A DNA stretch of 64,000 nt from Oceanisphaera profunda (GTDB taxonomy: Bacteria; Pseudomonadota; Gammaproteobacteria; Enterobacterales; Aeromonadaceae). Where the stretch lies: NCBI RefSeq assembly GCF_002157895.1, contig NZ_CP021377.1, positions 2,728,001-2,792,000 on the forward strand. Direction: 5' to 3'. The notes beneath the pieces were generated by a model. That model saw nothing but the letters and a program-made list of their open reading frames with translations. It did no database searches and was not told the origin of the DNA. Shown in pieces: positions 1 to 64,000 of this stretch. Numbering within the stretch: the first letter of the stretch is position 1; the number at the start of each line of letters is the position of its first letter. Both the position numbers and the translations under genes were made by a program.

Positions 1-22
1 TTATGGTTATAAGTCGAGCGGA

Positions 23-50
23 ATTATACCTGTTTTGGCATAAATGTCGA
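23..50 (-). promoter_or_regulatory. Predicted promoter reading off the left edge
   Basis: On the minus strand TCGACA (45-50) and TATAAT (23-28) are separated by 16 bases. The block from here through the following CGACTTATAAC closely resembles the promoter of the TPP-riboswitch receptor gene at 2477-2504. It should drive a gene left of the window. That this is a second thiamine-regulated gene is inference from the similarity. Confidence 0.55.
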
Positions 51-151
51 GGTAAACGAGGCAGCTTGTCTTTGGTTGCGAGTCGGTGACCGTAAGTAAT
101 ATCGATTGTATCTGCACAGCCTAGCTGAGGGTCAATAAAGGAAGAGTGTAA

Positions 152-183
152 AAAAGCCGCGCTCCATGAGTGCGGATTTTTTT
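152..183 (-). terminator. Rho-independent terminator of the TonB receptor gene
   Basis: An 8-bp stem (158-165 with 169-176, one G-T pair) with a three-base loop is followed on the minus strand by a run of U. It sits about 30 bases after the receptor stop codon. A-runs on both sides suggest it could also work in the other direction. Confidence 0.7.
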
Positions 184-213
184 ATTTATTAAGTAGTAAT
201 TGTTGGCTAATTA

Positions 214-2292
214 TTAGAAAGCGTACTTGGTGGTTACACCAAACATGCGCGGTGCGCCCAGTTGTACATAGTCTTCTGCAACACCGGCTTTATAAGGGTT
301 ATTAGGGAAGTTAAAGCCGCGTACTATGTAATCTTCATCGGTGAGGTTTTTACCCCACAGCGTCACGCTCCAGTTGTCTTGCTGATAACCGAAACGGGCA
401 TTCAGCAATGCATAGGCATCCGTGGTGGAGTTATAGCTGTCAGAAAAGTAAAACTCGTCTTTGCCTTCCACATCTAAACCAGAAAACCAGCCGCTACCGT
501 GATCAAAGCTCACGCCTAATGCAAATTGATATTCAGGCGAGTGAGCAGCGCCGCGACCATCGAAGCTGGCGCCGGGCTCTGTTAACTCGGTTTGCAGTAA
601 ACCTAAGCTGCCATGCAAGCGCACCGCGTCTGAGGCTTGCCATTGGGCTTGGGCTTCTAGGCCATAGCTATAGGCCTTCTTGGCGTTATCCGTATAGTCA
701 AAAGCCGCGCCTAGTTCGGTACGAGTCGCGTTAACTTGTGCGTCGTCACGCTGTTGAAAGAACACGGCTACTTGGGTGTGTAAGGTGTCATCTAACAAGT
801 TGTGCTTGGCACCAAGTTCAAAGTTCCACAAGGTTTCAGATTCATACTTACGCAATTCATTCGGTAGGCTGCTGTTGGCGTTATAACCGCCGACCTTGTA
901 GCCGCGAGCAATCAAACCATAGAGCATTTGGCGCTCGCTAGTTTGATATTCCAGCGCGGTACGGCCACCCCACAAGTGCTCGGTAGGTTTGCTGCGCTCA
1001 CCGGTATTATCGCTATACAAGGTGCTGTCTTGCTCTAAACGCAAACCATTTATCCAGGTGAGCTTGTCGGTCAAGTTTGTTGAGAGTTCACCGTAACCTG
1101 CGTAGCGGTTGGTCTCATATTCGCTGGTGAAGGCTGTAAGGTTCTTGGTGTAATCACGGGTTAAATCCGAGCTGCGATAAAAATAATACAGGCCGCCGCT
1201 CCAACCGGTGCTGTCCTTAAACAGTCTCGACTCTTCGGTGGAAATAAAGCGCACATCAAGGGTAGCGCCACGCTCATCACGGCTGTAGTTGTCGGTGTGG
1301 TTGTTAGCAGCTGGCTGAAATACAGGGTTGGTCCAGTCTACGTCGTAGCCGTATTCCAGATTACTCTTGCTAATACTAATCGCGGTTTCTTGAATAAAAT
1401 TAGCATTGCCATACCAGCTGCTTTTTCCCGACAGTGCTAGCGTTTCTTGGCGATCGTGACCGGGCTGGTCTGATAGGGTATGACGGGTATTATCCAGCGC
1501 AAAGGCGTCATAACCGTTGTCGATATTGGCGTAAAAAGCCGTTAAATCTAAGTCCAGATCTTCAGTGGCCGCAATGCGAAACTTAGTGCGCAGCAGGGTT
1601 TCATCAATATTATTAGTGTCGTCGCGATTTAAGTAATCGTTGTTAATAAAGCCATCGCTGGTATTGCGTTGGGCGGCGATGCGATACGCGACTTTATCAC
1701 TGATAGGCCCACCCACGGCGGCGCTCAAATTCTGGGTGTTGTACTCGGCCAGCGTCAGTTCTACATCGCCGGTTAAGGTGTCGCTCGGCTCATTAGCAAT
1801 AATATTAATCAAGCCGCCAATAGCATTGGCTCCTTGCTGGCTGCCTTGGGGGCCGCGCAGCACTTGCACTTGTTTGGCATCCAGTAAAGTCGCGCCCATG
1901 GTCATGGCGCTCATGTCTATACCATCCACCACGACGGCCACCGAAGGGTTAACCGTATCCGTAAACTGACTGCGCTCACCTATGCCGCGAATTTGGTAGT
2001 ACTTGCCGCGAGAAGCACCGGCGCTCAAGTTGACGTTAGGTGTTTGAGCTAAGACGTCTGCGAGGTGAGTGTTGCCGGGCTTATTAAGCTCAGTTTCATC
2101 AATCACACTTACGCTGGCGGGGGCGGTATCTTGTAAACTGTCCGCCTCTGAGCTGGCAGCCACAGTGGTGGTGTCAAAGGTATAAACCTCATTAGCCACT
2201 GCAGTAGGCAGCGCTGTTATTAAGCCTAAAGCTACAGCAGAAGATAAAATAGAGGGTAAAAAAGGTAATTTGGGCACTTCAAGTCTCCGCAT
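214..2292 (-). CDS. TonB-dependent outer-membrane receptor, probable thiamine-compound uptake
   Basis: A 692-residue outer-membrane gated channel. A signal peptide (about 1-33) precedes a plug domain (about 55-170, with the typical VLRGPQG stretch near 145) and a long beta-barrel ending in the aromatic residue Phe expected of outer-membrane barrels. TonB-ExbBD would energise import. The substrate assignment rests on the TPP riboswitch in its leader; thiamine-regulated receptors of this kind are known in Bacteroidetes and some Gammaproteobacteria. The start is uncertain: the ATG at 2292 has no clear ribosome site, whereas a GTG at 2277 is preceded by GGAGA at good spacing. No transporter gene lies beside it inside the window; one may lie beyond the left edge. 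Family certain, substrate inferred. Confidence 0.88.
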   Translation of the reverse strand: MRRLEVPKLPFLPSILSSAVALGLITALPTAVANEVYTFDTTTVAASSEADSLQDTAPASVSVIDETELNKPGNTHLADVLAQTPNVNLSAGASRGKYYQIRGIGERSQFTDTVNPSVAVVVDGIDMSAMTMGATLLDAKQVQVLRGPQGSQQGANAIGGLINIIANEPSDTLTGDVELTLAEYNTQNLSAAVGGPISDKVAYRIAAQRNTSDGFINNDYLNRDDTNNIDETLLRTKFRIAATEDLDLDLTAFYANIDNGYDAFALDNTRHTLSDQPGHDRQETLALSGKSSWYGNANFIQETAISISKSNLEYGYDVDWTNPVFQPAANNHTDNYSRDERGATLDVRFISTEESRLFKDSTGWSGGLYYFYRSSDLTRDYTKNLTAFTSEYETNRYAGYGELSTNLTDKLTWINGLRLEQDSTLYSDNTGERSKPTEHLWGGRTALEYQTSERQMLYGLIARGYKVGGYNANSSLPNELRKYESETLWNFELGAKHNLLDDTLHTQVAVFFQQRDDAQVNATRTELGAAFDYTDNAKKAYSYGLEAQAQWQASDAVRLHGSLGLLQTELTEPGASFDGRGAAHSPEYQFALGVSFDHGSGWFSGLDVEGKDEFYFSDSYNSTTDAYALLNARFGYQQDNWSVTLWGKNLTDEDYIVRGFNFPNNPYKAGVAEDYVQLGAPRMFGVTTKYAF

Positions 2293-2354
2293 GGATATAA
2301 ATACGAAAACCGGGTAACTACAAGAGCAGGCAGGTGAGAGCAGAGCAAAGCGTT

Positions 2355-2448
2355 GCGGCTTCCTATTCCTACGCCGGTATTAGCCGGATCAGGTTCAAAG
2401 GGTTCGCGTCTGCGCATCTCAGGCAATCGAAACTGCCACCCCTTAGGA
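2355..2448 (-). promoter_or_regulatory. TPP riboswitch (THI element)
   Basis: Reading the minus strand from 2448, the sequence has AAGGGGTGGCAG, then GCCTGAGAT, then ACCCTTTGAACCTGATC, then CCGGCTAATACCGGCGTAGG. These are the hallmark conserved blocks of the thiamine pyrophosphate aptamer in the correct order, closed by a P1 stem TCCTA/TAGGA. About 60 bases separate it from the receptor start, so control of translation initiation is more likely than a long antiterminator, but no clear platform helix was resolved by eye. Confidence 0.93.
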
Positions 2449-2476
2449 TATGACTTAATGTTATAAGTCGAGCCGC

Positions 2477-2504
2477 ATTATACTCATTTGGGTATAAAGG
2501 TCTA
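2477..2504 (-). promoter_or_regulatory. Predicted promoter of the TonB receptor transcript
   Basis: On the minus strand TAGACC (2499-2504) and a perfect TATAAT (2477-2482) have 16-base spacing, about 30 bases upstream of the TPP aptamer. The same arrangement and flanking bases occur at 23-50, which supports the call. Confidence 0.55.
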
Positions 2505-2569
2505 GGTTAGGTGTAAACTGCTTAAAGCTGCGCCAAGCACCAAGCTAAATGAAAGCGGTGTTTATCTTT

Positions 2570-2602
2570 ATGCCGTCATCCTGACGCACGTCAGGATCTC
2601 GC
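2570..2602. repeat. Single half of the GCCGTCAT cloverleaf repeat, in a gene-free stretch
   Basis: GCCGTCAT is followed by the hairpin CCTGACGCACGTCAGG and ATCTCG, the left arm of the repeat family described under findings. It lies in the 2449-2898 gap, which also holds GCCAAGCACCAAGCT-type text near 2532 and 2698 and an ACGGAATGCACGGAAAA tract near 2635. No gene was seen in this gap. Confidence 0.75.
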
Positions 2603-2898
2603 TCTAGATATTAGTGACTAAAGCCTATTTGCCACGGAATGCACGGAAAAGTGAAGGAAAAATAGTGATCAGATCTGAAAGTGAAAGACAGCACCAAGCG
2701 CTAAGCACCAAGCTGAAGAAAGGACGGTGTTTATATGTTAGCTCGGCACTTAGCGCAGTTACTACTTGTCGCACGTGAACTGCGTCCGTGACTCTCGTAA
2801 AAAAGAGGGTGTTCTTCCGTTGCAAAAATAGCTCTTGTCAGTGGCTCTGGCTATTTGGTTTATAGTTTTTATTTCAAACCTTCTTATTGCAAGCTTTG

Positions 2899-4341
2899 CT
2901 ATTTCAAGCAACGGCCTCTGGGTTCATCGCTCTCATGCAGCACCACCTCTGAATGTAGAAACTGCGCGGCGTCTGCTGAATCCGTGACTTTAGTGGCGCT
3001 GCGCTCCAGCATTTCTGCTTCAAACTCGTTGAGTACGCGGTTACGAATGCCGGCATCGCGCCAGTTCGATTTTGGCCGACAGCTTCTCACGATAATCCGT
3101 GCCAGAGATAATGCATCCAGCAGTGCTTGATTGGCACCTTGGCCTTTAAACGGGCTCATGGGGTGCGCCGCATCGCCTAGTAATGTTACGGGGCCGGCGT
3201 TAGCCAATAATTCAGGCGTGAGTAAAGCGCGGTCATACACCGGATAACCCGACACTTGAGCATCAAGGGTGGCTGCTAAAATCTCTGGAATCGGGGAGTG
3301 CCATTGGGTGCGCTTGCAGGCTTCAGCCTTAAGTGCCGCAGTGCCTTGCGCACTCAAGGCTTTAGCTTCGTCCTCAAGCATGGGGAAGCTTAATTGCCAC
3401 ATCACAGAATCGGCGTCATAAGGCATGATATAAATGCGCTCATGGCCATTAGCGGTTTGAAATACCGTAGCCGAGTCCAACAAATCACTGTCTACGCCTT
3501 CAAGCACACTTAACGGGCAGATCCCTAAGATCACCATGCAATCCAAATAACGCAGTGAGCTTATATCGTGCCCCAAAGCTAAGTGGCGCACGATACTTCG
3601 AATACCATCGGCACCCACTACCAAATCGGCCTTGGCTTGCTTGATTTGGCCGTTCACTTCAAAGCTCAGTTCAACGCCTTTATCCGTCTCTTTAAAGTCA
3701 ACTAACTGCTGGCCCCATTTAACGCAGTTGTGGTCTTGAGTCAGGTGTTCGCCTAGTTGTTCCAGCAGCGCTAAGCGCAATGACTGACGGGCGATATGCA
3801 CGTTGGTGCGCTTAGGCGCAGAAGTGTTATCTGAATGCAGCCACTTTCTCATGCCCCATTCGCCAAGCACTTTGCCGTCTGTGGCGTGCACTACATGGCG
3901 AGTAGACACCACGCCTTGTTCGAGAGAGAAAATGCCCAAGCCTTCAATGGCTTTGCTCGCTTGTTGCAAGGTAAGGCCGTAACCCTGAGAGCGGGCTTCA
4001 AAGCCGCTATCGCGCTCATAAAGGGTGAACGGAATGCCACGGTGTAAACAAGCCACCGCCAATGCCACGCCGCCAATGCCGCCACCAATAATCGCTACCC
4101 TTGGATAGTTGACCGTATCCGCTACCGGCGGTTGAACGGCTGAGATCAAGCCAGATCCGCCACAGCTGGGGCAAGAAGATAAGTGCGCCTTAGGAAGAGC
4201 TGGAGCCGTGCCGCCGTTCTTTTCAAACTGCGCCAAGGCCGCCTGATAACTAAGCTTCACTTTCTTACGGATCTTCTGACTGATCCGCCCACGCCCCTGA
4301 CACTTAGGACAAGGCGCCCAGCTCAGCTTTTCGCCGTTCAC
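2899..4341 (-). CDS. FAD-dependent monooxygenase with N-terminal double CxxCxGxG zinc module
   Basis: A 480-residue flavoprotein. Residues 11-18 and 57-64 each carry CxxCxGxG, as in one zinc-binding unit of the DnaJ cysteine-rich domain. From about residue 81 a p-hydroxybenzoate-hydroxylase-type fold follows: dinucleotide motif GGGIGG at 86-91, the DG motif (VVGADGIRS) in the middle and GDAAHP near 389. Such enzymes hydroxylate aromatic or quinone-like substrates using NAD(P)H and oxygen. The start used is a GTG; the reading frame stays open a little further upstream without an ATG. It stands alone, with no pathway neighbours, so the substrate cannot be named. The zinc module may be structural or a protein-binding unit. 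Confidence 0.8.
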   Translation of the reverse strand: MNGEKLSWAPCPKCQGRGRISQKIRKKVKLSYQAALAQFEKNGGTAPALPKAHLSSCPSCGGSGLISAVQPPVADTVNYPRVAIIGGGIGGVALAVACLHRGIPFTLYERDSGFEARSQGYGLTLQQASKAIEGLGIFSLEQGVVSTRHVVHATDGKVLGEWGMRKWLHSDNTSAPKRTNVHIARQSLRLALLEQLGEHLTQDHNCVKWGQQLVDFKETDKGVELSFEVNGQIKQAKADLVVGADGIRSIVRHLALGHDISSLRYLDCMVILGICPLSVLEGVDSDLLDSATVFQTANGHERIYIMPYDADSVMWQLSFPMLEDEAKALSAQGTAALKAEACKRTQWHSPIPEILAATLDAQVSGYPVYDRALLTPELLANAGPVTLLGDAAHPMSPFKGQGANQALLDALSLARIIVRSCRPKSNWRDAGIRNRVLNEFEAEMLERSATKVTDSADAAQFLHSEVVLHESDEPRGRCLK

Positions 4342-4514
4342 AGCTTTACTCTTTGCTTCAATCTCTGTTTCAATCGATAACTTGATGGGTTGGCCCTCAT
4401 AAGAAAAACACCCTAGATACGCTGGCGATTATAAGGCAGTAGCGAGCACTTTCATTGCTTTTAGATAAGGTAAGGCGAGAAATTTACTCTGATCTGCAGA
4501 AAGCAGAACAAAGG

Positions 4515-4655
4515 GTCTACTCTTCCGACGCGCTAAGCAGCATCCCTGCGACGCTCAGCACATAACATCCGATCGCCATGGATGGCAGGAGTGTCGAAAT
4601 GGCAGGAGCATTTTTCGACCCTGTTATGTGATGGCCGGCTGAGGCTATCCCAGCA
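4515..4655. repeat. Large palindromic intergenic element (CATGGATG family), copy 1
   Basis: This stretch contains small hairpins GCAGcatccCTGC and GCCATggATGGC, a GTCGAAA/TTTTCGAC hairpin, and pairing arms CACATAACA (4559-) and TGTTATGTG (4622-). Its first 60 bases align well with the reverse complement of the element at 38676-38785, sharing CTACTC, CCGAC, CATCCCTG and CGCTCA in order. It fills most of the gap between the monooxygenase and the insertion sequence. No coding potential was seen. Confidence 0.6.
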
Positions 4656-4735
4656 GCCTCTTTTTTTAATATCTGAGTCGTTGGGTGATACGAAAAAATA
4701 ACAGAAATAGATATTGTTTAGTCGTCACTTTAGCT

Positions 4736-4745
4736 GGCGGCCCTG
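4736..4745. repeat. Target-site duplication of the IS, left copy
   Basis: GGCGGCCCTG directly abuts the left inverted repeat and is repeated exactly at 5958-5967 after the right inverted repeat. Ten bases is within the usual range for the ISAs1 family. Confidence 0.9.
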
Positions 4746-5957
4746 CAGGGCGGGAGCATACTTTGCTTAATATTCAGCCAAAGAATAACTCTGCTCGATA
4801 ATTGTCATCCCAGCCCGCTCTCTTCAGCTTGTTACGCTGGCTAGGCGCACCACATGTACTTTGCTTGAGGATGTTCAGAACGAACCGCCGAAACAATCCC
4901 ATATTTTCTACCGCATCTCCGATGGCAATCCGGGAAGCATCTTCTTTAAATAGCACATCTAAAATGTAATGCTGACTGTTTTCTATCCGCCAATGTTGGC
5001 GAATATAGTGCCCTATCATCTTATGTTTAGGTGATAAGGAGCTGACGTAGTAAGCAGTATCGACTGTTCCTTTACCCTTCATCGTACGGTGTCGCTCGAC
5101 GGCGATAATGCTGCGGATAGTGGGCCACTTCTCCTCTAACTCAGGAGGTAGTTTCGCTTTTAATTGAAAGACATAGCGCTCTTCTTTACGTCCATGGGCT
5201 GTCTCTTTATGCTCAGCAACCACTTCCTCTTTGTTAGCGTCGAATACCGCTTGGAACTGTGACTGTACGGCCTTACGTAGGTTAGGTTGGTTGTGTTTAA
5301 CCTGCACCACAATATGCGCTTTCTTATCTTGTATCTTTTCTAATGTTTCCCGCTGACAGTGCAGCGCATCCAGGGTAACGACCGCCCCTTTTATGTTGAG
5401 CACATCGAGCATGTCTCTGACCGTCGCGAGCTCCCCTTTTTTGGATGGGGTGGCTTTCTGGCTCAGTACCAAGCCATTTTCAGTATCGTAAGCGGTGACT
5501 AGCTGTACGGCTTCGGAAGATTTATTGCGGTAAGAGCCCCGTAATACTTTGCCGTCAAAAGCTATCACCGGTTTACCATGATGAATACGATGCTCGTTAA
5601 GCCAGCTTAATAATGCGTCGAGCAAAGATTCGACTACGACACTGCGTAAAATACGGGCAATGGTGTGTCGGCAGGGAATACCGTGCGTAAAAGGACGATA
5701 TTGACGTAGCCAGTCGGCCTTAGCTTCACCATAGGTTTCAATGTCACGCCACCCTTCAGCGCCGGCCATAATGGCGCTAATAACGAGAAACATGACATCG
5801 ACCAAGTCATGCTTACGATTAATATCTGAGCGAGTTTCTTCAACAAGAGTAAGGTGGTCAATTAATGTCATGGCAAGGCTCCTCCAACTAGAGGAACGAT
5901 TAGATCACAGACAATTCACTCATTCAAATTTTGTTAACAAAGTATGCTCCCGCCCTG
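4746..5957 (-). mobile_element. Intact ISAs1-family insertion sequence, about 1.2 kb
   Basis: The element is bounded by perfect 20-bp terminal inverted repeats: CAGGGCGGGAGCATACTTTG at 4746-4765 and its complement at 5938-5957. It carries one full-length transposase gene and is flanked by identical 10-bp direct repeats. Intact ends, open frame and perfect target duplication point to a recent insertion into non-coding DNA. Confidence 0.95.
4774..5871 (-). CDS. ISAs1-family DDE transposase
   Basis: A 365-residue transposase that moves the surrounding element by cutting its terminal repeats. The expected DDE triad is visible: Asp106 in IAFDGKVLRG, Asp168 in VTLDALHCQ and Glu297 in HWRIENSQHYILDV. 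Length matches the family, and no frameshift or stop is present. The ATG is preceded by TTGGAGGAGCC, a strong ribosome binding site. The stop codon lies just inside the left inverted repeat, leaving almost no non-coding space in the element. Confidence 0.95.
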   Translation of the reverse strand: MTLIDHLTLVEETRSDINRKHDLVDVMFLVISAIMAGAEGWRDIETYGEAKADWLRQYRPFTHGIPCRHTIARILRSVVVESLLDALLSWLNEHRIHHGKPVIAFDGKVLRGSYRNKSSEAVQLVTAYDTENGLVLSQKATPSKKGELATVRDMLDVLNIKGAVVTLDALHCQRETLEKIQDKKAHIVVQVKHNQPNLRKAVQSQFQAVFDANKEEVVAEHKETAHGRKEERYVFQLKAKLPPELEEKWPTIRSIIAVERHRTMKGKGTVDTAYYVSSLSPKHKMIGHYIRQHWRIENSQHYILDVLFKEDASRIAIGDAVENMGLFRRFVLNILKQSTCGAPSQRNKLKRAGWDDNYRAELFFG

Positions 5958-5967
5958 GGCGGCCCTG
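5958..5967. repeat. Target-site duplication of the IS, right copy
   Basis: GGCGGCCCTG, identical to 4736-4745, immediately follows the right terminal inverted repeat. Confidence 0.9.
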
Positions 5968-6201
5968 CGGAGCAGTTATGGTGTTTGAATCTCGCAGGAA
6001 CGAGGATGAGTGATCAAAGAGACGGCTTATTTTTAACCGATATGGCTGAGCATGGGCAACCCTCGACGACTAGCTCTAACATCCTAATGTGACGTTAAAA
6101 AATATAAATCTACTCTCAGCGGTAAATAATGAGTGCAGCTAGTAAATTATCAGAGTGCAAATTTTTTAGATTATATTTAAGTCGGTATTTTTTATCATTA
6201 G

Positions 6202-6879
6202 CTAAAAAATATCGATGTCTTTTAACTTTTCAAAAATAACAGATATTTTCTTTTGATACTTAGACATTATCTGATGTTTTATGTTTTCCATCTCCACATT
6301 AATGTAGAAATCATTAATGTCTTTTTCTGTTGCGCCAGCTAGATGTCTCAAATGTAAAATTGATTCTTGAAATTCAGAAAGTTCTATATCGTCTTTCTTG
6401 AAGTTTTTAATTGTTATGGATTTAATTTCATTTATTGCTTTTTTCTTCTCTACTTCTGCTTCTACAGCTAAAAGTACAGATTTATTTTTTATTTTATCAA
6501 GCTGAATGTTGGTTAATTCACCTACAAGAGAGCTCGTTAATACATTGTTCATGCAAGTATCAATGTCTATTTTTAACATTTCATCGTAAAAAGATCCCGA
6601 GTTCGACATTATACCTGTACATTCTATGTATATGGAGCTTGTTAATTTTTGCAAAGTAATTACACTTAGTTTACTTTGTTGTTCCTTAATGATAACAATA
6701 CTCTTTTCAATTTCTTTTTTTATTGTTTTTAATTCAACTTCTTTTTTAGCTAGCTCTTCTGATATTATCTCTTTTTGATATATAGGGATTACAAAGTAAT
6801 AAACACTAAACATTGAAAACAAAAACATACCTACTTGAGATAGGTTACTAAATCTTGTTATTATTTTGTCTATATTCAT
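6202..6879 (-). CDS. Hypothetical membrane-anchored coiled-coil protein, AT-rich
   Basis: A 225-residue protein not recognised. One hydrophobic segment lies at about residues 16-34 (MFLFSMFSVYYFVIPIY), followed by a long Lys/Glu-rich coiled coil (about 40-70) and a mostly helical remainder. Only two cysteines (about 88 and 108) are seen, with no catalytic motif. The topology suggests a single anchor with the body on one side of the membrane. The DNA is strikingly AT-rich compared with all neighbours and the gene sits next to an insertion sequence, so recent acquisition is likely. An open frame of this length in such AT-rich DNA supports it being a real gene. Function unknown. Confidence 0.6.
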   Translation of the reverse strand: MNIDKIITRFSNLSQVGMFLFSMFSVYYFVIPIYQKEIISEELAKKEVELKTIKKEIEKSIVIIKEQQSKLSVITLQKLTSSIYIECTGIMSNSGSFYDEMLKIDIDTCMNNVLTSSLVGELTNIQLDKIKNKSVLLAVEAEVEKKKAINEIKSITIKNFKKDDIELSEFQESILHLRHLAGATEKDINDFYINVEMENIKHQIMSKYQKKISVIFEKLKDIDIF

Positions 6880-7097
6880 TGCGTCCGTTTGTCTTTAGTA
6901 GATTTTATTTAATATAATTCGGAGCTAGGAGGGGATTTGTAAGTCGCAGTTTCTTGGGTTATTTTATCGCAAATAAACCACAAAGTTGCGACAATTACAA
7001 ACTGTCCAAAGATCGTAGCGACTTATGCTTTAGTTATATATTAAGAAATACGCTGCTTTCCTGGGGTTTGGGCTTGATATTGTAATTTTAGCTCATT

Positions 7098-7685
7098 TTA
7101 AAAAGCCTCAATAGATGGATATGTTTTTGAGCCGCCAGCAGCATTTCTGAAGTCTTCCAATATATAATGCCCTTCTGAAGGAGATACAAGATAAGTAAAC
7201 TGCTCATAAAGCATTTCTTTGTCTGCAATATTATGACGTACTGCGGTCAATACCGTTTCTAAAAGATTTAAATATGATATTACTGCCCACCTAATTTCAG
7301 AGAATTCTCTTTCAGTGACTTGAAGTTTATCTTTAGGTATTCCTTCATCTCTTAGCCTTGCTGACATAGAGGAAAGGGAGCCAACAAAAAGTCCATAATG
7401 TTCACTAGATATTTTAAAAGGTTGCTGCTTAAGTAAACACTTTGACTGATTAAACTCTAATGTTTCTGCAAACTTTCTAGCCATGACGCTATTCAATGTT
7501 AGACTGCTGTCCCAGTGACGAAGCAGTTCAATTGCTCTTTCTCTTCTTGATCTTTCGTGATCCGATTTTAGGCCTTGAATTGATGTGTTGAGCTGCTTAA
7601 CTGTTACTTTTGCTTGGAATATTACTACAATAATTCCAAGCGCAGCCACTGAACTTGCAGTGGCTATTACCCATTGTGGATCCAT
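7098..7685 (-). CDS. Hypothetical membrane-anchored protein, DUF4760-like
   Basis: A 195-residue protein with one N-terminal membrane segment (about 7-25, ATASSVAALGIIVVIFQAK) followed by a short coiled coil and a cytosolic helical domain rich in Arg/Glu (RSRRERAIELLRHWD). The anchor followed by an 'RAIELLRHW' helix resembles DUF4760-type proteins, but that is pattern recognition only. It lies 220 bases upstream of the AT-rich orphan gene on the same strand, possibly the same acquired segment. Function unknown; no catalytic residues recognised. Confidence 0.6.
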   Translation of the reverse strand: MDPQWVIATASSVAALGIIVVIFQAKVTVKQLNTSIQGLKSDHERSRRERAIELLRHWDSSLTLNSVMARKFAETLEFNQSKCLLKQQPFKISSEHYGLFVGSLSSMSARLRDEGIPKDKLQVTEREFSEIRWAVISYLNLLETVLTAVRHNIADKEMLYEQFTYLVSPSEGHYILEDFRNAAGGSKTYPSIEAF

Positions 7686-7909
7686 TTAATTTTCCAATTT
7701 TTTAATGTAATAAGTGCTTAAAAATTTAATCATGCGCATGCGTGATTACACCATGCTTAGTATCTACGGAACGCTGATTTATAACTTACTTATAGTGATG
7801 AAATTTGTCGTTTTAAGAGTTCGCATATGTGCTTGATATTGTATCAATACTAGTACGCGATTTCCTTAAGATTTCGGGTTTCCTGTGAGTATATCTACCG
7901 GCGGCTCCA

Positions 7910-8070
7910 TATTATCGCAAGAGTCAGTAGGAATTGTCGGAGCCAACCGTCAAATGCCAGGGACGGCATTTGCCGAGCGCCGCATGGATGCGGGTTAAGC
8001 GAGTTGGCGTAGACAATCCTACTGTCTCTAACTGAAAACTCTACACGCTGCGACTCTTTCGTCACTTTCA
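7910..8070. repeat. Large palindromic intergenic element (CATGGATG family), copy 2
   Basis: Outer arms TCAGTAGGA.TTGTC and GACAA.CCTACTG pair around 7925 and 8020, extended by CCAAC/GTTGG. Inside are two clean hairpins: CAAATGCC-agggac-GGCATTTG and CCGCAT-gg-ATGCGG. The remaining 7686-7909 stretch contains no gene or clear signal. Confidence 0.65.
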
Positions 8071-8086
8071 CCAAAAGCATAAAAAA

Positions 8087-8111
8087 GGCCGCATTCTTTA
8101 TGAGTGCGGCC
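8087..8111 (-). terminator. Terminator downstream of scsD
   Basis: GGCCGCATTC and GAGTGCGGCC form a 10-bp stem with one mismatch and a short loop, followed on the minus strand by six U. It lies about 90 bases beyond the stop of the thioredoxin-like gene. Confidence 0.75.
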
Positions 8112-8163
8112 TTTTGGCTGGCTGTTATCTGCCATTTAGTTTAAAAATCCCGCTGAGACGGGA

Positions 8164-8182
8164 CTGCCAGCTAAAGCGGCAG
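8164..8182. repeat. REP-like hairpin
   Basis: CTGCCAGCTAAAGCGGCAG followed by CCTACA has the same layout as the REP units at 15801 and 31091: a GC stem around an AGCTAAAGC loop with TAG-type sequence beside it. Confidence 0.5.
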
Positions 8183-8199
8183 CCTACATAACCATGCGA

Positions 8200-8703
8200 T
8201 TAACCCATCAACCTCGCCAACCATAATCTGCCCCACATGCCGGGTAGGGTGGTGATGCCGGCGGTGGCGTAACGCAGCTCGCCTTTGTAAGCGACCATTA
8301 GCGTGGGCGTAACTCTAATGCCCAGCGTTTGGCCTAAGCGATTATCCGTATCGTTAACCACGGAAAAGTTATAACCCTTTTCCCGTATATAGCCGCTTAC
8401 TTTGCGATCATGGCCAGAGGCCAGTGCGATACTGACTACCGGCGCGTTTACCATATCAACCATGGGTGAAACGATACGGCAGACGCCGCACCAGCTGGCC
8501 CATACGTAAACTAATACTGGCTGCTTAGCGCTCATGGCGCTTAAGTCAATTTCATTGCCGGCCAAGGTGGTCATGGTGCCAAGGGCGGCTACCTCTGTGG
8601 GTAAGTCTTGGCTGCGCCATACATCTACTGCCGTGACTATCACCATTAATAGCAGCAAATAAGCGATGGCTTTACCGATGCGAGCTAATAATGAGCGCTT
8701 CAT
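8200..8703 (-). CDS. scsD: Membrane-anchored thioredoxin-like protein, ScsD-like
   Basis: A 167-residue protein with an N-terminal membrane anchor (about 11-27) and a periplasmic thioredoxin fold. The active site is Cys72-Gly-Val-Cys75 (ASWCGVCRI) and the cis-Pro motif is VTPTLMV. It overlaps the preceding scsB-like gene by 4 bases, so the two are translationally coupled. In the Salmonella Scs locus (suppressor of copper sensitivity) ScsD and ScsB form a periplasmic thiol-redox pair; electrons from ScsB would keep this protein reduced. No separate ScsC-type DsbA-like gene is present here. Confidence 0.82.
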   Translation of the reverse strand: MKRSLLARIGKAIAYLLLLMVIVTAVDVWRSQDLPTEVAALGTMTTLAGNEIDLSAMSAKQPVLVYVWASWCGVCRIVSPMVDMVNAPVVSIALASGHDRKVSGYIREKGYNFSVVNDTDNRLGQTLGIRVTPTLMVAYKGELRYATAGITTLPGMWGRLWLARLMG

Positions 8704-10772
8704 TGTTTCGCCTCATCCAAGGCACTGATCACCTTGTTAGTGGTGAGCAACACTTCCAGCGCTTTACCTTGCGGAAGGCCGGGGCCAAACACTTGGTTAA
8801 AGGGAATGCCGGCTCTTTGATTGGCATGCAAATAATCGGTAATGGCACTGTTTGGGCGGGTCCAATCACCGCGCATTAATACTATGTCGTCCGCTTGCAA
8901 CGCCGAATACACAGGATCGCGCAGCGTGACGCCGATTTTGTTGGCTTGGCAAGTAATACACCAGTCTGCGGTCACATCTACAAACACCCGCTTGCCGGCG
9001 GCGACCTCTTCCGCAATGCGGCTGGCATCTAGCGGTTGCCAGTTTAGGTTGTCTTCAATGGGGCTCACCCAATGAGACTGAGTAAACATAGCGCCCACAC
9101 CGGCCACGGCGCCGAGCAATAACATACCCGCTAAGCCGAATATCAAACCGCGCGCGCCGTATTGGCGGATCAAAGACCAAATCGGCAGCACTATCAGTAA
9201 TGCAGCCAAGGCCCAAGTGATGCCCGCGCCTAAGGTGTAGCTGAGTAAGGATAGCAACCAAAGGCTGGTGGCCAGCAACATTAGGCCAAATAGCCATTTT
9301 ACCTTTTCCATCCAAAGCCCAGGTTTTGGCAATGCACGGATAACACTGGGGAATAACGCCAGTAATAACCACGGCAAGGCCATGCCTAAGCCTAAGCCGG
9401 TAAAGATGGCCACTAACACCACTGGCGAGGAGGCCAAGGCCACCGCCACTGCGGTGCCCAAGAAGGGCGCGCTACAAGGCGTGGCTAGTAAGGTGGCAAA
9501 CATGCCTTGCAGCACATGGCCGCCATTGCCACTGCCGGGGCGGGTGGCCAGCCAGGTATTGAGGCGGCTGGGTAAGCGCACTTCAAACAAGCCAAACAGG
9601 TTGAGTGAGAACAGGGCGGTGATCAGCAACATAAAGCCGATAAAGGCCGGTTGCTGAAACTGTATGCCCCAGCCTAACTGCGCGCCAGACCAGGTGAGTA
9701 CCAACATAAAGGCGGCCAGTAGCCAAAACGACAACATGATGCCAAACGCCGACCACAACAGGGGAGCGCGTACCTGCTTCCTTTCGCCCAGCACTAAGCT
9801 ATTGAGCTTAAGGCCCAGTACCGGCAAGACGCAGGGCATGATGTTTAATATCAAACCGCCGAGCACCGCATACAGTAATATCCAACCTAAGGCAGGCACG
9901 TTTTCGCTTAAGGGTGCCAAGGTGCCGGCGCTAATATTGGCGTGCAACTCTTCAGCCAGCCCTGCATCAATAGCGGTGATGACGATGGCTTGCTGATCAA
10001 GATTAAGCTCATCGTCCCAGCTGCTAACCTGAAAACGCACTTGTAATTGTTGGTCGTTAATAGCGAACGTAGGCTGGCTAAAAATCGCCTCGTCCAGTTC
10101 ATCTACATAAATGGCGGGTTGCTGCCAACCGCGCTCGTTATTAAGGATGATTTCTAGCTGCTGGCTGGCTTTATCCCAAGTGAGTGTCTCGCTACTTACT
10201 AGGCTGGCCACGCGCGGCACTTTAGCCACGGCTTGCTGGTAGTCATGACTTAATTGCTCGTCTACCTGCCAGTTAGCATCCAGCGGTAACTGCAATTGAT
10301 AGTCGGTTAACACGCACACGGTAGTGCAGCTGGGCAGGGTTAATTGAGCATTAAAGGTGCTGGCTTGGCCGGTGTCGGAGGGGGTCAGTTGTAGCGGAAA
10401 GTCCACTTCATGCTTATAACCTTGAGTCTCAATGCCGAGTAAACTAAAGCGCTCGGGCACCGGCCATTGCCAGTTAACGTCCGCTAAATTGTCTGAGGCT
10501 TGCCAGTCTAAGCGCGGTGCTATGCCGCCTTCACCCGGGGAGCGCCAATAGGTTTTCCAGTCGTCCGTTAAGCGCACTTGCAGCAGGGCAGGGTAATGGT
10601 TTTGCTCGGCGTTATAGGGGCCTGCTTGTACTAAGCGCACTTGCACTGGTGGGTGCTCGGGCGCTTGTTGCCAGCCACTTCCTTGAACGCCCGTTGCTGC
10701 CAGCGCCAAGCATGAGCTTAATAGCAGCAAGGGGCTGAGTAGCCATATATAAAGAGTCTTGAATCTGTTCAA
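8700..10772 (-). CDS. scsB: DsbD-family thiol:disulfide interchange protein, ScsB-like
   Basis: A 690-residue inner-membrane electron carrier. After a signal peptide comes a large periplasmic domain (to about 285), then an eight-helix DsbD/CcdA-type core whose two cysteines appear in NIMPCVLPVLG and ATPCSAPFLG, and a C-terminal thioredoxin domain with WCITC near 603-607. It passes reducing power from cytoplasmic thioredoxin to periplasmic partners. The long N-terminal domain lacks the short DsbD-alpha arrangement and fits ScsB. The ATGA overlap with scsD downstream indicates one transcript. Copper tolerance is the known role in Salmonella; here that is inferred. Confidence 0.85.
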   Translation of the reverse strand: MNRFKTLYIWLLSPLLLLSSCLALAATGVQGSGWQQAPEHPPVQVRLVQAGPYNAEQNHYPALLQVRLTDDWKTYWRSPGEGGIAPRLDWQASDNLADVNWQWPVPERFSLLGIETQGYKHEVDFPLQLTPSDTGQASTFNAQLTLPSCTTVCVLTDYQLQLPLDANWQVDEQLSHDYQQAVAKVPRVASLVSSETLTWDKASQQLEIILNNERGWQQPAIYVDELDEAIFSQPTFAINDQQLQVRFQVSSWDDELNLDQQAIVITAIDAGLAEELHANISAGTLAPLSENVPALGWILLYAVLGGLILNIMPCVLPVLGLKLNSLVLGERKQVRAPLLWSAFGIMLSFWLLAAFMLVLTWSGAQLGWGIQFQQPAFIGFMLLITALFSLNLFGLFEVRLPSRLNTWLATRPGSGNGGHVLQGMFATLLATPCSAPFLGTAVAVALASSPVVLVAIFTGLGLGMALPWLLLALFPSVIRALPKPGLWMEKVKWLFGLMLLATSLWLLSLLSYTLGAGITWALAALLIVLPIWSLIRQYGARGLIFGLAGMLLLGAVAGVGAMFTQSHWVSPIEDNLNWQPLDASRIAEEVAAGKRVFVDVTADWCITCQANKIGVTLRDPVYSALQADDIVLMRGDWTRPNSAITDYLHANQRAGIPFNQVFGPGLPQGKALEVLLTTNKVISALDEAKQ

Positions 10773-10821
10773 AATAAATCTCCGATAGAAAAGTTAAGCG
10801 AAAACGAGGCGTGCGTTTTGC

Positions 10822-11244
10822 TCACTCTCTAAACACGCACAGCACTAAGTGCCGCCGTCGACCAGAAAACAATAACGGAGTAATAGTGCGTCGGCTAAAG
10901 CCCAGCGCTGTTAGTGGCGCTAGCCACAGCGCAAACAGTAAGATGATGGCAATAAATAAGGGGTCTAAGTTCTGGAACACCTTACTTAATAATTGCTCGC
11001 TTAAGCTGCACGAGTCATGATCTTGATCATTCGTGGTGTCTTTATGTGGCAGATCAGAGCTGCTGACTTGCTCCGTATGCAGAGTAGTATGATCATAAGC
11101 ACAGGCCACTTTTAGGCCCATGCGCTGACTCAAACACAGGCTGATCACCAGCACCGCCAGCAATAATGCCAGCCCACCTTGTTTGGTGAGGGTATGCACT
11201 AATGCGCTAGCCGCTTGTAACCAAGCGCCCAGCCCTCTCAGCAC
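10822..11244 (-). CDS. Small membrane protein upstream of scsB, possibly ScsA-like
   Basis: About 140 residues with two hydrophobic segments, one near the N-terminus (GGLALLLAVLVISLCL) and one in the C-terminal half (LFIAIILLFALWLAPLTAL). Between them is a His/Asp/Cys-rich loop (ACAYDHTTLH ... DHDSC) that could bind metal. A TTG start further upstream (11298) is possible but would overlap lysE; the GTG at 11244 is preceded by AAAGGG at good spacing and is preferred. Its position directly before scsB matches the small ScsA of copper-tolerance loci. That identification is tentative. Confidence 0.6.
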   Translation of the reverse strand: MLRGLGAWLQAASALVHTLTKQGGLALLLAVLVISLCLSQRMGLKVACAYDHTTLHTEQVSSSDLPHKDTTNDQDHDSCSLSEQLLSKVFQNLDPLFIAIILLFALWLAPLTALGFSRRTITPLLFSGRRRHLVLCVFRE

Positions 11245-11279
11245 AAAGCTAATCCCTTTCAACTCAAGCCCAATCCCTA

Positions 11280-11882
11280 TCAACCTAAACCCAACCAAAG
11301 CGCCACTCCCAACATTAAACTGCCGGCAATGCGGTTCATTAATTTCACCTTTCCTTTTTGCTGGAGCACGCGGCTTAAGGTGCGCCCGCCACTGGCATAA
11401 AGCATTAAGCAGCTAAATTCGAGCACTAAGATCATCGACACTAAGATGGCCAGTTGGCCAAACAAGGGCGCGCTTTGGTCGATAAAAGGCGGCAATAAGG
11501 CGATAAAAAATGCCCAGCCTTTAGGATTGGCAATAGCGGTAATAAAGCCTTGGCTGATTAAGGTAGTAATGGGAATGTGGCGGGGGCCGGCGTTAACGGG
11601 GTTTAATGCCAGCTTGCCTTTAGAACGCCATAACTGCACACCCAGCCACGCTAAATAGAGGCCGCCTGCATATTTGAGGATTTGAAACAGTTGCGGATAT
11701 TGCAGCATGATTGCCGCCACACCAAGTACAGCTAAACAGGCCACCACGGCCACGCCGATCAGCTCACCGAGCATCATCCACAGCGTGCGGCGCACGCCCA
11801 CCGTCATGCCGAGGGACAAGGCGAGAGTCATGCACATGCCAGGCGTCACTGACACAAAGAAGAAAGTGGGGATAAACACCAT
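11280..11882 (-). CDS. LysE/RhtB-family amino-acid exporter
   Basis: A 200-residue inner-membrane protein with about six hydrophobic helices. The N-terminal FVSVTPGMCMTLALSLGMTVG stretch holds the PGP-like region of the LysE/RhtB superfamily, and IANPKGWAFFIALLPPFI in the middle is typical. Members export amino acids or related metabolites (homoserine, threonine, lysine). It lies just upstream of the Scs-like genes on the same strand and could be co-transcribed, but no functional link is known. The substrate cannot be told from sequence. Confidence 0.85.
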   Translation of the reverse strand: MVFIPTFFFVSVTPGMCMTLALSLGMTVGVRRTLWMMLGELIGVAVVACLAVLGVAAIMLQYPQLFQILKYAGGLYLAWLGVQLWRSKGKLALNPVNAGPRHIPITTLISQGFITAIANPKGWAFFIALLPPFIDQSAPLFGQLAILVSMILVLEFSCLMLYASGGRTLSRVLQQKGKVKLMNRIAGSLMLGVALWLGLG

Positions 11883-12016
11883 TAAGACTGCAGAGCTAAT
11901 AGCACACCTACCTAGAAGGTTGTGGAAGCGAAACCATATTGTGCGCCATTATACGTTAATTGCCCGACATTAGGCCAACAAACCCAGCTATCAGCCGTAA
12001 GCGAGAAGACTAAGAT

Positions 12017-12362
12017 GAGATCCTGATGTGCAACCGGATGACGGCATAAAGACTGACATGGCTTTTAGCCGTCATACCGGTACTGAATCAAGTTCAGCAT
12101 GACGGCCTCGGTATCTCGTTTTTGGCATTAAGTGCGAGATCCTGACGTGCGTCAGGATGACGGCATAAAGACTGACATGGCTTTTAGCCGTCATACCGAG
12201 CTTGCCTCGGTATCTCGTTTTTGGCATTAAGGGCGAGATCCTGACTTGCAACCGGATGACGGCATAAAGACTGACATGGCTTTTAGCCGTCATACTGAGC
12301 TCGCCTCGGTATCTCGTTTTTGGCATTAAGGGCGAGATCCTGACTTGCAACAGGATGACGGC
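12017..12362. repeat. Tandem array of the GCCGTCAT cloverleaf repeat
   Basis: GAGATCCTGA recurs at about 12017, 12136, 12235 and 12334, so units are about 119, 99 and 99 bases. Each unit carries GATGACGGC, a constant spacer containing GACTGACATGGC, then GCCGTCAT, a variable hairpin (GTACTGAA.., ACCGAGCTTGCCTCGGT, ACTGAGCTCGCCTCGGT) and TATCTCG. The 92-codon open frame across it is a by-product of the repetition. The rest of the 11883-12493 gap holds a terminator and a CATTCAACATT-type repeat (12431-12464). Confidence 0.88.
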
Positions 12363-12365
12363 ACA

Positions 12366-12401
12366 AAAAAAGCACCAAGCTTATGTGCTCGGTGCTTTTA
12401 T
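12366..12401 (-). terminator. Terminator-like hairpin downstream of the YceB-like gene
   Basis: AGCACC (12371-12376) pairs with GGTGCT (12391-12396), followed on the minus strand by seven U. It is about 95 bases beyond the stop of the lipoprotein gene. Confidence 0.55.
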
Positions 12402-12493
12402 TAGTCGCCTTATGCGCCGCCTTTGAACTTTCATTCAACATTAAAAATTCAACACTCAACATTGCTCTTTAAGCTCGGCGCTGCTCTTAAAGA

Positions 12494-13039
12494 TTAATCG
12501 CTAAATTTAGGGCTCAGCACAAAACGGCCGGGGGCTATGGTGAGGCCCACGGGCGCGTTCTTCAGCCATGCATATTTACCGCCATCGAGGCGATAGATAG
12601 GCTGGTTTTCTAATACCGAGCGCACAATTTGCATCATGCCGGATGAAGCAATGGCCGCATCACCTTTGTAACCGTATGCATCCACTTTGCTTTGGATAAG
12701 ATTTAAATCACGCAAGAAGATGGCGTTTTGTTTCCGGTCATACACAGGGCGACCTTCAACGATTAAGTCTAACTTGGCCGGAAAACGCGCGATTAAGGCA
12801 TTGATGGCGGTTTCACCTTGTAAGTTTAAACGCACTACATCACGGTTATCGGGGCCGATTTGCAGGTTCAGCTTGTCGATTTGGGTTTCTACCAAGCCTT
12901 GGGTGAGGCGTGGCATCTCTTGTTCTAATAAGGTGTAGAGCGATTTTTCCATCTCACCTTCAGAAATACTGTACTGACTGACGCTGGCGCAAGCGGTTAA
13001 CAACAACAGGCTTAAGCTCAATGCTAAAGACTTCAACAT
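12494..13039 (-). CDS. DUF1439 outer-membrane lipoprotein, YceB-like
   Basis: A 181-residue lipoprotein. The signal peptide MLKSLALSLSLLLLTAC ends in a lipobox, so the mature protein begins with an acylated Cys. The rest matches the E. coli YceB/DUF1439 type: paired 'LxLxGET..INALIARFPAKLDLIVEGRPVYD' strands and a C-terminal YAWLKNAPVGLTIAPGRF. The ATG at 13039 is chosen over one 28 codons upstream because it follows CGAGGT and gives a proper signal peptide. YceB binds lipid-like ligands in structural work; its role is not settled. A heptad inverted repeat separates it from yaiI. Confidence 0.82.
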   Translation of the reverse strand: MLKSLALSLSLLLLTACASVSQYSISEGEMEKSLYTLLEQEMPRLTQGLVETQIDKLNLQIGPDNRDVVRLNLQGETAINALIARFPAKLDLIVEGRPVYDRKQNAIFLRDLNLIQSKVDAYGYKGDAAIASSGMMQIVRSVLENQPIYRLDGGKYAWLKNAPVGLTIAPGRFVLSPKFSD

Positions 13040-13064
13040 ATAAATACCTCGGTTTAAAAACAGC

Positions 13065-13140
13065 AAGAAGCGAGGTGTAAGGCGAGAGAGGGGGATGACA
13101 GTCACTTTCGCCTCACTCTTCACGCCTCACACTTCACGAA
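13065..13140. repeat. Inverted pair of degenerate GTGAGG heptad tracts
   Basis: GCGAGGTGTAAGGCGAGAG at 13069 and onward faces CGCCTCAC, CACGCCTCACACTTCACG at about 13108-13138. The two tracts are made of 7-base-like units and could pair into an imperfect long stem. Confidence 0.5.
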
Positions 13141-13141
13141 T

Positions 13142-13579
13142 TTACCTCAGCAATTGATCCAGCTGATTGGCGAAGGCTTGGCGATCTGCAGCACTTAAGG
13201 TCGGCGGGCCGCCGGTTTGTATGCCACTGGAGCGCAGCGTGTCCATAAAATCACGCATGGTCAGTTTGGCCCTAATGGTGCCGGGTTCAAATTTTTCACC
13301 ACGCGGACTGATAACCAGCGCGCCTTTTTCCAGTGCTTCGGCAGCCAGCGGAATATCGGCGGTAATCAACAGCTCGCCCGGGGCAATGCGCGACACTATT
13401 TCATCATCCGCCACATCAAAACCTTGGGGAACTTGCAGCTGCTTGATAAGCGTTGAACCTGGCAGTGGCAAGGGATGATTGGCGACCATGGTTAATGGCG
13501 TTTGGGTGCGCTCGGCGGCGCGAAATAAAATATCGCGGATCACTTTAGGGCAAGCATCTGCATCAACCCAAATGTGCAT
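13142..13579 (-). CDS. yaiI: UPF0178 (DUF188) family protein YaiI
   Basis: A 145-residue protein of the YaiI/YqxD family, recognised by its N-terminal [15 protein letters not shown] and by [21 protein letters not shown]. The fold is PIN/NYN-like with conserved acidic residues (Asp5, Asp7), suggesting nuclease ancestry, but no activity is established. Its ATG overlaps the stop codon of the upstream DUF2750 gene (ATGA), so the two are translationally coupled. Confidence 0.88.
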
Positions 13580-13980
13580 CAGTTCTGACGCCCAGTTTTC
13601 TTCTTATGATCAAAGGCTTCTTGCAGTTCACCGGGCTCAACTAACACACCTGCGGCGTCACTGATCGGGAACACAGCCACTAACAGCTCGTCTTCTTCCA
13701 TGCCAGAGACCCAGCGGGACTGCCAAACTTTTAGGGTAATGGCTTCGGGTTTGCACTGGGCCCAGTCGTCCACAGCCCAAGCTTTGGCGTAGTCGGCGTG
13801 GGGCCATACCGGAATGCAGTCTTCGTCGTCGTCTGAGGTGAGCATCATGCAGCCGTGCTCATCGGTTAAAATCCACAGTTGTTCGTGCTCGGCTACTTTA
13901 TTTACGAAGTGGTTGTAGCGCTGCTCATCATTGAGTTTTTCTGTGGCGGTTTTGTCGGCATCGGTCAGGATATAAGTCAT
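13579..13980 (-). CDS. DUF2750 family protein
   Basis: A 133-residue acidic soluble protein. The pattern [44 protein letters not shown] is characteristic of DUF2750, whose function is unknown. A start 13 codons upstream is possible, but [10 protein letters not shown] at 13980 fits the usual family start. It is coupled to yaiI by a one-base overlap. No signal peptide or membrane segment was seen. Confidence 0.82.
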
Positions 13981-14048
13981 GATTATTCTCATCTTAAAAG
14001 TCTGCCCGCATATTCCCACTGCAAGGCAGCACTTGTCCAGTTTTGCTA

Positions 14049-14323
14049 TGCCTTGCGTGTGAGGGGTAAAGGGTGAAGGGTGAGGAGAAAGACCCGAGAG
14101 CTAAAACGATTTTGCAACGGAATCCACGGAATCCACGGAGCCCACGGAAAAATTAAGCTGAGATAAGGGCGAAAGGGGATCTTATTGGTAAGAGCACCAC
14201 CTAACCCTCGCTCTTTGCTTTTTGTAAGATCATTACCAATGAAATGTTTTTCAGGTTTGATCCTTGTTTTTCCCTTTACGCTTCACCCTTCACCCCCAAA
14301 AACAGGGCATTTCTGGGCTATTT
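14049..14323. repeat. Non-coding stretch with heptad tracts and a CCACGGA repeat
   Basis: GTGTGAGGGGTAAAGGGTGA (14058 on) and the complementary-sense CTTTACGCTTCACCCTTCAC (14274 on) form an inverted pair around the interval. Between them, ACGGAATCCACGG units are followed by AAAAATTAAGCTGAGATAAG, which recurs with small changes at 58316-58370. No gene was seen. Confidence 0.5.
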
Positions 14324-14377
14324 GTCACTTAAAGGTAAACAATTGGCTAATAGCGCCAATTGAGCGTTTACAGTGAC
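14324..14377. promoter_or_regulatory. Long interrupted palindrome overlapping the aroG promoter
   Basis: Three arm pairs nest around a short centre: GTCACT (14324) with AGTGAC (14372), GTAAAC (14335) with GTTTAC (14366), and AATTGGC (14341) with GCCAATT (14355). The right arm covers the -35 hexamer, so it is a good candidate operator. It does not match the TyrR box spacing well. Confidence 0.55.
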
Positions 14378-14395
14378 TGCTGCTCGGGCTAGATT
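14367..14395 (+). promoter_or_regulatory. Predicted sigma-70 promoter of aroG
   Basis: TTTACA (14367-14372) and TAGATT (14390-14395) are spaced by exactly 17 bases, about 65 bases before the start codon. A small hairpin GAGCC-aaa-GGCTC (14423-14435) sits in the leader. Confidence 0.5.
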
Positions 14396-14459
14396 AAAAA
14401 CCAATAAAAATTCGACATTTCGGAGCCAAAGGCTCTTAAAATTGTAAGCAGGGTTGCTC

Positions 14460-15515
14460 ATGCATTTTCAAACAGACGATATTCGTATAAATCAAATCAA
14501 AGAACTGTTGCCGCCGATTGCGGTGCTGGAGAAATATCCGGCCACTGCCAAGGCTTCTGCCACCGTCTTTGAGGCGCGCCAGGCTATTCATCGTATTTTA
14601 GTTGGCGAAGAAGACCGTCTGCTGGTGGTGATAGGCCCTTGTTCGATTCATAACGTAGAAGCCGCCATTGAATATGGCAAAAAGCTGCAGGTGTTACGTG
14701 AGAAGTACGCCGATACGCTAGAAGTAGTAATGCGCGTGTATTTTGAAAAGCCGCGCACCACAGTAGGCTGGAAAGGCTTAATCAACGATCCGCATTTAGA
14801 CAACAGCTGCCAGATCAACGACGGCCTGCGCATCGGTCGTAAGCTATTGCTGGATCTCAACGACATGGGCATGCCCACTGCCAGTGAGTTTCTCGACATG
14901 ATCACGCCACAATACATGGCGGACTTAATGAGCTGGGGCGCCATTGGTGCCCGTACTACTGAGTCTCAGGTGCACCGCGAACTTGCTTCTGGTCTTTCTT
15001 GCCCAGTGGGCTTTAAGAATGGCACTGACGGCACCATTAAAGTGGCGGCCGATGCCATAGGGGCGGCCAGTGCGGCGCATCACTTCTTATCAGTCACCAA
15101 GCTTGGCCACTCGGCAATTGTGGAAACCACGGGTAACCCAGACTGCCACATTATTTTGCGCGGTGGTAAAGAGCCAAACTACAGCAGCGAGCATGTGAGT
15201 GCAGTGTGTGCGGAATTGGATAAAGCCGGTTTGCCACAAAAAATCATGGTCGATTTTAGTCACGCCAACAGCAGCAAACAGTATCAGCGCCAAATGGTGG
15301 TGTCTGATGATGTGAGCGGCCAAATCGCCGGTGGCCAACAAGCCATTATGGGCGTGATGGTAGAAAGCCACCTAGTGGCCGGTCGTCAAGACTTAGAAGA
15401 AGGCGTTGAGCTCACCTACGGCCAGAGCATCACAGATGCCTGCATCGGCTGGAGCGATACCGAAACCATGCTGGCGCAATTAGCCGAAGCGGTTGAATCC
15501 CGTCGTCATGGCTAA
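14460..15515 (+). CDS. aroG: 3-deoxy-7-phosphoheptulonate (DAHP) synthase, AroG type
   Basis: A 351-residue class I DAHP synthase. It condenses phosphoenolpyruvate and erythrose 4-phosphate, the first step of the shikimate pathway to aromatic amino acids. Signature stretches are unmistakable: VVIGPCSIH, RVYFEKPRTTVGWKGLINDP, WGAIGARTTESQVHRELASGLSCPVGFKNGTDG and MVDFSHANSSKQ. Length equals E. coli AroG. The ATG at 14460 is preferred to the TTG two codons earlier. Regulation at DNA level probably involves the palindrome at 14324-14377. Which aromatic amino acid inhibits it cannot be told by eye. Confidence 0.96.
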   Translation: MHFQTDDIRINQIKELLPPIAVLEKYPATAKASATVFEARQAIHRILVGEEDRLLVVIGPCSIHNVEAAIEYGKKLQVLREKYADTLEVVMRVYFEKPRTTVGWKGLINDPHLDNSCQINDGLRIGRKLLLDLNDMGMPTASEFLDMITPQYMADLMSWGAIGARTTESQVHRELASGLSCPVGFKNGTDGTIKVAADAIGAASAAHHFLSVTKLGHSAIVETTGNPDCHIILRGGKEPNYSSEHVSAVCAELDKAGLPQKIMVDFSHANSSKQYQRQMVVSDDVSGQIAGGQQAIMGVMVESHLVAGRQDLEEGVELTYGQSITDACIGWSDTETMLAQLAEAVESRRHG

Positions 15516-15603
15516 AAGGTAGCGAGAAGAGTGAGGTGTAAATCGTGAGGGGGAAAAACCAAGCGCAGAGCGCCAAGCTTTAAGCTAGAACTTAAAAATA
15601 AAT

Positions 15604-15634
15604 CGAGATCCTGACGTGCGTCAGGATGACGGCC
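15604..15634. repeat. Single half of the GCCGTCAT cloverleaf repeat
   Basis: CGAGATCCTGACGTGCGTCAGGATGACGGC in the complementary sense to the copy at 2570. It lies in the 15516-15862 gap together with a heptad tract (15527 on), the aroG terminator, a REP-like hairpin (15801-15823) and an opposite-sense heptad tract (15830 on); no gene was seen. Confidence 0.7.
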
Positions 15635-15670
15635 TAAGTGAAAGCTGCAAGAAAAATACGGAAACAAAAA

Positions 15671-15693
15671 AGGAGCCTCGCGGCTCCTTTTTA
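15671..15693 (+). terminator. Terminator downstream of aroG
   Basis: AGGAGCC and GGCTCCT form a perfect 7-bp stem around TCGC, followed by five T. An A-run before the stem suggests it also serves the opposite strand (lipA). Confidence 0.7.
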
Positions 15694-15800
15694 TTTGGCA
15701 GTTATCAAGCTTATCGGCGCAAAGCAGGGTGCCGTTCTTTTCACGCTCTATGTTTAAAAACTAAACATACGGCTACTTGGTTAGTTTTGCTGCGCAAAAC

Positions 15801-15823
15801 CGGCCAGCTGAAGCGGCCTCTAC
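15801..15823. repeat. REP-like hairpin
   Basis: CCGGCCAGCTGAAGCGGCCTC followed by TACGA. It shares stem layout and flank with the REP units at 8164 and 31091 while the stem bases differ. Confidence 0.5.
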
Positions 15824-15862
15824 GAACCACTCCTCACGCTTTACTCTTCACAGTCAAAGACC

Positions 15863-16828
15863 TTACTTAACTTCCATGCCTTGTGCTTGTAGGTCGGCGT
15901 GGTAGGACGAGCGTACCAGCGGGCCGCTTGCTGCGTGTTCAAAGCCTAGGCTATCAGCAATGTCTTTCAGCTCAGCAAACTCGGACGGCGGCACGTAGCG
16001 CTTCACCGGCAGGTGATGGCGGCTAGGCTGCAGATACTGGCCCAGCGTTAACATGGCCACGTTGTGGGCGCGCAAGTCTTTCAACACTTCCACGATTTCT
16101 TCGTTGGTTTCGCCTAAGCCCATCATCAATCCAGACTTAGTGGTCACTTGTGGGTGCATTTCTTTAAAGCGACGCAGTAATTCTAATGACCACTTATAGT
16201 CGGCACCAGGACGAGCCATACGGTACAAGCGCGGAGCGGTTTCTAAGTTGTGGTTGAACACATCTGGCGGCGTGTCTTTAAAGATTTCTAATGCGGTGTC
16301 CATGCGGCCACGAAAATCCGGGGTTAAAATCTCGATTTTGGTATTCGGGCTTTGCTCACGAATGGCCTTAATGCAGTCCACAAAATGCTGAGCACCGCCG
16401 TCACGCAAGTCGTCACGGTCAACGGACGTGATCACCACGTATTTAAGCGCCAGCTCTTTAATGGTTTTGGCCAGCTTTGCCGGCTCGTCTGGATTTACCG
16501 CTAGTGGACGGCCGTGGGCCACGTCACAGAAGGGGCAGCGACGAGTACAAATGGCACCCAAAATCATAAAGGTGGCGGTACCGTGGTTAAAGCATTCAGA
16601 CAAGTTAGGACAAGAAGCTTCTTCACACACTGAGTGCAAGTCGTTTTTGCGCATGATGCTTTTTAATTCCTGAATGCGCTGACTGCTAGGAGGAAGTTTG
16701 ATCTTCATCCAGTCCGGCTTACGCAACACTTCTTCGTCCTGCTCGGGCATGTATTTGACCGGGATCAGCGCCATTTTATCAGCGTCACGTAATTTTACGC
16801 CAGGCTCGACGCGCACAGGTTTATTCAT
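15863..16828 (-). CDS. lipA: Lipoyl synthase
   Basis: A 321-residue radical-SAM enzyme that inserts two sulfurs into protein-bound octanoyl groups to make lipoate for 2-oxoacid dehydrogenases and the glycine cleavage system. Both iron-sulfur ligand sets are visible: the auxiliary cluster Cys68, Cys73, Cys79 ([12 protein letters not shown]) and the radical-SAM cluster Cys94, Cys98, Cys101 (CTRRCPFC). The ATG overlaps the lipB stop (ATGA), so the two are coupled. Length and sequence are standard. Confidence 0.97.
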
Positions 16829-17493
16829 AATATGAGTTTCTCTGTTGTGTAATAGAGATGTGGATAGCCGAGCTGTTCTGCCAGCTTGGGTATCAGTTGG
16901 GACTGAGCTTCGTCAATCGTGTTTGGGCCGCCTAATTGGGCACTCATGGTCATGGGCAGGCCGGCATAACCGCATGGATTAATACGCAAGAAAGGCGCTA
17001 AGTCCATGTTAACGTTAAGTGCCAAGCCATGAAAAGAGCAACCTCTGCGGATCCGCAGCCCCAGTGAGGCAATTTTGCTTTCTACTGACTGTTCATTGGC
17101 CACATAGACACCGGGCGCATCCGCTTTGGCGTAAGCCTTAATGTCATAATCGGCGAGCAGCTCGACGATGGCGACTTCCATGCTGGTGACCAAGTGACGC
17201 ACGCCGAGTTTTCTACGACGCACATCTAATAGCAAATAGACAATCAACTGACCCGGGCCATGATAGGTTACTTGGCCGCCGCGGTCACTTTTCACCAAGG
17301 GAATATCACCTAGGTTAATAATATGCTCAGGCTTGCCGGCTTGACCTTGGGTAAACACCGGCGGGTGCTCTACCAGCCACAGTTCGTCGGGGGTGTCTGG
17401 CCCACGCTGGTTGGTGAAGTCTTGCATGGCATGCCATACATCCTCATAAGAGGCTTGGCCCCAGTGGCGTACTGTCAGTTGATCCTGTGCCAT
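16825..17493 (-). CDS. lipB: Octanoyl-[acyl-carrier-protein]:protein N-octanoyltransferase
   Basis: A 222-residue enzyme that transfers octanoyl from ACP to lipoyl domains, the step before LipA. The catalytic Cys174 (INPCGYAGL) and Lys140 (ESKIASLGL) are both present, as is the substrate-binding [15 protein letters not shown]. It lies downstream of ybeD and overlaps lipA, in the same order as in E. coli, except that ybeF is absent. Confidence 0.97.
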
Positions 17494-17525
17494 TTGCTTG
17501 TCCTAAATAGATGGGTCAAACGGCC

Positions 17526-17801
17526 CTAGAGTACGTATTTAACCAGTTCTAGCTCACCCAGTTTTAAATAGAGGGTTTCTATGTGCTCTTTGCTGGTCAC
17601 GGTGACAGGAATGGTGACCGCGTGGTAGGTGCCTTTGCTGCTGGGCTTTATCGTTGGGCTGTAATCGCCCGGCGCGTGCTGCTGTATTACTTCCACTATC
17701 ATATCGGGCAGACGTGGATCGGCCAGGCCCAAAATTTTGAAGGGAAACTGGCAAGGAAACTCAAGATATTCGTCAAATTTGGTGCTTAATGGGCTAGTCA
17801 T
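17526..17801 (-). CDS. ybeD: DUF493 family protein YbeD
   Basis: A 91-residue ACT-like small protein. [19 protein letters not shown] and the C-terminal [20 protein letters not shown] are typical of YbeD. The start at 17801 replaces an ATG 22 codons upstream that lacks family similarity. It lies between dacA and lipB, as in most gammaproteobacteria. A role as a small regulatory partner in lipoate or envelope metabolism has been suggested from context only. Confidence 0.9.
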
Positions 17802-17956
17802 AATAACCTTCACAACGTGCAGTAGATTAGGGGGGCGATAAAGGATGTCGTCACTTTTATAACCCAAGTCACATTTTTACCATAAAATGCTGGCTTCTTA
17901 AACCGACAACTTATGTGGTCTCTGTATTTGGTGTAATAAGCCCAACCCATAAAAAA

Positions 17957-17978
17957 GCCGAAAGGCGCGGCTTTCGGC
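17957..17978 (-). terminator. Terminator downstream of dacA
   Basis: GCCGAAAG and CTTTCGGC form a perfect 8-bp stem around GCGCGG, with six U on the minus strand. It separates dacA from ybeD-lipB-lipA. Confidence 0.8.
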
Positions 17979-18003
17979 TTTAATTTACTTTTATAGCAGC
18001 AGC

Positions 18004-19191
18004 TTAACTAAATAAATCTTTAACAAACAGTTTTACGTAGTCGATCATGCGGCTAAAAAAGCCACCTTTCTCTACATCTTCCAGTGACACCAAAGGTAAG
18101 TCGGCGACGTCTTTGCCGTCTAACTTAAGGTGCAAGGTGCCTACGCGCTCGCCCTTAGCTAAGGGTGCGCGCAACGATTTATCCAAAGTGAAATCGGCTT
18201 GCAAGTCTTTGGCTTGGCCGCGCGGTATGGTCACAGACACGGCTTGGTCTACGCCTAACTGAACGCTGCTTTTATCACCCAACAAAATGGCTTGATCCAT
18301 CAGCTTGGTGCCCGCTGCATAAGGGGTCACGGTTTGGAAAAAGCGAAAGCCGTAGGTTAACAGTTTCTTACTTTCTGCAGCGCGAGAACGCTCACTGGTG
18401 GCACCAATGACGACGGCAATTAAGCGCATGTCTTCTTGAGTGGCAGAAGAGACTAAGTTATAGCCGACTGCGTCTACGTGGCCGGTTTTAATGCCGTCTA
18501 CGTTTAATGACTTATCCCACAACAGTGAATTACGGTTGTGCTGGGTGATGCCGTTATAGACGAAGGATTTTTCAGAATAAATTTTATATTCTTCTGGCAC
18601 ATCGCGGATCAAGGCTTGACCCAACAGGGCCATGTCGTTGGCCGTGGTATACATGGCATCAGAGTGCAGACCGTGGGGCGTAACAAAGTGGCTGTTTTTC
18701 ATGCCTAAGCGTGCAGCCCACGCGTTCATTAGGTCTGCAAAGGAGTTAACGCTGCCCGCCAAGTGCTCGGCCACTGCTACAGTGGCGTCGTTACCGGACT
18801 GAATAATAATGCCGCGGTTCAGCGCTTCGATGCTGACTTCTTTGCCTACTTCTAAAAACATCACCGAAGAGCCGGGGAAATTCTGTGCCCAAGCCGCTTC
18901 GCTGATGGTCACCATGTCTTCGTTTTTGACCTTACCTTCTTTCAGCGCTTGCGCCAAAATGTAGGAGGTCATCATCTTAGTTAAACTGGCCGGTGGCAGT
19001 TTTTCATCGGCATTTTCAGAGACCAGCACTTGGCCGCTGGCGTAATCCATTAATACATAAGACTTAGCTGCAATCGCCGGTGCCTCGGGGATCATGGGCG
19101 CCACACTGGGTGGAGATAGAATTTGTGCCTGGCTCGAAACAGAAACCGTGGCGGCCAGTAATAAAGTAGCAAGAGGAGTGAGCATGCGCAT
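18004..19191 (-). CDS. dacA: D-alanyl-D-alanine carboxypeptidase, PBP5/6 type
   Basis: About 395 residues. A signal peptide leads a peptidase S11 domain with SLTK (Ser69, Lys72), SGN in IIQSGNDAT and KTG in IKTGHVDAVG, the three penicillin-binding motifs. It trims the terminal D-Ala of peptidoglycan stem peptides in the periplasm. The C-terminal beta domain and the amphipathic tail MIDYVKLFVKDLFS match the membrane-tethering end of PBP5. The ATG at 19191 (MRMLTPLATLL) gives a proper signal peptide; the upstream TTG frame start does not. Confidence 0.95.
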   Translation of the reverse strand: MRMLTPLATLLLAATVSVSSQAQILSPPSVAPMIPEAPAIAAKSYVLMDYASGQVLVSENADEKLPPASLTKMMTSYILAQALKEGKVKNEDMVTISEAAWAQNFPGSSVMFLEVGKEVSIEALNRGIIIQSGNDATVAVAEHLAGSVNSFADLMNAWAARLGMKNSHFVTPHGLHSDAMYTTANDMALLGQALIRDVPEEYKIYSEKSFVYNGITQHNRNSLLWDKSLNVDGIKTGHVDAVGYNLVSSATQEDMRLIAVVIGATSERSRAAESKKLLTYGFRFFQTVTPYAAGTKLMDQAILLGDKSSVQLGVDQAVSVTIPRGQAKDLQADFTLDKSLRAPLAKGERVGTLHLKLDGKDVADLPLVSLEDVEKGGFFSRMIDYVKLFVKDLFS

Positions 19192-19310
19192 AACGTCTGT
19201 GAGAACCCTATCTGTGTTGGCCAAAAAGCCGGTGTTTGTAAAAACTAAAAGTGAGTTAAAAGCCCAAAGCTAAGCTAAAGGCTAAAAATTTCAGTTAACA
19301 GGCTCAGGGC

Positions 19311-20360
19311 TTAATTTATAAAATAAGCTTGAGCGTATCCTTGAGCGACCAGTTTACTTAAGGTCGCTTGTGTTTTATTACCCGGAATGGGACCCATTTG
19401 TAAGCGATACCATTCGGATTGGCGCTCCACACGCGCCGGAAAGCCATACTCTTTGCTCAATTTAGCGGCCAGCTCTTTGGCTTTATCCGGTGAGCGAGTC
19501 GCCATTAATTGTATGTGCTTGGCATTGGCGCTACCCGCCTGCGGAGCCTGTACTACTTGCGTACTGACCACCGGCTTACTGCTGGCAACCTGACTTTTTA
19601 CTTGAGTCGGGGCAGTTTTCGCGATGCTGGTACCTTCGGCTTTAGTGCCATACAGTTGATTACCACTAACGGGCCTGCCATTAAGCACATTACCACCGCC
19701 GTTTTGGGCCAAACGGACTTCTTTACCGTTCGGCGCCATTTTAATCAGCTCCACTTTCACCGAAGCCGTACCGGTGGCCAACATGCCGAGCTTATAAGCG
19801 GCGGCGTAGGATAAGTCAATCACGCGGCCTTCGTGAAAGGGCCCGCGGTCGTTAACCCGTACCACTACTTGCTTGCCGTTTTCTTTATTGGTGACGCGCA
19901 CAAACGAGGGCAGCGGCAAGTTTTTATGGGCAGCTGTCATGGTGTACATATCGTACACCTCGCCGTTTGAGGTATTAAAGCCATGAAACTTGGCGCCATA
20001 CCAAGAAGCTAAGCCTTCATCTCGATAATTTTGTACGTCTTGCCAGACCTCGTAGTCTTGGCCCCACACATTGTAATTCTTATTGCCGCCACGCGTATAG
20101 GGCTCATAGCGGGGCACGGCGTCTTTTACATGATCGAGCTTAGGCGCATCTTCCGGTGGCACATCTTGGCGCAAGCTATAGCGTCCGCCGGCGGTTTCTT
20201 TATGCCAGCGGGCGTCTCTGACTTCACCTTTAGCCGAGCCTTTGCTGTGAGCGCCATGCTTTTTCTGCTCCGCTTTTTCTATCGGCGACTCAGAGCTAGA
20301 GCTGCAGGCTGTCAGCACCAGCACGCTTAATGGCAACAGCGCTTTATAAAGATTTTTCAT
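19311..20360 (-). CDS. rlpA: Septal ring lytic transglycosylase RlpA
   Basis: About 349 residues. The signal peptide ends in the lipobox LTAC, so it is an outer-membrane lipoprotein. The double-psi beta-barrel contains GLASWYGAKFHGFNTSNGE and VVRVNDRGPFHEGRVIDLS, with the Asp needed for cleaving naked glycan strands. A C-terminal SPOR domain (last 75 residues) binds denuded peptidoglycan at division sites. The start MKNLYKALLP at 20360 overlaps the mltB stop by a few bases. Confidence 0.94.
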   Translation of the reverse strand: MKNLYKALLPLSVLVLTACSSSSESPIEKAEQKKHGAHSKGSAKGEVRDARWHKETAGGRYSLRQDVPPEDAPKLDHVKDAVPRYEPYTRGGNKNYNVWGQDYEVWQDVQNYRDEGLASWYGAKFHGFNTSNGEVYDMYTMTAAHKNLPLPSFVRVTNKENGKQVVVRVNDRGPFHEGRVIDLSYAAAYKLGMLATGTASVKVELIKMAPNGKEVRLAQNGGGNVLNGRPVSGNQLYGTKAEGTSIAKTAPTQVKSQVASSKPVVSTQVVQAPQAGSANAKHIQLMATRSPDKAKELAAKLSKEYGFPARVERQSEWYRLQMGPIPGNKTQATLSKLVAQGYAQAYFIN

Positions 20361-21321
20361 AGGCATTTTTGAGCTGCTCACTCAGTTGATAAACCGCCAT
20401 GGCGTACAAAGGACTGCGATTATAACGGGTTATCACATAAAAGTTATGTCTCACTACCCAGTATTCGGGGCCGTCGACGCCATCTAGCTTAATTAGCTTA
20501 ACAGGTGTCTGGGCATCCAGCTCTGAATCAATAACGATACCGGCGGCCACAAACTCAGCCCAGTTGTGATTAATCTCAAGGGTGGACTCGATTAACGCAT
20601 CTGCCGCTGCCACATTGGCCGCATTCACTGTGGCGGGATACGCCACGTCTTCGCCTAAGTGCCAGTCATGTTCGTAAAAGTAATTGCCTACGCTGCCCAC
20701 GGCGTCGTCAGCCACAAATAAGTTGCGCACGCCATCAGAGTCCGCATCAATCGCATAGTGGCGATAGCTTGAAGAAATAAACTGGCCCATGCCCATGGCA
20801 CCGGCATAAGAGCCTTTTTGGCTATCTAAATCCCAGCCTTGTTCTTTGGCCAGTGCTAAATAATGGCCAAACTCCGAGCGGAAGAACTCGCCACGAGGCG
20901 GGTAATGAAAGCCCAAGGTATAAAGCGCATCTAACACTTTATAGCTGCCCATATTGGCGCCATAGGAGGTTTCTACGCCAATAATGGCGGTGATGATCTC
21001 AGCGGGTACTTTTGAGGTTGCAACGGCTTGGTCTAGCAGCTCTTTATGATCGTGCCAAAACTTTACGCCATCATTAATGCGCTTCTCGGTTAAGAAGATC
21101 GGGCGATATTGGCTCCAGGGCTTAGCTTCAGCAGGGCGGGTCATGGCGTCGATAATTGACTGCTGATAAGTGGCTTGGCCAAGGGCGGCGTTCAGCTCGC
21201 TGGCGGGTATTTCAAATTTGCTGGCCAGTTGGTCAATCCAGGCCGCTTGTTCTGGGTTGGTGTCTTGTGCCATGGCTGCGGGAGTCAGCAAGAGAGCCGC
21301 GGAAAGAAGAGCAAAACGCAT
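20344..21321 (-). CDS. mltB: Lytic murein transglycosylase B
   Basis: A 325-residue lytic transglycosylase cleaving peptidoglycan glycan strands with formation of 1,6-anhydro ends. The catalytic Glu117 lies in IIGVETSYGANMG, and AGAMGMGQFISSSYRHYAIDADSDG is the family signature. The N-terminus is an ordinary cleavable signal (ending AMA) with no lipobox, unlike the lipoprotein in E. coli, so it may be soluble in the periplasm. It lies between rodA and rlpA. Confidence 0.94.
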   Translation of the reverse strand: MRFALLSAALLLTPAAMAQDTNPEQAAWIDQLASKFEIPASELNAALGQATYQQSIIDAMTRPAEAKPWSQYRPIFLTEKRINDGVKFWHDHKELLDQAVATSKVPAEIITAIIGVETSYGANMGSYKVLDALYTLGFHYPPRGEFFRSEFGHYLALAKEQGWDLDSQKGSYAGAMGMGQFISSSYRHYAIDADSDGVRNLFVADDAVGSVGNYFYEHDWHLGEDVAYPATVNAANVAAADALIESTLEINHNWAEFVAAGIVIDSELDAQTPVKLIKLDGVDGPEYWVVRHNFYVITRYNRSPLYAMAVYQLSEQLKNAYEKSL

Positions 21322-21333
21322 TCTATAATCCTT

Positions 21334-22439
21334 TTATTTCGCCAATAGGCGTTTATGAGTATGCACGGACATTAAGATGCCAAAGCCGGCCATCAGCGTC
21401 ACCATAGAAGTGCCGCCGTAGCTGATCAGCGGTAAAGGCACACCGACTACGGGTAACAAACCGCTGACCATGCCGATATTAACGAACACATAGACAAAGA
21501 AGGTCAGGGTGATGGCGCCGGCCACCAGCCGCGGAAAAGCGCCTTGTGCTTGCATGGAAATATACAGGCCACGCCAAATAATGAAGAGGTATAACAGCAC
21601 CAGTAAACAAACGCCAATTAAGCCGAACTCTTCGGCGAGCACCGCAAAGATAAAATCCGTATGGCGCTCGGGCAAAAACTCCAGCTGAGATTGAGTACCT
21701 TGCAGCCAGCCCTTGCCCCATAAGCCGCCGGAGCCGATAGCAATTTTAGACTGAATGATATGATAACCGGCACCCAGCGGATCCGACTCCGGATTAAGCA
21801 GAGTCAAAACTCGTCGCTTTTGGTAATCGTGCATCAAGAAAAACCACAGCGGCGGGATAAAAGCGCCCACCGCCACCACGGCCGCAAGAATGAGGCGCCA
21901 AGATAACCCGGCTAAAAAAATAACAAAAAAGCCCGAGGCTGCTACCAATAAAGAGGTGCCTAGATCGGGCTGGCGCGCAATAAGCAAGGTCGGCACCATC
22001 ACCATGGCCAGCGCTAAAAATACCCGCAGCAGGCTAGGGGCAGGGGATAGCGACTAATATAAGTGGCGATCATCATTGGCATCACCAGCTTCATTATTTC
22101 TGAGGGCTGAAAGCGAATACTGCCAAATTCCAGCCAGCGCTGGGCGCCTTTACCCACATCGCCCACCAGCATCACTAATATCAGCAAGACTACGCCAAAA
22201 ATAAACACCGGCGGCGACCAACGGGCATAAAAACTGGGCGGCAATTGCCCCACCGCCAACATGATCACCAGCGATAAGCCGATGCGCATGCCTTGGCGTA
22301 ATAGGTCGTCGGCGTCTTCACCTGAGGCCGAGTATAAAATTACCAAGCTGGCGCTTAATAAGCTCAGCAGGGCCAAAAATAATGGCCAGTCTAGGTGCAA
22401 TATATCCCCTAACCGGCGGCGCTCATGATGTTTACCCAT
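21334..22439 (-). pseudogene. rodA: rodA (mrdB) split by a one-base frameshift
   Basis: RodA is the SEDS-family peptidoglycan glycosyltransferase of the elongation machinery, partner of PBP2. Here the N-terminal 141 codons (22439 to 22014) and the C-terminal 223 codons (22005 to 21334) lie in different frames. In the run CTGCCCCTAGC at about 22034-22046 (minus strand) adding one C changes the tail from [10 protein letters not shown]-stop to [24 protein letters not shown], restoring the expected RodA sequence across the gap. Everything else, including RFQPSEIMKLVMPMM and [11 protein letters not shown], looks intact. Because the gene is normally needed for rod shape, a homopolymer sequencing error is the leading explanation; a true mutation is possible. 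Confidence 0.9.
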
Positions 22440-24334
22440 TAATCTTGCTCCTCACTGCTCTCATCACCGATCACCGGCTCTTTATCGGGGAGCATATATA
22501 AGTCGAGTAATGAGCGGGCCACGGGAGCGGCGTGAGTACTGCCGCCGCCGATGTTTTCTAATACCACAGACACCACTACCTCAGGCTTTTCATAAGGGGC
22601 GTAGGCCACAAACAGTGCGTTATCACGTAAATGTTCTTTGGTGGAGGCATGATCATATTGTTGGTTTTCGGCCAAGCTAAATACTTGCGCGGTGCCGGAC
22701 TTGCCCGCCGCCGTATAAGGGGTGTCGGCAAAGGCGCGCCGCGCCGTGCCTTCTCGGCCATTGATTACCCTGTGCATGCCGGACAAGGCCACATTCCAGT
22801 AGCTGTCGTGTTTAACCACGATCGGCTCGCCTTTACTAATGGGCATGGCAATCATGCCCTCTGGGGTGCCAATGCCGTGTAACAATCTGGGATGTATGGT
22901 TTCACCGTGATCCACCAAAATAGTGGTGGCGCGGGCCAATTGCAGCGGGGTAGCCGACCAGTAGCCTTGGCCAATGCCCACCGAAATGGTGTCGCCTTGA
23001 TACCAAGCTTGCTTATGACGGCTGCGTTTCCAATCCCGCGAAGGCATGGTGCCGTTAGCTTCTTCGTGCAGATCTATGCCTGAAAACTGGCCAAAGCCAA
23101 ATTGGGTCATGTAATCGTGCATGGTGTCGATACCGGCTTTGTAGGCCAAGTCATAGAAAAATGTATCGGCAGAAATTTCGATGGCGCGGTACACATCCAT
23201 CCAGCCATGGCCCCAGCGGCGCCAGTCGCGAAATTTATGTTTGGTATTAGGGATTTGAAAGAAAGGTCCACCAAAGAAACGGGTATTCGGTGTAAACACG
23301 CCTTCGTTTAAGCCCATCACCGCCAACATAGGTTTCACGGTAGATGCCGGCGCATAAATACCTTGGCTGGCGCGATTGATCAGCGGTCGGTCTGGGTTAT
23401 TCAGCAGCTCGCGATATTCAGGGCCACTGATGCCATGCACGAAAAGATTAGGATCGTAACTGGGGCTGGAGATTAACGCTAAAATCTTGCCGTCTTGCGG
23501 CGTCATGATCACGGCGGCACCGCGCCTATTACCCATCAGCTTTTGTGCTTTTTGCTGCAGCGCCACGTCTACGTTCAAATAAATATCATTCCCCGGGATC
23601 GGTGGCTGATACTTAAGGGTGCGGATCACGCGACCTCGGTTGTTCACTTCCACTTCTTGATAGCCGGTTTGGCCATGCAACATGTCTTCGTAATAACGCT
23701 CTACGCCAAGCTTGCCAATGTCATGAGTGGAGGCGTAGTTGGCGAATTTGTTATCGGCTTTTAGGCGCGCCACGTCTTTATCGTTAATGCGTGCCACATA
23801 GCCAATCACATGGGTAAAGGTATCGCGATAGGGGTAAAAACGCTTTAGATAGGCTTCAATAGCAGCACCGGGGAATTTATGCTGGTTAATGCTAAAGCGC
23901 GCCACTTGAGCTTCATCGAGGCGGTTAACCAGTACTACGGGGGTAAAGCGTCGTTGGCGACGCACTTCGGTGAGGAAGCGATCTTTGACTGCTGGATCCA
24001 GCTCAAGTAACGCAATCAATTGATCGACGTTTTGCTCTAGATCGGGGGCTTGTTCGGGCGTAATTTCTAGGCTGTAAATGGGCCGGTTTTCTGCCAATAA
24101 CACACCGTTGCGATCGTAGATAAGACCACGGGTGGGGGGCACTGGCACCACTTTAATGCGGTTATCGTTAGAGCGGGTTTGGTAGCTTTGATGTTGCGTA
24201 ATTTGCAGATGATAGAGATTGGCGAGTAACACGCCCATCAATACCATAATGCCGACAAAGGCAATGACGGCACGGCGCCAGTACAAAGAGGACTCGGCGC
24301 CATGATCGCGCATCTTTACCTGCGACTTTGCCAT
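22439..24334 (-). CDS. mrdA: Penicillin-binding protein 2
   Basis: A 631-residue transpeptidase that cross-links peptidoglycan during cell elongation. One N-terminal membrane helix (about 23-43) precedes the pedestal domain and the transpeptidase domain with Ser near 329 in APASTVKPML, SAD in EISADTFFYDLAY and KSGTAQVF. It adjoins rodA with one-base contact and follows rlmH, the conserved elongation cluster. Length and motifs are normal. Confidence 0.96.
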   Translation of the reverse strand: MAKSQVKMRDHGAESSLYWRRAVIAFVGIMVLMGVLLANLYHLQITQHQSYQTRSNDNRIKVVPVPPTRGLIYDRNGVLLAENRPIYSLEITPEQAPDLEQNVDQLIALLELDPAVKDRFLTEVRRQRRFTPVVLVNRLDEAQVARFSINQHKFPGAAIEAYLKRFYPYRDTFTHVIGYVARINDKDVARLKADNKFANYASTHDIGKLGVERYYEDMLHGQTGYQEVEVNNRGRVIRTLKYQPPIPGNDIYLNVDVALQQKAQKLMGNRRGAAVIMTPQDGKILALISSPSYDPNLFVHGISGPEYRELLNNPDRPLINRASQGIYAPASTVKPMLAVMGLNEGVFTPNTRFFGGPFFQIPNTKHKFRDWRRWGHGWMDVYRAIEISADTFFYDLAYKAGIDTMHDYMTQFGFGQFSGIDLHEEANGTMPSRDWKRSRHKQAWYQGDTISVGIGQGYWSATPLQLARATTILVDHGETIHPRLLHGIGTPEGMIAMPISKGEPIVVKHDSYWNVALSGMHRVINGREGTARRAFADTPYTAAGKSGTAQVFSLAENQQYDHASTKEHLRDNALFVAYAPYEKPEVVVSVVLENIGGGSTHAAPVARSLLDLYMLPDKEPVIGDESSEEQD

Positions 24335-24336
24335 GC

Positions 24337-24807
24337 TTATTCTCGGTGGTAGGGGTGGTTGTTATTAACGCTCCACGCGCGATACAGACTTTCGGCTGCA
24401 ATTACTCGTACCAAGGGATGGGGCAGGGTCAAGGTGGATAAAGACCAAGATTGTTCGGCGGCGGCTTTACACGCCGGCGACAAGCCTTCGGGCCCACCAA
24501 TTAAAATCGCCACATCACGCCCGTCCATTTGCCAGCGTTCAAGCTCACCGGCTAATTGGGGCGTTGTCCAGGGTCGGCCAGGAATATCCAAGGTCACGAT
24601 GCGAGCAGACTTAGACACAGCCGCCAGCATTTGCTCCCCTTCACGCTGTAAAATACGCTCAATATCGGCGTTTTTACCCCGTTTACCGGCGCTAATTTCG
24701 ATGAGCTCCAAAGGTAAGTCTCGAGGAAAACGGCGTTGGTATTCCTGAAAACCGGTGGTGACCCAAGCAGGCATTTTTGTACCCACCGCCACCAGTTGTA
24801 TTTTCAT
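24337..24807 (-). CDS. rlmH: 23S rRNA (pseudouridine1915-N3)-methyltransferase
   Basis: A 156-residue SPOUT methyltransferase that modifies the tip of helix 69 in assembled ribosomes using S-adenosylmethionine. [12 protein letters not shown] and [30 protein letters not shown] form the trefoil-knot binding site. The start [13 protein letters not shown] at 24807 touches the rsfS stop, so the longer upstream frame is not used. Confidence 0.96.
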
Positions 24808-25148
24808 TAGGCGCTCGCTCCTACTGTTGGGCCGCCCCACAGTTTTTCGAGCTCATATAAATTACGGGTTTCGTCTTGCATCACGTGAATGATGATGTCA
24901 CCTAAGTCGACCAATACCCACTCGCCGGTGTCTTTGCCTTGCATGCTCAATACAGTGAGATTGGCTTGCTTGGCATCCATAACAACACGCTCAGCAATGG
25001 CGTTCACATGGCGGCTAGAAGTACCTGTGCATACGATCATGCAGTCGGTAATGGTGGACTTGCCAACAACGTCTAATACTTGGATGTCTTGGGCTTTGCT
25101 ATCGTCGAGCTTATCAACAATAAAATCGTACAGTTCTTTACCTTGCAA
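24807..25148 (-). CDS. rsfS: Ribosomal silencing factor RsfS
   Basis: A 113-residue protein that binds L14 of the large subunit and blocks subunit joining in slow growth. [27 protein letters not shown] and [16 protein letters not shown] are family signatures. It overlaps rlmH by one base; both act on the large ribosomal subunit. The cobC gene found between rsfS and nadD in E. coli is absent here. Confidence 0.96.
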
Positions 25149-25182
25149 GGGGTGCGCTCCTCAATAAAATTATGACGGCGGA

Positions 25183-25833
25183 TTATAACACGGGCAATTG
25201 ATAGAGTCCCTTGTCTCGAATGTAGTTGAGCACGGGTTCTGGCAACAAATATTGCGGATTGTTCCCCTCTTTTACACAATTGCGAATGTGTGTCGAAGAA
25301 ATGTCCAATTGTGGATTATCAAACAGGTAAATACAGCCGCTTACTTGGCGGCTCAGTTGCTTAGCATCTGAGGTGGCGTGAGCCTTGACCAAAGCACTAA
25401 TATTGGCATTAAAATCCGGTTGCCAGCCGGGTCTGTGGCTCACCACTAAATGCGCATAATCAAGCAACTGTTGCCAGCCATGCCATTGATCTAGCTGGCA
25501 TAATGAATCCATGCCCATTAAAAAGCACAGCGGCGTATCTGGCAGCTCGGCGCGCAGCTCTTTAAGGGTATCCAACGTATAAGAAGGGCGATCGCGCTTA
25601 AGCTCGCGCTCATCTACCACCAGCCCAGTTGTTTGGCTGGCGGCCAATTGCACCATGGCTAAGCGATGCTCAGGTGAGCTGTCCGGCGTGGCTTTATGGG
25701 GCGGAATATAATTGGGAATTAAGCGCACTTCACTCAAATTTAATCGCTCAAGTAGAGCGATAGCCGGGCGCAAATGACCCACATGAATCGGATCAAAGGT
25801 GCCACCCAATAAACCGATAGCCTTTTGTATCAT
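25183..25833 (-). CDS. nadD: Nicotinate-nucleotide adenylyltransferase
   Basis: A 216-residue enzyme adenylating nicotinate mononucleotide to deamido-NAD. The nucleotidyltransferase motifs GLLGGTFDPIHVGHLRPA (residues 8-25, with the HxGH) and ISSTHIR near the C-terminus are present. It lies between holA and rsfS as in relatives. A cloverleaf repeat copy occupies the gap upstream. Confidence 0.96.
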   Translation of the reverse strand: MIQKAIGLLGGTFDPIHVGHLRPAIALLERLNLSEVRLIPNYIPPHKATPDSSPEHRLAMVQLAASQTTGLVVDERELKRDRPSYTLDTLKELRAELPDTPLCFLMGMDSLCQLDQWHGWQQLLDYAHLVVSHRPGWQPDFNANISALVKAHATSDAKQLSRQVSGCIYLFDNPQLDISSTHIRNCVKEGNNPQYLLPEPVLNYIRDKGLYQLPVL

Positions 25834-25880
25834 GTGACTTCCTTAACGTGAGGGGGTAAAGCTGCGCCCAGCTTGTTTTT

Positions 25881-25966
25881 TGCCGTCATCCTGACGCACG
25901 TCAGGATCTCGTTTTGGTCCTGATATAAAACTAAACAAGATACCGGGGCAAGCCCGGTATGACGGT
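25881..25966. repeat. Complete single copy of the GCCGTCAT cloverleaf repeat
   Basis: TGCCGTCAT, hairpin CCTGACGCACGTCAGG, ATCTCG, a 31-base loop, AAGAT, hairpin ACCGGGGCAAGCCCGGT, then ATGACGG. The outer arms pair, giving a stem with two inner hairpins and a terminal loop. It lies between nadD and holA. Confidence 0.85.
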
Positions 25967-26003
25967 ATAAGTTAGCTGGGCGCTTGGTGCTGGGCACTCG
26001 GCG

Positions 26004-27026
26004 CTATGGTGCCACAAGCATCTTCTTTCCATCGAGAAAGCCCACGCAGATGCTGTATAGCCAGCGCCAGGCTTCGTCGTCATCAAAGCTGGCTACGGCT
26101 ACGTCTGCGGCGGCCAGCATGCTTTGCAGTTGCTGCAGTTTGGCCAACGGCAAACGATTAAGCGCGCTTTGCACCAAGTTTTGGCGACTTGACCAAATAC
26201 GCAGCTCTGAGGCAAGTTGTGAAAACGACTGGCCGGCGCTTAAGCCTAATTGCATCTGCAACAGCGCGTTGAGCTCGCGGGCCAATAAGTGACACAGCAT
26301 GCCCGCATCTATGCCCTCGCTGCGCAGCTGCAATAAAATCCGACAGCCCCGTTTTACCTTGCCCTCAAGCAGCGGGTCAAACAGCTGAAACGGATTAAAT
26401 TGATGATGGGGCTGCACTTGTTCTTGTAGCAGTGCCAAGGTGAGCGGCTGTGGTAGGTTTTGTAATACCAGCTTTTCTATCTCACCACTGAGCGCTAACA
26501 AGTTGCCCTCAAAAGCAAAGGCTAACCACCGCACCCCTTCGGCTTCCACCTGTAAGCCGTTTTGTTGCAGGCGTTGGCTTAACCAGCGCGCAAAGTGCGG
26601 GCCTTCGGGGGTTGCCACCGGAATAACGGGACCTGCATTACTGAGCGCGGTAAACCAAGCGCCTTTTTGCTGTTGCTGATTGAGCTTAGGGCCGGTGATC
26701 AGCAGCAATAAATCCGGATGACATTGTTTAAGTAATTCGCGCAGCCGCTCGGAAGCGGTTTTATCTAGCTTCTCGGGCAGCTGCAGTTCAATAATTTGGC
26801 GTTGACTAAATAAGCTTAATGACTGACTGGCAGCAAATATTTCGTCCCAATCCAGCCCTTGGTCTGCATCAAAGCGCAGTCGCTCGTCAAAGCCTTGGCC
26901 GCGTGCGGTATGGCGCAACAAGTCCAGTGCTTCTTGTTTAAGCAGCGGCTCGTCGCCATAAATAAAATAGCAGGGCGCGAGCCCTGCTTTAAGATGTTGT
27001 GCCAGTTTTTCTGGATACAAACGCAT
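26004..27026 (-). CDS. holA: DNA polymerase III delta subunit
   Basis: A 340-residue clamp-loader subunit that opens the beta sliding clamp. MRLYPEKLAQHLKAGLAPCYFIYGDEPLLKQEALDLLR is the typical N-terminus, followed by the AAA-like domain II and the helical collar domain. It overlaps lptE by one base, so expression is coupled. No Walker motif is expected or seen. Confidence 0.95.
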   Translation of the reverse strand: MRLYPEKLAQHLKAGLAPCYFIYGDEPLLKQEALDLLRHTARGQGFDERLRFDADQGLDWDEIFAASQSLSLFSQRQIIELQLPEKLDKTASERLRELLKQCHPDLLLLITGPKLNQQQQKGAWFTALSNAGPVIPVATPEGPHFARWLSQRLQQNGLQVEAEGVRWLAFAFEGNLLALSGEIEKLVLQNLPQPLTLALLQEQVQPHHQFNPFQLFDPLLEGKVKRGCRILLQLRSEGIDAGMLCHLLARELNALLQMQLGLSAGQSFSQLASELRIWSSRQNLVQSALNRLPLAKLQQLQSMLAAADVAVASFDDDEAWRWLYSICVGFLDGKKMLVAP

Positions 27027-27511
27027 TAGAACGACAAACGGTTCAGCTGGCGGACAATTTGCTCGGCCGCTTCCCGCTCCATTTGTTCATGCAATTGTTT
27101 TTGCTCTCGGCTTGAGGCCAGCGCCTGGGCTGACTTATCAAGAAAGCTGCGGTTAAAGGTGACGTTAAACACTTGGCGCGACTCGTCCGGCATATCCAGC
27201 GTAAAGCGGGTGCCAAAACGGCTCGCGTATTCCAATGCCGCCACTTGGCTGTTAACCGAGGCCACGGTATTGCTCAAACCCACCCCAGTAATGCTCAAGA
27301 TAGGCGCACCAGAGCCCGGTGACACCAGCTCGGCACCGGCGCGTTGTAAGCGTGCTGCCACTAACCGATAAAACTGGCTCTTGTCGTCGCCCACTAAGGC
27401 AAGTTGGCGTAACTCAGGTGCTAAGTTTTCGCCGCCTCTGAGTTGAAAACCACAACCGACTAGCAGCAAGGTCAGCAATACTAAGGCCGTGGCTTTAATC
27501 GATGTGAACAT
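27026..27511 (-). CDS. lptE: LPS-assembly lipoprotein LptE
   Basis: A 161-residue outer-membrane lipoprotein that plugs the LptD barrel and helps deliver lipopolysaccharide to the cell surface. The lipobox LLVGCGFQLRG places the acylated Cys at residue 20; GFQLRG right after it is the LptE hallmark. The order leuS-lptE-holA is conserved in gammaproteobacteria. Confidence 0.95.
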   Translation of the reverse strand: MFTSIKATALVLLTLLLVGCGFQLRGGENLAPELRQLALVGDDKSQFYRLVAARLQRAGAELVSPGSGAPILSITGVGLSNTVASVNSQVAALEYASRFGTRFTLDMPDESRQVFNVTFNRSFLDKSAQALASSREQKQLHEQMEREAAEQIVRQLNRLSF

Positions 27512-27565
27512 GAAGATTCCTCAAAGAAAGCACCAAGCGCCATGCGCCGAGCACCAAGCTAAAAC

Positions 27566-27603
27566 TAAACCGAGCACCTTAATATACATGGGCGCTCGGT
27601 TTG
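27566..27603 (-). terminator. Hairpin downstream of leuS
   Basis: AAACCGAGC and GCTCGGTTT form a 9-bp stem around an 18-base loop between leuS and lptE. The trailing U tract on the minus strand is weak, so it may attenuate rather than stop. Confidence 0.5.
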
Positions 27604-27643
27604 TCTTACAGCGTATAGCTTAAAGCGTACCGCTGTTCGTTAA

Positions 27644-30238
27644 TCAGTTAGCCACAATATTCAGCAGCTTGCCGGGGATGTAAATCACCTTGCGCACGGT
27701 TTTATCCGTTAAGTGACGAGACACGTTTTCATCCGCTTGAGCAATGGCGCTCACCGCGTCTTGGTCTGCATCGGCGGCCACGGTAATTTTACCGCGTACC
27801 TTACCGTTCACTTGCACTACGACCAATTTTTCGTCTTCCACTAACGCTTGGGCATCAACTACAGGCCAAGGTGCATGGTCGATATCTTGCTGGCCCAATG
27901 CTTGCCACAACTCAAAGCAAGTGTGGGGGATAATCGGGTGCAGCATCACGGTAATAGCCACCAGCGCTTCTTGTAAAAGAGCACGGTTTTGCGCGTCTGA
28001 GGTATCAACTTTAGTCAGCTTGTTCATCAGCTCCATCACAGCGGCAATGGCGGTGTTAAAGGTCTGACGACGGCCGATATCATCGCTCACTTTGGCAATG
28101 GTCTTGTGCACGTCACGGCGCAGTGCTTTTTGCTCACCGCTTAAGCTGGCGATATCAAGCTCAGCCACTGATCCCAGTGCTTGATGTTCAAACACTAAAC
28201 GCCATAAGCGTTTAATAAAGCGCTGGGCGCCTTCTACACCTGAGTCTGACCATTCCAGCGTCATATCCGCAGGAGCGGCAAACATCATAAACAAACGCAC
28301 GGTGTCGGCGCCGTATTTATCAATCATGGTCTGCGGGTCGATACCGTTGTTCTTCGACTTAGACATCTTGGTCATGCCGGTATGAACCAGCTCGTGACCC
28401 TCTGAGTCCAGTGCCTTTTGAATACGGCCTTTTTCATCGCGCTCAAGCTTTACGTCTAATGGGCTAACCCAAGTACGTGCGCCTTTTTCATCGGTGTGGT
28501 AGAAAGCATCCGCCAATACCATGCCTTGGCACAATAAACGCTTGAACGGCTCGTCAGAAGTCACAAGACCGGTGTCGCGCAGCAACTTATGGAAGAAGCG
28601 GGCGTACAACAGGTGCATACAGGCGTGTTCGATACCGCCGATATATTGATCCACCGGCAACCAGTAGTTGGCCTTTTCTGGATCTAACATGCCTTTATCG
28701 TAATCTGGGCTGCAATAGCGCGCGTAATACCAAGACGACTCCATAAAGGTGTCGAAGGTATCGGTTTCGCGCAGTGCAGGCTGACCGTTATAGGTGGTTT
28801 TCGCCCACTCAGGATCCGCCTTGATGGGGCTTTGAATGCCGTCCATTACTACGTCTTCTGGCAGTATCACTGGCAAGTCTGCCTCTGGCACGCCCACTAC
28901 TGAGCCGTCTTCCAGGGTCAACATCGGGATCGGCGCACCCCAATAGCGCTGGCGGCTCACGCCCCAGTCACGCAGGCGGTAATTCACCGTACGTTGCCCA
29001 AGTTTTTTCTCGATTAAGGTATCGGCAATCGCATCGAAGGCCGCTTGAAACTCCAAACCATCAAACTGCTCGGAGTTAAATAACACGCCTTGCTCGGTAA
29101 AGGCCTCCACGCTGATATCAAGCTCGGTGCCATCAGCTGGCTTAATAACAGGGATAATATCCAAGCCATATTGGTTGGCAAATTCAAAGTCGCGCTCATC
29201 GTGAGCAGGTACTGACATTACAGCACCTGAGCCGTAATCCATCAGTACGAAGTTGGCGACCCAAATCGGCACTCGCTTGCCGGTTAATGGGTGCTCGGCG
29301 TACAGGCCAGTCGCCATGCCTTTTTTGTCCATGGTGGCCATGTCGGCTTCGGCCACTTTGCTGTTGTGCTTACACTCGTCAACAAAGGCACTCAGCGCTG
29401 GGTTATTAGCCGCAGCTTGAGCGGCCAGCGGGTGACCGGCAGCGATGCCCACATAAGTCACACCAAATAAGGTATCGGGACGGGTGGTGTACACATCAAA
29501 CGACTGGTCTTGCTCGCTTGTTTGGTCAGCTACGGCGAAGGTTAAGGTCACGCCTTCGCTGCGGCCAATCCAGTTGCGCTGCATGGCTTTAACTTGCTCT
29601 GGCCACTCGTCCAGATTATCCAGCTCGCTCAGCAGCTCGTCTGCATAATCGGTGATCTTAATAAACCACTGGGGGATTTCTTTGCGCTCAACCGGTGAGT
29701 CACAACGCCAGCAACAGCCGTCGTTTACCTGCTCGTTGGCCAGTACGGTTTCATCGTTAGGACACCAGTTAACCGATGACGTCTTCTTGTACACCAAGCC
29801 TTGGTCATACAATTTAGTGAAGAACCACTGCTCCCAACGGTAATATTCTGGGTCACAGGTGGCAAACTCGCGATTCCAGTCATAACCAAAGCCCAAACGC
29901 TTGAGCTGGTTTTTCATGTAGTCGATATTTTCGTAAGTCCAAGGCGCAGGGGAGGTCTTGTTATTGATGGCCGCGTTCTCGGCAGGCAGGCCAAATGCGT
30001 CCCAACCTATGGGCTGCATAACATTTTTACCTTGCAGGCGTTGATAGCGCGAGATAACGTCACCTATGGTGTAGTTACGTACATGCCCCATGTGCAGTCG
30101 GCCGGAGGGATAAGGAAACATGGAGAGGCAGTAGAACTTCTCTTTATCTGCTTGTTCGGTGGCCTTAAAGGTCTGCTGGTCTGCCCACAAGCCTTGTACT
30201 TTGGGCTCAATGTTTTGGGGAATGTATTGCTCTTGCAT
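27644..30238 (-). CDS. leuS: Leucyl-tRNA synthetase
   Basis: An 864-residue class I synthetase charging tRNA-Leu. The HIGH motif appears as [17 protein letters not shown] near 48 and KMSKS as [13 protein letters not shown] near 618; the inserted editing domain (about 220-410) contains [13 protein letters not shown]. The start [15 protein letters not shown] at 30238 matches the family; the longer frame adds 18 residues without similarity. A tRNA-Leu gene is in the tRNA operon at 39 kb. Confidence 0.97.
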
Positions 30239-30361
30239 TAGTGACATCCGGATCTGAGAAATGGGTGATAAACCACGGCGATATATCGACATAGAATACC
30301 CTAGGGGGGAAAGGCAACAATAGCCGCCCCTTAGTGCTGACTATCTTAAGGGAGAATGCGC

Positions 30362-30847
30362 ATGGATAACCAAGATCATAAAAAGAAAAAAGGTTATGAC
30401 GAGTTTGTGGCTGAGTTACAAAAACGTTGGCAAGAAAGCGACAATGTCAGTATTAAAGAGCTGGTCAATACCACGCACGCCTACATGGAAGCAGTCAGTG
30501 ATCTGACCAAAGATGAATTAGCGCTGATTGCCGAATACGTGAAACGCGACTTAGTGGAGTTAGAAGACAGCGGCGATGAGTTTCGAGATAGTCTTTATTA
30601 TCGACGCATCAAAGAAACGGTCTGGGGCTGGTTGTCGGATATTACCGATAAAAGCCAGCTGGAATGGCACGAGCTGGCCACTGAGTTAAAACAACACGGT
30701 GAGTACCAAGCCGGCGACGTAGTCGGCCCCGGCCGCTTTGACTGCACCTTATGCGCCCACTCCCACGAAGTGACGCACCCAGAAGTGCTGACCACATGTT
30801 TAGAGTGCAACCACAGCCACTTTATCCGCCGACCGTTGGCGGTTTAA
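30362..30847 (+). CDS. ybeL: Zinc ribbon protein YbeL (DUF1451)
   Basis: A 161-residue acidic protein. A helical N-terminal domain is followed by a C-terminal zinc ribbon with CTLC (in RFDCTLCAHSHEV) and CLEC (TTCLECNHSHF). The second ATG (30362) is chosen because GGAG lies 7 bases before it. In E. coli ybeL is also divergent from leuS. Function is not established. Confidence 0.9.
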   Translation: MDNQDHKKKKGYDEFVAELQKRWQESDNVSIKELVNTTHAYMEAVSDLTKDELALIAEYVKRDLVELEDSGDEFRDSLYYRRIKETVWGWLSDITDKSQLEWHELATELKQHGEYQAGDVVGPGRFDCTLCAHSHEVTHPEVLTTCLECNHSHFIRRPLAV

Positions 30848-30903
30848 CAGACAGCGCCGAGCACCAAGCGCCCCAGCTAAAAAAGAGCGAGTGAGGGGGA
30901 CAA

Positions 30904-30936
30904 CACCGAACTTGCAGGCTCGGTGATTGTTTTTAA
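30904..30936 (+). terminator. Terminator downstream of ybeL
   Basis: CACCGA (30904-30909) pairs with TCGGTG (30920-30925), followed by ATTGTTTTT. Confidence 0.55.
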
Positions 30937-30965
30937 GCAGGGCGCTGTTACCTAAATATTGCACG

Positions 30966-31118
30966 AATGTAGAAGCCGCTTAAGCTGGCTGGTGGCGCGC
31001 AGCGGCACGCTAAACGTCGAACATCAGAGCGTGTACAAATGTAGTCCGGATATTTGGGATTAGCGCATTTTTTAGTTTTGTTACACAAAACCGGCCGGCT
31101 AAAGGCGGCCTCTACGAG
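30966..31118. repeat. REPIN-like inverted pair of REP hairpins
   Basis: TGTAGAAGCCGCTTAAGCTG at the left faces CCGGCTAAAGGCGGCCTCTA at the right, two REP units in inverted orientation about 100 bases apart. It fills the 30848-31239 gap between ybeL and lnt with two terminators; no gene was seen. Confidence 0.6.
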
Positions 31119-31170
31119 GTCGGGTATTTTTGTTAAAACCGCAATATCTGTTTTTTTACAGTTAAAAAAA

Positions 31171-31193
31171 ACGCCGCATCATGTGATGCGGCG
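31171..31193 (-). terminator. Terminator of the lnt operon
   Basis: ACGCCGCATCA and TGATGCGGCGT form a perfect 11-bp stem with a two-base centre, with seven A before and five T after it. It lies about 45 bases beyond the lnt stop and can act in both directions. Confidence 0.9.
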
Positions 31194-31239
31194 TTTTTGT
31201 ATCTCACTGGGCGCTTGATGCTTAGCGCCGGGCGCTGCG

Positions 31240-32790
31240 TTAGCTTCTGGCTCTATTTCTCAGGTTTTGTTGAGCGGCTAACCGTTGTTGGCGGCCGTAA
31301 AACTGGCGGCGGCCTTGGGTGATGCCCACCAGTCCACTGATCAGTAACCACGCTAGCAACGGCATGCTGCCAAAGCGGGCATAAGGGGTGAGGCCCGTCA
31401 TGCCGGTGACGTTGGCTTGTAACACGCCGGTCTCAAACTGCGGCAAGCTGGCGGTGATCTGGCCTTTTTCATCCGTGACCAGCGTAACCCCATTATTGGT
31501 GGCACGAATTAACGGTCGACCTAGCTCAAGGGCGCGCATGCGGGCAATTTCTTGATGCTGCCAAGGACCAATTGATTGACCAAACCAAGTATCGTTAGAC
31601 ACGGTCAACAGATAATCTGTGTTTGGTTTCATGTTGGCGCGCACTAAACCGGGGAAGGCCACTTCATAACAAATAGCCACGCTGAGCTGTTGACCGGCTG
31701 CGGTTAAGTCCGGCTGATTTGCCTTGCCGCGCGCAAAAGACGACATCGGCAAGTTAAAAAACGGCGCTATAGGGCGCAACAAGTCGCCAAATGGCACAAA
31801 CTCGCCCACCGGTACTAGGTGCTGCTTGTAATAACGATTGCTGTGTTCCATCTCATAAGGAACCGCATTCTTTCCTAGCGTGATCACAGAGTTATACATA
31901 TCGCCTGAGCTGGGCTCGGACACTAAACCGGTGATCAAGCTTTGGCCACGATCGCGCATCATCAGATCCACTTGCTCTAACCAAGGTGCCAATTGTTGCT
32001 CTGTACTGGGCAAAGCGGACTCAGGCCAGATCACCACATCGGCATCGCGCTCTGGCAAAGTAAGGCTAATATAGCGTTCTAAGCTTTGCTCTAATTGCCC
32101 CGGGATCCACTTTAGCGATTGCTCAATATTACCCTGTACCAAAGCAAAGCGGCTTTCTTGAGTGGGGGTGACCCATTGTACAAAGTTGCTGCTAAAGGCG
32201 AGGCCCCACAGCGCGATGGCGGCCACACCCGGCCACCAAGTAGGGCGGCGTTGTAGCAATAACCAAGCGGTAGCGGCAGTAAAGGTCAGCAACCAGCTGA
32301 TGCCTTGTACACCCATAATGGGTGCCAAGCCTGCCAGTGGGCCTTCTAATTGACTGTAACCAAACCATAACCAAGGAAAGCCGGTCATTACCCAGCCCCG
32401 TAACCAGTCGGCGGCTATCAGCAAGGCGGGTAACACTAATAGCACCCGCCAAGTACGAGAGGGCACTAAGCGTTGGGCCAGCCAAATGGCGGCAGCCGTG
32501 TACAAACTTAAATACGCCGCTAACAGCGCCACCAGCAAGAAGGCCGCCCATAATGGCATGCCCCCAAAAATGGTCATGCTGTTATGGATCCACCATAAGC
32601 CAACTAAATAAAAACCCATGGCCCAGATAAAGCTGCGGCGCGCGGCCTTGCCGGGGCTTAGTGTTTGGGTGCTGGCGTATAAGCCAAATAAAGATACCAG
32701 TGCTAACGGCCAGTAACCGAAAGGGCTAAAGGCGTAAACGCCAAGAGCCCCGCTCAGCAGGGCCCCAAGGCTAGATAAAAAGTGGCGCAC
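31240..32790 (-). CDS. lnt: Apolipoprotein N-acyltransferase
   Basis: A 516-residue inner-membrane enzyme adding the third acyl chain to the N-terminal Cys of lipoproteins. About six N-terminal helices precede a nitrilase-like domain with the Glu-Lys-Cys triad: Glu near 256 in VVIWPESALP, Lys in the HLVPVGEFVPFG region and Cys near 373 in VAICYEVAFP. It is the last gene of the ybeZ-ybeY-corC-lnt operon. Lipoproteins it could process here include LptE, LolB, RlpA and the YceB-like protein. Confidence 0.96.
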   Translation of the reverse strand: MRHFLSSLGALLSGALGVYAFSPFGYWPLALVSLFGLYASTQTLSPGKAARRSFIWAMGFYLVGLWWIHNSMTIFGGMPLWAAFLLVALLAAYLSLYTAAAIWLAQRLVPSRTWRVLLVLPALLIAADWLRGWVMTGFPWLWFGYSQLEGPLAGLAPIMGVQGISWLLTFTAATAWLLLQRRPTWWPGVAAIALWGLAFSSNFVQWVTPTQESRFALVQGNIEQSLKWIPGQLEQSLERYISLTLPERDADVVIWPESALPSTEQQLAPWLEQVDLMMRDRGQSLITGLVSEPSSGDMYNSVITLGKNAVPYEMEHSNRYYKQHLVPVGEFVPFGDLLRPIAPFFNLPMSSFARGKANQPDLTAAGQQLSVAICYEVAFPGLVRANMKPNTDYLLTVSNDTWFGQSIGPWQHQEIARMRALELGRPLIRATNNGVTLVTDEKGQITASLPQFETGVLQANVTGMTGLTPYARFGSMPLLAWLLISGLVGITQGRRQFYGRQQRLAAQQNLRNRARS

Positions 32791-32792
32791 GT

Positions 32793-33674
32793 TTATATGT
32801 TTTCCGAAGTGGAGGATTCCTGATTACTGGGGAGCTTAACTTGTAATTGCAGCAAACGTCGACGATCGGTGTGCGCTACTTTAAAGATAAAGCCGTTGAT
32901 TTCGAGCTGTTCACCTTTAGCGGGCAAGTGACCAAAGGCGTGCATGACTAAGCCACCTACGGTATCTGCCTCTTCGTCACTAAAGTCGGTATTAAAATAT
33001 TCATTAAAGTCTTCGATGTCGGTCAATGCCGCTACCGCATACACCCGCGACGTAATTTGACGGATTTCAGCACATTCTTCAGCATCAAACTCGTCTTCAA
33101 TATCGCCGACGATAAGCTCCAGAATGTCTTCTATGGTCACTAACCCGGAGACGCCGCCAAACTCATCCACCACGATCGCCATGTGATAGCGTTCTTGACG
33201 AAATTCTTTGAGCAGCTTATCGAGACGCTTACTTTCTGGCACCACCACTGCGGTGCGCAGTATCTTGTCGATGGTGAAGGTATCGTCATTAAGGCCAAAG
33301 CCGTATTGCAGCAGATCCTTGGCCAGCAATATGCCCTCTATGTGGTCTTTATCTTCATTGACCACCGGGAAGCGCGAATGAGTAGATTCGATGATCATGG
33401 GCAAAAATGAAGACACAGGTTGGGATTTCTCCACCGTCACCATTTGCGAGCGGGGGATCATAATGTCTCGCACCCTTAGCTCGCTCACCTCGAGTACGCC
33501 TTCAATCATATCTTTGGTGTCTTGATCGATCAGCTCTCGCTGACTGGCTTCCATGATCACTTCTACTAATTCTTCGCGATTCTTCGGTTCGCCCTGAAAA
33601 AGCTGACCCAGCTTTTCTAGCCAGTTTTTCTTACTGGACGAACCGTGTTCAGAGTTCGAATTATCGTCGCTCAT
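32793..33674 (-). CDS. corC: CBS-domain protein CorC/YbeX
   Basis: A 293-residue cytoplasmic protein with two CBS domains (about 65-185, including [16 protein letters not shown]) and a C-terminal CorC/HlyC transporter-associated domain (about 205-285). It lacks the DUF21 membrane domain of larger relatives. Linked to magnesium/cobalt efflux and, more recently, to ribosome-related phenotypes in E. coli. It starts 9 bases after the ybeY stop and ends 2 bases before lnt. Confidence 0.94.
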
Positions 33675-33683
33675 TGACCTAAT

Positions 33684-34148
33684 TTAACCTTCATCATCTA
33701 AGTAGGGATTGGCAAAGCCAAGGGTAGCCAAAATGGCAATTTCTTTCGCTTCCATTATCTCGGCTTCATCATCCTTAATATGGTCAAAGCCCAGTAAATG
33801 CAAGCAACCGTGTACCACCATGTGTGCCCAATGGGCGGTGAGCGGTTTATGTTGTTCTAGTGCTTCGCGCTCCACCACTTGGCGACAAATCACCAAGTCA
33901 CCCAATAAGGGCAGTTCAATGCCGAGCGGCGCGTCAAAAGGGAAAGATAACACATTAGTGGACTTATCTTTACCGCGATAATCGTAATTGAGCTGGCGAC
34001 TTTCTGCTTCGTCCACCAAACGTACCGTGACTTCCGCCTCTTCGCGCTCATTAAGCAGCGCGGCTTGCAGCCAAATTTCAAGTTCAGACTCGCTGGGCAA
34101 GCCCGGTGCTTCGTCACAGGCCAGCTGTAAATCTAACCACAAATTCAT
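33684..34148 (-). CDS. ybeY: Endoribonuclease YbeY
   Basis: A 154-residue zinc-dependent RNase for 16S rRNA 3' end maturation and ribosome quality control. The metal site H3xH5xH is complete: His113, His117 and His123 in [15 protein letters not shown]. Its ATG overlaps the ybeZ stop codon by 4 bases, indicating coupled translation. Confidence 0.97.
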
Positions 34149-35188
34149 GATGTTACCTTGTTATCTGGCGGTGCCTGATCGTTGAGCTTAGCTTGTTGGT
34201 GGTCGAAGGCTTCATAGGCCCGCACAATGCGCGCCACTACGGGGTGGCGTACGACGTCTTCGGCATGAAAGAAGTTAAAAGACAGGCCTTCAACGCCGTC
34301 GAGTACGTCCATCGCATGGCGCAAGCCAGACTTGGTATGACGCGGCAAATCCACTTGGGTAATGTCGCCGGTGACTACGGCCCGAGAGTTAAAGCCGATG
34401 CGCGTTAAAAACATCTTCATCTGCTCAAGAGTGGTATTTTGGCTTTCATCGAGAATAATAAAAGCATCATTCAAGGTGCGACCACGCATATACGCCAAAG
34501 GAGCGATTTCAATCACGTTGCGCTCAATCAGCTTTTCGACTTGCTCAAAGCCGAGCATTTCAAATAAGGCGTCATACAGCGGGCGCAAATAAGGATCGAC
34601 CTTTTTGCTTAAATCCCCCGGCAAGAAACCCAGTTTTTCACCGGCCTCAACGGCAGGGCGCGTTAATAAGATGCGGCGTACTTCTTGGCGTTCCAGCGCA
34701 TCGACGGCGGCCGCTACCGCCAGGTACGTTTTACCGGTACCCGCAGGGCCAATACCAAAGGTAATATCGTGGCTGGAGATATGCGCCATATAGTGGGCTT
34801 GGCTGGCAGTGCGCGGTTTAATCAGCCCACGTTTGGTTTTAATATTTACCGTCTTGCCGTACAGGTGTTCGATATCTGGGGTGTCATCTTGGTCTAACAC
34901 TTGGCTTTCTTTAATGGCCAAATGCACCAATTCTGGGGTGATATCGGGCACAGCTTGGCCGCGTAAGGCTTGTGTTTCCACATACAAGTGCTTTAACAAG
35001 TGCGCGCCAATATTGACCTGAGCGGTACGACCGGTCAGGGTGAAATATTGATTATGATAATTAATTTCTATGCCTAAACGGCGCTCTAATTGTTTGATGT
35101 TGTCATCAAGTGGGCCACAGAGACTGGCCAAACGCGCGCCATCGGCAGGCGCTAATTCAAGTTCTACAGTGGTAACAGTAGGTGACAA
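34145..35188 (-). CDS. ybeZ: PhoH-like ATPase YbeZ
   Basis: A 347-residue P-loop ATPase. Walker A is GPAGTGKT (147-154) and Walker [12 protein letters not shown]. It acts with YbeY in RNA metabolism. An N-terminal KH-like region (about 35-100) precedes the ATPase. It is the first gene of the operon after miaB, separated from it by a heptad inverted repeat (35205-35300). Confidence 0.95.
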
Positions 35189-35204
35189 AATAACTCCTGC
35201 TATT

Positions 35205-35300
35205 CAATAAAGGTGAGGAGTAAATCGTGAGGCGAGAGGAGAAACCTCCTTACCTGACTCTTTACTCCTCAATCTTTACGCCTCACACCTCACGCATCAC
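35205..35300. repeat. Inverted pair of degenerate GTGAGG heptad tracts
   Basis: GTGAGGAGTAAATCGTGAGG (35211 on) and the opposite-sense CTTTACTCCTCA, CGCCTCACACCTCACGC (35260-35296) could form an imperfect stem between miaB and ybeZ. Confidence 0.55.
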
Positions 35301-35314
35301 TTATTGCGGGGGAG

Positions 35315-36745
35315 TTAAGGCGTAAACGTCGCGACGCCGACTGCATCGGGCACGCCATCGGGGCGGCGGCCTAAAATGCTCTGGGGCGAGGTTTGTACGC
35401 GCAGACCCATCTCGTCTTCACCGCGGATAAACTTACCGCGTAAGCTGTTAGGTCTGGCTTCGATAATTTCTACGTCAGCAAAGCCGCCAATTAAGGTGTG
35501 CGCACCTTCAAAGTTCACCACACGGTTATTTTCGGTGCGACCACGTAGCTCCATGGGATCCATTTTCGAAGGGCCTTCCACCAGAATACGCTGGGTCGTG
35601 CCCAACATCTGACGGCTGATCAGCTGTGCTTGATTATTGATCAAGGTTTGCAAACGCGCCAAGCGGGCTTTCTTCTCTTCCAGTGGCACATCATCAGGCA
35701 AGTCGGCCGCCGGTGTACCCGGACGAGCGCTAAAGATAAAGCTATAGCTTAGGTCAAAGCCCACATCTTCAATTAGCTTGATGGTACGCTCAAAGTCGTC
35801 CTCATCTTCACCGGGAAAACCGATAATAAAATCAGAGCTGACAGTAACATCCGGGCGTACCGCACGCAGACGACGAATTTTGGACTTATATTCCAGCGCC
35901 GTGTGTGCGCGTTTCATCAGCGTTAAGATACGATCCGAGCCACTTTGTACGGGCAGGTGTAAGAAACTCACTAATTCTGGGGTGTCTCTGTAGACCTCAA
36001 TAATGTCGTCAGTAAATTCAATGGGGTGACTGGTGGTGTAACGCACGCGGTCAATACCATCAATAGACGCCACTAAGCGCAATAATTCTGCGAAGCTGCA
36101 AATGCTGCCGTCATGGGTTTCACCACGATAGCCATTGACGTTTTGGCCTAATAAATTCACCTCACGCACGCCTTGGTCGGCAAGCTGGGCGATTTCGTAG
36201 AGCACGTCGTCCATGGGGCGGCTGACTTCTTCGCCGCGGGTATAGGGCACCACGCAAAACGAGCAGTACTTAGAGCAGCCTTCCATGATCGACACGAAGG
36301 CGCTGGCACCTTCTGCGCGGGGCTCGGGCAGGTTGTCGAATTTTTCTATCTCAGGAAAGGAGACGTCTACTTGAGCGCCGTTACCTTCGAGTACAGATTT
36401 GATCATGGCCGGTAGCCGATGCAGCGTTTGCGGACCAAAGACTAAGTCTACGTAATGGGCGCGGGCACGAATGGCCTCACCTTCTTGAGAAGCCACGCAG
36501 CCGCCAACGCCAATCACTAGCTTAGGATTGATCATTTTTAGCGGGCGCCAGCGGCCTAACTGATGAAACACTTTTTCTTGCGCTTTCTCACGAATAGAGC
36601 AGGTGTTTAGCAGTAGGACGTCGGCTTCGGTCGGGTCGTCCGTTAGCTCGTAGCCGTGGGCGGCGTCCAGTAGATCGGCCATCTTAGATGAATCGTATTC
36701 GTTCATCTGACAGCCCCAGGTTTTAATGTGAAGTTTTTTGCTCAT
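35315..36745 (-). CDS. miaB: tRNA-2-methylthio-N6-dimethylallyladenosine synthase
   Basis: A 476-residue radical-SAM methylthiotransferase modifying A37 of tRNAs reading UNN codons. N-terminal cluster cysteines include [11 protein letters not shown] and [13 protein letters not shown]; the radical-SAM motif is CSKYCSFC; a TRAM domain ends the protein. The start [12 protein letters not shown] at 36745 replaces an upstream ATG 16 codons earlier. It is divergent from ubiF, as in E. coli. Confidence 0.97.
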
Positions 36746-36956
36746 GGCACTCTTGAAATTACGGCCGATATGCCGGTAAAAGTCATACGGCAAGGGACAT
36801 GGGATCAGGCGGGGAATTCTACTCCTTTAAAGCGTCACTGACCAGATAATATCCAATAGACAGGCCGCAGCCCCCGTGGGATGGTGGTCTCAGATAAGCA
36901 CCGAATGTTGGGCGTTTCTACGGTAGAATGGACAAAAAACTACGAGGTGGGCAGTC

Positions 36957-38153
36957 ATGGATATGCAACGGATGGACATGCAACAGGAACAGTGTGACAT
37001 TGCCATTATTGGCGGCGGTATGGTGGGCGCCTTGGCGGCAGCCTTGTTGGCGCCGACAGGGTTGTCGATTCGCGTTATTGAAGCCAAGAGGCCCACGGAG
37101 TTTAGCCCAGAGCAGCCGCGAGATTTGCGAGTATCCGCCATTAGCGCCACCTCGGTTGCTTTATTAGAGCAAGCGGGCGCTTGGGAACGTATTCAAGGCA
37201 TGCGTGCTTGGCCTTATCAGCGCTTAGAAGCCTATGAGTGGCAAGGTTTTCATACGGAATTTACCGCCGCCAGTGTGGGCCGTGAATACTTGGGCTATAT
37301 GGTGGAAAATCGCCTGATCCAACTCGGTCTATGGCAAGCGCTGGCGCAGTGGCCAAACGTGACGCTTGATTGCCCGAATGGCTTAGAAGCACTGCGCCAA
37401 TCCGAGACCAGCGCCACCTTAACGCTCACCCATGGCCAACAGCTGGAAGCACGTTTAGTACTGGCTTGTGACGGCGCTGAGTCTTTTACTCGTCAATTAG
37501 CAAGCATTGGCATTAGTGCTTGGGATTACGGCCAGCAATGCATGCTGATTAGCATCGAAGCCGATCAACTCGAGTCAGATATGACCTGGCAGCAATTCAC
37601 GCCGCAAGGCCCGCGGGCTTTCTTGCCCTTAGGTAGCGATCAAGGCTGTTTAGTGTGGTATGACCAAAAACAGCGGATTCAAGCATTGGCCAAGTTAGAT
37701 AACGACTCGCTTGCCGAGCAAGTGGCTGCGCACTTCCCAACCCGGATGGGCAATTTTAAGGTGTTAAGCAAAGGCAGCTTCCCGCTGCGCCGTCGCCACG
37801 CCAATCAATATGTGAAAGGCCGCGTAGTATTGCTAGGCGATGCGGCACACACCATCAATCCACTAGCAGGGCAGGGCGTGAATCTTGGCTTTAAAGACGT
37901 GGCCGCCATTACAGAGTTGGTGAGCCAAGGTGTGGAGGCACAATTGGATATTGGCTCTGTTGAGCGGTTAGCCCGTTATCAACGCCGCCGCCGACCCGAT
38001 AACCTGTTGATGCAAACCACCATGGATGTTTGCTATCACGCCTTTAGCAATAATATCTTACCGTTGAAGATACTGCGCAACCTTGGCTTAAGTGCCGCCC
38101 AGCGCAGCGGGCCGCTAAAAACTCGCGTCATGAAATATGCGATGGGTTTGTAG
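36957..38153 (+). CDS. ubiF: UbiF-type ubiquinone biosynthesis flavin hydroxylase
   Basis: A 398-residue FAD monooxygenase of the UbiH/UbiF/VisC group. GGGMVGAL lies at 19-26, and GDAAHTINPLAGQGVNLGFKD is the second FAD motif. The position divergent to miaB and followed by the Gln/Leu/Met tRNA cluster is exactly that of E. coli ubiF, which hydroxylates C6 of demethoxyubiquinol; the assignment within the family leans on this context. The start may be a later Met (residue 6 or 8). Confidence 0.9.
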   Translation: MDMQRMDMQQEQCDIAIIGGGMVGALAAALLAPTGLSIRVIEAKRPTEFSPEQPRDLRVSAISATSVALLEQAGAWERIQGMRAWPYQRLEAYEWQGFHTEFTAASVGREYLGYMVENRLIQLGLWQALAQWPNVTLDCPNGLEALRQSETSATLTLTHGQQLEARLVLACDGAESFTRQLASIGISAWDYGQQCMLISIEADQLESDMTWQQFTPQGPRAFLPLGSDQGCLVWYDQKQRIQALAKLDNDSLAEQVAAHFPTRMGNFKVLSKGSFPLRRRHANQYVKGRVVLLGDAAHTINPLAGQGVNLGFKDVAAITELVSQGVEAQLDIGSVERLARYQRRRRPDNLLMQTTMDVCYHAFSNNILPLKILRNLGLSAAQRSGPLKTRVMKYAMGL

Positions 38154-38243
38154 GGCAGCGCCGAGCACCAAGCGCCCTGCGCCCAGCTAAAGATAAACCC
38201 CGAACAGGAAGGCTCAGTTTTTTTGTTTGGTTGGGATATTTAT

Positions 38244-38272
38244 TCCGTCATCCTGACGAAAGTCAGGATCTC
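38244..38272. repeat. Single half of the GCCGTCAT cloverleaf repeat
   Basis: CCGTCATCCTGACGAAAGTCAGGATCTC with a GAAA-type loop. It is one of several repeats filling the 38154-38840 gap after ubiF; no gene was seen there. Confidence 0.7.
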
Positions 38273-38329
38273 TGTGTGATAGCACAATATTGGCTAACGA
38301 GTCGTTGAGATTCTACAGAAGGCTGTGGT

Positions 38330-38462
38330 TTTGTAGGAGCCCGTATCTTCAGCGAAAAGTACTTCGGCTCAGTTTTATGTTTTGAATGTAAAGCAGCCAG
38401 CTCTGCTGTCCCGCCGAAACTCTCTGCCTAACAAAAGTGGCGGCTACAAGTTCTGGAGGCTA
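38330..38462. repeat. TTGTAGG/GGCTACAAG REP-like pair
   Basis: TTTTGTAGGAGCCCG at the left and CCCGCCGAA ... GGCGGCTACAAGTTC at the right. The right half closely matches 53058-53118 (CCAGCTACGCTGG, CCCGCCGAA, GGCTACAAGTTC). Confidence 0.5.
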
Positions 38463-38508
38463 GTTATACCAAACACACTAAATAATTGATCTATTACAAC
38501 CAGTACAA

Positions 38509-38630
38509 AAGAGGAAACAGAGTCACCTACCTCGACACGCCATAAACCCATCCATGGGGGCTCGGGAAATGCCATCCCTGGTATTGTCACGGTCGTGGGA
38601 GGCGATCTCTGTTACCTCTCTTAAGCACCG
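38509..38630. repeat. Large palindromic intergenic element (CATGGATG family), copy 3
   Basis: Outer arms AGAGGAAACAGAGTCACC and, on the right, the complement of AGAGGTAACAGAGATCGCC match at most positions. Inner hairpins are CCCATccATGGG and AATGCCAtccCTGGTATT, the same two-hairpin layout as the copies at 7910 and 38676. Confidence 0.65.
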
Positions 38631-38675
38631 AGCTGTCTGCTAACTTCACCCACAGGCGGCTACGTGGCATAGGGG

Positions 38676-38785
38676 CGGATAAAGAGATCTACTCCACCGA
38701 CCATCACATGACATGGATGATCATGTGTTTGAGCGCCACAGGGATGTGCTTGCAGCGTGTCGGTGGAGTAGGCCGTTTATCCGAC
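38676..38785. repeat. Large palindromic intergenic element (CATGGATG family), copy 4
   Basis: Outer arms GGATAAA..(AT)CTACTCCACCGAC and GTCGGTGGAGTAGG..TTTATCC pair over more than 20 positions. Inner hairpins are CACATGA-catggatga-TCATGTG and CACA-ggga-TGTG. Its reverse complement aligns with the element at 4515. Confidence 0.75.
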
Positions 38786-38856
38786 CTTTACAGGAAGTAA
38801 AAACTGACTACTTATTTAGTACGATTGGTATTAAACCTAAACACCAGACAGCAAAA

Positions 38857-38876
38857 AGCCGACTTAAGAGTCGGCT
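38857..38876 (-). terminator. Distal terminator of the tRNA operon
   Basis: AGCCGAC and GTCGGCT form a 7-bp stem around TTAAGA, with five U on the minus strand. It follows the outermost tRNA-Gln remnant. Confidence 0.75.
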
Positions 38877-38886
38877 GTTTACTTAA

Positions 38887-38936
38887 TGGCAGGGGTACCG
38901 AGAATCGAACCTGGGCACTGAGGCCGCGATCAAAAC
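38887..38936 (-). pseudogene. tRNA-Gln 3'-half remnant 1
   Basis: On the minus strand it starts in the anticodon loop (GTTTTGATC) and runs to a CCA-like end. The T-arm is altered, and the 5' half (acceptor, D arm) is missing. It shares GGCCTCAGTGCCCAG with the other remnants but not with the intact tRNA-Gln genes. Confidence 0.7.
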
Positions 38937-38985
38937 CCGTAGCCTGCTCTGGATTAAACAAGAATCTAAATCCTAGATAGCAAAA

Positions 38986-39004
38986 AGCCAGCACTAGGCT
39001 GGCT
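38986..39004 (-). terminator. Proximal terminator of the tRNA operon
   Basis: AGCCAGC and GCTGGCT form a 7-bp stem, with five U on the minus strand, directly after tRNA-Gln remnant 2. The layout duplicates the remnant-terminator pair at 38857-38936. Confidence 0.75.
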
Positions 39005-39014
39005 TCTTACTTAA

Positions 39015-39064
39015 TGGCTGGGGTACCGAGAATCGAAGCTGGGCACTGAGGCCGAGATCAAAAC
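39015..39064 (-). pseudogene. tRNA-Gln 3'-half remnant 2
   Basis: About 50 bases matching the tRNA-Gln 3' half, with the same derived bases as remnant 1 (GAATCGAAGC for the T loop region, GGCACTGAGGCC). No D arm or 5' acceptor strand, so it cannot fold as a tRNA. Confidence 0.7.
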
Positions 39065-39089
39065 TTAATACAGCTGCCATTACTAAATA

Positions 39090-39164
39090 TGGCTGGGGTA
39101 CCAGGATTCGAACCTGGGGATGGCGAGATCAAAACCCGCTGCCTTACCGCTTGGCGATACCCCA
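39090..39164 (-). tRNA. tRNA-Gln (anticodon TTG)
   Basis: 75 bases including the encoded CCA. Acceptor TGGGGTA/TACCCCA, D arm GCC..GGC, anticodon loop TTTTGAT with TTG, T arm CCAGG-TTCGAAT-CCTGG. Identical in sequence to the copies at 39627 and 39860. It is the last intact gene of the operon. Confidence 0.97.
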
Positions 39165-39262
39165 ATTTTATTACTTAACTTTACTAATTAACTTTTATCA
39201 CTAAAAGCTAATTTTACTACCCGAGATAAATTAAACTATTCAGCTTAATTTCATCTTAAATA

Positions 39263-39347
39263 TGGTGCGGAAGGCGAGACTTGAACTCGCACACCTTGCG
39301 GCGCTAGAACCTAAATCTAGTGCGTCTACCAATTTCGCCACTCCCGC
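39263..39347 (-). tRNA. tRNA-Leu (anticodon TAG)
   Basis: 85 bases with encoded CCA and a long variable arm (CGCCGCAAGGTGTG), typical of type II tRNAs. Anticodon loop TTTAGGT region gives TAG. It is nearly identical to E. coli leuW and occupies the equivalent place in the cluster. Confidence 0.97.
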
Positions 39348-39354
39348 TAAAAAG

Positions 39355-39431
39355 TGGTGGCTATGGCGGGATTCGAACCTGCGACCCCATCATTATGAGT
39401 GATGTGCTCTAACCAGCTGAGCTACATAGCC
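39355..39431 (-). tRNA. Elongator tRNA-Met (anticodon CAT)
   Basis: 77 bases with encoded CCA. GGCTATG acceptor strand pairs with CATAGCC, and the CTCATAA loop gives anticodon CAT. The G1-C72 pair and sequence match elongator metT/metU rather than initiator tRNA. It is the same as the copy at 39941. Confidence 0.97.
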
Positions 39432-39548
39432 ACTTCTGTAAACCGAAAGTAATATGCCTATTTTTCTTATCGAAATCAAGACCAAATTTTCTTTCGACTT
39501 ACGTTGCAAATATTTATCTTTTTTACAAAAAATTCTTTGTAAAGAAGA

Positions 39549-39598
39549 TGGCTGGGGTACCAAAAATCGAACATGGGCGCTAAGGCCGAGATCAATGC
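39549..39598 (-). pseudogene. tRNA-Gln 3'-half remnant 3
   Basis: TGGCTGGGGTACC end plus degraded T arm (AAAAATCGAACATGG) and GGCCGAGATCA. It starts at the anticodon-loop region; no 5' half is present. Confidence 0.65.
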
Positions 39599-39626
39599 TT
39601 GATGCTTCCAACTTTAAAACTAAATA

Positions 39627-39701
39627 TGGCTGGGGTACCAGGATTCGAACCTGGGGATGGCGAGATCAAAACCCGCTGCCTTACCGCTTGGCGATACCCC
39701 A
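39627..39701 (-). tRNA. tRNA-Gln (anticodon TTG)
   Basis: 75 bases with encoded CCA, same sequence as the copy at 39090. It forms part of a tandemly duplicated block. Confidence 0.97.
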
Positions 39702-39783
39702 ACAAAGATGGTTGATATTTATAACATAAACTCAGCCATTTACAAATTTTTATCTTTTTTACAAAAAATCTTTGTAAAGAAGA

Positions 39784-39833
39784 TGGCTGGGGTATGAAGA
39801 ATCGAGTCTGGACACTAAGGCCGAGATCAAAAT
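39784..39833 (-). pseudogene. tRNA-Gln 3'-half remnant 4
   Basis: TGGCTGGGGTA end, then a strongly degraded T arm (TGAAGAATCGAGTCTGG) and CTAAGGCCGAGATCAAAA. It is the most diverged of the four remnants. Confidence 0.6.
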
Positions 39834-39859
39834 TAAATACATCCAACTTTAAAGCTAGT

Positions 39860-39934
39860 GGCTGGGGTACCAGGATTCGAACCTGGGGATGGCGAGATCA
39901 AAACCCGCTGCCTTACCGCTTGGCGATACCCCAA
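39860..39934 (-). tRNA. tRNA-Gln (anticodon TTG)
   Basis: 75 bases with encoded CCA, same sequence as the copies at 39090 and 39627. No CTG-anticodon tRNA-Gln is present in this cluster, although E. coli has both kinds at the equivalent site. Confidence 0.97.
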
Positions 39935-39940
39935 CAAAAA

Positions 39941-40017
39941 TGGTGGCTATGGCGGGATTCGAACCTGCGACCCCATCATTATGAGTGATGTGCTCTAACC
40001 AGCTGAGCTACATAGCC
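39941..40017 (-). tRNA. Elongator tRNA-Met (anticodon CAT)
   Basis: 77 bases with encoded CCA, same as the copy at 39355. It is the first gene of the tRNA operon, about 60 bases from the predicted promoter. Confidence 0.97.
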
Positions 40018-40080
40018 ACTACTTGTTCTCAATTTCAATGTGCCTGATTGCTCGGGTACATCTCGTTGGGAACGGGGCGC

Positions 40081-40109
40081 ATTATGCGTATCCAAGTTCA
40101 GAGCGTCAA
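40081..40109 (-). promoter_or_regulatory. Promoter of the tRNA operon
   Basis: On the minus strand TTGACG (40104-40109) and CATAAT (40081-40086) have 17-base spacing, followed at once by the GC-rich discriminator GCGCCCC. That discriminator is typical of stringently controlled stable-RNA promoters. The position upstream of the first tRNA supports it. Confidence 0.8.
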
Positions 40110-40218
40110 CCGCTTTTTCGGTAAAAAACCCGTTCTGCGGATCGTTTGCTGATAAAGTAAACGCTTAGGCTGAGGAATAGACAAATTTAGCGCTAAGCGC
40201 CCAGCATCAAGTATTTAT

Positions 40219-40350
40219 TTTGTCATCCTGATGAACATCAGGATCTCGGTTTTATTTTTAGAACTAAGAGCGAGATACCGGATCAAGTCCGGTATGACGG
40301 AGTGTAATTTATGGTCTTGCCGTCATCCTGATGCACATCAGGATCTGGTT
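40219..40350. repeat. One complete and one half GCCGTCAT cloverleaf repeat
   Basis: The first copy has hairpins CCTGATGAACATCAGG and ACCGGATCAAGTCCGGT, both with stem changes compensated on the other side relative to other copies. The half copy at 40320 has CCTGATGCACATCAGG. The rest of 40110-40498 holds the ychF terminator and a heptad tract (40449 on). Confidence 0.85.
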
Positions 40351-40390
40351 TTGTTTTTAGAACTAAGAGCTTATATCGGCAATAAAAAAA

Positions 40391-40410
40391 AAGCCCGCTG
40401 CTGCGGGCTT
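40391..40410 (-). terminator. Terminator downstream of ychF
   Basis: AAGCCCGC and GCGGGCTT form a perfect 8-bp stem with a four-base loop; the minus strand continues with a run of at least seven U. Confidence 0.85.
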
Positions 40411-40498
40411 TTTAGCAGGTGAAGGTGGAGTTTGCAGTAAGTGTTTTACTCCTCACCCCTTACACTTCACCCATCACACGTTACTTCTCGTCAGAGAA

Positions 40499-41590
40499 TT
40501 AAACGTTAAACAGGAAGTTCAGTACGTCGCCATCTTTAACCACGTATTCTTTGCCTTCGGCGCGTTGCTTACCGGCTTCTTTGGCACCTTGCTCGCCCTT
40601 AAAGGCAATAAAATCTTCAAAGGCGATAGTTTGAGCGCGGATAAAACCTTTTTCGAAGTCGGTGTGGATCTTACCTGCCGCTTGCGGCGCGGTGGCACCC
40701 ACAGGAATGGTCCAAGCGCGCACTTCTTTTACGCCAGCCGTAAAATAGGTTTGTAGATTAAGCAGCTCGTAACCGGCGCGGATTACGCGGTTTAGGCCTG
40801 GCTCTTCAATGCCTAAGTCAGCCATAAACTCAGCGGCTTCATCGGCGTCCAGCTCGGCAATTTCCGACTCCATAGCGGCACATACAGGTACTACAATGGC
40901 GTTTTCGGCAGCAGCAATCTCACGCACCAAATCCAGATAAGGATTATCTTCAAAGCCGTCGTCGCTAACGTTGGCAATGTACATGGTGGGCTTAATGGTT
41001 AAGAAGTTCAGGTACTCAATGGCGGCCTTTTCTTCTTTAGTCAGCTCAACGCTGCGTAATACCTTGGCTTCTTCCAAGGCTGGCAACAGCTTTTCTAGCA
41101 CGCTAACTTCAAATTTGGCGTCTTTATCGCCGCCTTTGGCTTTCTTGGCGTTACGGTAAATGGCACGCTCACAAGTATCGAGATCCGCCAGTGACAGTTC
41201 GATATTGATGACTTCGATGTCGTCTTTTGGTGAAACTTTACCGGCAACGTGAATAATGTTGTCGTCGGCAAAACAACGCACCACATGGCCAATAGCGTCA
41301 GTTTCACGAATATTAGCCAAAAATTTATTACCTAAGCCTTCACCTTTAGAGGCACCGGCTACCAAACCGGCAATGTCCACAAACTCCATAGAGGTGGTCA
41401 AGACGCGCTGCGGATTAACGATTTTTGCCAAGGCGTCCAAGCGCTTATCGGGTACCGGTACCACGCCGGTGTTGGGCTCTATGGTACAAAAAGGAAAGTT
41501 AGCCGCTTCAATGCCGGCCTTGGTGAGTGCGTTAAACAGGGTGGATTTACCTACGTTAGGTAGGCCCACGATTGCGCATTTAAAACCCAT
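40499..41590 (-). CDS. ychF: Redox-regulated ATPase YchF
   Basis: A 363-residue Obg-family P-loop protein that prefers ATP and binds ribosomes. P-loop GLPNVGKST (8-16), [20 protein letters not shown] as switch region and a C-terminal TGS domain. It follows pth on the same strand, as in many gammaproteobacteria. Confidence 0.96.
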
Positions 41591-41670
41591 GATATGTGTC
41601 CTGAAGGTGATGTCTAAAAAGATAACTGAACAAATTAACTTAAAAATAGTTAAGAATGATGTGGATAAAA

Positions 41671-42267
41671 TTACTCAGTGGAGTCGGCATTAAAGGCATG
41701 CAGGCGATTCATTGCCTTATTGATGCCATCTTTAAATAAAATATCGGTGCAACGGGTGGCTTCATCCACCGCGGCTTCAAGCAAACTGTGCTCGGCGGCG
41801 GGGGCTTTGGTTAATACAAAACCGGCCACTTGGGTTTTATGGCCCGGATGGCCAATGCCAATGCGTAACCGATAAAAATCTTTGTTATTGCCCAAGCAGC
41901 TTATGGAGTCGCGTAGGCCATTATGACCGCCGTGGCCGCCGCCTTTTTTAAAGCGCACCGTGCCTGGGCTTAAGTCCAATTCGTCATGAGCGATTAAAAT
42001 CGACTCGGGCGCAATTTGGTAAAAATTGGCCATGGCACCCACTGCCTTGCCCGACAAGTTCATAAAAGTAGCCGGCACTAATAAGCGCACATCGTGCCCT
42101 GCAATGCGTACTCGGCCAGTCCAGCCGAAGAACTTTGCTTCTTCTTTTAGGGTGACGCCATGCATACGCGCCAGCTCAGTCACATACCAAACGCCAGCGT
42201 TATGGCGGGTTTGTGCGTATTCTGGACCCGGATTACCGAGCCCAACAATCAGTTCGATAGGGTTCAT
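41671..42267 (-). CDS. pth: Peptidyl-tRNA hydrolase
   Basis: A 198-residue enzyme that recycles peptidyl-tRNAs released from ribosomes. [17 protein letters not shown] (9-25) includes Asn12 and the catalytic His22; FMNLSGKAV and [12 protein letters not shown] are further signatures. It ends 80 bases before ychF. Confidence 0.97.
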
Positions 42268-42485
42268 ATACTAACTTGGCCGTTAAAAATTACGCCACAT
42301 TCTAATTAAGAGCGGCAATAATGGCCACCTTACTGGCAGTAAAGCGGCATAATAGCGCGAAAATCGTAGGGCGGCTGTAAAGATGCGCGTAAAACATCGC
42401 TCTCAAGCTAACGGTTGAGGTTAAAGCGTCGCAGTACGTCTTATGTTATACGCCGTAAGTAAAACCAAGGGCTGTATTTATGTGT

Positions 42486-42895
42486 ATGCCGTCATCTTAA
42501 CGCACGTCAGGATCTCGCCTTATGCCGTCTTCCTGACGCACGTCAGGATCTCGCTTTATGCCGTCATCCTGATGAAAATCAGGATCTGGGTTTTGGTTTT
42601 AAGACCAAGAGCGAGATACCGGGGCAGGCCCGGTATGACAGCAGAGAGCAATGTTTTGTGTATATGCCGTCTTCCTGATGAAAATCAGGATCTCGGTTTT
42701 GTCTTTAAGGCTAACAGCGAGATACCGGGGCAAGCTCGGTATGACAGCAGAGCGATGTTTTGTGTTTATGCCGTCTTCCTGACGCACGTCAGGATCTCGC
42801 TTTATGCCGTCATCCTGATGAAAATCAGGATCTGGGTTTTGGTTTTAAGACCAAGAGCGAGATACCGGGGCAAGCCCGGTATGACAGCAGAAGGG
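42486..42895. repeat. Tandem array of the GCCGTCAT cloverleaf repeat
   Basis: Left arms with CCTGACGCACGTCAGG or CCTGATGAAAATCAGG and right arms with ACCGGGGCAGGCCCGGT or ACCGGGGCAAGCTCGGT alternate. Right arms recur at about 42615, 42721 and 42861. Here the closing arm reads ATGACAGCAG rather than ATGACGGC. The array lies between the divergent genes pth and the TSUP permease, so it separates their promoters. No gene was seen in 42268-42960; the open frames across the array are artefacts of repetition. Confidence 0.88.
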
Positions 42896-42960
42896 CGGTG
42901 TTTGTCTTTGTCTTAAGCTTATCGCTGCCTGCAGGATTTATTTTGAACGAAGGATGTTGA

Positions 42961-43689
42961 ATGTTTGAGTTATTAGGCTGGTCGTTATTGGCTGGTATCG
43001 TGAATGCGCTGGCGGGGGGCGGTTTGTTTTTTACGTTGCCGGCATTATTAGCGTTAGGAGTCCCCAGTACCTCGGCGGTCGCCACTGCCAGTGTAGCCTC
43101 TTGGCCCGGTTACGTGAGTGCGTTTTGGAGCATACGTCGGCAATTAAAAAGAGGCCCTTTGGCGGCGTTAACACTGATTGGCCTGTTAGGTGGCGGTTTA
43201 GGCGCCTTGGCGTTGGTACAGTTTGATGCCAGCAGCTTTAACTATCTGGTGCCTTGGCTATTGTTGGCGGTCAGTCTTTTGTATGCTCGCCAATTACTGA
43301 GCAAGGCCGGCTTTGAGGGGCCGCTGGTACTGCGCAAAGCGGGCTGGCCATTATTATTCAGTGGCAGCTTTTACGGCGGTTTTTTTGGCGGCGGGCTAGG
43401 GGTGTTGTTTATGTCGTTGACCGGCCAGCTGCGCATGGGCACTAATCTTCAGCAGCACGCCATTAAGCTGTACCTGTCGATGCTGGCCAGTGGCGCCACT
43501 ATAGTGGTGTATTCGCTGTCGGGGCTGGTGTACTGGGAAGGCGGACTAATACTGGCGGTGGGCTATTTAATCGGCGGCCAGCTGGGCGCCAAGATCTTGA
43601 AATGGATCCGACCCAAGTTGCTGGCCTGGAGCATAGTGGCGTTCGGGATTGGTTTAAGTGGTTATTATTTTTTCAGGTTTTATATGTAA
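42961..43689 (+). CDS. TauE/SafE (TSUP) family membrane permease
   Basis: A 242-residue inner-membrane protein with about seven helices. Two repeats of the family pattern (GIVNALAGGGLFFTLPALLALGVPSTSAVATASVA near the N-terminus and GGFFGGGLGVLFMSL in the middle) identify the sulfite/organosulfonate exporter TauE/SafE superfamily. AAGGATG lies just before the ATG. Members move sulfite, sulfoacetate or similar anions; the substrate here is not indicated by context. Confidence 0.86.
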   Translation: MFELLGWSLLAGIVNALAGGGLFFTLPALLALGVPSTSAVATASVASWPGYVSAFWSIRRQLKRGPLAALTLIGLLGGGLGALALVQFDASSFNYLVPWLLLAVSLLYARQLLSKAGFEGPLVLRKAGWPLLFSGSFYGGFFGGGLGVLFMSLTGQLRMGTNLQQHAIKLYLSMLASGATIVVYSLSGLVYWEGGLILAVGYLIGGQLGAKILKWIRPKLLAWSIVAFGIGLSGYYFFRFYM

Positions 43690-43726
43690 ACGGTGAGGAG
43701 TGAAGCGTGAGGGGGAGGCGTAAAAC
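43690..43726. repeat. GTGAGG heptad tract, left of the S23-type gene
   Basis: GGTGAGGAGTGAAGCGTGAG follows the TSUP stop codon. The opposite-sense partner tract ACTCCTCACCATTTACCCCT is at about 44261-44288, so the pair brackets the S23-type gene. Confidence 0.5.
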
Positions 43727-43785
43727 CGAGCCGTTCTTATCTAGCGGCTACAATAGGTGATTAGCTATCATCATGCAGAGTCGGT

Positions 43786-44142
43786 ATGCGTAAACACCAA
43801 AACTTAGATGTGTGGAAGGATGCCATGCTTCTGGTTACGTATGTTTATCAGTTGACGGCGACGTTTCCAGATAATGAACGCTTTGGACTAACGGGACAGA
43901 TGCGCCGTGCGGCAATTTCTGTGCCCAGCAACATTGCGGAAGGAGCTGCGCGAGGCAGTAAAGCTGAGTTCGTACGGTTTCTTCATATAGCACGGGGCTC
44001 ATTAAGTGAGCTTGATACGCAACTCATGCTTGCAGTACAGCTTAACCTGACCACTGAAGTCCATCAGGCATCTCAGCTGATAAATAGGGTATTTGCGTTG
44101 TTGGGGGGCCTAATACGGCATTTAAAAAACGAGGGGAGATAG
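43786..44142 (+). CDS. Four-helix bundle protein, S23/IVS family
   Basis: A 118-residue protein with the S23/intervening-sequence signature: LDVWKDAMLLVTYVYQLTATFPDNERFGLTGQMRRAAISVPSNIAEG. These small four-helix proteins were first found encoded inside 23S rRNA intervening sequences but also occur as free-standing genes, as here. No rRNA is nearby. Function unknown; a pentameric nucleic-acid-associated role has been proposed for relatives. It is bracketed by inverted heptad tracts. Confidence 0.88.
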   Translation: MRKHQNLDVWKDAMLLVTYVYQLTATFPDNERFGLTGQMRRAAISVPSNIAEGAARGSKAEFVRFLHIARGSLSELDTQLMLAVQLNLTTEVHQASQLINRVFALLGGLIRHLKNEGR

Positions 44143-44166
44143 CGTGTGTGGAAAAAGGTAAAAAAT

Positions 44167-44209
44167 AAGGAGCAAGCGGAAGGTGATGTTTCTCCTTCCG
44201 GCTTACTCC
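44167..44209. terminator. Bidirectional hairpin between the S23-type gene and prs
   Basis: AGGAGCAAGCGGAAGG and CCTTCCGGCTTACTCCT pair over about 14 positions with a ten-base loop. U tracts are present but short on both sides. It is placed to end both the plus-strand gene and minus-strand prs. Confidence 0.6.
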
Positions 44210-44259
44210 TATTTAGTCAGCTGTACTCGGTGTCTGAGATAAACGGTGGTTAGCTTTTA

Positions 44260-44292
44260 CTCCTCACCATTTACCCCTCACACCTTACATTA
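44260..44292. repeat. GTGAGG heptad tract (opposite sense), right of the S23-type gene
   Basis: ACTCCTCACCATTTACCCCT then CACACCTTAC, the inverted partner of 43690-43726. Confidence 0.5.
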
Positions 44293-44299
44293 CTACAAA

Positions 44300-45247
44300 T
44301 TAATGCTCGAACATGGCGGAGATGGACTCTTCGTTGCTGATGCGACGAATAGCTTCGGCCAGCATTGGCGACAGTGACAACTGCTTCACTTTGCTCAACG
44401 ACCTCATTTCATCGCTCAAAGGCACTGAGTCGGTGATGATCACTTCATCAATCACAGAGTCTTTGATGTTCTGGTAGGCATTGCCAGAGAACACGGCGTG
44501 AGTCGCATAAGCGAACACGCGCTTGGCGCCACGCTCTTTCAGTGCTTCTGCGGCTTTGCACAAGGTGCCGCCGGTGTCGATCATGTCATCAACGATAACG
44601 CAGTCACGGCCTTCAACATCGCCAATCAGGTTCATCACCTGAGAAACGTTGGCACGAGGACGACGCTTGTCGATAATGGCAATTTCGGTTTCATCCAACA
44701 ATTTAGCGACGGCGCGTGCACGCACTACACCACCAATGTCGGGTGAAACGACCACTGCGTTTTGTAAGTTTTTAGACAACATGTCTTCTAACAGCACAGG
44801 AGTGCCAAATACATTGTCTACCGGCACATCGAAGAAACCTTGGATTTGCTCGGCATGCAGGTCAACGGTCAACACGCGGTCAACGCCAACGCTAGACAGG
44901 AAGTCGGCCACTACTTTAGCGGTAATAGGCACACGAGAAGAGCGTACGCGACGGTCTTGGCGAGCGTAACCAAAGTAAGGGATAACGGCGGTAATACGAC
45001 CGGCAGATGCGCGACGCAGCGCATCTATCATCACAATCAATTCCATCAAGTTATCGTTGGTGGGCGCACAGGTCGACTGGATGATAAACACATCGCCGCC
45101 CCGTACATTTTCGTTGATTTGCACACTTATCTCACCATCACTAAAACGGCCAACATCGGCAGCACTTAGTTTAATGAACAAACGATCAGCGATACGTTGG
45201 GCGAGTTCCGGTGTAGCATTACCAGCAAACAGCTTCATGTCGGGCAC
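44300..45247 (-). CDS. prs: Ribose-phosphate pyrophosphokinase
   Basis: A 315-residue enzyme making PRPP from ribose 5-phosphate and ATP for purine, pyrimidine, NAD, His and Trp synthesis. [28 protein letters not shown] is the PRPP loop; [18 protein letters not shown] and [11 protein letters not shown] are conserved. It is nearly identical to the E. coli enzyme, including [19 protein letters not shown]. The 288-base gap to ispE upstream holds no gene and probably its own promoter. PRPP users in the window include purMN neighbours' pathway and upp. Confidence 0.97.
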
Positions 45248-45535
45248 GGTTGAAAACCTCAGGATTATTTCATGGGTGGCGAGACTGGACGGGGCCGTGA
45301 ACCCGTTATCACGAACAACTGATTCGCTATCCAGCCCGTTTTAGAATTCATTTAGAGTATTCAGGTGCATCTTACAGGATGTTGAGTCGGATAACTCAAA
45401 CGGCGAGATGGCGTAAGCCTTACCACCTGTCGATCACACCTAACAGCCAATTAACCCTTGGAACAAGAGCGAAAATGGGCCCATCCCCATTCTCTGACAT
45501 TGCTGTTGAGTTTGCCGTATTGATGACGCCGCAAG

Positions 45536-46405
45536 TTATTTTTTCTGCGCTATGGCACTGATTAAGGGCGATTGATTGCAACCTTTAGCTACAAACCCCG
45601 ACATTCCCTGCGGAGCCTTGGCCAGTACTTCTTCAGCCGTTTGCTGGCTGTCAAAACTGGCGAAGATACAGGCACCCGTGCCCGTCATTCTTGACGGCGC
45701 ATATTCTACCAACCAGCTAAGGAGCTTGGCAACCTCGGGGTGACGCTTTTTAACCAGTGGCTCGCAATCATTGCGCCAGCTTGCGCTTAACCACTGCGAC
45801 AAGGTTAGCACAGGGCTATTGCGAATAAGCTCAGGGTCTTGAAAAATATCAGCGGTGGCCACGGACACATTTGGGCACAAAACAACATACCAGGGCTCGG
45901 CGGGTGAGACCGGCGTTAATTGCTCGCCCACGCCTTCGGCAAAGGCGGCGGCTCCGCGTACAAACACTGGCACATCGGCACCTAAGCGCAACCCTAAAAT
46001 AGCCAGTTCATCGATACTTAACCCTAGCTGCCACAGCTGATTCAGTGCCAGCAAAGTGGTAGCCGCATCACTGGAGCCGCCACCGAGTCCGCCACCCATG
46101 GGCAAGCGCTTAGTTAGCTCAATGTGCGCGCCTTGGCCACAACCGGTGTGCGCTTGCAGCAGGCGAGCCGCCTTGATAATCAAGTTTTGCTCAGGCGCTA
46201 CCTTACTTATTGCGGAAGAGGTTATCTCGCAAGAGGCGAGTGCATTGGTCAGCTTAAGCTCGCCCTCGGGCGCTAGGTTAAACCTAAGGGTGTCGCCATA
46301 ATCCACGAACTGAAACAGCGTTTGCAGATTGTGATAACCATCGTCCCGGCGACCGGTAATGGTTAAAAATAAATTCAATTTAGCTGGCGCCGGTAGCAAT
46401 AGCAT
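45536..46405 (-). CDS. ispE: 4-diphosphocytidyl-2-C-methyl-D-erythritol kinase
   Basis: A 289-residue GHMP kinase of the MEP isoprenoid pathway. [25 protein letters not shown] is the N-terminal substrate site and [21 protein letters not shown] the ATP-binding glycine loop. It follows lolB, but a 400-base repeat array is inserted between the two, and it precedes prs. Confidence 0.96.
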
Positions 46406-46487
46406 TTTCAGCTCTCTTATCAGTAGGCATAAAACACCGCGCGGTGTTTTTTGTATAGTTTTGTTTTAGGCATTAAAAACCCAAAGC

Positions 46488-46890
46488 TAGATACCGGGGC
46501 GAGCCCGGTACGACGGCGTAGCAGGGTTTTTTCTCTCTTTGCCGTCATCCTGACGCACGTCAGGATCTTGTTTTAGGTCTTAAAAACCAAAGGCTAGATA
46601 CCGGGGCGAGCCCGGTACGACGGCGTAGCAGGGTCTTTTTTCTTTGCCGTCATCCTGACGCACGTCAGGATCTTGTTTTAGGCCTTAAAAACCCAAAGCT
46701 AGATACCGGGGCGAGCCCGGTACGACGGCGTAGCAGGGTCTTTTTTTCTTTGCCGTCATCCTGACGCACGTCAGGATCTTGTTTTAGGCCTTAAAAACCC
46801 AAATCTAGATACTGGGGCGAACCCGGTACGACGGCGTAGCAGGGTTTTTTCTCTCTTTGCCGTCATCCTGACGTACGTCAGGATCTAGAT
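46488..46890. repeat. Tandem array of four GCCGTCAT cloverleaf units
   Basis: GATACCGGGGCGAGCCCGGT recurs at about 46491, 46598, 46703 and 46809, giving units of 105-107 bases. Each unit also has GTACGACGGCGTAGCAGGG, GCCGTCATCCTGACG and GTCAGGATCTTG. Right-arm hairpins are almost the same in all units (loop GCGA), unlike those of other arrays. The array lies between lolB and ispE, genes normally co-transcribed. Followed at 46905 by repeated CACGCCT units. Confidence 0.9.
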
Positions 46891-46932
46891 TGAGTCTATT
46901 TTGCCTCACGCCTCACGCCTCACGCCTCACGC

Positions 46933-47508
46933 TTACTTAAATTCCCATTGGCTAATGGCCAAGCGCAGTTGAGTGTCGTTGTGCGTGAGGTTAAGGCGGC
47001 TTGGTAGCCAGAGGCCGTCGATTTGCGTGTAGCCTAAATATTGTAATTGCCAACCGTGAGCGCTGATGGTTCCGGGTCTTTGCTGGGCATCATAGGTGAC
47101 CTTGTCGCCAACGCCTGGCAGGCCTTTGATCCAGTAAGATAATTGCTCAACCGGTAAATCCCAGCCGGTTAGCTCTAGTACTAAATCTCGTGCATTACTG
47201 GCTTGATGAAGCTTTCCTTTACTGTCGGTCAGCTGCACATTTTGTCCGTTACGGCTTAAGTCAAAGACCCGCTTGCCAACCACGTTGGTGAGATTCATCC
47301 GGTAATCATTACTATTCTGACGCCAAAACAAGCTCAAACTGCCGCGTTCATCGGGAGTAATGATGCCGAGCTTGGCGGAAAGCTGCCAATTGTGCAGTTG
47401 TGACAAAGTATTTTGTTGGGCCTGCCAAGAGCCAGCCGGTGCTTGCTCAGCCTTGTAGGCACAGCCTGACAGCCATAATAGCGTCAACATTATCAGTAGA
47501 TTGCGCAC
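46933..47508 (-). CDS. lolB: Outer-membrane lipoprotein LolB
   Basis: A 191-residue lipoprotein receptor that accepts lipoproteins from LolA and inserts them in the outer membrane. Lipobox LWLSGCAYK places the acylated Cys at 16. NTLSQLHNWQLSAKLGI and DLPVEQLSYWIKGLPG are typical. It is divergent from hemA, as in E. coli. Confidence 0.95.
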   Translation of the reverse strand: MRNLLIMLTLLWLSGCAYKAEQAPAGSWQAQQNTLSQLHNWQLSAKLGIITPDERGSLSLFWRQNSNDYRMNLTNVVGKRVFDLSRNGQNVQLTDSKGKLHQASNARDLVLELTGWDLPVEQLSYWIKGLPGVGDKVTYDAQQRPGTISAHGWQLQYLGYTQIDGLWLPSRLNLTHNDTQLRLAISQWEFK

Positions 47509-47631
47509 GATTTATCCTCAGCAAAAAATGGGTGGCCAGTATAAGGGCAAGCGTCGCGCCTTTTAAAGCCCTACTGTTTCTCGTACAATACTCGGCTACT
47601 TGGAAGATGTAACGAGCCGCATACAATCCTC

Positions 47632-48891
47632 ATGAGCCTGTTGGTACTGGGTATTAATCATAAGACAGCATCCGTCGCACTGCGCGAGCGGGTCGCATTT
47701 GGTCCTGAAGTAGCCCCTAGGGCACTGCAGGAGCTGATGCGTACCCCAGGCGTGGGCGAGGCGGTGATCCTGTCTACTTGTAATCGCACGGAACTCTACT
47801 GCAGTTTAGGGCCGGAGGGCGATAGCCATCTGGTGCGCCTGTGGTTACAAGATTTTCATCAATTGGATGAAACCGAGCTCAACACTTGCCTATATCAATA
47901 CCACGGTGAAGAAGCGGTGCGTCACTTAATGCGCGTTGCTTGTGGCCTTGACTCTTTAGTGCTGGGCGAGCCGCAAATTTTGGGACAAATAAAACTGGCC
48001 TATAACCAGTCGCAAAAAGTGGGCAGCCTTAAAGGCACACTGGATCGCATGTTCCAAAAAACCTTCTCTGTGGCCAAACGCGTGCGCACTGAAACCGAAA
48101 TTGGTGCCAGTGCCGTGTCGGTGGCCTTTGCCGCCGTGAGTTTGGCCAAGCGTATCTTCTCGGATCTCAGCCACACCAAGGTGTTGCTGGTGGGTGCCGG
48201 CGAAACCATAGAGTTGGTAGCGCGGCATTTAAAAGAGCAGTCGGTCACGCAGATGATGGTGGCTAACCGCACGCTAGAGCGAGCGCAAACCTTGGCACAA
48301 GAATTTGATGCCCAAGTGATGACGCTGGAGCAAATTCCCGAATATTTGCCAAAGGCCGATATTGTGATCAGCTCTACCGCCAGCCCCTTGCCGATTATCG
48401 GTAAAGGCTTGGTGGAGCGCGCACTTAAAGCGCGCCGTCAGCAGCCGATTTTGTTTGTTGATATTGCCGTGCCCCGTGATATTGAGCCCGAAGTAGATGA
48501 GTTAAACGACGCTTATTTATATACGGTGGACGATCTGCAAGGCATTATTGAGCAGAATATGGCGACGCGCCAACAGGCGGCGGGCCAAGCTGAAGTGATC
48601 ATCATCGAAGAACGTGATCACTTTATGGCTTGGTATAGATCCCTTGAGTCGGTAAAGATGATCCAAGACTATCGCACCCACGCCGAGCAGCTGCAGCAAC
48701 AAGAGCTGATGTTGGCGTTGCAGGCATTGGCGCAAGGTAAAGACAGCCAACAAGTGGTGCAACGACTGGCCAGGCGCCTGACCAATAAATTGATCCACAC
48801 ACCGACTCAGGCACTTAACCAAGCCGGCAAAGACGGCAATCAAGATTTGCTGACCGTGCTTGCTCATAATTTGAAGCTTGGGCAACACTAA
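47632..48891 (+). CDS. hemA: Glutamyl-tRNA reductase
   Basis: A 419-residue NADPH enzyme making glutamate-1-semialdehyde from glutamyl-tRNA, the first committed step of tetrapyrrole synthesis. The catalytic Cys50 lies in [30 protein letters not shown] and [17 protein letters not shown] (NADPH site) follow. It heads the hemA-prfA-prmC-sirB1-kdsA block, which is collinear with E. coli except that sirB2 is missing. Confidence 0.97.
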
Positions 48892-48944
48892 TCTTCGGCC
48901 AATACTAACTTTGGCTCACACTCATAGCCACTCGGCGAGATCTG

Positions 48945-50030
48945 ATGAATAAATCCATATTAAGAAAGCTGGAAGGCCTGCAAGAGCGTCACGAAGAGAT
49001 TCAAGCGCTGCTTAGTGAAGCTTCAGTGATCAACAATCAAGAACAGTATCGTGGGCTCACCAAAGAGTACGCGCAGCTAGAAGACATAGTGGGCTGTTAT
49101 GTGCGCTATTGTCAGGCAGAAGCAGACTTGGCCGCCGGTGAAGAAATGCTGGCAGAAGATGACGCCGAAATGAAGGCCATGGCCGAAGAAGAAATTGAGG
49201 CCGCCAAAGAAACCATTGAAGCGCTCAGCCATGAGCTGCAGATCTTGCTGTTGCCTAAAGATCCCAATGACGACAATAACTGCTTCTTAGAATTGCGCGC
49301 CGGTGCCGGTGGTGATGAAGCGGCAATTTTTGCTGGCGACTTGTATCGCATGTATACCAAATACGCGGAACAACAGCGTTGGCAGATAGAAGTGGTGAGC
49401 GTGCACGAAGGCGAGCACGGCGGCTTTAAAGAATTAATTGCCCACATTACGGGCACCGGCGTATACGGCAAACTCAAGTTTGAGTCTGGCGGTCACCGCG
49501 TACAACGGGTACCAGAAACCGAATCTCAGGGCCGCGTGCATACCTCTGCCTGTACGGTGGCCATTATGGCGGAAATTGCCGAAGCTGAAGCCATCACCAT
49601 TAATCCGTCGGAAATTCGCGTAGATACCTTTCGCGCCTCCGGTGCCGGTGGTCAGCACGTCAACAAAACCGACTCCGCGATTCGTATTACTCACTTACCC
49701 ACAGGGCTAGTGGTAGAGTGCCAAGATGGTCGCTCGCAGCATAAAAACCGCGCCCAGGCGATGAAGGTATTGACCTCGCGCTTAGCGCAGCGGGAAGAAG
49801 ATATTCGCCACGCCGCCGAGCAAGATGTGCGTCGTAACCTGTTGAGTACTGGCGATCGTTCGGATCGTATTCGTACCTATAACTATCCTCAGGGCCGAGT
49901 GTCTGATCACCGGATTAACTTAACATTGTATCGTTTACACGAAGTGTTGGAAGGTAATCTGGATATGCTGACTCAGCCTATTTTGCAAGAACACCAAGCG
50001 GATATGCTGGCAGCTTTGGCTGATTATTAA
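48945..50030 (+). CDS. prfA: Peptide chain release factor 1
   Basis: A 361-residue class I release factor reading UAA and UAG. The PxT-type codon tripeptide appears as [19 protein letters not shown], and GGQ in [15 protein letters not shown]. PrmC, encoded next, methylates the GGQ glutamine. Confidence 0.97.
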
Positions 50031-50069
50031 TGATACTGGTCGGTTACTAATGATACGGGCTTATTCCTC

Positions 50070-50904
50070 ATGACATTGGCCGAGTGGCGCCACTGGTTGC
50101 GTGAGCAGCTTAAAGCGGGTGATTCACCCAAGATAGATGCGGATGTGTTGCTCTGCCATGTGCTGGCCAAGCCGCGAAGCTTTATTCTGGCTTGGCCGGA
50201 ATATGTGCCTACAGCCACAGAGCAAGCTGCGTTGCGCTTGCTCTGTGCTCGCCGCCAAATGGGCGAGCCGATTGCTCACTTAACCGGTGAACGGGATTTT
50301 TGGTCCTTAACCCTTAAGGTGTCACCCGACACTTTGATCCCGCGCCCCGACACCGAAATCATCATAGAAGCGGCCTTAGCGCGCTTACCTAATGGCCCGG
50401 CAACTTTAGCTGATCTCGGTACGGGGACCGGGGCCATTGCTTTATCTCTTAAAAGTGAACGCCCCACAGACACCGTTTACGCCGTTGAATTTAATGCCAA
50501 TGCCGCGGCACTGGCACGCCTGAATAGCGAATGCTTGGGGCTGCCGATCACCGTACTGGAAGGTAGCTGGTTTGAGCCGTTAGTCGGGCTTAAATTCGAT
50601 ATGTTGTTGTCTAACCCGCCCTATATCGACGGCAGTGACCCCCATTTGCTGCAAGGCGATGTGCGTTTTGAGCCTGCGTCTGCTTTGATTGCCGCAGACG
50701 AAGGCATGGCCGACTTGCAGCATTTGATCAGCCAAGCGCCTGAGTATTTAAAGGCCAATGGCTGGTTATTGCTGGAGCACGGTTGGCAGCAGGGCGCTTT
50801 AGTACGCGAGTATTTTACAGAACTGGGGTTTAAGGCGGTGGAAACACTGCGCGATTATGGGGACAACGAGCGTATTACGTTGGCTCAGTGGCCCGGGAGG
50901 CAGC

Positions 50905-50912
<8 letters not shown>
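50070..50912 (+). CDS. prmC: Release factor glutamine methyltransferase
   Basis: A 280-residue SAM-dependent enzyme that methylates the GGQ Gln of RF1 and RF2. NPPY is at about 181-184 (LLSNPPYIDGSD), the SAM site is LADLGTGTGAIALSL, and VSPDTLIPRPDTE is a conserved lead-in. Its end overlaps the next gene by 8 bases. Confidence 0.97.
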
Positions 50913-52774
<1,862 letters not shown>

Positions 52775-52806
52775 TAGCGCCGAGCACCAAGCGCCCAGCT
52801 AAAAAT

Positions 52807-52838
52807 AAACCCCCGATTCTGCAAAGGCTCGGGGGTTT
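52807..52838 (+). terminator. Terminator downstream of kdsA
   Basis: AAACCCCCGA pairs with TCGGGGGTTT around a 12-base loop, followed by GTTTTT. It ends the hemA-kdsA block. Confidence 0.85.
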
Positions 52839-52845
52839 GTTTTTA

Positions 52846-53175
52846 GCCGTCATCCTGACGCACGTCAGGATCTCTGTTTTGGTTTTAAACCATCCAGCTA
52901 CGCTGGCCGGCGAATAAATGGCCGGACTACAAAACAAACCGTTTTTGTTTTTATGCCGTCATCCTGACGCACGTCAGGATCTCGGTTTGGTTTTGACCTT
53001 GTAGGCGGCAATTTATTCGCCGCGGTTTGCTGTTGGTTTTGGTGCTGTATTTTAAACCCTCCAGCTACGCTGGCCCGCCGAAGTCCTCTTTACCAAAGAG
53101 ACGGACGGCTACAAGTTCGAGAGTCTTTTGTAGGCGAACACTTGTTCTCGCATTACGCCGTGGCGTAAATCTTGT
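52846..53175. repeat. Repeat-filled gap between kdsA and fadE
   Basis: Contains GCCGTCAT half-copies at 52846-52875 and 52953-52984 (both with CCTGACGCACGTCAGG), and REP-like units with an ATTTATT loop: GGCGAATAAATGGCC near 52908 and GGCGGCAATTTATTCGCCG near 53006. A CCAGCTACGCTGG/GGCTACAAGTTC unit lies at 53058-53118. No gene was seen. Confidence 0.7.
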
Positions 53176-53218
53176 TGTACTACAAGTTCGTTTTTTTGCA
53201 GACAGACCCAAATAAAAA

Positions 53219-53238
53219 CCCCAAGCCTAGGCTTGGGG
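53219..53238 (-). terminator. Terminator downstream of fadE
   Basis: A perfect 20-bp palindrome CCCCAAGCCTAGGCTTGGGG flanked by A-run and T-run; about 30 bases beyond the fadE stop. Confidence 0.85.
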
Positions 53239-53269
53239 TTTTGTGCTTACCGGCTACTCATTAGGCGCA

Positions 53270-55762
53270 TCAGGGCTTGCTGGTGTTGAGTTTTACTTTG
53301 AGCTTATGGCTCGGCGCTGGCGGTTTATTCAACATATCATCGTTAAATAGCGCCTTGTTCACCACCAAATCGATGGGGGCGAAGTCGTCGACGTTAATGG
53401 TGCGCAGGCGGCTGACTTCGGCGCGAGCCAATAACTCGGCTTGCGCTTCAGTGATGATATCTGCACTCAGCGCCTCAGCACCTAAGGCGTCTAAGCCGGT
53501 GAAGGGGCGACGACCTAACACATCGACAATTTGGTTATAGATGGGCTCTGCTTGTTGGATGTCGATAAAGGCTTGCTCTAACATGCCGAGCGGATTGCCT
53601 TCTTCCACGGTTAAATATAAGCCGTCGGCCAGTGCGTCACGAGCCGGGCCTGAGGTTTGCAATGCGCGAGCCACCTTTCTATCCAATCGGTCTGAAGGGC
53701 GAACTAAGGTGGTGCCCCACGGCAGAATAATGGCCTCCATTAGCTTACCAATAACAGGAGAGGGGAAGTTTTCTAATAGCTCCACTACGGCAGTTTGTGC
53801 CTGATATAAGCCATCTTGGCAAGCCCAGTGCACAAAGGGCAATAGCGCCTCAGGTCGACCATCATCGTTAAAGCGTTTTAGGGTGGCGGACACCAAATAC
53901 AGCTGGCTGAGCACATCGCCTAAACGCGCGGATAAACGCTCGCGGCGCTTGAGCTCGCCGCCCAGTGTGGCCATGGCTACGTCTGACAACAGGCTTAAGT
54001 TGGCGCTAAGCCGATTCATTTGGCGATAGTAGGGCGTGGTCGCGTCATTGAACGGCGTGTTACTAAAGCGGGCATTGGTTAGGCCGAACCAGAAGCTGCG
54101 CACCGTATTGCTGATGGCAAAGCCAATATGGCCAAACACCGCCGCATCAAACTGGCTGAGTGCTTGTTGCGCATCCGGCTCTTGTACCGAGAGCATTTCA
54201 CTCAACACATACGGATGACAACGAATCGCCCCTTGGCCGTAGATAATCATGGAGCGGGTGAGGATATTGGCGCCTTCTACGGTAATGGCGATGGGCGCGC
54301 CTTGGTAACCGCGGGCCAAGTAGTTATTGGGGCCTAAACAAATGCCTTTGCCGCCGTGAATATCCATGGCGTCAATCAGGCAGTGCTGGCTGCGGTGAGT
54401 CAGGTGATATTTAACGATGGCCGAAATCACTGAGGGCTTTTCGCCGAGATCGATGCCGGTTACGGTTAACATGCTGGCCGCATCCGACAAATAAGCATTA
54501 CCACCTAAGCGGGCTAATGGCTCTTCGATGCCTTCCATCTTGCCAATCGGAATTCGGAACTGGCGACGTATGCGGCTGTAAGCACCGGATGCCAAGGCCG
54601 AAATGCGCGAGCCAGCAGTACCAGTAGAGGGCAGAGTAATACCGCGCCCCACCGACAAGCACTCGGTTAACATGCGCCAGCCTTGGCCGGCCATGTCAGG
54701 CCCACCGATAATAAAGCTCAGCGGCACAAATACGTCTTTGCCCTGAGTGGGGCCATTTTGAAAAGGTACGTTTAGCGGGAAATGCCGACGACCAATAGTA
54801 ATGCCGGGCAGGTCGGTGGGGATGAGCGCACAAGTAATGCCTAAATGAGGTTTATCGCCTAGCAGGCCATCTGGATCTTGTAGTTTAAAGGCCAAACCTA
54901 ATACGGTGGCGATGGGGGCCAGCGTAATATAGCGTTTGTTCCAAGTGAGGCGCATGCCTAACACTTGCTCGCCTTGCCAGTCGCCTAAGGTGACGATACC
55001 GACATCGGGAATGGCACCGGCATCGGAACCCGCTTCTGGACCGGTGAGGGCGAAACAGGGAATTTCATCACCATTGGCTAAGCGCGGTAAGTAGTAATCT
55101 TTTTGCTCAGTGGTGCCGTAGTGCTGCAGCAGTTCGCCTGGGCCTAAAGAGTTCGGCACGCCTACGGTAGAGGCCAGCACTGCACTGGTGCCACACAGTT
55201 TTTGTAACACGCGAGATTGCGCAAACGCTGAGAACTCTAAGCCGCCATACTGCTTTTTAATGATCATGGCGAAAAACTTATGCTCTTTTAAATAGGCCCA
55301 CACCTCAGGAGATAAGTCGGCCAACTCGTGGGTCACTTCCCAGTCGTTGGTCATGCGACACACCTCATTCACAGGCCCATCCATAAAGGCTTGTTCTTCG
55401 GCGCTCAGTTGCGGTTTTGGGTAGCTATGCAGCGTCTCCCAATGGGGCTTACCGCCAAACAACTCGGCATCCCACCACGTGGTGCCGGCTTCAATGGCCT
55501 CCCGCTCAGTGGTGGACATTTCTGGCATCAGGCCTTTATAGACCTTAAACATGGGGGCACTGAGTAAACTGGTGCGCAGCGGTAACAAGTTTAATACGCC
55601 CGCCACCACGGCGAACACCAGCCAGCCCGTGGGGCCAACATCGCCCCATGAGGTGCCCGCGACTAAAATAATGGCTGTGACCAAGGTAAAACGACGCAAA
55701 GAAGCGCGGCGATACGCCAACACTCCCCAAGCAAGCAAGAGCAGTAGTAGGGTAATCATCAA
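53270..55762 (-). CDS. fadE: Acyl-CoA dehydrogenase FadE
   Basis: An 830-residue FAD enzyme for the first oxidation step of fatty-acid beta-oxidation. Two hydrophobic N-terminal segments precede the dehydrogenase core ([65 protein letters not shown]) and a C-terminal DUF1974-type extension, as in E. coli FadE (about 814 residues). It is divergent from gmhA as in E. coli. A FadR-like site lies 72-88 bases upstream. Confidence 0.96.
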
Positions 55763-55833
55763 TCACTCCTTAGGTTTTAAGGTCAGGGTTTTAAGATAAG
55801 GTCTGTAAGCGGTCTTTAAAATGTAGTAGGTCA

Positions 55834-55850
55834 GCGAGGTCTGACCTGTG
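55834..55850. promoter_or_regulatory. Putative FadR operator upstream of fadE
   Basis: GGTCTGACCTGT matches the FadR core GGTCnGACCTGT at every specified position; the outer bases of the 17-bp consensus fit less well. FadR represses beta-oxidation genes until long-chain acyl-CoA binds it. The location in the fadE upstream region supports the call. Confidence 0.55.
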
Positions 55851-55933
55851 CTTGTGTTAGTTGTAAAGTATACAAATGTTTAAATCAAGTAATGGAAACG
55901 TTAACTGCAGCGCCGAGCTTACTCGCGGCGCGA

Positions 55934-56066
55934 GAATGTTGAGTTTTGAATGCTTAATGTTGAATGGACCAAAAAATTGCCAAACAGGAACCGCTGCTAG
56001 TTCAAAGCTACGTTTGTAAAAAGTTGTTTTTTTCATTCAACATTAAAAATTAAGCATTCAACATTG
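55934..56066. repeat. TTCAACATT-type inverted repeat upstream of gmhA
   Basis: AATGTTGAGTTTTGAATGCT.. (55934 on) and CATTCAACATTAAAAATTAA.. (56035 on) are inverted arms built from TTCAACATT-like units. A related right arm is at 12431-12464. The rest of 55763-56145 holds the FadR-like site; no gene was seen. Confidence 0.55.
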
Positions 56067-56145
56067 CCCGTCATGGGCAGTGTCACTGGGCGCTTGGCGC
56101 AATGTATGCCAAAATGGGCTTTTATCGTGAGTGAGAGGCAATTTC

Positions 56146-56727
56146 ATGTATCAGGATCTGATCCGTAGCGAACTGACCGAAGCCAGCGAAGTGCTTAATC
56201 GCTTCTTAGCTGACGACACTAACCTGCAAGCCATCGAAAGCGCCGCCAAATTATTGGCCGAGCGCTTTAAAGCCGGTGGCAAAGTTTTGTCTTGTGGCAA
56301 CGGTGGCTCCCATTGCGATGCCATGCATTTTGCCGAAGAGCTGACCGGTCGCTATCGAGAGAATCGCCCGGGTTATCCGGCGATTGCTATTTCTGATCCT
56401 AGCCACCTGTCTTGTGTGGCTAATGACTTTGGCTTTGAATTCGTATTTTCTCGCTATTTAGAAGCGGTAGGCCAAAGCGGTGACGTGCTGCTCGGACTGT
56501 CGACCAGCGGCAATTCTAAGAACATTATCAACGCTATTGCTGCGGCTAAAGCCAAAGGCATTAAGGTGATTGCGCTAACCGGTAAAGACGGCGGTGAAAT
56601 GGCAGGGCTGGCGGACGTAGAAATTCGCGTGCCTCACTTTGGCTATGCCGACCGCATTCAAGAAGTGCACATCAAGATCATTCATATCATGATCCAATTA
56701 ATCGAAAAAGAAATGGAGCACGCGTAA
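56146..56727 (+). CDS. gmhA: Sedoheptulose 7-phosphate isomerase
   Basis: A 193-residue SIS-fold enzyme making D-glycero-D-manno-heptose 7-phosphate for the LPS inner core. [30 protein letters not shown] is diagnostic, and the C-terminus [27 protein letters not shown] matches E. coli GmhA (LpcA). The start [13 protein letters not shown] is five codons after an alternative ATG. Confidence 0.97.
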
Positions 56728-56732
56728 AGCAT

Positions 56733-57524
56733 ATGTGTGAATTGCTAGGGATGAGCGCCAATGTGCCCACGGATATTTGTTTTAGCTTTACCGGCTTAAT
56801 ACAAAGAGGCGGGCGCACCGGACCCCATAAAGATGGCTGGGGCATTGTATTTTACGAGGGCAAGGGGCTACGTACTTTTAAAGATCCTAAGCCCTCTAGC
56901 CAATCGCGCATCGCCAAACTGGTGCAAGAATACCCCATTAAAAGCTGCTCGGTGATCAGCCATATTCGCCAAGCGAATCGTGGCGGCATAGCGCTGGAGA
57001 ATACCCATCCATTTACCCGCGAGCTATGGGGTCGCTATTGGACCTTTGCTCATAATGGCCAGCTGAGTGATTACAGTCATCTCACGATTGGTCGTCATAT
57101 TCCGGTCGGTGAAACCGACAGTGAATTGGCGTTTTGCTGGATTTTGGATGCCATGGAGCGCCAATATCCCACTAAGCCACAAGATGCATCGGCCATGAGC
57201 GAGATGTTTGAATATGTGGCTACCTTGTGTGATGAGCTGCGTGGTTTGGGAGTATTTAATATGCTGCTCACCGACGGCGAATACCTGATGACCTATTGCA
57301 CCAATAATCTGCATTGGTTAACACGCCGCGCGCCCTTTGGACCGGCACGTTTAATCGATGAAGACGTGGAAATAGACTTTCAAAAAGAAACCACGCCCAA
57401 CGACGTGGTCACAGTGATTGCCACCCAGCCGCTGACCCATGATGAGCCGTGGCAAAAAATGCAGCCCGGCGAGTTCAATCTGTTCTTACTCGGTGAGCGC
57501 ATCGCGGCCACGGATTTAACGTAG
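56733..57524 (+). CDS. yafJ: Class II glutamine amidotransferase YafJ
   Basis: A 263-residue Ntn-hydrolase-type glutamine amidotransferase. Cys2 (MCELLGMSANVP) would be the catalytic nucleophile after Met removal; RGGRTGPHKDGWG, HIRQANRG and FAHNGQLSDY are conserved. It begins 5 bases after gmhA, as in E. coli. No synthase domain is attached and the acceptor is unknown. Confidence 0.93.
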   Translation: MCELLGMSANVPTDICFSFTGLIQRGGRTGPHKDGWGIVFYEGKGLRTFKDPKPSSQSRIAKLVQEYPIKSCSVISHIRQANRGGIALENTHPFTRELWGRYWTFAHNGQLSDYSHLTIGRHIPVGETDSELAFCWILDAMERQYPTKPQDASAMSEMFEYVATLCDELRGLGVFNMLLTDGEYLMTYCTNNLHWLTRRAPFGPARLIDEDVEIDFQKETTPNDVVTVIATQPLTHDEPWQKMQPGEFNLFLLGERIAATDLT

Positions 57525-57731
57525 CGAGTGAAGCGTGAGGGATGAAGGGGACAAGCCAACAACAACGCCGAGATTGGCATATTGCAAGGATGTAGTCGCG
57601 CGTTTTAACCGCGAAAACCTGCCCCGTAGGTTCTGATGCACCCAGCTCAACCAAGAGCAGTGTTTATACGCTCGCTCGGCGCTTGGCGGCCTTACGCAAA
57701 CCTGTGCTCGGCTCACAATCAAGGATAACCG

Positions 57732-58283
57732 ATGAAAAAAACCAAGATCATTGCCTTCTCTGGCAGCTTACGGGCCGCCTCTTTTAATACCTTCGCCATA
57801 AAGGCGGCCCAGCAGCTGGCACCGGCAGGGTGCGAAATAGAGCTGATTAACTACGCCGATTTGCCTTTGTATAATCAGGATGAAGCGGATGTTGAGACTC
57901 CGGCTTTACTGCTAGCCATCGCCGAGAAAGTGCGCGCCGCCGACGGCATTTTATTTGCTACACCCGAATATAATTATTCGCTGCCGGGCGCTTTAAAGAA
58001 CCTCATTGACTGGTTATCGCGCCAAGCGCCGCAGCCTTTGGCAGGTAAACCGACGGCCATTATTAGCGCCAGCATGGGCATGTTAGGTGGTGCCCGGGTG
58101 CAATATCATTTACGCCAAATATTGGTGTGCTTAGATGTGCATGTGTTGAATAAGCCCGAGATCATGATTGGTCAAGCTCATGAAAAATTTGATGCTCAAG
58201 GTCAATTACTTGATGAGACCACAAACACGCTGATCGCCACGCAAATGCAGGCTTTATGCGCGTTTAGCCAGCAGTTGGATTAA
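57732..58283 (+). CDS. NAD(P)H-dependent FMN reductase, ChrR-like
   Basis: A 183-residue flavodoxin-fold oxidoreductase. The FMN-phosphate loop is SGSLRAASFNTFA (11-23) and the ring-binding motif FATPEYNYSLPGALKNLIDWLSR (near 77-99). Relatives reduce quinones, azo dyes or chromate. AAGGATAACC precedes the ATG. It stands alone. Confidence 0.9.
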   Translation: MKKTKIIAFSGSLRAASFNTFAIKAAQQLAPAGCEIELINYADLPLYNQDEADVETPALLLAIAEKVRAADGILFATPEYNYSLPGALKNLIDWLSRQAPQPLAGKPTAIISASMGMLGGARVQYHLRQILVCLDVHVLNKPEIMIGQAHEKFDAQGQLLDETTNTLIATQMQALCAFSQQLD

Positions 58284-58315
58284 AGGCCCAAAGCTAAGAG
58301 ATTAAAGATCTTTTC

Positions 58316-58371
58316 GGCAACGGAACCCGCAGAGTACGCGGAAAAATTAAGCTGATATAAGAGCGAAAAGT
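58316..58371. repeat. ACGGAA/AAAAATTAAGCTGA dispersed repeat
   Basis: GGCAACGGAACCCGCAGAGT.. then GCGGAAAAATTAAGCTGATA.. closely matches 14112-14175, including the GGTAAGAGCA text that follows. One of several repeats filling 58284-58662, with no gene seen. Confidence 0.55.
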
Positions 58372-58457
58372 ACCAAGAGAGCTTATGGGTAAGAGCAAAC
58401 AAAGAAGTGAGAGGGGGGTAGGTGGCCTGTCTCTTCGACGAAGAGGACTTCACCCGG

Positions 58458-58530
58458 ATAGCGCGGCAATCCATTCTACAAGTTTGCTCAGAGCCAAACC
58501 ACGGATTGCCGCGTCGTTACACTCCTCGTA
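58458..58530. repeat. GCGGCAATCC inverted repeat
   Basis: GCGCGGCAATCC and GGATTGCCGCGTCG face each other 28 bases apart. The right side continues as TTACACTCCTCGTAAGGACG, matching the widespread 'GTCATTGCGAGGAG ... GCGGCAATCC' repeat type known from many bacteria. Confidence 0.6.
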
Positions 58531-58557
58531 AGGACGAAAGTTAGGGTTTAGCTCTGG

Positions 58558-58634
58558 TCTTTTGTAGGGTCGAATTTATTCGACCGGTGTGGGGGAGAAG
58601 CTAGAATTGTTGGTCCAATAAATTGGACCCTACA
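58558..58634. repeat. TTTGTAGGGTC cloverleaf-like repeat
   Basis: Outer arms TTTGTAGGGTC and GACCCTACAAA enclose hairpins GGTCGAAtttaTTCGACC and GGTCCAATaaATTGGACC. The ATTTATT-type loop is shared with units near 52908 and 53006 although stems differ. Confidence 0.7.
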
Positions 58635-58662
58635 AAAAAACTGGTCACTCAACCAACATCGC

Positions 58663-59874
58663 TTATACCGTGCTGCTTACGGCTTCAAGTTTGGGCTTGT
58701 TGTTTATAATCTGTAAGTAACTGAGCGCCCACATGATTAACCCGCCGCTAAATAACGCCGCCGCCACATAGCCCGTTTGATTGGGCGTTGCACCTTCTGC
58801 AATCACCATGCCGCCTACCCAAGGGCCAATGGCATTGGCGATATTAAAAGCACATTGTACAAGTGCGCCTATCATGGCGTGGCCATTCGGTGACACATCC
58901 ATCAGTAAGGTTTGAATCAAGGTGGCTAAACCGAGGCTGCAGCCGATAAAAAATATCACCCCATAAAGCAGCCAAATATTATGGCTAGCCGTTACATAGG
59001 CCAGCGCAAAGATAATAGTCCCCACCAGTACTAGTCCCGTGGTGTGAATGGCCGATTTGTCGGCGGCTTTTCCCAGCACATAATTACCCAGCGTAGAGCC
59101 GATGCCAAACATCACCATGGCGATAGATATGGTATAGGCGGGGGTATCAGTGACCACTAAAATGGTGTCGGCAATGTAGGTGTAAATACAAAATACGCCG
59201 CCAAAGCCAATAATCACTATGCCTAAAATAGACCACACCAGCTTGTTTTTAAGAACGCTAAACTCGTTGAGCAGATTCGAGGGCTGGCTGTTTTTAACGT
59301 TGGGCACCACCTTATAAACGAAAATAAAGGCAATAAAGGCTAAGCCACCGGCCCCTGCTAAGCAGTAACGCCAGCTAAGATACTGCCCCACCAAGGTCAC
59401 AATGGGCACGCCCACTATGGTGGCAATGGTTAATCCCATAAAGACCTTCGACATAAAGCTGGCGCGCTGGCCTTGGGGAGCAATCTCTGAGGCCAATAAA
59501 ATAGCCGCACCAAAATAGGCGCCATGGGGCAGGCCGCTTAAAAATCGAAATAACACCAGTTGTTCTAGAGAGCTGGCGAAAGCACTTAAGCTATTGGCTA
59601 GGCACATTAAACTTAAAAACATCAACAGCGCGGTGCGTTTTTTCATATTGGCGGTGGCGAGCATTAAAATGGGCGCGCCAACCACCACCCCTATGGCATA
59701 GGCACTAATCGCATAACCGCTTTGAGCGGGAGTCGAGCCAAAGGTGTCACTGATCAGCGGCAGCATGGGCATCATGGAGAATTCAGCCAGCCCTAAAATA
59801 AAGGTGCCGAGCGCTAATACCACTAAAATGGCAGTGCGGTTAAGTGAGCGAGCAGCGGGCGTGGTATCTGCCAT
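58663..59874 (-). CDS. MFS drug/sugar efflux transporter, AraJ-like
   Basis: A 403-residue inner-membrane protein with twelve predicted helices. ALGTFILGLAEFSMMPMLPLISDTFG and YAISAYAIGVVVGAPI at the N-terminus, and LFRFLSGLPHGAYFGAAILLASEIAP, place it in the DHA1 family close to AraJ. Members export arabinose derivatives or drugs. It stands alone; substrate unknown. Confidence 0.9.
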   Translation of the reverse strand: MADTTPAARSLNRTAILVVLALGTFILGLAEFSMMPMLPLISDTFGSTPAQSGYAISAYAIGVVVGAPILMLATANMKKRTALLMFLSLMCLANSLSAFASSLEQLVLFRFLSGLPHGAYFGAAILLASEIAPQGQRASFMSKVFMGLTIATIVGVPIVTLVGQYLSWRYCLAGAGGLAFIAFIFVYKVVPNVKNSQPSNLLNEFSVLKNKLVWSILGIVIIGFGGVFCIYTYIADTILVVTDTPAYTISIAMVMFGIGSTLGNYVLGKAADKSAIHTTGLVLVGTIIFALAYVTASHNIWLLYGVIFFIGCSLGLATLIQTLLMDVSPNGHAMIGALVQCAFNIANAIGPWVGGMVIAEGATPNQTGYVAAALFSGGLIMWALSYLQIINNKPKLEAVSSTV

Positions 59875-60051
59875 AAAAAGTACCTTAAGGTGAACATTGA
59901 ATAGATGGGTAAGACTCTGCCCGCAGCTCAGCTAACAACAGTTGCAGAGGCTAAAAACGACAGCAGAGCGGGCATGAATGCAGGAATAAAATGGAGGAGC
60001 ATTTTACGTTAAAAGCGTTATTGCGTCCAAGATGGCATCCAAAAAATAAAA

Positions 60052-60073
60052 CCCCGAGCTGTGCGGCTCGGGG
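60052..60073 (-). terminator. Terminator of purMN
   Basis: CCCCGAGC and GCTCGGGG form a perfect 8-bp stem with a six-base loop, A-run on one side and TTTTT on the other, about 40 bases past the purN stop. Confidence 0.85.
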
Positions 60074-60111
60074 TTTTTATTTAGCTTGGCGCTAATAGCT
60101 GGCGCTATCTT

Positions 60112-60750
60112 TTATTCTTGCGCATAACCTTGGGCCGGCAACAAAGCGCCGTCTAGGTAGGCTTTGCCTTGTTGCATCACAGCGCGGCCATCGCAAAACC
60201 AGCGTACCGTGAGCGGGTAGATAGCATGCTCTTGTACTTGCACCCGCTCGGCGAGGCTTGCGGCATCGTCATCTTCAAACACAGGTACTCGCGCTTGTAA
60301 GATAACGGGGCCGCCATCCAGCTCTTCGGTGACAAAGTGTACGCTGCAACCGTGCTCTGCGTCAGCTGCATCAATGGCTTTTTGATGAGTGTGCAAACCT
60401 TGATAGCGAGGCAGCAAAGACGGATGAATGTTTAACAACCGGTTTTGATAATGGCGCACAAACTCTGGCGTTAAAATACGCATAAAGCCCGCGAGCACCA
60501 CCAAGTTCGGCTGATATTCATCTATGGCCTGTATTAGCGCCGTATCAAAAGTAGCACGATCCGCGTAGTCAACATTGGCCACCACTTGCGTGGCAACGCC
60601 CGCGGCTTTGGCACGCGCTACACCGTGGGCGTCGGCCTTGTTGCTAATCACAGCCACAATTTCGCCGCCTAATTGCCCAGCATTAGACTGATCCAACAAG
60701 GCTTGTAAGTTACTGCCATTGCCGGAAATCAGCACTACTATTCGGGTCAT
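60112..60750 (-). CDS. purN: Phosphoribosylglycinamide formyltransferase
   Basis: A 212-residue enzyme transferring formyl from 10-formyl-THF to GAR in purine synthesis. [25 protein letters not shown] and the catalytic [23 protein letters not shown] are present. It overlaps the purM stop by 4 bases (ATGA), so it is translationally coupled. Confidence 0.97.
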
Positions 60751-61784
60751 TTAATTTCGACCTGCTCTTCGCCATCGACGGCATTATCAATGCTGCCAAT
60801 TAACCAACATTGCTCGCCTTTGTCTTGCATAAACTGTACTGCCGCTGCCGCTTGGTCAGCAGGCAGGGCGATAACCATGCCCACACCACAGTTAAAGGTG
60901 CGATACATTTCTTTGGTCTCTACGTTGCCGGCAGTTTGTAACCAGCTAAACACTTCTGGCCACTGCCAGCTAGCACCATCAACGATGGCTTTAGTGCCTT
61001 TTGGCAACACGCGAGGAATATTTTCCCAAAAGCCGCCGCCAGTAATGTGGCTCAGTGCATGAATGTCGAACTTCTTGATCAGCTCCAATACCGGCTTCAC
61101 GTAGATGCGGGTAGGCTCCATCAAGGCATCGGCCAAGGTCGCATCACCTAATGGCTGTTGCAGATCCGCTTTGCTTACTTCTAAAATTTTGCGGATCAAC
61201 GAGAAACCGTTGGAGTGCGGGCCACTTGAGGCCAAAGCGATCAGTGCATCACCGGCGCCCACTTTAGTGCCATCGATAATTTCGCTCTTTTCCACCACAC
61301 CTACGCAAAAGCCGGCTAAGTCGTAATCGCCAGCTTGATACATGCCCGGCATTTCTGCGGTTTCGCCGCCAATTAATGCACAACCGCTCAGCTCACAGCC
61401 CACACCAATGCCGGTGACCACTTCGGCCGCCGCATCAACGTCTAACTTGCCGGTGGCATAATAATCGAGGAAAAACAGCGGCTCGCCACCTTGTACGATC
61501 AAGTCATTCACGCACATGGCAACGAGATCTATGCCCACACCTTGGTGGCGTTTTAAATCAATGGCCAAGCGCAGCTTAGTGCCTACACCATCGGTGCCGG
61601 CCACTAATACCGGTTCTTTGTAGCCGGTGGGAAGCTGGCACAAAGCGCCAAAGCCCCCGAGTCCGCCCATTACTTCTGGGCGGTGTGTGCGACGGCTAAC
61701 GCCTTTAATGCGTTCAACCAGGGCATTACCAGCGTCGATATCTACACCGGCGTCTTTGTAGCTCAGGGGTTTGTTCTGCGTCAC
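60747..61784 (-). CDS. purM: Phosphoribosylformylglycinamidine cyclo-ligase
   Basis: A 345-residue ATP-dependent AIR synthetase. [58 protein letters not shown] and [11 protein letters not shown] are conserved. The start codon is GTG with AAGG about 9 bases upstream. It is divergent from upp-uraA, as in E. coli. Confidence 0.97.
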
Positions 61785-61906
61785 GAGTGGTTACCTTGTC
61801 ATTATTTTTAGGAACGGACTTGTCTAACGGCGGATAGCCTAACTGCAGTTAGCCTAGTGGCGGATGGCGCATCTGCTTGCCTCATTTGGGGTTTGGCATC
61901 AGCAGA

Positions 61907-61922
61907 AGTACAACGCTTCCGT
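61907..61922. promoter_or_regulatory. Possible PurR operator upstream of purMN
   Basis: The minus strand reads ACGGAAGCGTTGTACT, agreeing with the PurR consensus ACGCAAACGTTTGCGT at 10 of 16 positions, including the central CG. It is about 125 bases upstream of purM, where PurR control is known in E. coli. Weak match. Confidence 0.3.
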
Positions 61923-61984
61923 CTGTTAGTCACGGTTTCGGTCGCTATTCTAATTTAATGCGCCAAGCAGTGCCACCTAAACAC

Positions 61985-62110
61985 CCTGAGGAGTGAGGGT
62001 TGAGGAGTGCAGAGTGAAGGGAAAAATAAAGCGCCGAGCTAAAACCAATAACCGCAGTAAGCCGTAAGCTATACGCCGTCAGTTAAAGCGTAAGGCGTAA
62101 GACGCATCGC
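61985..62110. repeat. Heptad tracts in the purM-upp gap
   Basis: CTGAGGAGTGAGGGTTGAGG (61988 on) is a GTGAGG-type tract; GTAAGCCGTAAGCTATACGC and AAGCGTAAGGCGTAAGACGC (62056-62104) are a second heptad-like tract, resembling CGTCTTATGTTATACGCCGT near 42436. No gene was seen in 61785-62338. Confidence 0.45.
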
Positions 62111-62338
62111 TACCGCCAGCGGTCACCCTTCCAAGGTCTATGCTAGGTAGCTACTCCAGTGATGGGCTAAGATCTGCTGAGCGTGATGCAGGTGGGCGTT
62201 AGAAAATTCTGCCGCTCTGTACTATTTTATGCTAAAGTTCTGCGGTTTTTTTGTGCGTGGCTCTTTATGCATGGTTCTTTTATGCTAAGCCCAGTTATGT
62301 ACCTCCAGTTACACAAGTCCAGTCGGGAGAATAGGTGA

Positions 62339-62965
62339 ATGAAAGTCGTTGAGGTTAAACACCCTTTGGTGAAACACAAGTTAGGGTTAATGCGCGAAGC
62401 CGACATTAGCACCAAGCGCTTTCGTGAGCTGGCCAGAGAAGTGGGTAGCTTGCTGACCTATGAAGCCACGGCCGATTTTGAGACGGAAAAAACCACCATT
62501 GAAGGTTGGAACGGCCCCACGGTTGTTGACCAGCTTAAAGGTAAAAAAGTCACAGTGGTGCCTATCTTGCGTGCCGGCCTTGGCATGATGGACGGCGTAC
62601 TGGAGCATATGCCAGGCGCGCGGGTTAGCGTGGTGGGTGTGTATCGTGATGAAGAAACCTTACAGCCGGTGCATTATTTCAATAAGTTGGTCAGCCATAT
62701 TGATGAGCGCTTGGCGCTGATTGTGGATCCTATGCTGGCCACCGGCGGCTCCATGATAGCCACCATTGACCTGTTAAAAGAAAAAGGCTGTCGCCACTTT
62801 AAGGTGATAGTGCTGGTAGCGGCACCCGAGGGCATTAAGGCGTTAGAAGCGGCACACCCAGAGGTGGAGCTGTATTGTGCTTCTATTGATGAGCGCCTTG
62901 ATAGCAATGGCTACATCATTCCTGGGCTCGGTGATGCGGGCGATAAAATATTTGGTACTAAATAA
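62339..62965 (+). CDS. upp: Uracil phosphoribosyltransferase
   Basis: A 208-residue salvage enzyme making UMP from uracil and [42 protein letters not shown] and the PRPP loop [11 protein letters not shown] are diagnostic. AGGTGAATG provides the ribosome site. It precedes the uracil permease gene, giving an uptake-and-salvage pair. Confidence 0.97.
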
Positions 62966-62982
62966 TCTATTACGTTAAGAAG

Positions 62983-63003
62983 CCGGCAATAGCCGGTTTT
63001 TTT
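62983..63003 (+). terminator. Intergenic terminator/attenuator between upp and uraA
   Basis: CCGGC and GCCGG form a short stem with an AATA loop, followed by seven T. It is between two genes usually co-transcribed, so partial termination is likely. Confidence 0.65.
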
Positions 63004-63031
63004 CTGCCTACATTTACGCAAGGTCAGATCC

Positions 63032-64000
63032 ATGAGTTCACAACCCCACACTCCCGCGCCCAGCTCAACGCCTCCGGCTAACCCTCAACCGTTAAACCCT
63101 CAATCGTCAGCGGTTGAGTCACGGTTGCACACCGCCATCGCCGGCTCACAAATGCTGTTTGTGGCCTTTGGCGCCTTGGTACTAATGCCGCTGATCACCG
63201 GTCTTGATCCTAACGTGGCTTTGTTTACTGCCGGTATAGGCACCTTGCTGTTTCAAGTGTGTACTAAGCGCCAAGTGCCGATCTTTTTAGCCTCTTCGTT
63301 TGCCTTTATCGCGCCCATTTTATATGGCGTACAAACCTGGGGTATTCCGGCCACCATGAGCGGCATTATGGCGGCCGGCGTTATGTATGTGTTGCTGAGC
63401 CAACTTATCCGTTGGCGAGGTACGGCCTTGCTCACCCGCTTACTGCCACCAGTGGTGGTGGGGCCGGTGATCATGGTGATAGGCCTTGGCTTAGCGCCGA
63501 TGGCGGTAAACATGGCCATTGGTAAGACGGGAGATGGCTCTGCGGTATTAATCGAGCACGATATCGCGCTTTGGTTATCGCTACCGGCATTGCTCACCAC
63601 TTTGTTGGTCTCAACCATGGCCAAAGGCGTGTTTCGTTTGGTGCCTATTAGTGCCGGTATTGCCGTGGGTTATGGTTTAGCGCTCGGGTTTGGGGTGGTG
63701 GACTTTGCTCCAGTACAAAACGCGGCTTGGTTGTCTATGCCGCACTTTGTCGCCCCTGAGTGGCACTGGCAGGCGGTGTTATTTATGTTACCGGTGGCGA
63801 TAGCGCCGGCCATTGAGCATATCGGCGATATCTTGGCCATTAGCTCGGTGACCGGCAAAGATTATCTGAAAAAGCCCGGTTTGCATCGCACCATCTTGGG
63901 TGACGGCGTTGCCACCATAGGTGCGTCTTGTTTTGGCGGACCGCCGAACACTACGTATTCTGAAGTGACGGGAGCGGTGATGCTGACCAAAAACTTTAAT
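63032..64000 (+). CDS. uraA: Uracil permease (NCS2 family), cut by the window end
   Basis: The first 323 codons are present and the frame is still open at the right edge. After a Pro/Ser/Gln-rich 30-residue N-terminal extension comes a nucleobase:cation symporter-2 domain: AGSQMLFVAFGALVLMPLITGLDPNVALFTAGIGTLLFQ, the conserved VVVGPVIMVIGLGLAP and IAPAIEHIGDILAISSVTGKDY with the family Glu, then TTYSEVTGAV. Start ATG follows AAGGTCAGATCC. It imports uracil for Upp. The N-terminal extension is longer than in E. coli UraA. Confidence 0.92.
   Translation, partial: MSSQPHTPAPSSTPPANPQPLNPQSSAVESRLHTAIAGSQMLFVAFGALVLMPLITGLDPNVALFTAGIGTLLFQVCTKRQVPIFLASSFAFIAPILYGVQTWGIPATMSGIMAAGVMYVLLSQLIRWRGTALLTRLLPPVVVGPVIMVIGLGLAPMAVNMAIGKTGDGSAVLIEHDIALWLSLPALLTTLLVSTMAKGVFRLVPISAGIAVGYGLALGFGVVDFAPVQNAAWLSMPHFVAPEWHWQAVLFMLPVAIAPAIEHIGDILAISSVTGKDYLKKPGLHRTILGDGVATIGASCFGGPPNTTYSEVTGAVMLTKNFN

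Follow-up and report, generated by a model that had tools for sequence, protein, structure and literature searches.

Tandem tRNA-Gln remnants and terminators at the end of an Oceanisphaera profunda tRNA operon: probably a degenerate relative of the tRNA-linked repeats

The closest described relatives of the sequences reported here are the tRNA-linked repeats (TLRs) of Escherichia coli K-12. According to the portion of PMC8144298 available, 22 of them are distributed over ten loci with one to five copies each, and the last 18-19 bp of a repeat reproduce the 3' end of the RNA encoded upstream. TLRs have been known since 1978, and those in tRNA operons were without assigned function in 2021; the repeats of the rRNA operons, RrA/B/F, sit between dual terminators, the authors suggesting that the repeated 3' end of rrB is recognized by RNase E and that its level is regulated by the dual terminators, while interaction with Hfq and CsrA is reported for the rrn sRNAs (same portion of PMC8144298). 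An RNA of comparable position, 3'ETS-leuZ, is described in the accessible part of PMC5222698 as an RNase E product of the 3' trailer of the glyW-cysT-leuZ tRNA transcript. Among the matches listed from the open PubMed Central literature, TLRs are named in PMC8144298 only. We checked the E. coli arrangement in sequence: behind tyrV, its final 19 nt recur three more times, spaced 178 nt apart, which bears out the analogy with tyrT drawn in the initial annotation of our locus, and in the predicted fold of the repeat the tRNA piece closes a new stem (GGGGAAGGAT/ATCCTTCCCC). The homologous glnX and proM tails of E. coli carry no such repeat.

The window analyzed here is a stretch of 64,000 nt of the O. 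profunda genome. Its minus strand carries a tRNA operon with the gene order Met, Gln, Gln, Met, Leu, Gln, flanked by ychF on one side and by ubiF/miaB on the other. Of the five neighbor genes tested, one encodes a UbiF-family protein whose closest named relative, at 89% identity, is that of Candidatus Oceanisphaera merdipullorum; the others encode MiaB, YchF, Pth and a PhoH-like protein. The order miaB-ubiF-tRNA is that found at E. coli glnX-metT. Four remnants of tRNA-Gln 3' halves, RA to RD, lie in this operon; their scores come from the R1 model, which was built from 19 remnants with RA-RD among its rows, so that each remnant is scored against a model containing its own row. The features, in the direction of transcription, are as follows.

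40081-40109, minus strand: promoter-like site TTGACG-17-CATAAT just upstream of the first tRNA, 10/12 consensus matches; weak as a consensus match alone, with one in the region and 3.1 given by shuffles
39941-40017, minus strand: tRNA-Met (cat), ARAGORN and Rfam
39859-39933, minus strand: tRNA-Gln (ttg), first copy, ARAGORN and Rfam
39784-39851, minus strand: remnant RA, tRNA-Gln 3' half in spacer 1, 58.8 bits
39627-39701, minus strand: tRNA-Gln (ttg), second copy, ARAGORN and Rfam
39549-39616, minus strand: remnant RB, tRNA-Gln 3' half in spacer 2, 66.9 bits
39355-39431, minus strand: tRNA-Met (cat), ARAGORN and Rfam
39263-39347, minus strand: tRNA-Leu (tag), ARAGORN and Rfam
39090-39164, minus strand: tRNA-Gln (ttg), last intact gene, ARAGORN and Rfam
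39015-39082, minus strand: remnant RC of the first tail module, a tRNA-Gln 3' half bearing the extra arm, 71.4 bits
38980-39006, minus strand: terminator T1, from the hairpin/T-run script and fold; absent from the consensus scan list
38887-38954, minus strand: remnant RD of the second tail module, a tRNA-Gln 3' half bearing the extra arm, 70.8 bits
38852-38876, minus strand: terminator T2, from the consensus scan (both strands), hairpin/T-run script and fold

The initial annotation had placed two modules, each a tRNA-Gln 3' half with a terminator, at the end of the operon, and both are present there on the minus strand; its listing was incomplete in that the operon holds four remnants, two in the tail and two (RA and RB) in the spacers. 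The paired tail repeats (38873-38936 and 39001-39064) are 64 nt long, 92% identical and 128 nt apart, and each contains the tRNA-Gln 3' half from anticodon loop to CCA, with a hairpin and T-tract coming next in operon order. A remnant stands behind every tRNA-Gln of the operon (RA, RB, RC), and RD lies behind the first terminator. Hairpin and T-tract of T1 (38985-39005) fold at -13.9 kcal/mol (z -3.8 against shuffles), those of T2 (38857-38876) at -12.6 kcal/mol (z -6.0). A whole-genome search with positions 38880-39090 recovered RA (E 4.7e-12) and RB (E 2.0e-10) together with the module itself, three intact tRNA-Gln genes, and the terminators after tRNA-Trp and tRNA-Thr; besides three weak matches (E 0.1-0.64), no further remnant was found outside the Gln operon at the sensitivity of that search. 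The 92% repeat identity and these E values rule out a chance resemblance of the modules to tRNA-Gln. Neither ARAGORN nor Rfam called a tRNA at RA-RD, which lack the complete cloverleaf of a functional tRNA gene, and no Rfam family covers the remnant elements in the window and the seven related loci scanned. To E 0.1, those seven loci returned intact tRNAs, antisense sub-threshold tRNA-Met hits, and one sub-threshold MicX hit, which stood in a tail without remnants.

Other repeated elements surround the operon. A MITE-like element occupies 38462-38835, between T2 and ubiF, its inverted ends being 20 nt long and 85% complementary; it has a 353-nt copy elsewhere at 99% identity and 28 genome matches, counting itself and partial ones. 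A short palindromic repeat (ATCCTGAYG..TCAGGAT), possibly a dispersed repeat family, flanks the operon on both sides (38237-38280, 40212-40255, 40312-40355). Rfam also places a TPP riboswitch at 2349-2453 on the minus strand (78.6 bits).

The remnants share a history of their own. All four carry an extra arm, GGCCTYAGYGYCC, where intact tRNA-Gln has GCCATCCCC, in agreement with the earlier observation of derived bases common to the remnants and missing from the intact genes, and by a loose pattern the arm is present in 31 of the 34 remnants compared. For each of these 34 elements of the window's group, some other remnant is nearer than any intact tRNA-Gln, and for 32 this is true of a remnant at a different locus; two short L055 elements, whose 5' arm is missed by the fixed span compared, were left out. 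Consequently, decayed copies were themselves copied, as had been proposed from the tail modules, and independent derivation of the two modules from intact tRNA-Gln is ruled out. Tandem copies in relatives agree with this order of events. In the close relative G059, spacer 1 holds a tandem run of three remnants, 75-76 nt each, and the tail is longer, its last copy being truncated. The G048 modules, three in number and near-identical, are spaced at 115-116 nt and each include the terminator. Three copies in Oceanimonas baumannii (L021) join the terminator T-tract directly to TTTTGATC of the anticodon loop, which suggests that the T-run common to terminator and anticodon loop served as the joint. 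In L045, the likeness between the terminator GCCGGCCTCAGTGCCGGC and the extra arm is such that the arm may derive from the terminator.

By reading of the match list, the R1 model finds 39 remnants in 14 of the 22 loci of the window's group and none in the other 8; several matched loci equal the named Zobellella/Oceanimonas loci in score, and in sequence where both were compared. In the genome search, the relatives from Oceanisphaera, Zobellella and Oceanimonas fall into a single genus and those from Aeromonas into a second one. Known elements of the group number 42 (the 39 non-tRNA R1 matches, L047 s2, and two L055 elements by eye), of which 36 were picked, leaving out L043 B (identical to RB), L043 T2, the truncated L043 T3, L044 t3, L045 t2 and L047 t3; the G056 operon stood outside the comparison. 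Identity to G059 is 92% for RA, 100% for RB and 97% for RC, other stretches of the operon giving 93-97%, and RD is 77% identical to a G059 copy that may not be its ortholog. A Zobellella pair gives 95% identity for the remnant of spacer 1 versus 73% for the rest of that spacer, and 85% versus 100% in spacer 2. Since identities of the remnants approximate those of the rest of the operon and the Zobellella pair is mixed, no extra constraint is evident for the window's copies.

Remnants are tightly coupled to additional terminators. In a survey of 21 tails over 420 nt with a hairpin-and-T-run script, for which remnant counts were entered from separate readings of the loci, between two and four terminators were found in each of the 10 remnant-bearing tails and a single one in each of the 11 remnant-free tails. 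The survey took 21 of the 22 loci, leaving out L062, where no operon is annotated, and including L065, where just Met and Gln precede the tail. This pattern indicates that remnant and terminator are copied as one unit. The number of tail modules, which the initial annotation had proposed to compare among relatives, indeed varies from 0 to 3, G048 having three. With one terminator in 11 of the 21 tails, a second terminator is not needed.

Folding distinguishes the remnants by location. In RC the CCA is paired within a closing stem, TAATGGC/GCCATTA, and 1 of 200 shuffles folds as well (z -2.9); RD does not stand out from its shuffles, 65 of 200 folding equally well (z -0.3). Among the picked elements, the two short L055 elements excepted, the 3' ends of Zobellella/Oceanimonas spacer elements pair with their own 5' regions above shuffles (15 elements, Fisher p 9e-8), a closing-stem signal that was not found in tail copies (14 elements, Fisher p 0.45), and the two sets differ (Mann-Whitney p 2e-4), with p values here and below that ignore the relatedness of elements. 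The spacer copies from Oceanisphaera, five elements that include RA and RB, gave p 0.10, and 24 Aeromonas elements analyzed separately gave a median of 0.20 (Fisher p 1e-5). When 5' regions were swapped, the median share of foreign regions pairing equally well was 20% for Zobellella/Oceanimonas spacers and 22% for Aeromonas elements; the control failed for tails (median 70%) and for the five Oceanisphaera spacer copies (median 83%). We therefore accept a closing stem in the Zobellella/Oceanimonas spacers and in the Aeromonas elements, and the shuffle and swap controls rule out for tails a closing stem common to all remnants. A conserved set of anticodon, extra and T stems was set aside as weakly supported on the first 19-sequence alignment, in which 79.3% of cells were paired and 43 of 500 shuffles did as well; RNAalifold predicted the extra arm alone, in which 96.5% of cells are paired.

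The 3' ends show a comparable division. CCA is retained in all 14 picked tail copies (the truncated last G059 copy, which has no 3' end, is not counted), a figure that may be biased upward as copies were located via their 3' ends. It is also retained in all five Oceanisphaera spacer copies, and in 7 of 15 Zobellella/Oceanimonas spacer copies (Fisher p 0.002 versus tails), elements that often lose the CCA or bury it in a stem. Retention in the tails fits a 3'-processing signal and may reflect recent copying or the picking by 3' ends, and loss or burial in the spacers is at odds with a CCA decoy.

The Aeromonas elements, some 66 nt in length, have a closing stem resembling an acceptor stem, a long arm like that of the anticodon, and a T-arm, but they lack a D-arm. 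The label D-armless applies to the Aeromonas elements and not to every copy, because Zobellella spacer-2 copies retain part of the D region. At E <= 1e-9 a second model, R2, finds such elements in 15 out of 37 genomes of Aeromonas, some assemblies breaking inside the operon; over 394 genomes of the order, this narrow model matched Aeromonas only (9 genomes, 1 of 114 genera). In 23 distinct sequences, 93% of cells are paired against at most 49% in slid structures, and two-sided changes, accompanied by one-sided G-U steps, occur at 8 of 21 pairs (shuffles 3.7 ± 1.1, with none of 500 reaching 8); the alignment was made with the structure of the model, which five of its rows had built, and leans towards that structure. 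At L071 the T-stem reads CCAGG/CCTGG, from the CTAGG/CCTAG that the intact L071 genes keep. The slid controls and this T-stem speak for real co-change in the Aeromonas stems. G-U and A-C cells stand at 36 to 12 (53 to 26 after shuffling), an asymmetry that leaves the case undecided, selection at the RNA level not being clearly favored. The anticodon loop is variable. Overall, remnants in the Gln operon spacers of relatives have become refolded pseudo-tRNAs, whose shapes evolution seems to preserve. No tRNA-like or pseudo-tRNA element of Aeromonas was found in the open PubMed Central literature among the matches listed.

Further Aeromonas sequences were noted. At L095 (G036:C1:1225499), another locus, R2 matches behind a lone tRNA-Gln (E 3e-7), the element having a quite different sequence and the same kind of fold (z -4.6). 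Several more Aeromonas spacers of the Gln operon (L069-L094) appear hairpin-like by eye, with sequences that vary from species to species (for example GTTCTTTG..GAGGAAC, CTTGTA..TACAAG).

A parallel exists in the Arg-His-Leu-Pro-Pro operon of the same genome, whose tail (G000:C1:1869702-1870080; L120, L127) contains two modules at a spacing of 156-158 nt, with a terminator hairpin behind each. The last 30 nt of both modules are the 3' end of tRNA-Pro, and the pseudo-tRNA keeps D-arm, T-arm and CCA, the 5' acceptor strand being lost. One such module occurs in L128, L129, L131, L135 and L138, and other relatives have none or a disrupted one. Pseudo-tRNA-Pro elements were also observed in Leu-Pro or Pro-Pro spacers of six loci (L133, L136 with two, L137, L140, L142 and L147); there the 5' acceptor strand and D-arm are intact, the anticodon arm is enlarged and a mini-hairpin (for example GGGTGCGACCC) replaces the T-arm. 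The second tRNA-Gly spacer of L115 (G000:C1:2489400-2491000; 154 nt) holds a pseudo-tRNA-Gly 5' half, at 86% identity over the first 35 nt. Giroux and Cedergren reportedly described a Photobacterium tRNA-Pro/His cluster with pseudogenes.

Given the demonstrated anatomy of the tail, common ancestry of the remnants, and coupling of remnants with extra terminators, we see about an even chance that the tail is a degenerate TLR-like array in which back-up terminators are joined to a mimic of tRNA 3'-end processing. A segment composed of a degenerate tRNA-Gln 3' half and an intrinsic terminator would have been copied in tandem, probably by unequal exchange or slippage. RNA polymerase from the operon promoter would proceed through RC to T1, and the few molecules passing T1 would be stopped at T2; RC, which lies before T1, should be on every full transcript and RD on those produced by read-through only. 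The T-arm, acceptor strand and CCA, with the A- and U-rich linker, would imitate a tRNA 3' end, behind which RNase E and trimming exonucleases could cut as behind a real tRNA, detaching the terminator hairpin; the modules would yield no tRNA product because the 5' half is missing. Separately, spacer pieces in relatives would have refolded to pseudo-tRNAs with covarying stems (D-armless in Aeromonas) and would act as structured spacers between tRNAs. The two modules with their terminators, the 10/10 versus 11/11 coupling, the 34/34 ancestry, the tail copy number varying from 0 to 3, the kept CCA, the tRNA-Pro parallel, the RNase E and dual-terminator proposal for E. coli rrB and the two-sided changes in the Aeromonas elements argue for this explanation; the 11 tails that have a single terminator, the RD fold, the tails devoid of closing-stem signal, the failed swaps and the ordinary conservation of the window's copies count against it.

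A bolder interpretation, which we hold to be possible but doubtful, is that the remnants are members of an RNA family under selection in the Aeromonadaceae. These would be pseudo-tRNA-Gln elements (D-armless in Aeromonas) with the acceptor end re-paired into a new closing stem, serving as small structured RNAs from tRNA precursors or as folding insulators between repeated tRNAs, with the tail modules the newest and still tRNA-like. It is rather improbable that remnants and extra terminators are neutral debris, by-products of tandem duplication and decay that bring no benefit, with hairpins renewed by template switching in replication, a process able to mimic compensatory change. The erratic copy number (none in 11 of 21 tails), the pairing signal missing from tail copies, and the G-U and A-C cells that do not clearly speak for selection all agree with debris, and template switching can create and repair hairpins according to the part of PMC8794818 available. 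However, the three-arm Aeromonas fold is kept through the two-sided changes and one-sided G-U steps, the same kind of fold recurs in the quite different sequence at the second tRNA-Gln locus (L095), and named relatives in Oceanisphaera, Zobellella and Oceanimonas retain the extra arm (31 of 34 remnants by the loose pattern). We consider it improbable that RC-T1 (~100 nt) or the spacer elements are released as stable RNAs with RNA or protein partners and so serve as a functional small RNA, a sponge or a decoy, by analogy with E. coli 3'ETS-leuZ and RrA/B/F. Their position matches that of 3'ETS-leuZ (accessible part of PMC5222698) and of RrB between dual terminators (same of PMC8144298), RC folds better than shuffles, and Aeromonas has a covarying pseudo-tRNA; yet R2 hits at E <= 1e-9 occur in 15 of the 37 Aeromonas genomes, and of the 22 loci in the window's group R1 leaves 8 blank, a patchiness that would make any function dispensable, and both the frequent loss of CCA in Zobellella/Oceanimonas spacers and the varying Aeromonas anticodon loop speak against such a role.

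The 3' halves of tRNA genes are classic targets of integration, and the remnants could in principle be attR-like leftovers of lost elements once integrated in tRNA-Gln. We regard such attachment-site scars as very improbable, since the tandem units include the operon terminator, the tRNA-Pro copies likewise end with a terminator, and the shared extra arm sets the remnants off from intact tRNA. The five neighbor genes are the UbiF-family, MiaB, YchF, Pth and PhoH-like genes listed above, with miaB-ubiF-tRNA in E. coli order, and no island was seen within up to 420 nt of each tail.

The spacer pseudo-tRNAs, which lie outside the coordinates of the tail, are the more interesting part of the system; they may act as RNAs, act as spacers, or persist via template switching. 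Genomes of this group present side by side tandem modules that are still fresh and carry terminators, tail copies that have degenerated, and spacer copies refolded into pseudo-tRNAs with covarying stems, in the Gln operon and in the parallel Pro operon. Given this range of stages, and sister strains with 0 to 3 modules, comparison can test whether the repeats are debris, back-up terminators or RNAs.

Set against the known systems, the window tail is a degenerate relative of the TLRs and not a strict member. Its modules lie in a tRNA operon downstream of the repeated gene and fall within the one to five copies per locus of TLRs (two in the tail, four in the operon), but identity to the tRNA 3' end stays below 18-19 bp, at 13 nt in RC and under 7 in RD. 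In relatives, this identity extends over 29 nt at L039, L040 and L044, 18 nt at L047, and at most 14 nt at L043, L048 and L059, with none of at least 7 nt at L045 and L054. Unlike E. coli TLRs, the window's modules include the intrinsic terminator and an entire tRNA 3' half of ~50 nt that bears an extra arm, and pieces also occur in spacers between tRNAs. RD, and only RD, resembles RrA/B/F in lying between two intrinsic terminators; however, rrA/rrB/rrF belong to E. coli rRNA operons and the 5S end, and it is for these that interaction with Hfq and CsrA is reported. The 3' trailer position in a tRNA transcript is shared with 3'ETS-leuZ, whose partners are RyhB and RybB and for which the available parts of PMC5222698 and PMC8144298 mention no tRNA-derived remnant. 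The tRNA-Other of B. cereus is a predicted pseudo-tRNA beside a pathogenicity island and not a remnant inside a tRNA operon (PMC3399842, available part). By analogy, the window copies may work like TLRs, and the tRNA-Pro copies of the same genome do follow the 18-19 bp rule, with 30 nt twice.
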